From Gemmatimonadota bacterium (GTDB taxonomy: Bacteria > Gemmatimonadota > Gemmatimonadetes > Gemmatimonadales > Gemmatimonadaceae), in the NCBI GenBank assembly GCA_031127095.1, contig JARIEX010000010.1, positions 1-45,956 on the forward strand: a stretch of DNA of 45,956 nt, in the 5' to 3' direction. Under the pieces are notes generated by a model that saw nothing but the letters and a program-made list of their open reading frames with translations, was not told the origin of the DNA and searched no databases. Below are positions 1-45,956 of the stretch, one piece after another. Both the position numbers and the translations under genes were made by a program. How positions within the stretch are numbered: the first letter of the stretch is position 1; each line of letters opens with the position of its first letter.

Positions 1-470
1 AGCCACAGCTGCGGCTTGGGGGCGTCGTCACCGGTGCCCGAACCACGTGTGGTCACGAAGGCAATCGTGCGACCGTCGGGCGACCACTGCGGCTGCGACT
101 CCCCGCGCTCACCGAAGGTGAGCTGGCGCGGGGCACCGCCGGCGGCGGGCACCATGAACACATGCGAGCGGCGTTCGTGCCGGTCGCCGAGGGCGGTGTC
201 GCCCTTGGCATTGGGGTGCTCCCACGCGCTCACGGTGTAGAGCACGCGCGCGCCATCGGGGGAGAGCGCGACGCCCCCCACCGACTTGAGACGCATGATG
301 TCGGCCTCGTCGAGCCCCTTCTGCTGGGCATGCGCGAGAGCGGGCAGCGCCAAGCCGACGGCGGCGACCAGCGCGTGTATGGTGCGGTGCGAGGCGGTGT
401 GCCGTGCTACGGAGGCAACACGGGTGACGGGTGCCACGTGCTGACGGCGGGGCGTGGAATCGATAACCAT
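1..470 (-). CDS. S9-family peptidase / prolyl oligopeptidase-like secreted protein, N-terminal part (truncated by window edge)
   Basis: Reverse-strand reading from ATG at 470: MVIDSTPRRQHV...LALPALAHAQQKGLDEADIMRLKSVGGVALSPDGARVLYTVSAWEHPN...GAPRQLTFGERGESQPQWSPDGRTIAFVTTRG; signal peptide plus WD40-like 'SPDG' propeller repeats; open to the left edge. Confidence 0.75.
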   Translation of the reverse strand, partial: MVIDSTPRRQHVAPVTRVASVARHTASHRTIHALVAAVGLALPALAHAQQKGLDEADIMRLKSVGGVALSPDGARVLYTVSAWEHPNAKGDTALGDRHERRSHVFMVPAAGGAPRQLTFGERGESQPQWSPDGRTIAFVTTRGSGTGDDAPKPQLW

Positions 471-581
471 GGCAGGCGGGGGCGGGAGGAAACGTCCAAG
501 ACGACCGCCTAAGGAACGCGCCAGCGACGGACACGCGCAAGCGGCGGCCGTAGGCCGCCGTGGGCCGCCGCGGGCGCCGCG

Positions 582-944
582 TCAGCGGGCGACCTTCGTG
601 CGGGCGTACGGGATCAGGTCCAGCCGGGCGAACGGGATCTCCTCACCCGTCACCTCGTCACGCCCGAACGTGTCCGGCGCGAACGCCAGCCGCCCGAGCG
701 CCGCGTCGATCTCAGCAAGCTCGGCCGAACGGCGCGTGGCGATCGCCGCATCGAGCTCCTCGCGGGCCACGTCGGTGCCGAGGTCCGCCTGATGGATCGG
801 CCGGTTGGAGAGATCGCCGGCCAGATCCTGACTGTCATCGGACGACTCGTTGCTCAGGAAGGCGAGCACATGCGCGGTCAGGCGGGCGCGTTCCTCGCGC
901 AGGCGGCCTTCGAGATGCTGTCGTTGGGCGGCGGTCAATGGCAT
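582..944 (-). CDS. DksA/TraR-like protein lacking the zinc-finger cysteines
   Basis: 120 aa MPLTAAQRQHLEGRLREERARL...RRSAELAEIDAALGRLAFAPDTFGRDEVTGEEIPFARLDLIPYARTKVAR; coiled-coil plus 'FG...TGEEIP..RL..IPYA' pattern of the DksA C-terminus without Cys. Confidence 0.7.
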   Translation of the reverse strand: MPLTAAQRQHLEGRLREERARLTAHVLAFLSNESSDDSQDLAGDLSNRPIHQADLGTDVAREELDAAIATRRSAELAEIDAALGRLAFAPDTFGRDEVTGEEIPFARLDLIPYARTKVAR

Positions 945-1146
945 GACAACTCCGTGCAATGGGGAAGCACACCGTGCCGGACTGAAGAGCAGCCCGGGGC
1001 GGTGCACGCAGTCCATGTCCTGCATGGATCGTTCCACACGCACCGTCACGGATGAGCAGTCGTCGGTCGCACGGTACGACGACGGTCCATGGTGCGGTAT
1101 GTTCATGCGTTCCTCGTCACGCCACGCCGACCTTGCACCGATCCAG

Positions 1147-1593
1147 ATGACGACGCCTCCGCTCCGCCGCCTCGCACGGGCCGTGATCTCGCTGACGCTG
1201 ACGACCGGCATTCTGATTGCCGCGCGCCCCCGCTTTCACGAGGTCTGGATCGGCATCGCCGTCGGTGCGGACGGGGCCGCCATGCGCGGCGACCTCGAGA
1301 TGTTCGCCGGCAACGCGCCCAACACCACCGTCGTGGAGCTGGCGCAGCGGAACGACGTCCCCGGCGCCAGACGGGCGTGGCACGTGCGGCGCGGCACGTG
1401 CGCCACACCAGGTCAGCTGTTCGGCGATTCCACCGCCTATCCGGCCATTCGAATCGGCAAGGGTGGGAAGGGTGTCGGCACGGTCACCCTGCCACTGGCG
1501 ATTCCAGATACCGGCGACTTCCACGTGGCCGTCACCGCCTCGCCACGCGATCGGCGACGAGTCGCGTGCGGCGATCTCGTGCTCGAGGACTGA
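1147..1593 (+). CDS. Hypothetical secreted protein
   Basis: ORF with hydrophobic N-terminus (MTTPPLRRLARAVISLTLTTGILIAARP...); upstream in-frame ATGs at 1099/1105 possible. Confidence 0.5.
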   Translation: MTTPPLRRLARAVISLTLTTGILIAARPRFHEVWIGIAVGADGAAMRGDLEMFAGNAPNTTVVELAQRNDVPGARRAWHVRRGTCATPGQLFGDSTAYPAIRIGKGGKGVGTVTLPLAIPDTGDFHVAVTASPRDRRRVACGDLVLED

Positions 1594-1644
1594 GCACGAG
1601 GGCGACCGCCCCGGTCCCGACTGCGACCGGGGCGGGCGAGTCGC

Positions 1645-1911
1645 TCAGGGCGCCGACGGGTTCGCCGCGGCGGGCGCGGCCACCGAGTCCGCGCGTGCAT
1701 CCTCGACGGCCTCTTGGGCGAGCTCCTGCTTCAGGCGGCCCATCTGCGTGAGCCCGATACGGCGCCCGATCCCGGTGGGATCGATGCCGTACTCGGCGGG
1801 CAGCACCGCCATCACGACCAGCAGGACCGCGACCACCAGCGCGACGAACGTCGCGCGCCGCAGCGATCGGGGACTCGGCCCTTCGGGGATCGGCAACGGG
1901 TCCGTCATCAC
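1645..1911 (-). CDS. Small single-pass membrane protein, N-terminal half of a 'transmembrane anchor protein'
   Basis: 88 aa with TM segment FVALVVAVLLVVMAVLPAEYGIDPTGIGRRIGL; EYGIDPTGIG motif recalled from anchor proteins of RND metal-efflux clusters. Confidence 0.65.
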   Translation of the reverse strand: MMTDPLPIPEGPSPRSLRRATFVALVVAVLLVVMAVLPAEYGIDPTGIGRRIGLTQMGRLKQELAQEAVEDARADSVAAPAAANPSAP

Positions 1912-2342
1912 ATCTTTTTGAGCGCGGAGAACTGTCCGGTCGCCTTCACCGTCACCGTGACCGGCTGCTCACCGGTGTTGCGCCACGACCAACCATGCAC
2001 GCCATCGAACACCGCTTCGATGCTGCCCTTCTCGCCCTTCGACGAGCCCCGCTGGTAGATATGCGCCTTCACACTGGGGTCGGTGGGCACTTCCCCGTGC
2101 AGGTTGTAGCCCACCTCGGCACCGTTCGTCGTCCACTCGAAGCTGGCCTTCTCTCCCTTCTTCATCACGAGCTTCACCTCGATCCGCTTGGCCGGCGCGA
2201 TGGTGACGGTCATGGAATCGCGCTTCGGTTGTGCCGCGACCACCGCGACGACATCGGAAGGCGAAACGACGGGCAGCGCGCCAGGCGCCGAGGTGGCGAG
2301 CGACACCGGGAGGACGATCATACGGGTAAGCACTGCGAACAT
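1908..2342 (-). CDS. Secreted/periplasmic protein, C-terminal domain of a 'transmembrane anchor protein'
   Basis: 144 aa; signal peptide then KLVMKKGEKASFEWTTNGAEVGYNLHGE...GSIEAVFDGVHGWSWRNTGEQPVTVTVKATGQFS; overlaps next gene by 4 nt. Confidence 0.65.
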   Translation of the reverse strand: MFAVLTRMIVLPVSLATSAPGALPVVSPSDVVAVVAAQPKRDSMTVTIAPAKRIEVKLVMKKGEKASFEWTTNGAEVGYNLHGEVPTDPSVKAHIYQRGSSKGEKGSIEAVFDGVHGWSWRNTGEQPVTVTVKATGQFSALKKM

Positions 2343-2351
2343 GACAGAACC

Positions 2352-3056
2352 CTAGGCGTGGGTGGTGAAGTAGCCCGTGAGCTGATAGCCCACGAGCAGG
2401 AGGCCGGCCGCCAGCAACAACATGTTGGCCGTAAAACCGCGACGGAGAAACGATGGCGAACGCCGCCAATAGCTCATGGCGATGAGGACAACCGTGAGCG
2501 CGAGCATCTGGCCGACTTCGACGCCCACATTGAACGCGAGCAGGTTCTGCACGAGTCCGTCGGGGTCCATCTCGAAATCGAGCAGCTTGGTGGCAAGACC
2601 GAAGCCGTGAAACAAGCCGAACACCAGCGTGGCCGTGCGTGGATTGGGTTGCACCCCGAACCATGTCCGAAAAGCGCCCACGTTGTCGAGCGCCTTGTAC
2701 GCCACCGACGCACCAATGATCGCATCAATGAGATATGGGCTGACGCTGATCTTCGTGAGCACGCCGAAAATGAGCGTACTCGAATGCCCCACGGCGAACA
2801 GGGTGACATACGTGGCGATGTCCCGCACACGATAGAGGTAAAAAATCACACCGCACAGGAACAGGAGGTGGTCGTATCCCGTGACCATGTGCTTCGCGCC
2901 CAGATAGAGGAAGGGCATCAGACGGACACCGAACGTCTCCTGGATGTACCCCTTGTCTCCCACGGAAACGCCGTGCGCGAGCAACACGCTCGGCGCGGCC
3001 ATCAGCATGGCGCCTGCCATCAGCGGCGCCCATCGCGCCCACCGTGTCAACGTCAC
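2352..3056 (-). CDS. HupE/UreJ-like membrane protein
   Basis: Multi-pass protein with LAHGVSVGDKGYIQ and GYDHLLFLCGVIFYL, FGLFHGFGLA motifs; GTG start at 3056 overlaps the cusA stop (GTGA); ATG at 3101 is an alternative. Confidence 0.75.
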   Translation of the reverse strand: MTLTRWARWAPLMAGAMLMAAPSVLLAHGVSVGDKGYIQETFGVRLMPFLYLGAKHMVTGYDHLLFLCGVIFYLYRVRDIATYVTLFAVGHSSTLIFGVLTKISVSPYLIDAIIGASVAYKALDNVGAFRTWFGVQPNPRTATLVFGLFHGFGLATKLLDFEMDPDGLVQNLLAFNVGVEVGQMLALTVVLIAMSYWRRSPSFLRRGFTANMLLLAAGLLLVGYQLTGYFTTHA

Positions 3057-6000
3057 GTCGTCGCCTCCTCGGGGCGAACATCCCGCGAACCGTACAGCCA
3101 ATAGAGCGCCGGCAGCACGATCATGTTGAGCACCGTAGCCGACAGCAGGCCGCCTAGGATGACGATGGCCATCGGCGTCTGCAGCTCGTTGCCGGGCTCC
3201 CCGCCGCCGAAGGCCAGCGGGATGAGCGCGAGCCCGGCCGTGAGCGCCGTCATGAGGATGGGCGACAAGCGCTCGATGGACCCACGCGTGATCGCCTCCG
3301 CAAACGGCACCCCTTCGGCGAGCAAGTGACGATAGTGCGCCACGAGCAAAATGCCGTTCCGCGTGGCGATGCCGAAGAGCGTGACAAAGCCCACGAGCGA
3401 GGCGATGCTCACCACGCGGCCGGTGAGCAACACCGCCACCACGCCGCCGATCAGCGCGAGCGGCAGATTGGCCATCACCAGCCCCGCCGTGCGCGCTGAG
3501 CCGAACTCACCGTACAGCAGCAGGAAGATGGCGGCCACCGAGAGGAGGGAGAGCACGGACAGCGTGCGCGTGGCCTCCGCCTGCGCCTCGAACTGGCCAC
3601 CGTACTCCACGAAGTACCCCGGCGGCAGCGTCACGCCGGCGCGCACCGCGCGCTCGATGTCGGCGACGGTGCTGCCAAGATCACGGCCCGCCACGTTCGC
3701 CTGCACCACGATCTTGCGTTGCACGTTCTCACGCGAGATCGTGTTGGGCCCGCGGTCCACTGTCACCGCCGCGAGTTGCGACAGCGGAACGTATTGACCG
3801 GTCGGCGTGTCGAACGACACGGCGGCGATGGCGTCCGCGTTGAGGCGGTAGGCCGCCGGGTAGCGCACCACGAGATCCACGCTGCGCCCCTCCTCCAGGA
3901 CCTGCGACACCGTCTCGCCGTTAAGCGCCACATCGATGGCCTCCGCGAATTGTCCCACGCTCATGCCGTATCGCGCGAGCGCCGCGCGGTCGGCCGTGAT
4001 GCGGAGCTGCGGCACATCCGACTGCTGTTCGAGCTGCAGGTCGGCGACGCCGGGCACGGCGGCCATGACGTCGCGAATCTGTGTGCCGATCTGCCGGAGC
4101 TGATACAAGTCCGGCCCGAACAGCTTGACGGCGATGTTCGCGCGCGTGCCGGACAGCATGTGGTCGATGCGATGCCCGATGGGCTGCCCAATCGTGACGT
4201 TGGTGCCCGGGATCGCCGTGAACTCGTCGCGGAGCGCTTCGAACAGCGCCGCCTTGTCGGTGTCGTCGCGCAGCGTGACGTCGATTTCGGCCGCGTTCAC
4301 CCCCTGCGCGTGTTCATCGAGCTCGGCCCGCCCCTGCCGCCGGTCGGTGTTGATCACCGCAGGTTTCGCTTTGAGCATCTGCTCGACGCGCAAGCCGATC
4401 GCATTGGATTCCTCCAGCGACGTACCCGGCACCGTCACCACGGACACCGTGAGCGCCCCCTCGTTAAACTCTGGCAGAAACGCCGACCCCAGCATGGGCA
4501 CGGCCGCAAGGGTCAGCACGAGCGCGGCCACGGCACCAGACAGCACGCGTGTCGGGTGCGCGAGCACAGGCTGCAAGACCTGCGCATACCGCGCCTGAAG
4601 CCACACCACCACGCGACTCTCCGCTTCCCGTTGCACGGCGCGGGAGTTGGGTAGCAGGTACGCACACAGCACGGGCGTGACCGTCACCGCCACCAGGAGT
4701 GAGGCGAGGATGGATACCACGTACGCGAAGCCAAGTGGGCGCAGCAGGCGCCCTTCGACGCCGCCCAGAAAGAACAGCGGGAGGAACACCACGATGATGA
4801 TGAGCGTGGCGTTCACGATGCTCGCGCGGATCTCCTGCGAGGCCTCGTACACCACGCGCAGCGCCGGCCGCTGCTCGGCGGGTGGCCGGTGGTGGTTTTC
4901 CCTGAGTCGGCGGAACACGTTCTCCACGTCGATGATCGCGTCGTCAACGAGCGCACCGATCGCGATGGCCATGCCGCCCAGCGTCATCGTGTTGATGCCG
5001 ATGTCCAGCAGCTTCATCGCGAAAATGGCCACCACGAGCGACAGGGGGATGGCGACAATGGAAATGGCGGTGGCCCGGAGGTTCCACAGAAACAGCAACA
5101 GCACGATGACCACGAGCACCGCGCCATCACGCAGCGCCTTCACCACGTTGTCAACTGCCACGCGAATGAAGCTCGCCTGCCGGAAGAGTTCCGCATGGAC
5201 CGTCATGCCGGTGGGCAGCGTGGGCTGAATCGCCGCAAGCTCGCGCTCGATGCGCGCCGTGAGTTCCAGTGTGTTCGCGCCGGGCTGCTTCTGCACGGCG
5301 AGCACCACGCCGGGTTGGGCATTCACGCTGCCGTCGCCAAACATGGGCGCGGTGCCCACCATCACGTCGGACACCTGTCCCAGCGTGACCGGTGTGCCAC
5401 CGCGGACCGCCACGACCGTGCCGGCGATGTCGGCCACCGACTGCACACGGCCAATGCCGCGGATCACGTATTCCTGTCCGCGATCCATGTACACGCCGCC
5501 CGACGCGTTGGCGTTCGAGCCGCGCGCCGCGCGCACCACCTGCTCGAGCGACACGCCGGCCATCATCATGCGTGCCGGATCGGCGAGCACCTGGTATTCC
5601 TTGACCGCACCACCAATGGGAATGATCTGCGCCACGCCGGCGACCGCGAGCAGCCGGCGCCGGATCGTCCAATCGGCCACCGTGCGCAGCTCGGTCGGCG
5701 ACTGCGTGCCAGTCAGGCCGACCATGAGAATTTCGCCCATGACGCTCGACACCGGTGCCAGCACGGGCGCCGAGATGCCGGTGGGCAGCGCCGCCGCGAC
5801 CGTCTGGAGCTTCTCGGCCACAATCTGTCGCGCGCGGAAGATGTCCATGCCCCAGTCGAACTCGACCCACACCACCGAAATGCCCTGCGCCGTCGAGGAA
5901 CGCACGCGGCGCACGCCCGTGGCGCCGTTGACCGCTGTCTCGATCGGGAACGACACCAGCGCCTCGACTTCCTCCGGCGCCATGCCGTGCGCCTCGGTCA

Positions 6001-6148
6001 GGACGGTCACGGTGGGCGCCGTGAGGTCGGGGAACACATCCACCGGCATACGCGACGCGGTCCACGCCCCGGCCACCAGCATCAACACCGAGGCGGCCAG
6101 CACGATGACCCGATGCGCCAGTGCCCACGCGATCACGCGATTCAGCAT
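3053..6148 (-). CDS. cusA: CusA/CzcA-family heavy-metal efflux RND transporter
   Basis: ~1030 aa; MLNRVIAWALAHRVIVLAASVLML..TASRMPVDVFPDLTAPTVTVLTEAHGMAPEEVEALVSFPIE; RND repeats and TM pattern. Confidence 0.95.
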   Translation of the reverse strand: MLNRVIAWALAHRVIVLAASVLMLVAGAWTASRMPVDVFPDLTAPTVTVLTEAHGMAPEEVEALVSFPIETAVNGATGVRRVRSSTAQGISVVWVEFDWGMDIFRARQIVAEKLQTVAAALPTGISAPVLAPVSSVMGEILMVGLTGTQSPTELRTVADWTIRRRLLAVAGVAQIIPIGGAVKEYQVLADPARMMMAGVSLEQVVRAARGSNANASGGVYMDRGQEYVIRGIGRVQSVADIAGTVVAVRGGTPVTLGQVSDVMVGTAPMFGDGSVNAQPGVVLAVQKQPGANTLELTARIERELAAIQPTLPTGMTVHAELFRQASFIRVAVDNVVKALRDGAVLVVIVLLLFLWNLRATAISIVAIPLSLVVAIFAMKLLDIGINTMTLGGMAIAIGALVDDAIIDVENVFRRLRENHHRPPAEQRPALRVVYEASQEIRASIVNATLIIIVVFLPLFFLGGVEGRLLRPLGFAYVVSILASLLVAVTVTPVLCAYLLPNSRAVQREAESRVVVWLQARYAQVLQPVLAHPTRVLSGAVAALVLTLAAVPMLGSAFLPEFNEGALTVSVVTVPGTSLEESNAIGLRVEQMLKAKPAVINTDRRQGRAELDEHAQGVNAAEIDVTLRDDTDKAALFEALRDEFTAIPGTNVTIGQPIGHRIDHMLSGTRANIAVKLFGPDLYQLRQIGTQIRDVMAAVPGVADLQLEQQSDVPQLRITADRAALARYGMSVGQFAEAIDVALNGETVSQVLEEGRSVDLVVRYPAAYRLNADAIAAVSFDTPTGQYVPLSQLAAVTVDRGPNTISRENVQRKIVVQANVAGRDLGSTVADIERAVRAGVTLPPGYFVEYGGQFEAQAEATRTLSVLSLLSVAAIFLLLYGEFGSARTAGLVMANLPLALIGGVVAVLLTGRVVSIASLVGFVTLFGIATRNGILLVAHYRHLLAEGVPFAEAITRGSIERLSPILMTALTAGLALIPLAFGGGEPGNELQTPMAIVILGGLLSATVLNMIVLPALYWLYGSRDVRPEEATT

Positions 6149-6155
6149 GCGCGCC

Positions 6156-7670
6156 TCAATGTTCGTGACCGTGCGCCGGCACGGCCGTGGACAGCGAGGC
6201 CAGGCGCACCTGATACGCGGCGCCCGTGACCACGCGCTCACCGGCGCGGATGCCATCGCGCACGAGGACACGGCCGCCTTGGCGCGCTCCGAGCGTCAGC
6301 AGGCGCTTCTCGAACGTTTCGCCTTCCGCCTGCACGTACGCGACGGGACGCCCGTCTTCGTCGAGGATCGCGGACGAGGGCACCGTCACCCCGGTCTCGC
6401 GTTGCCCGGTACGCACCAAGACGCGCGCGGCCGCGCCCACCTTGAGCGTGCCGTCGCCGTTGCTCACTTCGAGCAGCAGAGGCACCGAGCGCGACAGGCT
6501 GTCGATCACGCTCCCCAGTGACACCACGCGTCGCGCCACATAGATCCGCTCTGAGCCTTCTACCCGGAACTCCACGCCGGCGGTACGCGACACGTTCGCC
6601 GCCTGCGCCGCGGGGACGTTCACGCGTAGCCACACCACCGACGCGTCGACCACGGTGAACAGGAGTGTGCCCGCCTCCACGCGACTGCCGGGCGTCACGC
6701 GCCGGTCGGCAATCACGCCCGCCACCGGTGATCGCACCGCCACCCGTCCCGCGGACAATTCGCCGCCGCCGTACCCCGCAAGCGCCTCGCGGGCGGCCCC
6801 GAGGCGGCTCTCGGCCTCATGCACCCGGCGCTGCGGCACCGCCTCAACCGCATAGAGACGCACCGCACGCGCGTGCTCGTCTTCGGCCTCACGCAAGCGT
6901 GCGCGCGCTTCGGCGTAGGCCGCGCTGCCCGCCTCGCCGATGGACGGCGCGAGCAGCGCCAGCGTCTGTCCCCGTGACACGCGCACACCGGGCGCCGGTG
7001 CATTCGCGACGCTTGCGGCGTCGACGAGACCGGCAATGGGCGCGCTCACCTGCGCGAAGCGACCGGCCGCCGGTTCGATCACACCGGGTGCCTCAAACGT
7101 ACCGGCGAGCGTCCCCTCGGTCGCGAAGGCCGTCCGGAAGCCCGGCGTCTTCCACGCCTGTTCCTTGAGAAACGAGATGCCGCTGCCGACGCCTCCCGAA
7201 TCACGCGGCGCGGCCGCCGCACTGGCGTACACGGTGAGCCCGGGGACATACAGGCTATCGCGTGCCTGGGGACTCTCCACGCGGATCACGAGGTCGTAGA
7301 CCCCAGCCGTGGTAAACGTAGGGCTCGGGCCATAAATGCCCGGCGCGCGTGGCGCGTCCTGGACCGCCACCACGGGGGCACCCCCGCTGCGCGGCATGAA
7401 CGTCAGCGTGACGCGCCCCGAGCGCAGCGGCGCGAAGTCCGTGAGGTCGGTGAGATGTACCGCGAACTTGTCGGGCGCGCCCACGATGAGGGCCGGATGC
7501 TCCATGAAGAGCTCCGTGCTGTCCGTCCACTGCGTGATGGCACCGCCCGCCGGCTCGTCGGCCGACGCGGCGGCGCTGTCGCTCTCGGGGTTCGATGTAC
7601 CGCACGCGGCCAGGCCGGCCGCGGCCACACTGATGGCCACCAGCGCGAGGGAGAAAGAACGGGCGGTCAT
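6156..7670 (-). CDS. cusB: RND efflux periplasmic adaptor (CusB-like) with extra N-terminal domain
   Basis: 504 aa lipoprotein (AAGLAACG); barrel-sandwich and hairpin features (VRSPVAGVIADRRVTPGSRVEAGTLLFTVVD); ATGA overlap with upstream tolC-like gene. Confidence 0.88.
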   Translation of the reverse strand: MTARSFSLALVAISVAAAGLAACGTSNPESDSAAASADEPAGGAITQWTDSTELFMEHPALIVGAPDKFAVHLTDLTDFAPLRSGRVTLTFMPRSGGAPVVAVQDAPRAPGIYGPSPTFTTAGVYDLVIRVESPQARDSLYVPGLTVYASAAAAPRDSGGVGSGISFLKEQAWKTPGFRTAFATEGTLAGTFEAPGVIEPAAGRFAQVSAPIAGLVDAASVANAPAPGVRVSRGQTLALLAPSIGEAGSAAYAEARARLREAEDEHARAVRLYAVEAVPQRRVHEAESRLGAAREALAGYGGGELSAGRVAVRSPVAGVIADRRVTPGSRVEAGTLLFTVVDASVVWLRVNVPAAQAANVSRTAGVEFRVEGSERIYVARRVVSLGSVIDSLSRSVPLLLEVSNGDGTLKVGAAARVLVRTGQRETGVTVPSSAILDEDGRPVAYVQAEGETFEKRLLTLGARQGGRVLVRDGIRAGERVVTGAAYQVRLASLSTAVPAHGHEH

Positions 7671-9049
7671 CGGTTCGATTCGGTAGAGGGAAAGAGCGAC
7701 AGGCCGGCCGCGCGCGCGAGCTCCACGCGGCGCAGCGCGATGTCCGTGGTGAGCGTCAAGAACGCCAGTTCCGTCTCTTGCCAGGCGCGCACGGCCTCGA
7801 GCCAGTCCGTCAGCGTGATCTCGCCCTCGGCGTACGCGGCCTGCACCGCGCGCAGCGCGAGCCGCGATTCGGCCCCGGCAAAGGGCTGCAGTGCGGCGTG
7901 CTCTGCTTCGGCCCCCTGCAGTCGGCCCAGGGCGTCGAGCACCTCACGCGTCACACGGCGTTGTACGGCATCCACCTCGGCGCTGGTCTGGCGCGCGGTG
8001 GCATCGGCCGCCGCCACGGCCCCCGCGCGCCGGTCGAGCAACGGCAACGGCACGGAAAACCCGGCCACGAAGCCAGACAGGGCAACGGGAGGCACGCGCG
8101 CACCGCTCTGCACGCGCTCACCCTTGTAGCCCGCCGAGACGGCGGGCAGCGGAATCCGCTCGCGCGCCGTGAGTCGCGCGTCGGCGATGGCCGCCTGCGC
8201 GTCGCGCTGCGCCCCGAGTACGTCGGCGCGCGTGGCCAGCGCACGCGCGACCAGAGAGTCCGCGTGGTCCACCGGCGACCAGAGCGTTGCGGTTGCGGTG
8301 CCCAGCGCTGCCGACAGCATGGCACCGAACGCACGTCCCGTACTGTCAGCAAGAGCCGTCGTGGGTACCGTCACGCCTTCGACAGCCAGCCCCGTGAGCA
8401 GCGCCAATCGCGCGCGCGCGACGCGGGCGTGCACAACCGCCTCCGCGCGGCGTGCCGCGTAGCGCCCCGCCTCGAGGCGCAGGCGACGTCCCGCGTAACC
8501 GGCCAGGTCACCCGCCCGCACGCGTTCATCGCTCACGCGGCGAGCCTCGTCGGCCGTGCGCGCCGCCGCGTCGGCCAACTGCACGCGGTGCACGGCGCTC
8601 ATGGCCTCCACGTAGGCCTGCACCACATCCGCATCGAGCGCCTGACGCGTCGCGGCCAGTCGCGCCTCGGCGGCTTCCCGCCGAAACCGCGCCGCGGTCA
8701 CACGGGCGGAGCGCTGCCCTGCCACATCGACCGGCCACTCGAGCTGCGCAATGTCCTGCGCATTGGACTGACCCGCGCGCGACGTTTGTTCACGCCCGTA
8801 CGCGAGGGTGGGGTTGGGCCGCGCCGCCGCTTGCCGCTCGCGCGCCACCGCGGCGGCCACGGCCTCTTGCGCGGCACGGACGGTGGGATCGAGCCGGAGC
8901 GCCGCCGCACGCGCGTCGCGCAAGTTGAGGAACTCGACAGACCGGCCAGCCGCGATGATGTCCTGCGCCGGCAGGGGGCGCGCGCTGAGGCCCATCCACA
9001 GCAGGGCGGCGGTACGAACGCGCCGACTCCAGAAACACGAAGAAACCAC
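7667..9049 (-). CDS. TolC-family outer membrane efflux protein
   Basis: 460 aa; signal peptide, alpha-helical OEP repeats (LRLDPTVRAAQEAVAAAVARERQAAARPNPTLAYG); adjacent to cusB/cusA. Confidence 0.88.
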   Translation of the reverse strand: MVSSCFWSRRVRTAALLWMGLSARPLPAQDIIAAGRSVEFLNLRDARAAALRLDPTVRAAQEAVAAAVARERQAAARPNPTLAYGREQTSRAGQSNAQDIAQLEWPVDVAGQRSARVTAARFRREAAEARLAATRQALDADVVQAYVEAMSAVHRVQLADAAARTADEARRVSDERVRAGDLAGYAGRRLRLEAGRYAARRAEAVVHARVARARLALLTGLAVEGVTVPTTALADSTGRAFGAMLSAALGTATATLWSPVDHADSLVARALATRADVLGAQRDAQAAIADARLTARERIPLPAVSAGYKGERVQSGARVPPVALSGFVAGFSVPLPLLDRRAGAVAAADATARQTSAEVDAVQRRVTREVLDALGRLQGAEAEHAALQPFAGAESRLALRAVQAAYAEGEITLTDWLEAVRAWQETELAFLTLTTDIALRRVELARAAGLSLFPSTESNR

Positions 9050-9192
9050 GAGACCCGAAGGCTGACGTTCCCAAGGGCGCTACGACGCCGGCCACATGCA
9101 CGAGCCGCATCCCCAGGGGACGGTCACGCGAACGCGCGACCATACACACGCCGCGCCCGCGTACGCAGGGCGCACGCGGCGTGACGTTCAGG

Positions 9193-9606
9193 TCAGCAGG
9201 TCGGCGGCGCTCGAAGCGCGGGCGGCGGCCCCGTGTCCGGCGCCGGGCGCGCCAAGGCCACGGCGTCCCACCGTGACCGCGGCGGGCGCGCGTGACTCAG
9301 CAGCGGCGGCACGAGCGCCGCGGGGGCACTGATCACCGGCGCCTCGAGACCGTGCCGGACATCCTGCCGGCCCGTGGCGGCCGGCTCAACCCGCGAGTGC
9401 GCGTGTCGGTGCCCGTGGTCCTGCTCGGTCAGCGCGGTGCCGTCACCGTCACCGTCACCATCACGGTTTGAATGGTCCTCACCGTGGTGCCCCTCGGCCG
9501 CATGCGCATGCGCCATGCCGTGCGCCACGGCGAGCGTGGGCGACGCGACGCTGGCGAGCAGCGCCAACAGGAGGATGGTCCAGCGGGACCAGACGGTTCG
9601 GGACAC
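9193..9606 (-). CDS. Small exported His/Asp-rich protein, possible metal-binding accessory
   Basis: 137 aa; signal peptide then AHGMAHAHAAEGHHGEDHSNRDGDGDGDGTALTEQDHGHRHAHS; upstream of the RND operon, same strand. Confidence 0.55.
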   Translation of the reverse strand: MSRTVWSRWTILLLALLASVASPTLAVAHGMAHAHAAEGHHGEDHSNRDGDGDGDGTALTEQDHGHRHAHSRVEPAATGRQDVRHGLEAPVISAPAALVPPLLSHARPPRSRWDAVALARPAPDTGPPPALRAPPTC

Positions 9607-9742
9607 AAGCGGAATCTACTCCACGGCACCGGCCGTGTCCCCCTCGCATCCGCCCGCTGGTGCCTTGCCGGCCGGTCGGGTGCTCGGATGAATTCGGGAC
9701 GTCGCCGACTCTGCCAGCCCACGCATGGCTCGCGCCGAAACA

Positions 9743-9838
9743 GCAAAACGCCGCCGTTCACGTAAGTGACGGCGGCGTTTGCGATTACGAATTATTGCCC
9801 CTCTAGGTTTCGAACCTGGAACCTTCTGATCCAGAGTC
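9743..9838 (-). repeat. Left copy of ~97-bp direct repeat: tRNA-Gln 3' half remnant plus terminator hairpin (att-like)
   Basis: gcaaaacgccgcc[g/a]ttcacgtaagtgacggcggcg...attattgcccctctagg..tcgaacct.gaaccttctga..cagagtc; about 87 of 97 aligned positions match 14006-14102 by hand alignment. Confidence 0.85.
9744..9780 (-). terminator. Hairpin terminator (duplicated tRNA-Gln terminator)
   Basis: aaacgccgccgttcac gtaa gtgacggcggcgttt, strong GC stem followed by TTTT on the minus strand. Confidence 0.6.
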
Positions 9839-10035
9839 GAATCGCCGTCCACCATTCACGCAAAGACTAGGCAGAAACGCCACGCGAATTGGCAAAATCG
9901 CCAAGCATCACTTCGGATGCCGCGGCACATGCCACCCATGCGGGTGCCTAGTGCGGCAGGGATTGCTGGTCGTTCCGAGTTCGCTATCACAGTGCCATCC
10001 CACGGGAAACGGATCCTTGCCGGCGTGATGGGCGG

Positions 10036-11879
10036 CTACTTCCGGCGCACCGTCCTGATCCCGGTGCCGCCCTTCAGGAGAACGAGATGGTGGCCGGTCG
10101 CGCTCACATTCACGGCGGGTCCGCCGGTCACCGTGGCGGCAATTTCGAGTTCGCCCTCACCGCGCAACTCGACGTGTACATCACCGTCGGTCACGTCCGC
10201 GATAAACGCGGGAAAAATCTTGAGGCGAATGGTGTCTGCGACCATCTGAGGTTCGGCCGTCCCGAGTCCGACCTTCACTGGCCCGGCGCCGTAGATGAGA
10301 ATCTCTCCGGCGATTTGTCCGCGACTATCAACGACCACATTCTTGGTGCCGACCTTCGTCGCATAGACGGTTACGTTAGGGCCCTGTCCGGGCAGGCTTG
10401 TGCGCGCCGCCGATAGGCTGCCGATAGGCTGCCGGTTGGCGCGGAGCCGCGTTGGCGTAGCCCGCGCTGTGCCTCACGAAGTCGCTCGGCAATCACGGTC
10501 GCGTCGGCGGCTACCCCCGTCCAAATCGGCAGTGGTCCCCCAAGTTCTGACTTGACCGTGGCGATCGTAAAGACGGCACCGTCGACGACGACCGCCACCT
10601 CAGACCCGATGTGCTGCCGCGTCGTCGCTCGCAGCCGGTCGCGTGCGCCTGCGCTCACCATGGCCCCCACCGTCGCTTCACCATCGTTGACTTCCGATAC
10701 CATGATCGAGTCCACGTCCGCAAGTGTGAGAAACGGTTCGGTGACGGCAACCGCAACACTGTCACCCACTCCGCTCATGGCGAGCGCGACCTCAGTGCGG
10801 CGTGGCAGAACTGATACTCCGGCACCGCCTTGACGAGCGACCCACCGATACTCCAGTGGAGACCCCGCCGCGTTCAGCTGATTGCTGCTCGGTGTCGGCA
10901 CGGCGGCGATCAGCAACGAGGCACCAATGACACCGACGGCCAGCGCCGCGATGGTCGAGCGCTTGTGCCGTGTTGGACGGGTCGTCATGGCGTCAATCCT
11001 TTGCTTGAGTTGTGAAGCCTGCGGGGAGAGTGGAGCAGCCAGCGACATCAGCAGACGTTGTCCCCGAGGGGCGGTTGATCGGTGGTGCGAGACGAGCAGG
11101 AGTAGCTGCCCATACGTCTTCGGGCTCGGCTCCCGGCGAAGCACGCGGGCATCACAGTCGCACTCGATGGCGAGGCGCAGACGGCTCCAACTCCACCACA
11201 GCACGGGGTGCCACGGCATCAGGACCAAGGTGCACAGCGCCGTCGTCAGCATTGCGGGGTCACGGGTGGCCAGATGCTCCTGCTCATGACGAATCACGAG
11301 TGACCGGAGCGAGTCGTCGAGAGCCATCACCCAGCGCGGGATCACGATGGCTCTCGGGTTCCCGCCCATCGCTGCGGGGCCGATCTCTTCGGAGACCAGC
11401 ACCGTTGTACCGCACACGGTCTCGGACTTCAGCCCCAGTCGCATCCGGCGCGCCTCGGAAAGGGCGTGCAGCATCATCCCCAAGAGAAAGGCCGACACCA
11501 CGGCCCAGAGCGCGAGCAGAAGGCCATCGTATCCCGCTGCGCTATCGTGAATGCGGTTGAGAAGTTCCCGCCATCTGTTGGTCAGGCGCTTGGGCGCGGT
11601 GCTGACGACCAATGCGTTGTCGTCTCGTATTGAAGACATGCCGACCGATCCGCCTGGCGACGCTACGTCGCCTCCGCGGAGCACCGTCGGCGCCGGAACA
11701 ATCGGCTGCTCTCGCATGAGCATCGCGGCCGCCGGGAACACGACCATGGCCGACATGGCGACGGCCCACACGAATCGCGTTGGTCCCCCGACGAGACGCA
11801 CGCCGCGCTCGGCGAGGACCGCGAGGAAGCCGAGCAGGAGCCCCACCAGAAGGGCGTACATCGCGAGCGCGGCGATCAT
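10036..11879 (-). pseudogene. M56-family (BlaR1-like) peptidase gene, frame disrupted by 11-bp tandem duplication
   Basis: Intact part 10371-11879 (502 aa): TM segments and VIRHEQEHLATRDP (HExxH). Downstream frame 10036-10408 is open (…ARTSLPGQGPNVTVYATKVGTKNVVVDSRGQIAGEILIYGAGPVKVGLG…VRRK) and rejoins if one of two gccgataggct units is removed. Confidence 0.7.
10409..10430. repeat. Exact 11-bp tandem duplication (gccgataggct x2)
   Basis: Direct reading: gccgataggct gccgataggct gccg. Confidence 0.95.
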
Positions 11880-12262
11880 TGGTCCTTCTTTTCCGATCCG
11901 GCCAAACGGCCGTTCAGGTGAGCGTGCAATGCCTTGAGCTCGTCGGCACTGAGGGCGTCGTTCTCAAGGAGATGCGCGACCACGCTCACGGGCGAGCCGC
12001 CGAAAAACTTTGCCACCAGTCGCGACACGGCGCTGCCCTTCACCGCCTCCTGACTGACAACGGGGAAGTACCGGAACAGCCGCCCCTCAGCCTCATGATC
12101 CACGAGCGCCTTCGCCTCGAGGTTCCGCAGGATGGTGAGCACGGTGTTGTATGCCAGCGCGGCGGGGAGACGCTCTTTGACCTCGGCCACGGTACCTGGC
12201 CCGGCAGTCCAGAGCACCATCATCACGTCCAACTCGCGTTCGCCCAGCGACACTTGGTCCAT
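11876..12262 (-). CDS. BlaI/MecI/CopY-family transcriptional repressor
   Basis: MDQVSLGERELDVMMVLWTAGPGTVAEVKERLPAALAYNTVLTILRNLEAKALVDHEAEGRLFRYFPVV; 4-nt overlap with the M56 gene. Confidence 0.92.
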   Translation of the reverse strand: MDQVSLGERELDVMMVLWTAGPGTVAEVKERLPAALAYNTVLTILRNLEAKALVDHEAEGRLFRYFPVVSQEAVKGSAVSRLVAKFFGGSPVSVVAHLLENDALSADELKALHAHLNGRLAGSEKKDQ

Positions 12263-12273
12263 CGCAGCTCCTG

Positions 12274-12289
12274 AACTATGTGGATAGTT
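12274..12289. promoter_or_regulatory. Operator-like palindrome AACTA-TGTGGA-TAGTT (within ctgaactat-gtgg-atagttcag)
   Basis: Perfect 9-bp arms at 12271-12292, immediately downstream of predicted -10 of the blaI-like gene. Confidence 0.65.
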
Positions 12290-12290
12290 C

Positions 12291-12319
12291 AGTGTACGAC
12301 CGCGAGGCCTGCCTGTCAA
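12291..12319 (-). promoter_or_regulatory. Sigma70-like promoter of the blaI-like/M56 operon
   Basis: Minus strand TTGACA - 17 nt - TACACT. Confidence 0.6.
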
Positions 12320-12333
12320 CTACTAGCATAGTT
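12318..12333. promoter_or_regulatory. Second operator-like site AACTA-CTAGCA-TAGTT overlapping the -35
   Basis: Same half-sites and N6 spacing as 12274-12289. Confidence 0.6.
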
Positions 12334-12367
12334 TTACTCCAGCATCCTGCCGTTGCGCCGGGACATA

Positions 12368-12415
12368 GACAATAGTCAACTTTGTGTATTATTATCAACT
12401 TCGTTGACAATAGTC
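12368..12415. promoter_or_regulatory. AT-rich inverted/direct repeat region upstream of the wHTH-NTase gene
   Basis: gacaatagtcaac (12368-12380) and gttgacaatagtc (12403-12415) as near-perfect inverted repeats, with gacaatagtc also repeated directly; central attatcaac-ttc-gttgacaat. Confidence 0.5.
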
Positions 12416-12430
12416 CACCAACGTCTTCCC

Positions 12431-13396
12431 ATGCGCCGCATGCCCCGTCGCGCACTGACACCCCTGAGCTATCTGGACGCGCCGCTCGACGAGCTGCTCG
12501 GCCAAGTGTCGCACGTCCGCATCCTGCGGGTGCTTTCGGAGTCGGAACACCCACTGCCCCCCGGCGAGCTGGCGAGGGCCACGCGGCTGAACCTCTCTGG
12601 GGTGCTCCGGGCTATCAACCGGCTCGCGCATCTGGGGATCGTGCGCGCCCTAGGTGCGGGCGGGCGGCAGGTGATCGAGCTGAGTCCGGCCCACGCGTTC
12701 GCTCCAGTCCTTCGTGCCCTCTTCGACGCCGAACGTCAGCGGCGCAGCATGCTCATCGCCTCGCTCCAGGAGCTGATGAAGTCGATCATTCCGGCCCCGC
12801 ATGCGGCATGGATTGAAGGACCGCACGCCAACGGCATGGACTCGGCGCACGATGCGCTGCGGTTAGGTGTACTGACGACCGTACGGGAACGCCACGCTGT
12901 TGCCGAACAACTGATCGGTCGCCTTCGCGATCTCGAGCGGCGCTTCGACCTGAGCATCGATCTGTTGGTGCGCACGCGCGCGGACCTTGAGACGATGACC
13001 GCCGACCGGCAGGACGCCGTACGCGACGCCACCCTGCTGTACGGGGTGTTACCACTATCGGCCGGCGTGTTGCCCCCGCACGTCGACGAGCCCCCGGCCG
13101 CGAAGACTCACGGGGACCTCGATGAGAGGTCCCGTGCACAGGCGGAGCGAGTGGCCATGGCGATTTCGCGCGACCCGCGTCTGATCGACGTCGCACAGCG
13201 GTGGGTTCAGCAGCGCCTGCAGCACGCGTCGGCCGCCGAGGCGCACGAGCTGCGCGAGTGGGAGCACATCCTCACGCTGCCGCCGCATCGCATAGCGGCG
13301 TTCCTGCGCGATCCCGGCGAAAGGGCTACGCGGCTGCGTCAGACCACGCCCTTCGCAGGCGTCGGCTCTGATGGCGAACGAGGAGTCCGCCAGTGA
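12431..13396 (+). CDS. Winged-helix protein with degenerate nucleotidyltransferase-like domain
   Basis: N-term LDELLGQVSHVRILRVLSESEHPLPPGELARATRLNLSGVLRAINRLAHLGIVRALGAGGRQVIELS (wHTH) then APHAAWIEGPHANGMDSAHDALRLGVLT where an NTase GS/DxD motif would lie. Confidence 0.6.
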   Translation: MRRMPRRALTPLSYLDAPLDELLGQVSHVRILRVLSESEHPLPPGELARATRLNLSGVLRAINRLAHLGIVRALGAGGRQVIELSPAHAFAPVLRALFDAERQRRSMLIASLQELMKSIIPAPHAAWIEGPHANGMDSAHDALRLGVLTTVRERHAVAEQLIGRLRDLERRFDLSIDLLVRTRADLETMTADRQDAVRDATLLYGVLPLSAGVLPPHVDEPPAAKTHGDLDERSRAQAERVAMAISRDPRLIDVAQRWVQQRLQHASAAEAHELREWEHILTLPPHRIAAFLRDPGERATRLRQTTPFAGVGSDGERGVRQ

Positions 13397-13917
13397 CACG
13401 CGAGCAGCTGGAGCATGCGATTCGCGCGGCCTGCGACGTGGTGGCCGAACACGAGGTGTATGTGTTCGGGTCGCAGTCGATCCTTGGGCAGTTCCCCGAG
13501 GTGCCGGCCACACTCAAGATGTCGGCGGAGGCGGACATCTCGCCGCGCCATCGTCTTGACCGCGTCGAGTACCTCAACACCATCGGTGAAGACTCTCCGT
13601 TTCATCAAGCGCACGGCTTCTACGTGCACGGCCTCCCGATCACCGAGGCGGCCACGCTGCCAGCGGGGTGGGAGGAGCGAACCGTCGCCGTCTACGCGTC
13701 CGAAACCAGCACGGGCCTGTGCCTTGAAGGACATGACCTCGCCGCGAGCAAACTCGTGGCGTTCCGAGACAAAGACCGCGAGTTCGTTCTCACGCTACTG
13801 GCCGAGGAGTTCCTGTCGAGCACCACGCTCGTCGAGCGCGTGTGGCGACTGCCCGTTCCACATGCGGAGCGAGAGCGCATCGCGCGATGGGTGCATCTGA
13901 GTGTTCAGGAGCTGTAG
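13393..13917 (+). CDS. DUF6036-like nucleotidyltransferase
   Basis: MTREQLEHAIRAACDVVAEHEVYVFGSQSILGQFPEVPATLKMSAEADISPRHRLDRVEYLNTIGEDSPFHQAHGFYVHG; GSQSILG and downstream acidic motif; GTGA overlap with upstream gene. Confidence 0.65.
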   Translation: MTREQLEHAIRAACDVVAEHEVYVFGSQSILGQFPEVPATLKMSAEADISPRHRLDRVEYLNTIGEDSPFHQAHGFYVHGLPITEAATLPAGWEERTVAVYASETSTGLCLEGHDLAASKLVAFRDKDREFVLTLLAEEFLSSTTLVERVWRLPVPHAERERIARWVHLSVQEL

Positions 13918-14005
13918 GGGCTGCGTCTTTAGACTTGCGTCGAAGCCGAACGCGGAAGGTTCTGACACGATGAAACTAGGAATCTCCCGAAATCCCCCCG
14001 CCCAT

Positions 14006-14102
14006 GCAAAACGCCGCCATTCACGTAAGTGACGGCGGCGCATGCGATTACGTAACTATTGCCCCTCTAGGAATCGAACCTAGAACCTTCTGAGTCAGAG
14101 TC
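14006..14102 (-). repeat. Right copy of the ~97-bp direct repeat (3' half of intact tRNA-Gln plus terminator)
   Basis: See 9743-9838. Confidence 0.85.
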
Positions 14103-14131
14103 AGACGCTCTGCCAATTGAGCTAAGGGGCA
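14059..14131 (-). tRNA. tRNA-Gln (anticodon CTG)
   Basis: tgcccct-ta-gctcaattggcagagc-g-tctga-ctCTGac-tcaga-aggtt-ctagg-ttcgatt-cctag-aggggca; full cloverleaf. Confidence 0.95.
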
Positions 14132-14180
14132 GCTGGCATCCAACGGGCCGAAACCCATTGGAACCCCAAATATAGAAGAC

Positions 14181-14783
14181 TCACGGCCGGACGGTAGTGC
14201 CTCCGGCTCCGTCGTTGTCCGCACCGAGTATCGCCAGCATCAGCGCCGCGACGTCGACGTCGAGCGGCTCCACAGCGCCAGGCGGGTGCCATACCAACCG
14301 ATCAGCACAGATCTCCGGCCGGTCCACGTCGGGCGTCCACCGTTCGATCAGCTGCGAGTCCAGGTCAATCAACCAACACTCGATCGCCGCGCGCTGGTAC
14401 CGCGGCCGCTTCCGCAGCCGATCGGCCCGCGCCGTGCTCGGCGACAACACTTCGACCGCGAGATACGGCGGTGGCGGCGCAACCCTCCCACGTACCACAT
14501 CGAGGCCAACCGGAGCGATCACAAGCACATCCGGCTGCATCAGCGTGAACGGGTCGAGCACCACGTCGTACGGCGAGAACATCATCTCGCCAACGCGCTG
14601 GCGCTTTACGTAAGCGCCAAGCATGAGCCCGAGCTCGGCGACCGCGCGCTGGTGCGCGAACCGCGGCATCGGGCTCACCAGCAGCTCTCCGTCCACCGTC
14701 TCGTAGCGCTGGTGCGGATCGTCCGGCAACGCCCAGACGTCCTCCACCGACCAGCGACGCTCGTGCGCGATTGGCATGCCCAT
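14181..14783 (-). CDS. Uma2-family (DUF820) PD-(D/E)XK putative endonuclease
   Basis: RYETVDGELLVSPMPRFAHQRAVAELGLMLGAYV...LMQPDVLVIAP...YLAVEVLSPSTARADRLRKRPRYQRAAIECWLIDLDSQ. Confidence 0.85.
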   Translation of the reverse strand: MGMPIAHERRWSVEDVWALPDDPHQRYETVDGELLVSPMPRFAHQRAVAELGLMLGAYVKRQRVGEMMFSPYDVVLDPFTLMQPDVLVIAPVGLDVVRGRVAPPPPYLAVEVLSPSTARADRLRKRPRYQRAAIECWLIDLDSQLIERWTPDVDRPEICADRLVWHPPGAVEPLDVDVAALMLAILGADNDGAGGTTVRP

Positions 14784-14899
14784 AGTTTGCTCGGCTCTCG
14801 GCGGTTTTGGCAACTCGGCGGCGAAACATTCATGCCCCAACCTGCAACAGGAGCGACGGAACTCCGTCACCCCCGTTACGCATGCGCGAGCAATCGAAC

Positions 14900-16612
<1,713 letters not shown>

Positions 16613-16729
16613 GGCAGGTTCCAAAGGGGCAACGATCGGACGGCGCAGAGAATGGCGAAAACTAACCGCTCCGGGAGCGCACCGAGCCGCCCTAGGAAAC
16701 CGGCCGCGTTCATGGTGTATTGCTAAGCC

Positions 16730-18028
16730 ATGCCTCGCCACCGTCCGTACCACACGCTGCTCGCCGCCCTGGCAGGCGCCCTCATCGTTGGGGGGTGCCG
16801 GGCCGCGCCGTTGGCGTATGGGTCCGACGCCGCATCGGCCAAGGCACACTTCGATGCCTTCGCGGCCGCGATCGAATACCGCTTCACGCGCGTGGTACGC
16901 AATCCCAAATTCGCCACCGCGCGAATGCAGATTGCCCGCTACGCCTTCGCGCCGTCCAAGCTCGCCGGCGATACCGCCCTGTGGACCGGGCTGCGCACCA
17001 CGCGCACGGGGGCCGACCGCGATCTCGAGGTGCACGCGGCGCTGTCGGCCGGGCAGTTCCGCTTCACCGCGCGTCCCGGCGTGGCGCTGCCGGTGCAGGT
17101 GGGCGACGAACGGCACCTCATCGCGCTCGACCAGCTGGGACCGGGTGACTGGCAGTGGCGCACGGCCGTGGACCACGCGGTCGGCACGATGCCGCCCGCC
17201 CGCGCCGATGACATCGCCCGCGCGCTCTTCCACACCGCCGAACGCCCCGCCGCCGCGATCCGCGCCGACTATCGCGCCGTCATGCCGCGCACGGCGGCCT
17301 CACTGGGGCGCCTGCTGGCCCTCGACTCCATCGCCACCGCTCCGCAGGCCGACGGCTCGACGGTGGTGACACTGCGCGTTTCCGTGAGTGGCGACCGGCT
17401 CGCGCGGACACTGCCGGCGTTCGCGAAGTACATCAAGCACTATGTCGAGCCGGCCCGCTACCGGTTCCGGCTGGCCGACCGCAGCGGCGCTGACTGGTTT
17501 GACGCGGAAGCACGCGACCGGGTACTCACCCTGCGCTTCCGCAGCCACGAGGGGCAGCTGCAACCCCTCTTGGGGGCGGCACGGCGCATGCCCGACTCAC
17601 TGCGCCTGCATGTGGATGCGCTGGCCAAGATCTCGCTCTTCACCGTGGGCGTGACGCGGATGGAGGGCGAGTTCGTCCACGTGCGCACGCCCCGTGAACG
17701 CGGCTGGGCGATGCGCTTCACGAAGGACCCCGAGTGGCACCTCCCGCTGATCGCCGAGCGGCTGCTGCGGACGCCGCTGCGCCGACCGTTCGAGGGCACG
17801 GGCGTCGTCTTTTCGCTGGGGCTGCGCACCGGCCCCGACGGGCAGACGCTCCTGGCGCGCACCTTCGACATGGCGGTGCGGGAAAGCGCGATCATGCGCT
17901 TTCTGGGCACGCTGGGCTTCACCGCGATGAGCGACTATGCCGGGACCGTCGAGGACGAAGAGAACCGCTTCATCGCCGAGGTGATGGCCGCGATGCGGGC
18001 GGACGTGCGGGCGCTCGGGGCGAAGTAG
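16730..18028 (+). CDS. Hypothetical lipoprotein
   Basis: 432 aa; lipobox ALIVGGC; no family recognised. Confidence 0.65.
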   Translation: MPRHRPYHTLLAALAGALIVGGCRAAPLAYGSDAASAKAHFDAFAAAIEYRFTRVVRNPKFATARMQIARYAFAPSKLAGDTALWTGLRTTRTGADRDLEVHAALSAGQFRFTARPGVALPVQVGDERHLIALDQLGPGDWQWRTAVDHAVGTMPPARADDIARALFHTAERPAAAIRADYRAVMPRTAASLGRLLALDSIATAPQADGSTVVTLRVSVSGDRLARTLPAFAKYIKHYVEPARYRFRLADRSGADWFDAEARDRVLTLRFRSHEGQLQPLLGAARRMPDSLRLHVDALAKISLFTVGVTRMEGEFVHVRTPRERGWAMRFTKDPEWHLPLIAERLLRTPLRRPFEGTGVVFSLGLRTGPDGQTLLARTFDMAVRESAIMRFLGTLGFTAMSDYAGTVEDEENRFIAEVMAAMRADVRALGAK

Positions 18029-18039
18029 CAGACAAGCGA

Positions 18040-18074
18040 GAACCCCCGGCAGCCTGGTCAGGCCCCGGGGGTTC
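18040..18074. terminator. Strong hairpin, candidate terminator
   Basis: gaacccccgg cagcctggtcaggcc ccgggggttc (10-bp perfect arms) just after the 16730-18028 CDS. Confidence 0.55.
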
Positions 18075-18236
18075 GAAAACTGCCACGCACACCGTCATTG
18101 GAACTCTCCGTCCTACCGAACGGCGGCGGGCTTCACTGTCTGTACACTGGACGATGCAGCATGTTCCTGCGTCACACCAGCGCCGAAACCGTCACGGAAC
18201 GGCCTCGATTTCCTACACAAATGGATCCTATACAAG

Positions 18237-18309
18237 TGGAGCTGAGGGGGCTCGAACCCCTGACCTCTGCAATGCGAATGCAGCGCTCTCCCAGCTGAGC
18301 TACAGCCCC
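18237..18309 (-). tRNA. tRNA-Ala (anticodon CGC)
   Basis: ggggctg-ta-gctcagctgggagagc-g-ctgca-ttCGCat-tgcag-aggtc-aggggttcgagccccct-cagctcc. Confidence 0.93.
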
Positions 18310-18467
18310 GGGACCGTGCGGACACGGCGGTTACACCGACAAAAATGGCCCCGCTCCAGTTGGCGCGGGGCCGATCGGGTAACACCGTGAAGGTAGTGGC
18401 CGGCGGTCTCCTGTCAAGCGCTCCGCCGCGGGCACCTTCGTACCCCGACGCGCGTTCGATCCCGTCT

Positions 18468-19979
18468 ATGCCGTCTGCCACGATCCGTTCCGCCACGATA
18501 CCCCACGACCTCCACGCCGACTACGTGCGCGACCAGCTCGTGCCGCGCACCGTCGACGTCAACGGGAAGACGTACTTCCCCGAGGGCGAGTACGTGCTGT
18601 ACTGGATGCAATCCACGCAGCGGCTGGACGAAAACTGGGGGCTGCGGGCCGCCATCCGCACGGCGGACCGCGTGAACCGGCCGCTGGTGATCCATCAGGG
18701 GCTCGACCCCAGCTACCCGTACGCCGCCGACCGGCACCACACGTTCATCCTACAGGGCGCGCGCGACACCGCCCGCGATGCAGGCGCGCGCGGCCTGTAC
18801 TACCAGTTCGTGCTGCGCCCCGGACGCGACGACGACCGGCGCGTGGTCGATCGGCTCGCCGCGCGCGCGTACGTGGTAATCACCGACCTGTTCCCCACCG
18901 CCGGCATCCGCGAGCGCGTGGAGCGGTTCGCCGCGCGGGTGCCCTGCCGGGTGCTGGCCATCGACAGTGTGTGCACCGTACCCAGCGGCGCGTTCGAAAA
19001 GCCGGAGTATGCGGCGCGTACGATCCGCCCCAAGATTGCCAAGCTGCTGGACCACAGCATTGAGCCCGTCGCGGAGGCGCTCCCGCGCGTGCCGGTCAGC
19101 GAGGCGCTGCGGGCGTCACTCCGTGCCACCGTCAGCGAGCACGGCCTGTCGCTGTGCCCCATCGCCACCATGAGCGATGCCGACATCGCGGCCGCCGTGC
19201 ACAGCTGCGACATCGATCACACGGTCCCCGCCGTGCCGCTCGTGGGCGGCAGCGCGGCGGCGGCGGAGCGTCTCGCCGCGTTCGTCTCGCGTGAGCTCAT
19301 GCCGTACGCCGACCGCCGCAACGAAGCCAGCGTGAGCGACGGTACGTCGCGTCTGTCGCCGTATCTGCACTTCGGGCAGATCGCACCGGCGCGGGTGGTG
19401 CGCGACGCGCGGGCGAGTGGCGCGTCGCCGGAAAGTCTCGACGCGTTCGTGCAGCAGGCCACCACGTGGCGCGAGCTCGCGTACAACTGGTGCCTCCGCA
19501 CGCGCAATTTCGACCGCCTCGAGGCGTTGCCGGCGTGGATTCAGAAAACGATGGCGGAGCATGTGGGCGACCCCCGGCCGGTGCTGTACGACCTCCACAC
19601 GCTGGAATCGGCGCAGACGCACGACGCCCTCTGGAACGCCTCGCAGCGCGAACTGGTGGCGCACGGCGTCATCCACAACTACCCGCGCATGCTCTGGGGC
19701 AAGACGATGCTGCTCTGGACGCCTGACTACGAACAGGCGCGCGCCCACCTGTTCTACCTCAACGACAAATACGCGCTCGACGGCCGCGACCCGAACAGCG
19801 TGGGGGGCATCATGTGGTGCCTGGGGCTGTGGGATCGGCCGTGGGGGAACAAGCCGATCTGGGGTGGCATCCGCCCCATGGTGACCTCGCGCGCCAAGCT
19901 CAAGTTCGACGTCGCCGGGTACATCCGGCGCGTGGGCCGGAGTCCCTCGGCAACGGCGGCCCCCGGGCTGCTCCTGTAA
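18468..19979 (+). CDS. phrB: Deoxyribodipyrimidine photolyase, class II-like
   Basis: YVLYWMQSTQRLDENWGLRAAIRTADRVNRPLVIHQGL...RHHTFILQGARDTA...YNWCLRTRNFD...HNYPRMLWGKTMLLWTPDYEQA. Confidence 0.85.
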   Translation: MPSATIRSATIPHDLHADYVRDQLVPRTVDVNGKTYFPEGEYVLYWMQSTQRLDENWGLRAAIRTADRVNRPLVIHQGLDPSYPYAADRHHTFILQGARDTARDAGARGLYYQFVLRPGRDDDRRVVDRLAARAYVVITDLFPTAGIRERVERFAARVPCRVLAIDSVCTVPSGAFEKPEYAARTIRPKIAKLLDHSIEPVAEALPRVPVSEALRASLRATVSEHGLSLCPIATMSDADIAAAVHSCDIDHTVPAVPLVGGSAAAAERLAAFVSRELMPYADRRNEASVSDGTSRLSPYLHFGQIAPARVVRDARASGASPESLDAFVQQATTWRELAYNWCLRTRNFDRLEALPAWIQKTMAEHVGDPRPVLYDLHTLESAQTHDALWNASQRELVAHGVIHNYPRMLWGKTMLLWTPDYEQARAHLFYLNDKYALDGRDPNSVGGIMWCLGLWDRPWGNKPIWGGIRPMVTSRAKLKFDVAGYIRRVGRSPSATAAPGLLL

Positions 19980-20006
19980 GCGGCGGCCGGGTGCTATTCT
20001 CATGAC

Positions 20007-21008
20007 ATGACCACCCGCCCTGCCCCCGATCCGCGCGTCATCCCTGCCATCGACGCGGTGTACACCGCCGCCGAGCGTGTGCGTGCCGTCATGGCCCCCA
20101 GCCGCCTCGTGCGCTCTGATACGCTGTCCGAGGCGTTCGGCATCGAGGTGCTGTTCAAGCTCGAGCTCGAGAACCCCACGGGGTCGTTCAAGGTACGGGG
20201 CGCCTACAACGTGCTGGCCGGCCTGTCGGCCGAGGAACGGGCACGGGGCGTGGTGGCATCGAGTGCCGGCAACCACGGACTGGGGGTGGCGTACGCGGCC
20301 AAGGCCTTCGATACGCCGGCCACGTTGTACGTGCCCCGCACGGCGCCGCAGGTCAAGAAAGACGGCATCCGCGCCCTCGGCACCACCGTCAACGACGACG
20401 CGGCCGACTATGACGCGGCCATGATCGTGGCCAAGGCGCACGCGGCACGCGAGGGGATCCGCTTCATCAACCCGTGCCTCGGACTCGATCTGCTGGCCGG
20501 CCAGGGCACCGTCGCGCTCGAGCTGCTCGAGCAGATCCCGACCATGCACACGGTGGTGATCTGCACCGGCGGCGGCGGGCTGCTGGGCGGCATGGGGGCG
20601 GTGCTGCGCGCGCTCGCGCCCCACGTGCGCATCATCGGCGCCCAGAGCGTCGAGACCTCCGCGATGGCCCAGAGCCTCGCGGCCGGCCACGTGATCGATA
20701 CGGTCGTCACGCCCACCCTCGCCGACGGTCTGTCCGGCCAGATTGACGCGGATGCCCTGCACATCGGGCAGTACTGTGCCGACGAGATGGCACTCGTCAC
20801 GGAAGACCAACTCGGCGAGACGATTGCCTGGCTGTCGCGCACCACCGGGATGGCCGTGGAGGGGGCGGGGGCCGTCACCGTGGCCGCACTGCGTCACGGT
20901 CACATCCCAACGGTCACCGGCCCGATGGTGCTGCTCGTGAGCGGCCGCAACATCGATCCCAGCCGGCTCGCGGCACAACTCGACCGCTTCCCCGCTCAGC
21001 CGTCCTGA
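20007..21008 (+). CDS. PLP-dependent threonine/serine dehydratase
   Basis: FKLELENPTGSFKVRGAYNVLAGL...GVVASSAGNHGLGVAYAAK...ICTGGGGLLGG. Confidence 0.88.
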   Translation: MTTRPAPDPRVIPAIDAVYTAAERVRAVMAPSRLVRSDTLSEAFGIEVLFKLELENPTGSFKVRGAYNVLAGLSAEERARGVVASSAGNHGLGVAYAAKAFDTPATLYVPRTAPQVKKDGIRALGTTVNDDAADYDAAMIVAKAHAAREGIRFINPCLGLDLLAGQGTVALELLEQIPTMHTVVICTGGGGLLGGMGAVLRALAPHVRIIGAQSVETSAMAQSLAAGHVIDTVVTPTLADGLSGQIDADALHIGQYCADEMALVTEDQLGETIAWLSRTTGMAVEGAGAVTVAALRHGHIPTVTGPMVLLVSGRNIDPSRLAAQLDRFPAQPS

Positions 21009-21048
21009 GGGCGCGGTGCAATCCGCACCGCCCCACCCACAACGAACC

Positions 21049-21080
21049 GAGCCTCCCGTGGACGATGTCCGGGGAGGCTC
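21049..21080. terminator. Hairpin, candidate terminator
   Basis: gagcctccc...gggaggctc, 9-bp perfect arms downstream of the dehydratase; no clear T-run. Confidence 0.4.
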
Positions 21081-21184
21081 CTTGGTGTTGAGACGGTGGT
21101 GCCGTCTGAGGAAACGCCGTAAGCACCCGACCGCGTCGCCGGCGTGCTTAGCGTGCTCGTGTCACGGCCTCTCGGGTTGCCCGA

Positions 21185-21556
21185 TCAGCGCACCGACGAC
21201 ACGTCGGCGTGCGTCACGTCCGACCGGCCGCGATCGGCCATCGGCGCATCCGTACGCGCCCGATCGCTCTCACGAACGATGTGCATCGGCACTTCACGCT
21301 CGGCGTTGCGACCGGCCAACCGGGCCTGACGCGCTGCCGCACTGCGGGATTCACCACCTTCACGACCGATAGCGGCCATGTGGGCGCGATCCTGACTCAC
21401 GGTCACGCCACCCTTCCGGCCGGCGTTCCGCGCTTCGTCGGACGACCATTCGTGCGCCGTCCCCTTCTCGTGGGCCGCACGCCCACCCTTGCTGGCAATT
21501 TCTTTCTGTCGAGCTGGATCCATTGACGCGAATCCGCGTCGGCTCTTTCCGGTCAT
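21185..21556 (-). CDS. KGG-repeat (YciG-like) stress protein
   Basis: GFASMDPARQKEIASKGGRAAHEKGTAHEWSSDEARNAGRKGGVTVSQDRAHMAAIGREGGESR. Confidence 0.85.
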   Translation of the reverse strand: MTGKSRRGFASMDPARQKEIASKGGRAAHEKGTAHEWSSDEARNAGRKGGVTVSQDRAHMAAIGREGGESRSAAARQARLAGRNAEREVPMHIVRESDRARTDAPMADRGRSDVTHADVSSVR

Positions 21557-21782
21557 ATGCCCCCCGGCCATCCGGATGAGTACTAGGTGCGGCGAACTCG
21601 CGCGGCACGGTGTTGCACCGTTGCCACACAAAGCCAACCGCGGGGATTGTACTACACTTCCTATGCAAACCTCAGGCCGCCGATTCGCAGCACCGCGAAT
21701 CACATCCGGTGGGGACTCTCGGAGAGCCCCGAGCGCCCGCCCGCGGTCCCGGAATCCGCACCGTCCCGCCTATATTCCGGAC

Positions 21783-22748
21783 ATGCCCCTGATCGTGCGA
21801 TTTCTCGGCACCGCCGCCTCCCGACCCACCGTGGAACGCGGGGTCAGTTCCCTCGCTGTCATTCGGGAAGGACAGACCCTGCTGTTCGATTGCGGGGAAG
21901 GCACGCAGCGCCAAATGATGCGCTACGGGATCTCGTTTGCCTTCGACGACCTCTTCTTTTCGCACGTCCATTCGGATCACATCCTGGGACTGACCGGTCT
22001 GATTCGGACGATGGCGTTACAAGGCCGGACCGAACCATTACAGCTGTGGGGGCCGCGTGGCGCGGGCAAAACGTTGCGTCAGTGCATCAGTTTAGGTGGC
22101 GACCGTGCAACATTTCCGGTGCATATCACCGAGCTCGACGCTGGCGAGTCGGTGCAGCGGCCGGACTACCGGATCGACAGCTTCGGTGTGTCGCACGGGC
22201 CATCCCAGTCGATCGGCTACGCCATCGTGGAGGAAGAGCGCCTGGGGCGCTTCAATCCGGAGCTGGCGCGCGCGATGGGGATCCCCGAGGGACCGCTGTG
22301 GGGGCGTATCCATAAGGGGCAGTCGATCACGCTGGACGACGGCCGCACGATCGAGCCGTCCGTGCTGGTGGGGGAGCGTCGCCGTGGACGGCGCATCGTG
22401 ATCACCGGCGATACGCGCCCCTGCGCCGCCACCGTAGAGGCCGCGCAGGACGCCGATCTGCTCATTCACGAGGCGACCTTCGCCGACGAGGAGGCCGCCC
22501 GGGCGCTCGAGACCGGCCACAGCACCGCCCGCGAGGCGGCCGAGGTGGCCCGGCAGGCCGGTGCCCGCCGTCTGGTGCTCACCCACATTTCGGCCCGGTA
22601 CTCGCGCGACGCCCACGAGCTGGAGCGTGAAGCGCGCTCGGTGTTCCCGCGCACCACCATCGCCCGCGACGGCACCGAGATCGAGCTCTCGCTCACCGAA
22701 GAGCTGGCAGGTACCGCGGAGCTCGCGCGTGACGCACACACGGCGTGA
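21783..22748 (+). CDS. rnz: Ribonuclease Z / MBL-fold hydrolase
   Basis: MPLIVRFLGTAASRPTVERGVSS...LLFDCGEGTQRQMM...FFSHVHSDHILGLTGL; HST motif (ETGHSTAREAAEVA). Confidence 0.9.
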   Translation: MPLIVRFLGTAASRPTVERGVSSLAVIREGQTLLFDCGEGTQRQMMRYGISFAFDDLFFSHVHSDHILGLTGLIRTMALQGRTEPLQLWGPRGAGKTLRQCISLGGDRATFPVHITELDAGESVQRPDYRIDSFGVSHGPSQSIGYAIVEEERLGRFNPELARAMGIPEGPLWGRIHKGQSITLDDGRTIEPSVLVGERRRGRRIVITGDTRPCAATVEAAQDADLLIHEATFADEEAARALETGHSTAREAAEVARQAGARRLVLTHISARYSRDAHELEREARSVFPRTTIARDGTEIELSLTEELAGTAELARDAHTA

Positions 22749-22765
22749 GCCCGGCGCCGTAGCCG

Positions 22766-24037
22766 TTACTTCGCGAGCTGCTTGAGCCGTCGGAGGCTCG
22801 GGACCCGCCACGCCACCGTGGCGACCACCACCAGAGTGGCCACGCCGCCCACCACGACCGCCGTGACGGCCCCCCACCAGCGCGCCGTGAGTCCTGATTC
22901 GAACGACCCGATCTCGTTCGACGAGCCGATAAAGATCTGATTCACCGACGACACACGCCCGAGCAGTGCTTCGGGGGTGCGAATCTGCAGCATCAGGGAG
23001 CGGATCACGACGCTCACCATGTCGAACGCCCCCGCGAGCGCGAGCGCAGCCAGCGACAGCCAGAGGCTGCGACTGAGGCCGAATAAAATCGTGCAGGCGC
23101 CGAATCCCGTCACCGAGATCAGTAAATTGCGCCCCGTGTGCGCGAACGGCGGCCAGCGCGTGAGCAGCACGCTGGTGAGCACGGCCCCGACGGCGGGCGC
23201 GGCACGCAGCAGCCCCAGCCCCGAGGGACCGGTGTGCAGAATTTCGGCGGCGAACACCGGCAACAGCGCGATCGCCCCGCCGAAGAGCACCGAGAACAGG
23301 TCGAGCGTGAGGGCCGAGAGCAGCAGCGGTTCACTGAGCACGAAGCGCAGCCCGCCAGTGATCGAGCGGAGAATGGGCTCGCCGGTGACGTCGCGCACGG
23401 GCGACCGGTGTCGGATCGTTAGCAGGGCGCCCACGGCGAAGGTCATCAGCACCGCATCGACCGCATAACCCAGCGTCGTACCGCCGACGGCGTAGAGCGT
23501 ACCACCCAGCGCGGGCCCGAGCACGGCGGCCAGCTGCCAGCTGCCAGTGCGCCATGTGATGGCGCTGCTGAACAGCGCGCGCGGAATGAGCTCGGCGCTC
23601 AGCGCCTGTCGCGCCGGCTGGAGAAAGGCGCGCGCCAGACCGCTTGCCACGATCACCCCATAAATCGCCCGGACGCGCTCGGGAGCCGTGAGGGCGATGT
23701 CGCCGATGGGGGCGGGGTGGGCCAACCACCAGAGCCCGAGCGAACACAGCACGAGCACCGAGAGCGCACTCAGCGCAATGCGGCGGCGATCGTGCGAATC
23801 GGCCACATGGCCGGCGAACAGCGCCATGCTGATGGCCGGGATGGCTTCAGCAAGCCCCACAATGCCAAGGGCGAGCGGATCGTGGGTGAGGTCGTAGATC
23901 TGCCATCCCACCACCGTACCCTGGATCTGAATGCCAAGCGTCAGCGTGAACAGCGCCAGGATGTAGCGGCGGAAGTTCGGGATCCGGAGCGCGGCGTACG
24001 TGTCCTTCGGCTGTTCAGGCGATGGTCGGTCGGGCAT
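22766..24037 (-). CDS. MFS transporter
   Basis: 423 aa, multi-TM, LAEAIPAISMALFAGHVADSHDRRRIAL motif A. Confidence 0.85.
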   Translation of the reverse strand: MPDRPSPEQPKDTYAALRIPNFRRYILALFTLTLGIQIQGTVVGWQIYDLTHDPLALGIVGLAEAIPAISMALFAGHVADSHDRRRIALSALSVLVLCSLGLWWLAHPAPIGDIALTAPERVRAIYGVIVASGLARAFLQPARQALSAELIPRALFSSAITWRTGSWQLAAVLGPALGGTLYAVGGTTLGYAVDAVLMTFAVGALLTIRHRSPVRDVTGEPILRSITGGLRFVLSEPLLLSALTLDLFSVLFGGAIALLPVFAAEILHTGPSGLGLLRAAPAVGAVLTSVLLTRWPPFAHTGRNLLISVTGFGACTILFGLSRSLWLSLAALALAGAFDMVSVVIRSLMLQIRTPEALLGRVSSVNQIFIGSSNEIGSFESGLTARWWGAVTAVVVGGVATLVVVATVAWRVPSLRRLKQLAK

Positions 24038-24084
24038 CGCTCGAAGATAGCGAACGGGCCCGACCGGAAACCATCACGGCACGA

Positions 24085-24906
24085 TTATCGGTGCACGACC
24101 AGGCCGATGCCGGCGAAGTAATCGCGGGACCCGGCCGTCGTCGGTCCGACACCGCCGCGCAGGTCGAGCTGGAGGTCGGGGCTGAGCAGCAGGGTGAATC
24201 CACCGTTCACGTACTTCTGCACCACCTTGGAGCCGTCCTGCGGCGCGAAGGCAAAGGCTTCGGCGTAGGCCCCGACGCGCTCCGTCATGGCAAAGGCGAA
24301 CGAGCCGCTGCCGGCGTATTCGGTGAAGCGCCGTGTGCCATCGAACGGGCGGCCGATGTTGATGTTGCTGGCGAAGCCCAGCCGGTCGGTGATGGTCCAC
24401 GCCCCCAGCAGCTTCACTTCCGGCTGTGCACGGCCGGCACTGTACACGGAGGACCCGCTGGGCACCGTGGTGTGGGCAATGAACGAGAACGACGGCTTCC
24501 ACGACGGGGCATCCGGTGCTTCGAACACCTTGACCTTGAACCCCACCGCGGCGTCCTGCATCCCGCTGGTCACCACGCCGGCCGTCTTCTCCCGCACGAA
24601 CGAATTGCCGGTCAGGCGCAGTTCAACGGTTGGCGTGAGGCCGGCGCGCACCAGCACTTCACCGATCGCGTTGCTTCGGGTGTCCCCTTCGCGGGAGAAC
24701 GTCTGCCCGGCCTCGAGCTGCACGTGCTGTGGCGCGATACTCTGCGTGCTTTCCGTGAAATCCGGACGATCGGAGACGAGCGGATCGCGGGTCTGCAGGG
24801 ACGCACAGGCGGACAACAAGAGGACGCAACTGCCGAGCGGCAGGAATGAACGCAGTAACACGGAGGGGACTCCAGAAAAACGTGCGAGGACGCGTGTCCG
24901 CGTCAT
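24085..24906 (-). CDS. Outer-membrane 'transporter' (phenol MetA-like beta-barrel) lipoprotein
   Basis: LLLSACASLQTRDPLVSDRPDFTESTQSIAPQHVQLEAGQTFSREGD...; DRPDFTES motif and beta-rich sequence. Confidence 0.6.
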   Translation of the reverse strand: MTRTRVLARFSGVPSVLLRSFLPLGSCVLLLSACASLQTRDPLVSDRPDFTESTQSIAPQHVQLEAGQTFSREGDTRSNAIGEVLVRAGLTPTVELRLTGNSFVREKTAGVVTSGMQDAAVGFKVKVFEAPDAPSWKPSFSFIAHTTVPSGSSVYSAGRAQPEVKLLGAWTITDRLGFASNINIGRPFDGTRRFTEYAGSGSFAFAMTERVGAYAEAFAFAPQDGSKVVQKYVNGGFTLLLSPDLQLDLRGGVGPTTAGSRDYFAGIGLVVHR

Positions 24907-25008
24907 CGCGGAATCACTTCTCCGGTGAGTATCGGCGGCGGATGACGGGAGCTTTAACACACCGTTTCACCAGCGGCCCCTGGCTGCGTGGGTGGTGTGC
25001 CGACGCCG

Positions 25009-26244
25009 TCACGGACGGCGCACGAACGCGGCCGTACGCCGCGTGGCCACGTCCCCACCCACCGGCATCGGCGTGGTGCGCGGCCGGAAGCGCGCGCGTG
25101 TAATCAGGCCGTCGAGTGCGGTCGACACGTCGAACGCGCGCGACAGCGCCGCGCGGGCCGTGCTGTCGATCGGCGGCGCATCGAGCGGAATCAGCTGATA
25201 GGCCGGGGCGGCGACGGTGGCGATCGGCCACTCGCGCGTCTGCCCGATCGCGCCGCCGATCAGCACCAGCGCCAGCGCATCACCGGCGTTGGCCGGGCGC
25301 GCCGCGACCTCGTATTTCTGCCGGTCCCAGCGCACGCGCACGGAATCCTTCGCCCACTCGGGGAGCGTGGCACGCACCGCCGCCCACCACACCGGCTCCG
25401 ACACGGCGATCGGCGGCAGATACAGCGCCAGCGCCTCCCCGTCGGTCCCGTGCCCCGGCACCATGAAGGCGACCGCCGGATCACGATCGATATCCGTGAT
25501 GCCAAAGCTCCCCGCCTCGAACTGGAAGCTGTCCAGCGTCTCGCTTGCCACCGAGGCGCGCGCATCGCCGGCACTCCCGGCCGACCGGATCGAATCCACG
25601 AGCTGCGCGAAACTCGCGCGCGCCGCCGCCACGACACGCGTGGCTTCGGTGGCACCAATCAGCGCCTCCAGCGAGACCGCCGCGCCGGTGCGGACATCGA
25701 CCACCAGCCGACGGCCGTCGTGCTGATGCGGCGGCCCGTCCTCACGATCGACGTTGAGCAGATGTTCGATCGTGAGGTAGGGGCCGTGCACATCGATGAT
25801 CTCGATATCGTCGGTCACCACGGTGCGCGGATCGTCTGGCGCCTCCTCATCGGTGGGGTCGAGCTCGGCGTCGCGCGGGTGCGCCCGTCGCCAGCGCGCG
25901 AGTTCGCGCAGCACCGTGCTGTCGCCGAACAGGGCCGTGCTATCCCGGCGCTGCACTTCGCGCGACCAGAGCTGCACGCTCGCAAACGACGCATCGGGAT
26001 ACTCGGCGCCATCCTCGCTCAGGAACACCTCGAACAGCCGTCCGTCCACCTGCGTGAGCAGCATGGGCGCACTGCGCACCCGCATGCCGTCGTCACCACT
26101 GCGCACCCAGTAGGTGGAGTCGCCGGCCGCAAAGAGAAATTCGGCGCGCGGCAGCACCTGCCCGCGGGTGGCCGTCTCACCGCACGCCGCGGCGGCACCG
26201 GCGGCCAGCACGGCGACGAGCGTGGTGAGACGTGACCTGGTCAC
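25009..26244 (-). CDS. Hypothetical lipoprotein
   Basis: 411 aa; signal/lipobox AAGAAAACGE; no family recognised. Confidence 0.6.
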   Translation of the reverse strand: MTRSRLTTLVAVLAAGAAAACGETATRGQVLPRAEFLFAAGDSTYWVRSGDDGMRVRSAPMLLTQVDGRLFEVFLSEDGAEYPDASFASVQLWSREVQRRDSTALFGDSTVLRELARWRRAHPRDAELDPTDEEAPDDPRTVVTDDIEIIDVHGPYLTIEHLLNVDREDGPPHQHDGRRLVVDVRTGAAVSLEALIGATEATRVVAAARASFAQLVDSIRSAGSAGDARASVASETLDSFQFEAGSFGITDIDRDPAVAFMVPGHGTDGEALALYLPPIAVSEPVWWAAVRATLPEWAKDSVRVRWDRQKYEVAARPANAGDALALVLIGGAIGQTREWPIATVAAPAYQLIPLDAPPIDSTARAALSRAFDVSTALDGLITRARFRPRTTPMPVGGDVATRRTAAFVRRP

Positions 26245-27473
26245 GCCGTCCCCTGCACGAGGGCACGGACGCCATCGACCAGCCGCGCGATCTCCTCGGT
26301 GGTGGTGTAGCAGGAGCAGCCGGCCCGGACGAGTCCTTCGTGGGCAAGGCCGAGCCGGCGCGCCACCGTGGTGGCGTAGAAGTCACCGTGCGACACATAC
26401 ACGCCGCGTGGCGCCAGGAATTGCGCCACCTGTTCCGACGCGATGCCCTGCACGTGAAACGCCAGCGTGGGCGTGCGCGCCGTGCCCGGCGGCGGCCCGA
26501 ACACCGTCACGCCCTCGATGGCATGGAGTCCATCCCACAACTGCTGCAGCAGCGCGTCGCTGCGCTCGTGCAGCGCGTGCATCACCGACGCGAGGCGCGC
26601 GCGGCGCGTCCCGTCGGGCCCCGCGAGTGACGCCAGAAAGTCGACGGCCGCCGCCGCCCCCACGATCCCCTCGTGGTTCTGCGTGCCGGTTTCGAGGATC
26701 TCGGGGACATAGTCGGGGGCCGGCTCGAGGCGCGGCACATCGAGCGCGGCCGTGGCCGCGTGCCGTCCGTAGCAAATGCCGATGTGTGGCCCGTAAAACT
26801 TGTAGGCGCTGCACAGCAGGAAATCGGCGCCGATGGCGGCCGCGTCCACGAGGGCGTGCGGCGCGTAATGCACCGCATCGACCACCGTGATCGCCCCGGC
26901 CGCCTTGGCCAGCGCCACCATGGCGGTCACGTCACTGATGGTGCCGAGGCTGTTGGACGCGGCGCCGATGGCCACCACCTTGGTGCGCGGCGACAGCAGC
27001 GACGCCAGCGCGCCCTCCTCGTGGCGATACGTGGACAGATCGAGCGGGATCCACCGCAGGACAGCCCCTCGTTCCTTCGCCAGCGCCTGCCACGGCGCCA
27101 CGTTGGCGTGATGGTCCAGCTCCGTCACGATGATCTCGTCCCCGGGCGAGAGCGCCCGGCCGATCGCGCGCGCCACATGGAACAGGATCGTCGTCATGTT
27201 TGCGCCGAACGAGATCTCGCCGGGTGTGCCGCCCAGAAAATCCGCCAGCGTGGCCCGGGCGTCGGCCAGCAGCGCGTCCGTCTCGACGCTCGTGGGGTAG
27301 GCCCAGTGCGTGTTGGCGTTGTGATGCAGCAGGTAGTCGGTCATCGCGGCCGCGACCACACGGGGCACCTGTGTGCCGCCGGGGCCATCGAAGAAGGCCA
27401 CCGGCTGTGCGCCCTCGTGGCGCGCGAGCGCGGGGAAATGGGCGCGGATGTCCCCCACCGACGCGACGGTCAT
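26241..27473 (-). CDS. Class V aminotransferase, cysteine desulfurase-like
   Basis: FFDGPGGTQVPRVVAAAM...ITVVDAVHYAPHALVDAAAIGADFLLCSAYKFYGPHIGI; no catalytic Cys in SHGDFYA segment. Confidence 0.8.
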   Translation of the reverse strand: MTVASVGDIRAHFPALARHEGAQPVAFFDGPGGTQVPRVVAAAMTDYLLHHNANTHWAYPTSVETDALLADARATLADFLGGTPGEISFGANMTTILFHVARAIGRALSPGDEIIVTELDHHANVAPWQALAKERGAVLRWIPLDLSTYRHEEGALASLLSPRTKVVAIGAASNSLGTISDVTAMVALAKAAGAITVVDAVHYAPHALVDAAAIGADFLLCSAYKFYGPHIGICYGRHAATAALDVPRLEPAPDYVPEILETGTQNHEGIVGAAAAVDFLASLAGPDGTRRARLASVMHALHERSDALLQQLWDGLHAIEGVTVFGPPPGTARTPTLAFHVQGIASEQVAQFLAPRGVYVSHGDFYATTVARRLGLAHEGLVRAGCSCYTTTEEIARLVDGVRALVQGTA

Positions 27474-28372
27474 GCGGAGCGCCCCCCGATCTGCGCGCCA
27501 CCGAGTCGTTCCACGACCTGCACCACCTCGACGTGATCGGCCGCCTCGCCCAATTCCAGATGCGCCATGCGGAACAGCTCCGCCGTGAGCTGCAGCAACG
27601 GCGACGGCACCTGCTGCTCGCGCGCCAACTCGGCGGCAATGCCGACGTCCTTGTCGAGCAGCGCCAGCCGGAAGGTGCGCGGGAACGCCCGCGTGAGCAC
27701 GCGCTCCGGAAAGAGGTTCATGCTGGCGTTCGACCGCCCACTCGAGGCGTTGATCACGTCGAGGGCGAGCTCCGCCTTCACCCCGGCCTTTTCGAGGGCC
27801 ACCAGTCCTTCCGCCGTGCCCCACAGGTGCATCGCGAGCAGGGCGTTGTTCACCGCCTTGAGGGCGTCACCGGCGCCCACCGCCCCACAGTGCACGATGC
27901 GCTTGCCGAAGCAGGCCAGCACCGGGTGCACGCGCTCGAGCACGGCTTCGTCACCACCCACCATCACGGTCAGTGCGCCTTGCTGCGCGCCGACCACGCC
28001 ACCCGACACCGGCGCGTCGAGAAAGCCGATCCCGCGCTCGGCCAGCCGCTCCGCCATGCGTCGCGACGTGGCACTGTCGCCCGAGGTGCAATCCACGAGC
28101 ACGGCGCCCGCGGCCATGGTGGCCAGCAACCCGTCGGGGCCGTCGAGCAGTGCCTCCACGTGGCGCGACACCGGCAGGCACGTGATCACGACATCGGCCC
28201 CGCGGGCCGCGTCGGCGGGGGTGAGCGCATGCCGGACGCCCAGCTCCCCGGCCAGCGCAGCCGCTGTGGCGGTGGTGCGATTCCAGAGCGCCAGATCGAC
28301 ATCGGGGCGCGCGAGGTGGCGGGCCATGGGGGCACCGATGGCGCCGAGTCCGAGGAAGGCAACGCGAGGCAT
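27470..28372 (-). CDS. NAD(P)-dependent beta-hydroxyacid dehydrogenase (3-hydroxyisobutyrate dehydrogenase-like)
   Basis: VAFLGLGAIGAPMARHLA...FLDAPVSGGVVGAQQGALTVMVGG...VGAGDALKAVNN. Confidence 0.88.
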   Translation of the reverse strand: MPRVAFLGLGAIGAPMARHLARPDVDLALWNRTTATAAALAGELGVRHALTPADAARGADVVITCLPVSRHVEALLDGPDGLLATMAAGAVLVDCTSGDSATSRRMAERLAERGIGFLDAPVSGGVVGAQQGALTVMVGGDEAVLERVHPVLACFGKRIVHCGAVGAGDALKAVNNALLAMHLWGTAEGLVALEKAGVKAELALDVINASSGRSNASMNLFPERVLTRAFPRTFRLALLDKDVGIAAELAREQQVPSPLLQLTAELFRMAHLELGEAADHVEVVQVVERLGGAQIGGRSA

Positions 28373-28447
28373 GCGAGACGGGTCGAGGGAGCAAGACGCC
28401 GGCGATCGGCCGGTTGAGCTGGCGGGGGCGATCATGGAGATTGAAAG

Positions 28448-28687
28448 ATGACACGTCAACGGATCCACGTGCACCTCGATGGCTTGGTGGCGGTCCATGC
28501 CGTCCGCGCAGTGTGGACGGCGCTGGCCGCCGTCCCCGGCATCGTCGGCGCGGAGGTCACCATGGCCGGCGCCGTGCTGGAGGTGGAGGGCGCACTCGAC
28601 CGGGCAGCGCTCGACGCGGCCCTCGACGCGGCCGGCGTGACGGTGCGGGCACTGCATGTGGAGGCGCGCGTCCTGCCCGTTCTGTGA
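28448..28687 (+). CDS. HMA-domain-like small protein lacking CxxC
   Basis: 79 aa IHVHLDGLVAVHAVRAVWTALAAVPGIVGAEVTMAGAVLEVEG...LDAALDAAGVTVRAL matches HMA layout. Confidence 0.55.
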   Translation: MTRQRIHVHLDGLVAVHAVRAVWTALAAVPGIVGAEVTMAGAVLEVEGALDRAALDAALDAAGVTVRALHVEARVLPVL

Positions 28688-28754
28688 CCGGACGCGGCTT
28701 CTTCCCGTGGGGTTGTCCGGCTAACTTCACCGCCGAACCGAAGCCCACTCGCTG

Positions 28755-30167
28755 ATGCCACCTCACGCCAACGAAGACCGGCCGCTTGCGGCGCTGATCG
28801 TGCCGGATCTGCTCGAGCTGCTCGAGGAGCACCCGGAGAGTATCGGGCCGCAAACGGAAGAGATGCACCCGGCCGACCTCGCGGACATCGCGGAGGCGCT
28901 GCCGGAGGGCATGGTGCGCGCGTTCCTCGCGGCGCTGCCGAAGGAGCGTGCTGGCGAGGTGCTGGAATACCTCGACGAACAGCTGCGCACGATGGTGCTC
29001 GAGGAGCTGACCGCGGTGGAAGCGGCCTCGCTCATGTCGGAGATGACTCCCGACGAGCGCGCGGACGCCCTTGAGGAGCTCGACGACGAGACGGCCGACG
29101 AAATCCTGGCCGAGTTCGAGCCGGCGGACAAGGCGGAGACCGAGCGCCTGCTGGAGTACGACCCGTACACGGCCGGTGGTCTCATGACCACCGAGTTCGT
29201 GTCGGTTGACGAGAATCTGACCGCCGAAGAAGCGTTGGTGGCGGTGCGCGCCATGTCGCGCGCCGGCCGCCGCGAGGCCATGTACACGGTCTACACGGTG
29301 GATCGCGACGGCCGGCTGCGCGGCGTGTTGTCGCTCCGCGAGTTGCTGGCGTCGCCCGACGGGACCCCGCTCAGCGAACTCGCGTGGAGCGAGGTGGTGA
29401 GCGTTGCGCCTGACATGCTGCAGGAAGAAGTCTCGCAAATCACGTCGAACTACGACCTCGTGGCGCTGCCGGTCGTCGATGCCGACAAACGACTCCTGGG
29501 CGTGGTCACGGTCGATGACGTCATCGACGTCATTCAGGAAGAAGGCACCGAGGACGCGCAGAAGTTCGGTGGTATGGAGGCGCTCGAGGAGCCCTACATG
29601 CAGATCGGTCTCTGGCAGAACGTGCGCAAGCGCGGCGGCTGGCTGGCCGTGCTGGCGATCAGCGAGATGTTCACGGCGTCGGTGATGGCGCGCTATGAAG
29701 CCGATCTGGGGCGCGTGCTGCTGCTGTCGCACTTTATTCCGCTGGTCATGAGCTCCGGCGGCAATTCGGGGTCGCAGGCCACGTCGCTGATCATCCGCGC
29801 GATGGCACTGGGCGAGGTGACGGTGGGGGATTGGTGGCGCGTGGTGCTGCGCGAGTTCCCCGCCGGGATCATTCTCGGCCTGCTGCTGGGCGCCATCGCC
29901 TTTGCGCGCATTCTCGTGTGGAACGCCATGGGGCTCTACGACTACGGGCCGTACTCGTTCATGATCGCGCTCACCGTCGGGCTCGCGTTGGTGGGGATCG
30001 TGCTGGTGGGGTCGATCACCGGATCGATGCTGCCCTTCCTGCTCAAGCGGTTCAACTTCGACCCCGCCTCAGCGTCGGCGCCGCTCGTGGCAACGCTCGT
30101 TGACGTGTCCGCCATCAGCATCTACTTCGGCATCGCCTACGCCCTGCTCAGCGGCACGCTGCTGTGA
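28755..30167 (+). CDS. mgtE: Magnesium transporter MgtE
   Basis: MHPADLADIAEALPEG..., two CBS domains, C-terminal TM region with SGGNSGSQATSLIIRAMALGE. Confidence 0.93.
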   Translation: MPPHANEDRPLAALIVPDLLELLEEHPESIGPQTEEMHPADLADIAEALPEGMVRAFLAALPKERAGEVLEYLDEQLRTMVLEELTAVEAASLMSEMTPDERADALEELDDETADEILAEFEPADKAETERLLEYDPYTAGGLMTTEFVSVDENLTAEEALVAVRAMSRAGRREAMYTVYTVDRDGRLRGVLSLRELLASPDGTPLSELAWSEVVSVAPDMLQEEVSQITSNYDLVALPVVDADKRLLGVVTVDDVIDVIQEEGTEDAQKFGGMEALEEPYMQIGLWQNVRKRGGWLAVLAISEMFTASVMARYEADLGRVLLLSHFIPLVMSSGGNSGSQATSLIIRAMALGEVTVGDWWRVVLREFPAGIILGLLLGAIAFARILVWNAMGLYDYGPYSFMIALTVGLALVGIVLVGSITGSMLPFLLKRFNFDPASASAPLVATLVDVSAISIYFGIAYALLSGTLL

Positions 30168-31099
30168 GCAGGCGCCTCCCCGAGGCCTCGCCGAGGGAGG
30201 CGCTGCGGGCCACGCTGTTGATCGTGTTGAGCGCCTGCTGCTTCGGCAGCATTTCGCCGCTCACCGTCATCGCCACCGGCCGCGGGATGGAGCTCGAGGC
30301 GCTGCAGGCATGGCGCTACGGCACCAGCGCGGTCGTACTGGTGGGCTACGGTTGGTGGCGGCGCACGCCGGGCCGCGCGGGCGTGGTGCCGTGGTGGCAT
30401 CCGCGCATTCTGCTGATCGCGGGAGGCGGGCAGGCCACCGTGGCCACGCTGGCGCTGATGGCGCTGCGCTGGATCCCGGCGGCAACGGCCTCGTTTCTGT
30501 TTTACACGTTCCCAGCGTGGGTCACGCTGATCGCGGCCATCCGCGGCGTCGAACCCATTGACCGCACACGGGGCATCGCGCTGGCACTGGCCCTGGGTGG
30601 GATCGGCTGCATGGTGGGCGCACCCAGCGCGGCCTCGTTGCACCCGCTGGGGGTGATCGCCGTGCTCTCGGGCGCGCTGGTGTACGCGCTGTACATCCCC
30701 GTGCTTGGCGCGCTCCAGCGTGATCGGGCGGCGCTGGACGTGGCGCGGGCCATCGCCGTCGGGGGCGCCGTCCTGTTCACCACGTGGGCGGCGGTCAGCG
30801 GCGCGCTGTTCACGGCACCCGGGGTGATTCCAGCCGGCGCGGGGGTCCTGCAAGGGCTGCTCTCCGCGGTGTCATTTTTGGCGTTTCTGGCGGGGCTGCG
30901 CGTGCTCGGGCCGGTCCGCGCCTCGATCACGTCCACGGCCGAGCCGTTCTGGACCACCATGCTGGGCGTACTGTTACTGCAGCAACCTGTCGGCGCCGGT
31001 ACCTTGATCGGTGGGGTGGCCATCATGGGGGCCGTCCTGCTGCTGCAACGACCGGCCGTGGCGCGCGCGCCTGCGCGATCGTCGGCAGCGGATCGTTAG
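30164..31099 (+). CDS. EamA/DMT-family transporter
   Basis: Multi-TM with duplicated EamA organisation; GTGA overlap with mgtE stop. Confidence 0.82.
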   Translation: MSRRLPEASPREALRATLLIVLSACCFGSISPLTVIATGRGMELEALQAWRYGTSAVVLVGYGWWRRTPGRAGVVPWWHPRILLIAGGGQATVATLALMALRWIPAATASFLFYTFPAWVTLIAAIRGVEPIDRTRGIALALALGGIGCMVGAPSAASLHPLGVIAVLSGALVYALYIPVLGALQRDRAALDVARAIAVGGAVLFTTWAAVSGALFTAPGVIPAGAGVLQGLLSAVSFLAFLAGLRVLGPVRASITSTAEPFWTTMLGVLLLQQPVGAGTLIGGVAIMGAVLLLQRPAVARAPARSSAADR

Positions 31100-31135
31100 A
31101 GACCGGACCTTTTCCTTCGGAATGGCACGCACGGT

Positions 31136-32152
31136 ATGGCAAAAATTCTGGTGACCGGCGCCGCGGGCTTCATCGGCTACAGCACCACCGAGCGGCTGCT
31201 CGCGCGCGGTGACGAGGTCGTGGGGCTCGACAACGTGAACGACTACTACGATCCGACGCTGAAAGAGGCGCGGCTGGCCCGGCTGGCGGACAAGCCCGGG
31301 TTCCGCCTGTTCCGCATGGAACTGGGTGACCGTGACGGCGTGGACCGGCTCTTCCGCGAGGAGCGCTTCGACCGCGTGATCCACCTCGCCGCGCAGGCGG
31401 GCGTGCGGTATTCCATCACGAATCCGCACACGTACATCGACAGCAACCTCGTGGGGTTCCTGCACATCCTCGAGGGATGCCGGCATCATGGCGTGCAGCA
31501 CCTCACGTATGCGTCGTCGTCCAGCGTGTACGGGGCGAACACCGCGATGCCGTTCTCGGTGCACCAGAACGTGGACCATCCCGTGTCGTTGTACGCGGCC
31601 ACGAAGAAGGCGAACGAGCTGATGGCGCACACGTACAGCCATCTGTACCGGCTTCCCACCACCGGCCTGCGTTTCTTCACGGTGTACGGACCGTGGGGAC
31701 GCCCCGACATGGCGATGTTCCTGTTCACCAAAGCCATTCTCGAGGGGAAGCCGATCGACGTGTTCAACCACGGGCGGATGCGCCGTGACTTCACGTACAT
31801 CGACGACATCGTGGAAGGGGTGATCCGCACCAGCGATCACATCGCCGCTCCCAACCCCGACTGGAATTCGGACCGCCCCGACCCGGCCACCAGCACGGCG
31901 CCGTACCGCATCTACAACATCGGGAACAACAACCCGGTGGAGCTGATGCATCTCATCGCAACGCTCGAACAATCACTGGGACGCGTGGCCACGAAGCGCA
32001 TGCTCGACCTCCAACCGGGCGACGTGCCAGCCACCTACGCCGATGTGGCGGCGCTCGTGCAGGACGTAGGCTTCGCCCCGAAAACTCCGATCGAAACGGG
32101 TGTGGCAAATTTCGTCGCGTGGTATCGCGACTACTACCAGCTTGGAGACTGA
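31136..32152 (+). CDS. NAD-dependent epimerase, UDP-glucuronate 4-epimerase-like
   Basis: [45 protein letters not shown]...[16 protein letters not shown]...[17 protein letters not shown]. Confidence 0.92.
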
Positions 32153-32158
32153 CGCGTC

Positions 32159-33463
32159 ATGAAGATCGCCATGATCGGCACCGGCTACGTGGGACTCGTG
32201 TCCGGCGCGTGTTTCGCGGAGTTCGGCCCGCACGTGACGTGCGTGGATGTGGACGCGGCCAAGATCGCGCGCCTGCTGCAGGGGGAGATGCCGATCTACG
32301 AGCCCGGGCTCGATGCGCTGGTGGCCAAGGGGATCGCGAGCGGACGCCTGTCGTTCACCACCGATCTGGCGCACGCGGTGGCGGAAGCCGACGCCGTGTT
32401 CATCGCCGTGGGCACGCCGTCGCGGCGCGGCGACGGGCACGCGGATCTGCGCTACGTCGAAGCGGCCGCGGTGGACATTGCCAAAGCGCTCACGGGCTAC
32501 ACCGTCGTGGTCACGAAGAGCACGGTGCCGGTGGGTACCGGTCGCCGCGTGGCGGAGATTCTGCGGGAGCAGAATCCGCAGGCGGAGTTCGACGTGGCGT
32601 CGAACCCCGAGTTTCTCCGCGAGGGGTCGGCGATCGGTGACTTCATGCGCCCGGACCGCGTGGTGATCGGCGCCGAAACCGATCGGGCGCGCGAGGTGAT
32701 GCAGGCGTTGTACCGGCCGCTGTATCTCATGGAAACGCCCGTCGTCATGACGACGCTGGAAACCGCGGAGCTCACCAAGTACGCCGCGAATGCGTTTCTG
32801 GCCACGAAGATCACGTTCATCAACGAGATGGCCGACCTGTGCGAGAAGGTCGGCGCCAACGTGCAGGACGTGGCGCGGGGGATGGGACTCGACGGCCGCA
32901 TCGGCAAGAAGTTTCTGCACGCCGGTCCGGGCTACGGCGGCTCGTGCTTCCCCAAGGACACCATCGCGCTGGTGCGCACCGCGCAGGAGTATGGATCACC
33001 GGCGCGACTCGTTGAAGCCGTGGTGCAGGTGAACGACACGCGGAAGGGTGCGATGGCCTCGCGCGTGATCGCGGCCTGCGGCGGCTCGGTGCGCGGCAAA
33101 ACCGTGGGCGTCCTTGGCGTGGCGTTCAAGCCGAACACCGACGACATGCGCGAAGCGCCCAGTCTCGCCATCGTGCCGGCGCTGCAGGATGCCGGCGCGA
33201 GTGTGCGCGCGTATGATCCGGCCGCCATGCACGAAGCGGCCGCGCTGCTGCCGGGGGTGCACTGGTGCACCGATGCCTACGACGCGGCGCAGGGCGCCGA
33301 CGTGCTGGTGATCATTACCGAGTGGAACGAGTTCCGCGCGCTCGATCTCGACCGCGTGGGGGCCGCGATGCGCACGCGCATCCTGGTTGATCTGCGCAAC
33401 GTGTACCGCGCCGAGGACGCCCGCGCGCAGGGCTTTCACTACGCGAGCATCGGCCGGCCGTAG
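32159..33463 (+). CDS. ugd: UDP-glucose 6-dehydrogenase
   Basis: MKIAMIGTGYVGLVSGACFAEFGPHVTCVDVD...SNPEFLREGSAIGDFMRPDRVVIG...GPGYGGSCFPKDTIAL. Confidence 0.94.
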   Translation: MKIAMIGTGYVGLVSGACFAEFGPHVTCVDVDAAKIARLLQGEMPIYEPGLDALVAKGIASGRLSFTTDLAHAVAEADAVFIAVGTPSRRGDGHADLRYVEAAAVDIAKALTGYTVVVTKSTVPVGTGRRVAEILREQNPQAEFDVASNPEFLREGSAIGDFMRPDRVVIGAETDRAREVMQALYRPLYLMETPVVMTTLETAELTKYAANAFLATKITFINEMADLCEKVGANVQDVARGMGLDGRIGKKFLHAGPGYGGSCFPKDTIALVRTAQEYGSPARLVEAVVQVNDTRKGAMASRVIAACGGSVRGKTVGVLGVAFKPNTDDMREAPSLAIVPALQDAGASVRAYDPAAMHEAAALLPGVHWCTDAYDAAQGADVLVIITEWNEFRALDLDRVGAAMRTRILVDLRNVYRAEDARAQGFHYASIGRP

Positions 33464-33477
33464 CGGCCGGTGTGCCG

Positions 33478-34239
33478 TCAGCCCGTTGGCGGCTCGTCCG
33501 GGGCGCCGTCGTCGTCACGGCGCCGTGGTCCCCACACGAAGGCCGCGAAGCCCACGACGAACACCAGCGCAAAGCCGAACCACTGCAGCGCGTACGACTG
33601 ATGCGGTCCTTCGGTGAGCGACGGCGGCGGCACGCGGGCGGGCTTGGTGATGTCGACCATCGCGGTGTCGCCAAGCGCCAGCAGGACGAACGGGGCGAGC
33701 GGATGCCCCGTGAGCGTCGCGAGGGTGTCGCGGTCGAGCAGCCGGACCGCGCGTGCGTTGGACGGCATCGTGACCGCACCGGGGCGCCGGGGCGGGAACG
33801 AAGTGACGAGCGCGTCGAATTCCAGCGTGTCGTCACCGCGCGCCTTCTCGCGGTCGAAGGTGCGGCCATCGGGCGCGTAAACGAAGCCACGGATCACGAG
33901 CAGCGCGGTGTCTCCCCACTCCCCGTCGAGCGGTCGCACCGGGGTGAGCAGATGCACCCCCGGTGATCCGGCCTGTGACCGCGTGGCGTGCACAATCTCG
34001 CCGGCGTAATCGGCCACGCCCCGCACGTGCACCCGGCGCCAGTGAATCGCCGTGGTGTCCTGTCCCTGCAGCACCGCCACGCTCTCCAGCGGTCGCGCAC
34101 TGCGCGATTGCACGATGGCATTGCGCGCCCGACGCTGCGCGAGGCGGTCGAGTTGCCAGAACCCGAGCCGCACGCACACAGCCGCCACGACAAGGGCGAG
34201 CACCCCGAAACCGAATGTGGTTGCCCGGCGACGGCTCAT
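33478..34239 (-). CDS. SURF1-family protein
   Basis: VCVRLGFWQLDRLAQRRARNA...RGFVYAPDGRTFD...GPHQSYALQWFGFALVFVVGFAAFVWGPRRR. Confidence 0.85.
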   Translation of the reverse strand: MSRRRATTFGFGVLALVVAAVCVRLGFWQLDRLAQRRARNAIVQSRSARPLESVAVLQGQDTTAIHWRRVHVRGVADYAGEIVHATRSQAGSPGVHLLTPVRPLDGEWGDTALLVIRGFVYAPDGRTFDREKARGDDTLEFDALVTSFPPRRPGAVTMPSNARAVRLLDRDTLATLTGHPLAPFVLLALGDTAMVDITKPARVPPPSLTEGPHQSYALQWFGFALVFVVGFAAFVWGPRRRDDDGAPDEPPTG

Positions 34240-36599
34240 GACGTGGGCGTAGGCTTGGCCGCCTTCGCGGGCTTGGCGCCCTTGGCCGGCTTCGTGGCCT
34301 TGAGTGCTTTGGGTGCTTTGGGCGCCTTGGTGGGCTTGGTGGGCTTGGGCGCTTTCGGGGCCTTCACCGGCGGTTCCGGTTCCACGCGCATCGGCGCGCG
34401 CGCCACCGGCTGATTGGCCGGCAGCAGCACCAGCATGCTGAGCGGCGGCAGCGACACGGTGATCGACTGGCCGAAGCCATGATACGGCACGGGCTCCGAC
34501 TCGACGGTCTCCGCGACCGTGTAGCCGCTCCCGCCAAACGCCGCCGCATCGGAATTGAGCACCACGTGATACGTGCCCGATGACGGCGCCCCCAGCCGGT
34601 ACGCGTCCCGCGGCACCGGCGTGAGACTGAGCACCACCACCGCGTGCGCCCCGCCGTCGTAGCGGGCGTACGACAACACCGACTGCTCCTTGTCGGTCAC
34701 GTCGATCCAGCCGAATCCGGACGGCTCGTGGTCCAGGCGCCAGAAGCACGCGTGCTGCCGGTACAGCGCGCCCAGCGCCTCCATAAACGCCATCAGCCCC
34801 TGGCGGCGCGCATCGCCCAGCAGATGCCACTCAAGGCTGAGATCGTGGTTCCACTCATGGTGTGACCCCAACTCGGTACCCATGAAGAACAACGACTTGC
34901 CGGGCCGCGTGACGGAGTAACCGATGAGGGCGCGCAGGTTCGCGAAGCGCTGCCAGACATCGCCCGGCATCTTCTCCACCAGCGACTTCTTGAGGTGCAC
35001 CACTTCGTCGTGCGACAAGGGATTAGTGAACCGCTCGCTGTACTCGTACATCATCGCGAACGTGAGCTTGTCGTGCGCCCCCTTCCGGAAAAATGGATCA
35101 ACCTTGAAGTAATCGAGGGTGTCGTGCATCCACCCCATGTTCCACTTGAGCGTGAAGCCGAGCCCGCCCTCGCTGATGGGATGTGTGACCTTGGGCCAGG
35201 CGGTGCTCTCCTCCGCCACCGTGATCACGCCGGGGTGCAGCGAATGCACCGCGTGATTGAGCTGCTTCAGAAACGACACGGCCTCGAGATTCTCGCGGCC
35301 GCCGTACCGGTTGCGCAGCCACTGGCCGGCCTCACGTCCGTAGTCCAGGTACAGCATGGACGCCACGGCATCCACGCGCAGGCCGTCGATGTGAAACGCT
35401 TCGATCCAATACAACGCGTTGGCGAGCAGGAAATTGCGCACCTCGTGCCGCGCGTAATTGAAGATGTGCGTCCCCCATTCGGGGTGATCGCCCAGCCGCG
35501 GGTCTTCGTGCTCGTAGCACGCCGTCCCGTCAAAGCGCCGCAGCGCCCAATCATCCTTGGGGAAGTGCGCCGGCACCCAATCCAGCAGCACCCCGATCCC
35601 GGCTTCGTGCATGGTATCCACGAAGGCGCGGAACTCATCGGGCGAGCCGTGTCGCGACGTGGGGGCGAAGTACCCACCCACCTGATAGCCCCACGACCCA
35701 CCGAAGGGATGCTCGAGAATGGGCAGCAGCTCCACGTGCGTGAAGCCCAGTCGCCGGCAGTGCTCGGCCAACCGGGGCGCCAACTCCGTGTAGGAGAGCA
35801 GGCGGTTGTGCTCGCCGCGCATCCACGAACTGAGATGGACCTCGTACACCAGCATGGGTTCGCGCAGCGGGTCGGCATCGGCGCGCCGCGCCAGCCACGC
35901 CCCGTCGCGCCACACATAGCGGTCGGGTGCCTGCACGATGGCTGCGTGCCCCGGCCCCTGCTCCATCTTGAAGGCGTACGGATCCGTCTTCACCCGCAGC
36001 GCACCATCGGCGGTGCGCAACTCGAACTTGTACATCGCCTCGGCGCCGACGCCGGGCACGAACAGCTCGAAGACACCGCTGGCGTCGAGCACGCGCATCT
36101 GGTGCGCACGGCCGTCCCAGTCGTTGAAGCTGCCGATCACCGACACCCGCGCCGCGTTCGGTGCCCAGACCGCGAACGACGTGCCGGACACCCCGTCCAT
36201 CTCCCGTGGGTGCGCCCCCAGCTTCTCCCAGAGCCGCAGGTGGCGCCCCTCGTTGAAGAGGTGCAGGTCCACGTCGCCGAGCGCGGGAAGGAAGCGGTAG
36301 GGATCGTCGCGCACCTCTGCACGGCCGTCACCGTACGTGACGGCGAGACGGTAGGCCAGCGGAATGGCACGGTCGCTCAAAAACAACACGAAGCAGCCGT
36401 ACTCGTCACGCACCATCGGGAACTGGTGCGCGCCCAGCACCACCGCCACAGACGCCGCATTGGGCTGAAAGACGCGGACCACGACGCCCTCGACACCATC
36501 CTGCGTGGCCGTGTGCGCCCCCAGCAGGTCGTGCGGTTGAGCGGATTCCCCGCGCACGAGGCGCAGCGCGGCGTCAGCAGACACGATGGGCAGAATCAT
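34236..36599 (-). CDS. glgB: 1,4-alpha-glucan branching enzyme with Lys/Pro/Ala-rich C-terminal tail
   Basis: LLGAHTATQDGVEGVVVRVFQPNA...EVHLSSWMRGEHNRLLSYTELAPRL...FHIDGLRVDAVASMLYLDYGR...; tail VKAPKAPKPTKPTKAPKAPKALKATKPAKGAKPAKAAKPTPTS. Confidence 0.94.
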   Translation of the reverse strand: MILPIVSADAALRLVRGESAQPHDLLGAHTATQDGVEGVVVRVFQPNAASVAVVLGAHQFPMVRDEYGCFVLFLSDRAIPLAYRLAVTYGDGRAEVRDDPYRFLPALGDVDLHLFNEGRHLRLWEKLGAHPREMDGVSGTSFAVWAPNAARVSVIGSFNDWDGRAHQMRVLDASGVFELFVPGVGAEAMYKFELRTADGALRVKTDPYAFKMEQGPGHAAIVQAPDRYVWRDGAWLARRADADPLREPMLVYEVHLSSWMRGEHNRLLSYTELAPRLAEHCRRLGFTHVELLPILEHPFGGSWGYQVGGYFAPTSRHGSPDEFRAFVDTMHEAGIGVLLDWVPAHFPKDDWALRRFDGTACYEHEDPRLGDHPEWGTHIFNYARHEVRNFLLANALYWIEAFHIDGLRVDAVASMLYLDYGREAGQWLRNRYGGRENLEAVSFLKQLNHAVHSLHPGVITVAEESTAWPKVTHPISEGGLGFTLKWNMGWMHDTLDYFKVDPFFRKGAHDKLTFAMMYEYSERFTNPLSHDEVVHLKKSLVEKMPGDVWQRFANLRALIGYSVTRPGKSLFFMGTELGSHHEWNHDLSLEWHLLGDARRQGLMAFMEALGALYRQHACFWRLDHEPSGFGWIDVTDKEQSVLSYARYDGGAHAVVVLSLTPVPRDAYRLGAPSSGTYHVVLNSDAAAFGGSGYTVAETVESEPVPYHGFGQSITVSLPPLSMLVLLPANQPVARAPMRVEPEPPVKAPKAPKPTKPTKAPKAPKALKATKPAKGAKPAKAAKPTPTS

Positions 36600-36629
36600 G
36601 CGAGAAGTATAGCGCCGTCGGGAGTCACG

Positions 36630-37439
36630 TCAGAACAACGATGGCTGGTCACCAATGGTGTGCGGGTCCACCACCGGCATCCCCAACCGCTCCTGCAGCA
36701 TCCGCACCGAGGCGGGGCCGTGGCCGGCAAAGTGATTGTTCACAAAACCGAACACATTGCGCACCTGCCCCTGCAACACCGGAATCATGCGACTCCAGGC
36801 GTCCAGCTCGGCGCTCCGGTCCACCTGCAGCCGGGAGTAGTCCACGATGGCGCGGTCGGGGCCCATCCAGCGCAGGTAGGCGAAGTCGGCCGTGGGCTGC
36901 TCACAGAGCTTGAGCAGCCACTCACGCGGAATCCACCGGCCGTCGCTGAGCGCGAGCGCCACGCCGTGGGTGCGCAGCATCGTGATGGTGCGGGCGCGAA
37001 TCCACGACGCTTGCCGGAACTCGATGGCGAACCGCAGATCGGCCGGCAGCGCCGGCAGGAACGCCTCCAGCGCATCCGACTCGGCCGGCGAGAAATTCGG
37101 CCCGCATTGAATGAGGATGGGACCCAGCCGCGGGCCGAGGTCACGCATGCGGTCGGTAAAGGCGTGCAGCACCTCGACGGCATCGACGAAGCGGCGCTCG
37201 TGCGTGATCTCCTGCGGCAGCTTGCAGGCAAACGTGAACGTGGGTGGGGTGCGCGACGCCCACCCGCGCACGGTCGCGGCCGGTGGAATCGCGTAGAAGG
37301 TGGAATCGATCTCGACCGTGTCGAACGCCCGCGTGAACGTGCGCAGGAAATCCACCGGCCGCGTTCCCGACGGATAGAACGGCCCCACCCACGCGGGATA
37401 ATTCCATCCCTGTGTCCCGAGGCGGAGCTGCGCCGACAT
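36630..37439 (-). CDS. DUF72 (YecE-like) protein
   Basis: LRLGTQGWNYPAWVGPFYPSGTRPVDFLRTFTRAFDTVEIDSTFYAIP. Confidence 0.9.
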   Translation of the reverse strand: MSAQLRLGTQGWNYPAWVGPFYPSGTRPVDFLRTFTRAFDTVEIDSTFYAIPPAATVRGWASRTPPTFTFACKLPQEITHERRFVDAVEVLHAFTDRMRDLGPRLGPILIQCGPNFSPAESDALEAFLPALPADLRFAIEFRQASWIRARTITMLRTHGVALALSDGRWIPREWLLKLCEQPTADFAYLRWMGPDRAIVDYSRLQVDRSAELDAWSRMIPVLQGQVRNVFGFVNNHFAGHGPASVRMLQERLGMPVVDPHTIGDQPSLF

Positions 37440-38977
37440 CAGCGGTAGGTCTCGAAAAACCCGCGGCCGCTGCCGTTCAGGACGCGGCCGCGCACGCGGC
37501 CCTGCACGCGCGCCACGCCCGCCAGCTGCACAAACCACGGGCGCCGTAACGCCCGCGCTCCCTCGGTTTCCCCACGCTCCGCCAGCCCGATGCGCGTATC
37601 GGTGGCCGTGGCGTCATCGATGGTGAGCGTGACGCGCAGTGTGTCGGCACCGCGTACATCGAACAGCTCCGCCGTGGCCGGCACCCGCAGCGCACCCTGC
37701 GCGGTGCGCACCGTGCGCGCGTCGTCGTAGCGGATCACGCGCGGGCGGAACAGCGCCAGAAACCCCTGCGCGTCGGTGACGTACACGAACAACGGCGCCG
37801 CCGCCTGCGCAGAGTCGTCCGGCGTGACCCGGCCGTACAGCAGCGTGTAATCGCCGGCCCGCGCCGATCCCCACTCCCACGTGACGCCACGCCAGCCACC
37901 CCAGTTGTGATCGTGATACGCCTGCGATCCGGCCACAGCCTCACAGCGTCCCGCCACGCACAGCGAGCCGCTCGCATCGGCGCGCAACGCGGGCACGGCG
38001 TACCCCGAGGTGAAGTCACCACTCAGCAGCGTCGCGCCCGGAAACTCCACCCGCGGCGCCGGCGACAGCACAAGATCCAGCGTGAGCGGCACACCGGTGC
38101 CTTCCTCGACCACGTGTGCACGCACGGCATAGCGACCATCCGCCAACACGCGGACGCTGTCGTCACCGATGGTGAGATCGGCATCACGCGTGGAAAAGCG
38201 CACGCGTTCACGGGGCACGCGGCGGCTGAAGCGTCGCGGCGCGCGCCCGCGCTCGTGCAGCGTGACCAGCACCTGGCCACCCCACTGCGTCCCGGTGACG
38301 TCACCACCCACAATGAACGAGATGAACGCCCACCGTGACGCATCGGGCGAGATCACGTTGAAGTAGTGCCACTCGCCCCACGAATCGCGGTTCGCCATGG
38401 CCGGCGTGGGCACATGGAAATGGTCGATGTCGTGACGCAGCTCGGCCGCCGTGGGCGTCATCCAGCGCCGGTCACCATCGTCGTCGGTCCAGGCACCGGT
38501 GGACACGGTGGGCATCGCACCGAGGGTGCGCGTGGCCGAGGGGATTTCCCCGCTGGCCCGGACAGGATGCTCCACGCCGTCCGCGGTGGTCACGTACAGC
38601 AGCTTCCCTTCCAGCTGCGGCGCGGCCACCCGCACCACGTCGCTCAGCCGCGGCGCGTTCAACACCTGCCGATGCACGAACCGGGCATTCGGCACCGAGA
38701 AGAAGAGCCCACCCAGCCCGCCCGTGGTGAGCACCTCGATGTCGATGCCGTCGGGGAGCACCGTGATCGTCCCGCCGCCGACAAGCCGTTCCTGACTGGC
38801 CTGCCGCACCATGGCCTCGCCCACGGCGAGCAGCACGATCATCACGCCCACCCCCACGCCGAACCCGCCGCACAACAGCAGCGCGCGCAGCGGGCGCGCG
38901 GCCACCGACCGCCATGCCAGCAGTTGCGCCATCGCGAGGCGGACAGATCCGGTGTGCACCGTCGATCCCGACATCAT
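37439..38977 (-). CDS. Fusion: FtsX/MacB-like N-terminal TM region plus AttH/CrtC-like lipocalin domain
   Basis: LAWRSVAARPLRALLLCGGFGVGVGVMIVLLAVGEAM...ITVLPDGIDIEV then YHDHNWGGWRGVTWEWGSARAGDYTLLYGRV. Confidence 0.75.
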   Translation of the reverse strand: MMSGSTVHTGSVRLAMAQLLAWRSVAARPLRALLLCGGFGVGVGVMIVLLAVGEAMVRQASQERLVGGGTITVLPDGIDIEVLTTGGLGGLFFSVPNARFVHRQVLNAPRLSDVVRVAAPQLEGKLLYVTTADGVEHPVRASGEIPSATRTLGAMPTVSTGAWTDDDGDRRWMTPTAAELRHDIDHFHVPTPAMANRDSWGEWHYFNVISPDASRWAFISFIVGGDVTGTQWGGQVLVTLHERGRAPRRFSRRVPRERVRFSTRDADLTIGDDSVRVLADGRYAVRAHVVEEGTGVPLTLDLVLSPAPRVEFPGATLLSGDFTSGYAVPALRADASGSLCVAGRCEAVAGSQAYHDHNWGGWRGVTWEWGSARAGDYTLLYGRVTPDDSAQAAAPLFVYVTDAQGFLALFRPRVIRYDDARTVRTAQGALRVPATAELFDVRGADTLRVTLTIDDATATDTRIGLAERGETEGARALRRPWFVQLAGVARVQGRVRGRVLNGSGRGFFETYR

Positions 38978-39687
38978 CCCCGCCGCGTATCCGACGACAC
39001 GCGGCCATCGTGCAGCCGGATCACGCGCTCGGCGGCCTGCGCCACCACGGCATCGTGCGTCACGAATACCAGCGTACGCCCGTCCCGATGCAGCTGCCCG
39101 AAAAGCTCCAGCAGCCGCACGCCGGTCTCGGCGTCGAGCTCGCCCGTCGGCTCGTCGGCCAGCAGCAACGCCGGCTCGTTCGCGAGCGCGCGCGCGATCG
39201 CTACGCGCTGCTGCTCGCCACCGGACAGCTGCGTGGGGCGATGATCACCGCGATCACCCAACCCCACGTACCCCAGCAACTCGCGCGCCCGCGCCTTCCG
39301 CGCGCGCTTGGGCATCCCCGCCTCGGCGAGCGGCAGCTCTACGTTCTCCGTGGCCGAGAGCGTCGGCATGAGGTAGAAGCGCTGGAACACGAACCCGATC
39401 TGACGCAGACGGAAATCCGTGGCCTCGCGATCCGAAAGCGAGGCCGTGTCGCGCCCGTTGATGCGCACGTGGCCGCTCGTCGGCACATCGACGGCGCCCA
39501 ACAGGTGTAACAACGTGCTCTTCCCGCAGCCCGATGGACCCGTGATCGCCGCGAATTCGCCGCGCGCGATGGCGAGATCGATGCCGCGGACCGCTTGCAC
39601 GATCGCGTCCCCCATCGGATACGTGCGTACCACCTGCTCGCACGCGATGACGGGATCGTGCGCGGTGGTTGCATGCGGTGTGGTCAT
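38974..39687 (-). CDS. ABC transporter ATP-binding protein (LolD/MacB type)
   Basis: Walker A ITGPSGCGKSTLL, signature LSGGEQQRVAIARAL, Walker B LLLADEPTGELD. Confidence 0.95.
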   Translation of the reverse strand: MTTPHATTAHDPVIACEQVVRTYPMGDAIVQAVRGIDLAIARGEFAAITGPSGCGKSTLLHLLGAVDVPTSGHVRINGRDTASLSDREATDFRLRQIGFVFQRFYLMPTLSATENVELPLAEAGMPKRARKARARELLGYVGLGDRGDHRPTQLSGGEQQRVAIARALANEPALLLADEPTGELDAETGVRLLELFGQLHRDGRTLVFVTHDAVVAQAAERVIRLHDGRVSSDTRRG

Positions 39688-39705
39688 CGGAACCTGCCGG
39701 CGCTT

Positions 39706-40923
39706 TCAACCAATGGCGTCCTCGCGCAACGCGCGGGCGATGGGAGTGGATGACGCACGCCATGCGGGCAGCAACCCCGCCAGCGATCCGGCAACGAGCA
39801 ACAGTGCGAGGGCCCGCCATCCTGCCGCCGGGCTCCACACAAAAAAGTCGAAGGCCGCCGGCAGTCCCGGGAAGTCGCGCAGGATGCCGTTCAGCCATTC
39901 GGCGGCGAGGAGCCCCAGCACGAGCCCGCCCACGATCCCCGCGCCGGTCAGCAGCATCCCTTCGAGAAACACCTGATGCAGCACGCCCAGGCGTCGTGTT
40001 CCGATGGCGCGCAGCACGGCGATTTCGCCACGCCGTTCGTTCACGGAGAGCGTGACCAACGTGGCCACCAGCAGAAACCCGATGCCGAGGCTGATCGCGC
40101 CCAGCACGAACGCCAACTGCCGGAAGTACGAGAGCCGCTCTTCCACCTGCCGGATGGCGGTCTCCGTGGAGATCGCGCTCACCCGCGGTTGCGTGGTCGC
40201 AATCCACGCGCGCACCGCTTCCACCGAGACCGAGTCGCCGCGGCGCGATTCGGCCATGGCCAACGACATACGATCGCGGTAGGCGGGACCGAGCAGCCCG
40301 CGCAGCGTGGGGAGATCAATGGCCAGCACCGGCGTCTCGGCCGGCACGTAGTAGAAGCGTCCCACGCCGGCCAGTACCACCCGCGCCGTGCGCGCGGCCG
40401 TGCGCAGCTGCGCATCGAGGCCGGCGGCGATCGTGATGGTGTCGCCCAGGCGATGACCAGCCCGCTGCAGGAACATCGGGCTGACGACCACGTGCGCGAG
40501 CGTGAGCCGGCCACCACCCGAATCGGGCGCCACCAGATCGGTGCCGGCCTCCAGCGCGTAGTCCCCCTGCACCGCGCGCTCGAGTCCCAGCGTGAAGGCC
40601 GAGGGGATGCGGCTGCGCTCGAGCGTGATGGTGGCGCCCAGCGACGGGCTGACCGCCACGATGTCCGGATTGGCACGCAGCGCCCGCACGATGGCGCCCG
40701 CCCCGTCGATGGTCGCTTCACTGTCGAACGGCAGCGTCCCCTTGGGGGACACCCGCAGCTGATAGCCACGCGTGAGCAGCAGCGAGCGAAATGATTCGCG
40801 CATCCCGGTGGCCAGCATGACCATGTCGAGCAGCAACGCGGCCGCCACGGCGATCCCAAGGATCGCCAGCGCGGTGCGCGCCGGGTGACGACGCAGCGTG
40901 GCCCATGCCAGCGTGAAGCGCAT
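39706..40923 (-). CDS. FtsX-like ABC transporter permease
   Basis: N-terminal TM plus periplasmic domain and three C-terminal TMs; NERRGEIAVLRAIGTRRLGVLHQVFLEGMLL. Confidence 0.92.
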   Translation of the reverse strand: MRFTLAWATLRRHPARTALAILGIAVAAALLLDMVMLATGMRESFRSLLLTRGYQLRVSPKGTLPFDSEATIDGAGAIVRALRANPDIVAVSPSLGATITLERSRIPSAFTLGLERAVQGDYALEAGTDLVAPDSGGGRLTLAHVVVSPMFLQRAGHRLGDTITIAAGLDAQLRTAARTARVVLAGVGRFYYVPAETPVLAIDLPTLRGLLGPAYRDRMSLAMAESRRGDSVSVEAVRAWIATTQPRVSAISTETAIRQVEERLSYFRQLAFVLGAISLGIGFLLVATLVTLSVNERRGEIAVLRAIGTRRLGVLHQVFLEGMLLTGAGIVGGLVLGLLAAEWLNGILRDFPGLPAAFDFFVWSPAAGWRALALLLVAGSLAGLLPAWRASSTPIARALREDAIG

Positions 40924-40926
40924 GGA

Positions 40927-41814
40927 CTAGCGCCCCATCAGCGAGAGGGGATGCGAACGGACGAGCCGCCAGCCGGCGGCGGCACCCGACCCGATACCCA
41001 GCAGCAGCGAGAGCCCCGTGGCGAACGCAAAGATCTGCGGCGTGAGCAGCGAGAAGAGCAACGGCGTGCGGTACACTTGCTGGAAGTGCGCATTCACCAG
41101 CAGCGACGCGATCCAGCCGATGCCCGCCCCCAGCACGCTGCCGATCAGTGAGACGATCGCCGCTTCGATGACGATGGCCCGCACCACGGTGGCGCGGGAG
41201 ATGCCCATCAGCCGCAGGGCCGCGATGTCACGGCGACGTTCCTCAACGCTCAGCAGGAGGAGGCACAACAGAAAGACGGCACTGGCCACCACCGTGATGA
41301 TGCCGATGGCGGTGTGAAACCGCTCCACCACGCGGAAGGTGCGCGAGCTTTGCACCGCGACATCACGCGACCGGTGCGCGCGGAAACCGAACGCGACATG
41401 GTTGATGCGGCTAAGCGCCGAATCGACCGACGCGCCGTCGCGCGTGCCGACCGCGAACCGGTCCACGCGATCGTCGAGCGCCAGCAGCTGCTGCAGCTGG
41501 TCGAGATGCAGACGCACCCGATACTCGCGGCGCGCCACCTCGGCCGGATCCGCCTTGCGTTCGTACACCGCCGCCACCTGCACGCTGTCACCGGGCTCGC
41601 CCGGTCGCGCCGAGAGCCGTACGCGCGATCCCACCTGCAGCCCGAGGTCCTCGGCCATGCGCGCGTCGATCGCGATGCCGCGCACGATAGGGGCCACGCG
41701 CCCGAAGGTGGCGGAGCGCACCGTATCGGCCCCCTGCGCCTCGAGCGGATGCTGTGCGAGCAGCGCAAGCGCCACCACGACACGCCAACGCACACTCACG
41801 CGCACGCGCGTCAC
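40927..41814 (-). CDS. FtsX-like permease C-terminal half with signal-peptide-like N-terminus
   Basis: VTRVRVSVRWRVVVALALLAQHPLEAQGADTVRSA...; EERRRDIAALRLMGISRATVVRAIVIEAAI; three C-terminal TMs; GTG start inferred at 41814. Confidence 0.75.
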   Translation of the reverse strand: MTRVRVSVRWRVVVALALLAQHPLEAQGADTVRSATFGRVAPIVRGIAIDARMAEDLGLQVGSRVRLSARPGEPGDSVQVAAVYERKADPAEVARREYRVRLHLDQLQQLLALDDRVDRFAVGTRDGASVDSALSRINHVAFGFRAHRSRDVAVQSSRTFRVVERFHTAIGIITVVASAVFLLCLLLLSVEERRRDIAALRLMGISRATVVRAIVIEAAIVSLIGSVLGAGIGWIASLLVNAHFQQVYRTPLLFSLLTPQIFAFATGLSLLLGIGSGAAAGWRLVRSHPLSLMGR

Positions 41815-41827
41815 GACGGCACCCCGA

Positions 41828-42607
41828 TCAACGAGACGTCGGCTTGCGCGCGCGGGACCGGGGAGTGCTGACGGGGAATGTGGCGGACGGTGCATCGGCG
41901 ACAGGCAACGGAGACGAAGTGATCGACTCCACCAATACCTGAGCCGCCAGATTGGGTCCCACCACCGGCTCGGCATCGCCGATGCGCAGCGTGATCGGAC
42001 CGTCGAAGGGCGCGCGCGCGACCATCGTGACCTCGGCACCCGGCTGCAGCGCGATGTCGGCCAGATACCGCAGCAGCGATGGGTTCTTGTCGCTCACGCG
42101 CAGCATGCGCGCCGTTTCACCCACCGGTAACTCGGCCAGCGTGCGGTATGCCGTCTCGTCCACTTCGCCGTCGGCGGTGGGGATGGGGGCGCCATGGGGA
42201 TCGGCGGTGGGATGGCCGAGCGCCGTCGCCATCCGCTCGATCAGCTCGTCGGATGCCGCGTGCTCCAGCCGTTCCGCTTCATCGTGGACCCGATCCCACG
42301 GGTACCCCAGCACGGCGGTGAGATACGATTCCAGGATGCGGTGCCGACGGATCGTGCGCAGGGCGGCACGACGGCCGCGGGCCGTGAGCTGCACACCGCG
42401 ATACGGGACGTGATCCACGTATCCTTGGCTGGCCAGCCGCCGGATCATCCCCGTCACCGACGCTGGGGCCACGGCGAGCGCGCTGGCGACGTCGCTCGTC
42501 GCCGCCGCGCCGAAGCGGCGCTCCAGCGTGTAGATCGCCTTGAGATAGTCCTCGACCGGTTCCGTGAGCGGCGGGGAGGACGCGTGGTCGCGAGCCGGTG
42601 TGGTCAC
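41828..42607 (-). CDS. mntR: DtxR/MntR-family metal-dependent repressor
   Basis: PPLTEPVEDYLKAIYTLERRFGAAATSDVASALAVAPASVTGMIRRLASQGYVDHVPYRGVQLTARGRRAAL; C-terminal FeoA-like domain. Confidence 0.9.
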   Translation of the reverse strand: MTTPARDHASSPPLTEPVEDYLKAIYTLERRFGAAATSDVASALAVAPASVTGMIRRLASQGYVDHVPYRGVQLTARGRRAALRTIRRHRILESYLTAVLGYPWDRVHDEAERLEHAASDELIERMATALGHPTADPHGAPIPTADGEVDETAYRTLAELPVGETARMLRVSDKNPSLLRYLADIALQPGAEVTMVARAPFDGPITLRIGDAEPVVGPNLAAQVLVESITSSPLPVADAPSATFPVSTPRSRARKPTSR

Positions 42608-42610
42608 CGC

Positions 42611-43051
42611 TCAGCGCGTGCCAGCCGGCACGACGCCGCGAACCATGAGCACGGGCACCATCGACTTGTGCCGGACCTCGTTGGCCGTCGTGCCATACAG
42701 CACGTCCTGCAATCCACGGTGGCCATGCACCGCCATGGCAATCAGATCGCAGCCCTCGCGATCGGCCGCCGCGGCGATTTCCTGCGCCGGATCGCCTCCC
42801 GCCAGGATGGAGTCGGTGTCGAACCCATCGCGGCGCAACGCAGCGCAGCACCCCTCGATGTACTCGCGATCGAGGCGCATCTCTTCCGACTCCCGCAACT
42901 GCAACGCCCGCTGATGCCGTGCCGCCCAGCCATCGGCCACGTGAATGAGCACGATCGAGGACTGGCACAGCTGCGCCAGCGTGCGCACGTGCGCGAGAAT
43001 GATCTGGTCGTAGGCCGAGTGCTCGACCGGCACAAGAATGCGGCGATACAT
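42611..43051 (-). CDS. Universal stress protein (UspA family)
   Basis: [27 protein letters not shown]...CDLIAMAVHGHRGLQDVLYGTTANEVRHKSMVPVLMVRG. Confidence 0.92.
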   Translation of the reverse strand: MYRRILVPVEHSAYDQIILAHVRTLAQLCQSSIVLIHVADGWAARHQRALQLRESEEMRLDREYIEGCCAALRRDGFDTDSILAGGDPAQEIAAAADREGCDLIAMAVHGHRGLQDVLYGTTANEVRHKSMVPVLMVRGVVPAGTR

Positions 43052-44454
43052 CAGGCGATCCAGTCGCGCACGGTCTGCACGAGCAGCCAGATGTTCAGTG
43101 ACGCGATCACGCCCGCCACCGTATAGGCCGCAATCCGCAGCGCCGTGGAATTCACGAACTCACCCATCTTGACCCGGTCCGAGGTAAAGCGCACCAGCGG
43201 AAAGACTGCAAAGGACAACTGCAGCGACAGAATAACCTGGCTGAACACCAGCAGCTTCGCCGTGCCACTCTCGCCATAAAAGATCGCCACCCCCGCCGCC
43301 GGCACAATGGCGATCGCGCGGGTGATGAGCCGTCGGAGCCAGGGACGGATGCGCAGATTGAGAAAGCCTTCCATCACGATCTGACCGGCGAGCGTGCCGG
43401 TCAGTGTGGAATTCTGTCCTGACGCGAGCAGGGCCAGCGCAAAGACCGTACTGGCGCCGGCCACACCGAGCAGCGGGGTCAGGAGCTTGTGCGCATCCTG
43501 AATCTCGGCGACTTCCGTATTGCCCGTGGTATGGAACGTGGCTGCCGCAACGATGAGAATGGCCGCGTTGATGAACAGCGCAAAACTCAGGGCGATCGTG
43601 GAGTCGATGAAGGCAAACCGCACCGCCTCCCGCTTCCCCTCGGCGTTCTCGGCGTACTTCCGCGTCTGCACGATGGACGAGTGCAAATACAGGTTGTGCG
43701 GCATCACGGTGGCGCCCAAAATGCCGATCGCGATGTAGAGCTTCTGCGGATCGGTGATGATGTCCGTGGTGGGCACGAACCCGCGCGCCACGGCCGTCAT
43801 ATCCGGACGCGAAATGAACAACTCGAACAGGAAACAACCGCCAACCACGGCCACAAGGGCAATCACGAGGGCTTCGAGCATGCGGAAGCCTTTGTTCTGC
43901 AGATACAGCACGATCATCACGTCGAGCGCCGTCAGGGCAATACCCCAGGGCAACGGGATGTCGAACAACAAGTTGAGGGCGATCGCCGAGCCGATCACTT
44001 CGGCCAGATCACAGGCGGCGATGGCCAGTTCGCAGAGGACCCACAGCGAAAACGCCACGCGCGGCGGGTAATGATCGCGACAGGCCTGTGCGAGATCGCG
44101 CCCCGTCACAATGCCCAACTTGGAGGCGAGCCCCTGCAACAGGACTGCCATGAGGTTGGACAGCAGAATGACCGACAACAGCGTGTAGCCGAAGCGCGAT
44201 CCGCCGGCGAGGTCGGTGGCCCAGTTCCCGGGGTCCATATACCCAACCGCCACCAGATACCCCGGGCCGGCAAAGGCCATGAGTTTGCGGATCCACGTGG
44301 CGCCATTCACCTCGACCGACCGGTGTACCTCAGCCAGCGACGGCGCCAGGCGCGCCTGACGCCACCCGGCATCGACACCCGTGAGCTTCGCCGGATCCGC
44401 CGCCGGATCCGCCGTCGGATCGACCGTCGGCCCTCCAATATTCGCATTACCCAT
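43051..44454 (-). CDS. mntH: Nramp-family Mn2+/divalent metal transporter
   Basis: [47 protein letters not shown]...[21 protein letters not shown]. Confidence 0.95.
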
Positions 44455-44462
44455 TCATGTAA

Positions 44463-44478
44463 TTTAGTCGAGCCTAAA
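44463..44478. promoter_or_regulatory. DtxR/MntR-type operator candidate TTTAGTCGAGCCTAAA
   Basis: TTTAG-N6-CTAAA palindrome 9 nt upstream of the mntH start codon. Confidence 0.6.
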
Positions 44479-44532
44479 CCTTTGGCAAGAGAGCGGGGCG
44501 CCTACCGGCGCCCCGCCGCCCGAACCGGTCCC

Positions 44533-45956
44533 TTACCAGCCCGCGGCGGTGCCGTCGCGCCGGGGATCCGCCACGCCGATCCGACGGCCGTCCTTACGCA
44601 CGAACACGGCGTGCACGCCACCGAAGCTGATGTCGCGAATGCGGCTGGCCGGCGCATAGCCGCGGGCCACCAGCGCCTGATACACGCCCGTCGCGAAGCC
44701 CGGCTCGACCTCGACCTCCTTCAGGTTGTCGCTCGCGTGGATGCGCGGCGCCGAGAGCGCGACGGCGGGATCCTCGCCGAACGCCAGCATGCGGATCGTG
44801 ACCTGCGTGATCGCCGGCTGGATGTACTGCGACCCCGCCGCGCCGACCACCAGCCGCACCTGATTCCCTTCCAGCACCATCGTCGGCGACATCGTTGAGT
44901 TCGCGTAGCGATTCGTGCCGCGCGTCTTTGCGTCGAAGTTGTTGCCGGCCGAGTTGAGGAAGAAGCCGTCGGTGTAGACGCCGGAGCCGAACAGGACGCC
45001 CACCGTCGTGGTCGCCGACACCGCGCTGCCGTCGCCATCTACCACCGCGAGGTGCGACGTGAAGCTCTGCCCCTCCGGCTCCGCATCGCGCGACGGCGGC
45101 GGTGCGGCACCGACGCGCGCGGCCGCGGCGGGATAGGGATCGAACGACGCGCACGCGCCGGGAGCCGGCATCGTGTCGAACGCCGACGGATCACCGGCCA
45201 CGGCGGTATCAGGGAGCACGCCACCCACCAGCGTCGCACGCTGCCGCGCGTAGCCCGGATGCACCACACCGTGGGCCAGCACGCGCTGAGCGAGCGGATC
45301 GCCGCGATGCGCCCCGGCGTCGGCGTTGCCGATGCGCATGATGTCGGCGAGCTTCGCCACCGCGTCGCCGTTCTCGGTGAAGTTGCCGGCGTCCGCGATG
45401 CCGGCGGCGTCGGCCATCTGCAGCATTTCGAGCACCGCCGCACCGCCCATCGGCGGCGGCGCGCCCAGCAGGGTGTAGCCACGCCACATGGTGCACAGCG
45501 GCCGCATCGGCGTGAGGAAGTAGCGGTTCATGTCGCCCACGGTGATCAGCCCGCCCTGCGCCTGCACCTTGGCCGCGAGGCGCTCCGCAATGGCGCCCGT
45601 GTAGAAGGCCGGTCGGCCCTGCTCTGCCAGGCGCTGCAGCGTGGCCGCCAACTCCGGCTGCACCAGCCGGTCACCGGGGCGCAGCGCCTCACCGCGCGGC
45701 ATGAAGCGCGCGGCCGCCAGCGAGTCGGCCATCAACTTATCGCGCGACGAGAGAATGGTCCGCGCCAGCAGCGGCGACACGATGAAGCCGTCGCGGGCGA
45801 GGGCGATCGCGGGAGCCATCACTTGCGCCCGTGTGAGCTTGCCCCACTTCTCGTGCGCCTCGAGAATGCCGGCCACCATTCCCGGCGTCGCGGCCGCGCG
45901 CCCCGCGCGACGGACCCGCGCGGTATCGGCACGCCCCCAGCGTTCGTCCTCACCCG
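44533..45956 (-). CDS. ggt: Gamma-glutamyltransferase, N-terminus truncated by window edge
   Basis: ATPGMVAGILEAHEKWGKLTRAQVMAPAIALARDGFIV...TSHLAVVDGDGSAVSATTTVGVLFGSGVYTDGFFLNSAGNNF...NSTMSPTMVL. Confidence 0.93.
   Translation of the reverse strand, partial: GEDERWGRADTARVRRAGRAAATPGMVAGILEAHEKWGKLTRAQVMAPAIALARDGFIVSPLLARTILSSRDKLMADSLAAARFMPRGEALRPGDRLVQPELAATLQRLAEQGRPAFYTGAIAERLAAKVQAQGGLITVGDMNRYFLTPMRPLCTMWRGYTLLGAPPPMGGAAVLEMLQMADAAGIADAGNFTENGDAVAKLADIMRIGNADAGAHRGDPLAQRVLAHGVVHPGYARQRATLVGGVLPDTAVAGDPSAFDTMPAPGACASFDPYPAAAARVGAAPPPSRDAEPEGQSFTSHLAVVDGDGSAVSATTTVGVLFGSGVYTDGFFLNSAGNNFDAKTRGTNRYANSTMSPTMVLEGNQVRLVVGAAGSQYIQPAITQVTIRMLAFGEDPAVALSAPRIHASDNLKEVEVEPGFATGVYQALVARGYAPASRIRDISFGGVHAVFVRKDGRRIGVADPRRDGTAAGW

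Follow-up and report, generated by a model that had tools for sequence, protein, structure and literature searches.

Two overlapping genes in a genome of the phylum Gemmatimonadota probably constitute a toxin–antitoxin (TA) module of type II-like organisation, in which, to judge from sequence, a protein carrying a degenerate MNT domain (pseudo-MNT) would serve as antitoxin and autorepressor and a DUF6036 nucleotidyltransferase would be the toxin. The window analysed here is the whole 45,956-nucleotide stretch (positions 1 to 45,956 of contig JARIEX010000010.1, assembly GCA_031127095.1). A sequence-only reading had earlier proposed the pair as a TA candidate, and this proposal gains support from the way the genes are organised, from losses that affect only one of the two, from DNA-binding domains that can be exchanged, from an operator candidate, and from occurrence on plasmids. 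The C-terminal domain of gene 1, the operator candidate, and the swapping of DNA-binding parts go beyond that reading.

Both open reading frames were found at their expected positions on the forward strand, sharing the four bases GTGA (13393–13396) as previously claimed. Gene 1 (12440–13396, +), the antitoxin/autorepressor candidate, joins a winged helix (wHTH), a pseudo-MNT domain, and a C-terminal helical domain (open reading frames, Pfam, structure model, and Foldseek). It encodes 318 amino acids from the ATG at 12440, compared with 321 from the ATG at 12431 (12431–13396); the start at 12440 is favoured by conservation and by the starts of relatives. Gene 2 (13393–13917, +), the candidate toxin, begins with GTG and encodes a DUF6036 nucleotidyltransferase of 174 amino acids (open reading frame, Pfam, and conservation). 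The pair recurs in many phyla at about 35–60% identity, which places it far beyond chance, and its compact, overlapping arrangement with the gene for the DNA-binding putative antitoxin in first position is the layout of type II TA modules.

Gene 1: a winged helix and a dead MNT domain

The winged helix that had been recognised at the N-terminus of gene 1 is borne out by Pfam (HTH_IclR at 1.2e-5, above the cut-off; MarR_2 at 2e-5), by the model, and by MarR-type structural matches, and spans residues about 18–90 of the 321-residue reading (12482–12700, +). The MNT domain, located by alignment, model, and Foldseek, occupies residues about 123–206 (12797–13048, +). Within it, WIEGPHANGMDSAHDALRLGVL matches up, at every column and without gaps, with WLYGSVARGEDMPTSDVDIAIV from active wHTH-MNT proteins of this phylum, and it follows that GS and DxD have been lost, in agreement with the earlier claim that the catalytic residues were gone. 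Gene 1 as modelled by AlphaFold (pLDDT 90.5, pTM 0.79) comprises, in order, the winged helix, a long helix, a small alpha/beta domain, and a C-terminal domain of five helices, with MNT-like strands at residues 125–129, 143–148, and 176–181. The sequence-only reading had suggested structure prediction as a check; Foldseek searches with this model returned MarR regulators, with the HEPN-MNT antitoxins 8xeo, 7ae9, and 7bxo among the best matches.

Loss of the catalytic motif is general in the family. The 59 distinct fused relatives examined come from Gemmatimonadota, Fermentibacterota-type genomes, Desulfobacterales, Acidobacteria, Actinomycetota, Balneolaceae, and others, and not one of them combines GS with an in-register DxD, a distribution that indicates an old pseudoenzyme and not local decay. 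Fifteen of the 59 still have a G-S/T pair within the region of the motif (e.g. WIFGSAARGEDEYGDPVQIALL of Balneolaceae). Four fused proteins (L056, L063, L071, and L103) contain a chance ExD, which lies three columns out of register and lacks GS; these were rejected as active enzymes. Mean pairwise identity among the fused proteins is 40% in the winged helix, 39% in the C-terminal domain, and 30% in the pseudo-MNT domain. The unusual layout that had been outlined, a dead MNT domain fused to a winged helix beside a nucleotidyltransferase with intact motifs, is thus supported at the family level by alignments, model, and Foldseek.

By sequence, homology to PDC-M05A, an active wHTH-MNT antitoxin, covers the N-terminal two-thirds of gene 1 (residues 1–215). 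PADLOC models for PDC-M05A match gene 1 of the window at 8e-7, over the wHTH-MNT part only, and one of them matches 45 of the 67 proteins in the gene 1 alignment, which includes six active wHTH-MNT proteins. A branch of the tree supported at 100/97 sets the active PDC-M05A proteins apart on one side, so a single origin suffices for the split between active and dead proteins. On sequence, the MNT domain of gene 1 descends from a wHTH-MNT antitoxin of the HEPN-MNT modules and has lost catalysis. PDC-M05 consists of a nucleotidyltransferase and a HEPN protein, and its antiviral role is unconfirmed (PMC12988326). Gene 1 shares the wHTH-MNT component with HEPN-MNT/PDC-M05 but differs in lacking an active MNT domain, in carrying an additional C-terminal domain, and in being partnered by DUF6036 in place of HEPN; at active wHTH-MNT loci in the phylum, the next gene encodes about 140 amino acids and is taken as the HEPN partner, not DUF6036.

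Gene 2: a DUF6036 nucleotidyltransferase

Gene 2 scores 24.4 bits against DUF6036 (PF19502), above the cut-off of 23.6, and is therefore a member of this family, whose profile matches 90 of 90 gene 2 relatives. The GSQ motif followed by an acidic segment that had been noted in gene 2 is present as GSQ at residues 26–28 and S44-x-E46-x-D48, with S44 and D48 invariant; K120 and D128 are also conserved. On these motifs, gene 2 is apparently a catalytically competent nucleotidyltransferase.

The structure prediction likewise suggested for gene 2 gave a model with pLDDT 98, the first four PDB matches of which are chains of the toxins MenT1 and MenT4, all weak (E 0.05, TM 0.45). In MenT1, the antitoxin brings about phosphorylation at T39 (PMC11375011). 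S44 of gene 2 precedes E46 by two residues, the same spacing as that of T39 ahead of D41, which makes S44 a candidate control site and nothing further. Additionally, K120 and D128 may correspond to K137 and D152.

These resemblances to MenAT, together with the position of the nucleotidyltransferase (here the putative toxin) second in the operon as in MenAT/AbiE, do not extend to the sequence. The earlier suggestion of an affinity with AbiE/MenAT is not supported at that level: hhalign of the gene 2 profile against AbiEii (the DUF1814 enzymes of AbiE/MenAT) gave a probability of 0.1, and Pfam AbiEii gave no match. The gene 2 profile found nothing among PDB sequences at E<=10, an NCBIfam scan of gene 2 gave no match, and PADLOC has no model that recognises the gene 2 found in the window. 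Unlike in AbiE/MenAT, gene 1 has no AbiEi/COG5340-type match in the libraries scanned; as far as sequence goes, its closer relative is the HEPN-MNT/PDC-M05A antitoxin.

A three-repeat operator candidate

Repeat analysis revealed three near-palindromic direct repeats upstream of gene 1 (12368–12417, +; starts at 12368, 12387, and 12406) that overlie a sigma-70-like promoter (12366–12395). Their period is 19 bp, as throughout the genus of the window. Promoters of the fused type have three direct repeats with an exact period of 20 bp (mean score 20.0 versus 13.6 expected, z=21, a value that overstates certainty since related loci are not independent), and no other period from 13 to 29 gives a comparable signal. 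The repeat score exceeds the level reached by 0.1% of dinucleotide shuffles at 27 of 63 fused-type loci. Each repeat is itself palindromic, often AACTATAGTT or GACWATWGTC-like (palindromy z=8.3), and a fourth copy is mostly absent upstream of fused-type genes. Repeat sequence varies among lineages and spacing stays constant, which suggests a rigid repressor oligomer.

The array does not occur in front of partner genes with XRE, MazE-like, or no DNA-binding parts (z=−1.4). It is, at the 20-bp period, shared by some active PDC-M05A promoters (L261, L263, and L260). Specificity of the operator for the dead-MNT type was therefore rejected; the operator tracks the wHTH-MNT module rather than catalytic loss. 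An operator seems so far undescribed for the PDC-M05 candidate system.

Distribution and genomic setting

Within the phylum, the C-terminal domain is patchily distributed (34 of 298 genomes). In the window, the module faces the 3′ end of a tRNA-Gln (CTG) gene (14059–14131, −), and a partial copy (about 90%) of the 3′ half of this tRNA and its downstream hairpin, matching 14006–14102, lies at 9743–9838 (−) and marks the other boundary of a 4.26-kb islet. A tRNA-flanked position had been claimed before; the case is stronger than was stated, as the same site serves this genus as a hot spot for cargo. At six loci of the genus (L235, L236, L237, L239, L240, and L249), tRNA-Gln 3′ fragments and the hairpin lie between a TolC-like gene and a tRNA-Gln/Uma2/GlnRS block, where they separate different cargo units and resemble scars left by successive insertions. 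The islet of the window showed no integrase.

Besides the module, the islet holds genes for a BlaR1-like M56 peptidase and a BlaI-like repressor (10371–12319; named by eye). The start of a BlaI-like gene also lies upstream of the gene 1 copy in genome G250; the upstream sequence in G269 is different. Other cargo of the hot spot includes a second pair, of an approximately 168-amino-acid wHTH protein and an approximately 237-amino-acid nucleotidyltransferase (FVGGLMIPFF...RPTDDVDVVV), at L235:5628-6844, L240:4498-5417, L249:5294-6414, and L241:1-650; from its sequence, it looks like another wHTH/nucleotidyltransferase TA module. A small pair resembling DUF4160/DUF2442 (named by eye) is found in the same hot spot at L239:4708-5197 and L240:3597-3962.

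Relatives of gene 2 were found on 60 plasmids, 28 of them predicted to be conjugative, and on pALIDE01 the relative adjoins an AbiEii gene and an integrase gene. Viral contigs and phage records contained no phage-encoded relatives, and a viral structure library gave noise only. Plasmid pairs annotated as ‘XRE family / helix-turn-helix regulator + DUF6036 family nucleotidyltransferase’ (e.g. NZ_CP081674 and pALIDE01) have the same enzyme family and an overlapping upstream partner; they differ from the pair in the window in having another or no DNA-binding part and no pseudo-MNT domain, and are known from automatic annotation only.

This setting bears on whether the module is a dedicated anti-phage abortive-infection system, which would be a use of the module and not a different mechanism. 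The match of the PDC-M05A models to the wHTH-MNT part and the location in a tRNA hot spot among other TA-like cargo speak for such a use, but PDC-M05 is itself a predicted candidate whose HEPN partner is absent here, gene 2 goes unrecognised by PADLOC, and plasmid maintenance would account for the same facts. We regard a dedicated anti-phage role as unlikely.

A constant C-terminal domain and exchanged DNA-binding parts

The C-terminal helical domain of gene 1 (residues about 225–318; 13103–13396, +), recognised from the loci of relatives, has the motif RLRQxxPF and DUF6036 as its constant partner. An alignment scan of bacterial genomes with gene 2 yielded 473 relatives of this DUF6036 subfamily, of which 80 were kept for further work. 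Wherever upstream sequence was available, and recognised broken copies apart, the overlapping upstream gene carries the C-terminal domain; the overlap is mostly 4 bases and otherwise 8 to 20. What precedes the domain varies: the N-terminal part may be wHTH-pseudoMNT, XRE, MazE-like (PF11455), a basic segment of RGRP type, or nothing at all, the minimal partners without a DNA-binding part having about 104–118 amino acids. HTH_3, of XRE type, matches 7 of the 27 members of the partner alignment. Some relatives align to residues 231–318 of gene 1 only, in open reading frames of 147–206 amino acids, and at their loci the order is XRE-HTH, C-terminal domain, DUF6036. XRE-type DUF6036 pairs are often flanked by Ser/Thr protein-kinase genes (L034, L038, L039, and L155).

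Strict co-occurrence with DUF6036 suggests that the C-terminal domain neutralises gene 2. It could be argued instead that gene 1 simply regulates a small regulatory or detoxifying nucleotidyltransferase, e.g. a drug- or metabolite-modifying enzyme, in an arrangement other than TA: wHTH/MarR-like regulators frequently control an adjacent enzyme, a BlaR1/BlaI-like sensor pair adjoins the module, and several genomes keep gene 1 after loss of gene 2. A constant partner domain with swappable or absent DNA-binding parts, however, fits neutralisation and not mere regulation, and translational overlap throughout and plasmid spread also stand against this explanation, which we consider improbable.

One-sided decay of gene 2

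Six genomes of the Gemmatimonadota sample (G269, G147, G273, G025, G144, and G255) have an open gene 1 next to which gene 2 is either absent or broken. In G269, a 144-bp in-frame deletion removes S44–D48 (L052/L157); gene 1 of this genome differs from that of the window by synonymous changes only, so the deletion is recent. Gene 1 of G147 is open but cut by the contig end. Two further lesions of gene 2, both in-frame stops, occur in other phyla, one inside GSQ (L071) and one after K95 (L087). Neither the Gemmatimonadota sample nor the scanned gene 2 relatives contained an intact gene 2 that lacked gene 1. One apparent case, G134 (L155), was rejected, as its gene 2 is a remnant without an N-terminus, fused to a kinase fragment; this in-frame fusion is followed by an MNT-HEPN-like pair.

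The toxin gene of a type II TA module is expected to be lost without its antitoxin gene and not the reverse, and the observed losses, 8 loci versus 0, have this pattern (two-sided p about 0.008; 0.016 for 7 versus 0 and 0.031 for 6 versus 0), the eight being few and mostly from draft genomes or MAGs. Where gene 1 survives the loss of its partner, this could also reflect a regulatory role of its own.

The direction of loss also weighs on a reversal of roles as in MntA-HepT, with gene 2 as an antitoxin that nucleotidylates gene 1 and a HEPN-like C-terminal domain as the toxin. Indeed, the antitoxin of HEPN-MNT modules is the active nucleotidyltransferase (PMC3710099), and partner proteins of the XRE, MazE-like, and minimal types (e.g. 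L115:2706-3017 and L125:2559-3017) have a strongly conserved RSLALH/RSLAMH resembling the HEPN Rx4-6H motif. We judge such a reversal very improbable: persistence of gene 1 alone at eight loci would be lethal if it were toxic, the DNA-binding part is carried by gene 1, the RxxxxH sits in the first helix and has disappeared from the fused type, whereas HEPN proteins place their motif at the end of helix 3 (PMC3710099), and the C-terminal domain matches no Pfam family, HEPN included. With Pfam blank and the motif misplaced, HEPN identity of the domain was rejected.

Proposed function and implications

Under the TA interpretation, gene 2 is the probable toxin and, by analogy with MenT, would add nucleotides to RNA, most likely tRNA. 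Gene 1 would be both autorepressor and antitoxin: through the C-terminal helical domain it would bind and silence the toxin, and its winged helix would bind the three evenly spaced palindromes detected in silico over the promoter. The pseudo-MNT domain is now probably an oligomerisation or positioning element, or perhaps a ligand sensor.

More tentatively, and with slightly less than even confidence, we propose that the pair belongs to an undescribed class of nucleotidyltransferase TA modules, defined by DUF6036 and a new antitoxin domain, in which an MNT antitoxin captured by fusion and now a pseudoenzyme scaffold sets out the repressor in an array along a rigid operator of three sites, such that a dead nucleotidyltransferase regulates a live one. 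DUF6036/PF19502 is not mentioned in the literature searched, a search with most subscription papers and preprints outside its scope, so that a description elsewhere is possible; nor is the pair listed in the accessible part of a TA survey (PMC2701414).

On this basis, DUF6036, a widespread nucleotidyltransferase ‘of unknown function’, gains a concrete and testable prediction of toxin activity, and the C-terminal helical domain becomes a new candidate neutralising domain. The S44-x-E46-x-D48 motif allows the MenT auto-phosphorylation model to be probed outside MenT. An enzyme antitoxin that turned into a pseudoenzyme, with its operator architecture kept across phyla, would illustrate how antitoxins are rebuilt by domain exchange.
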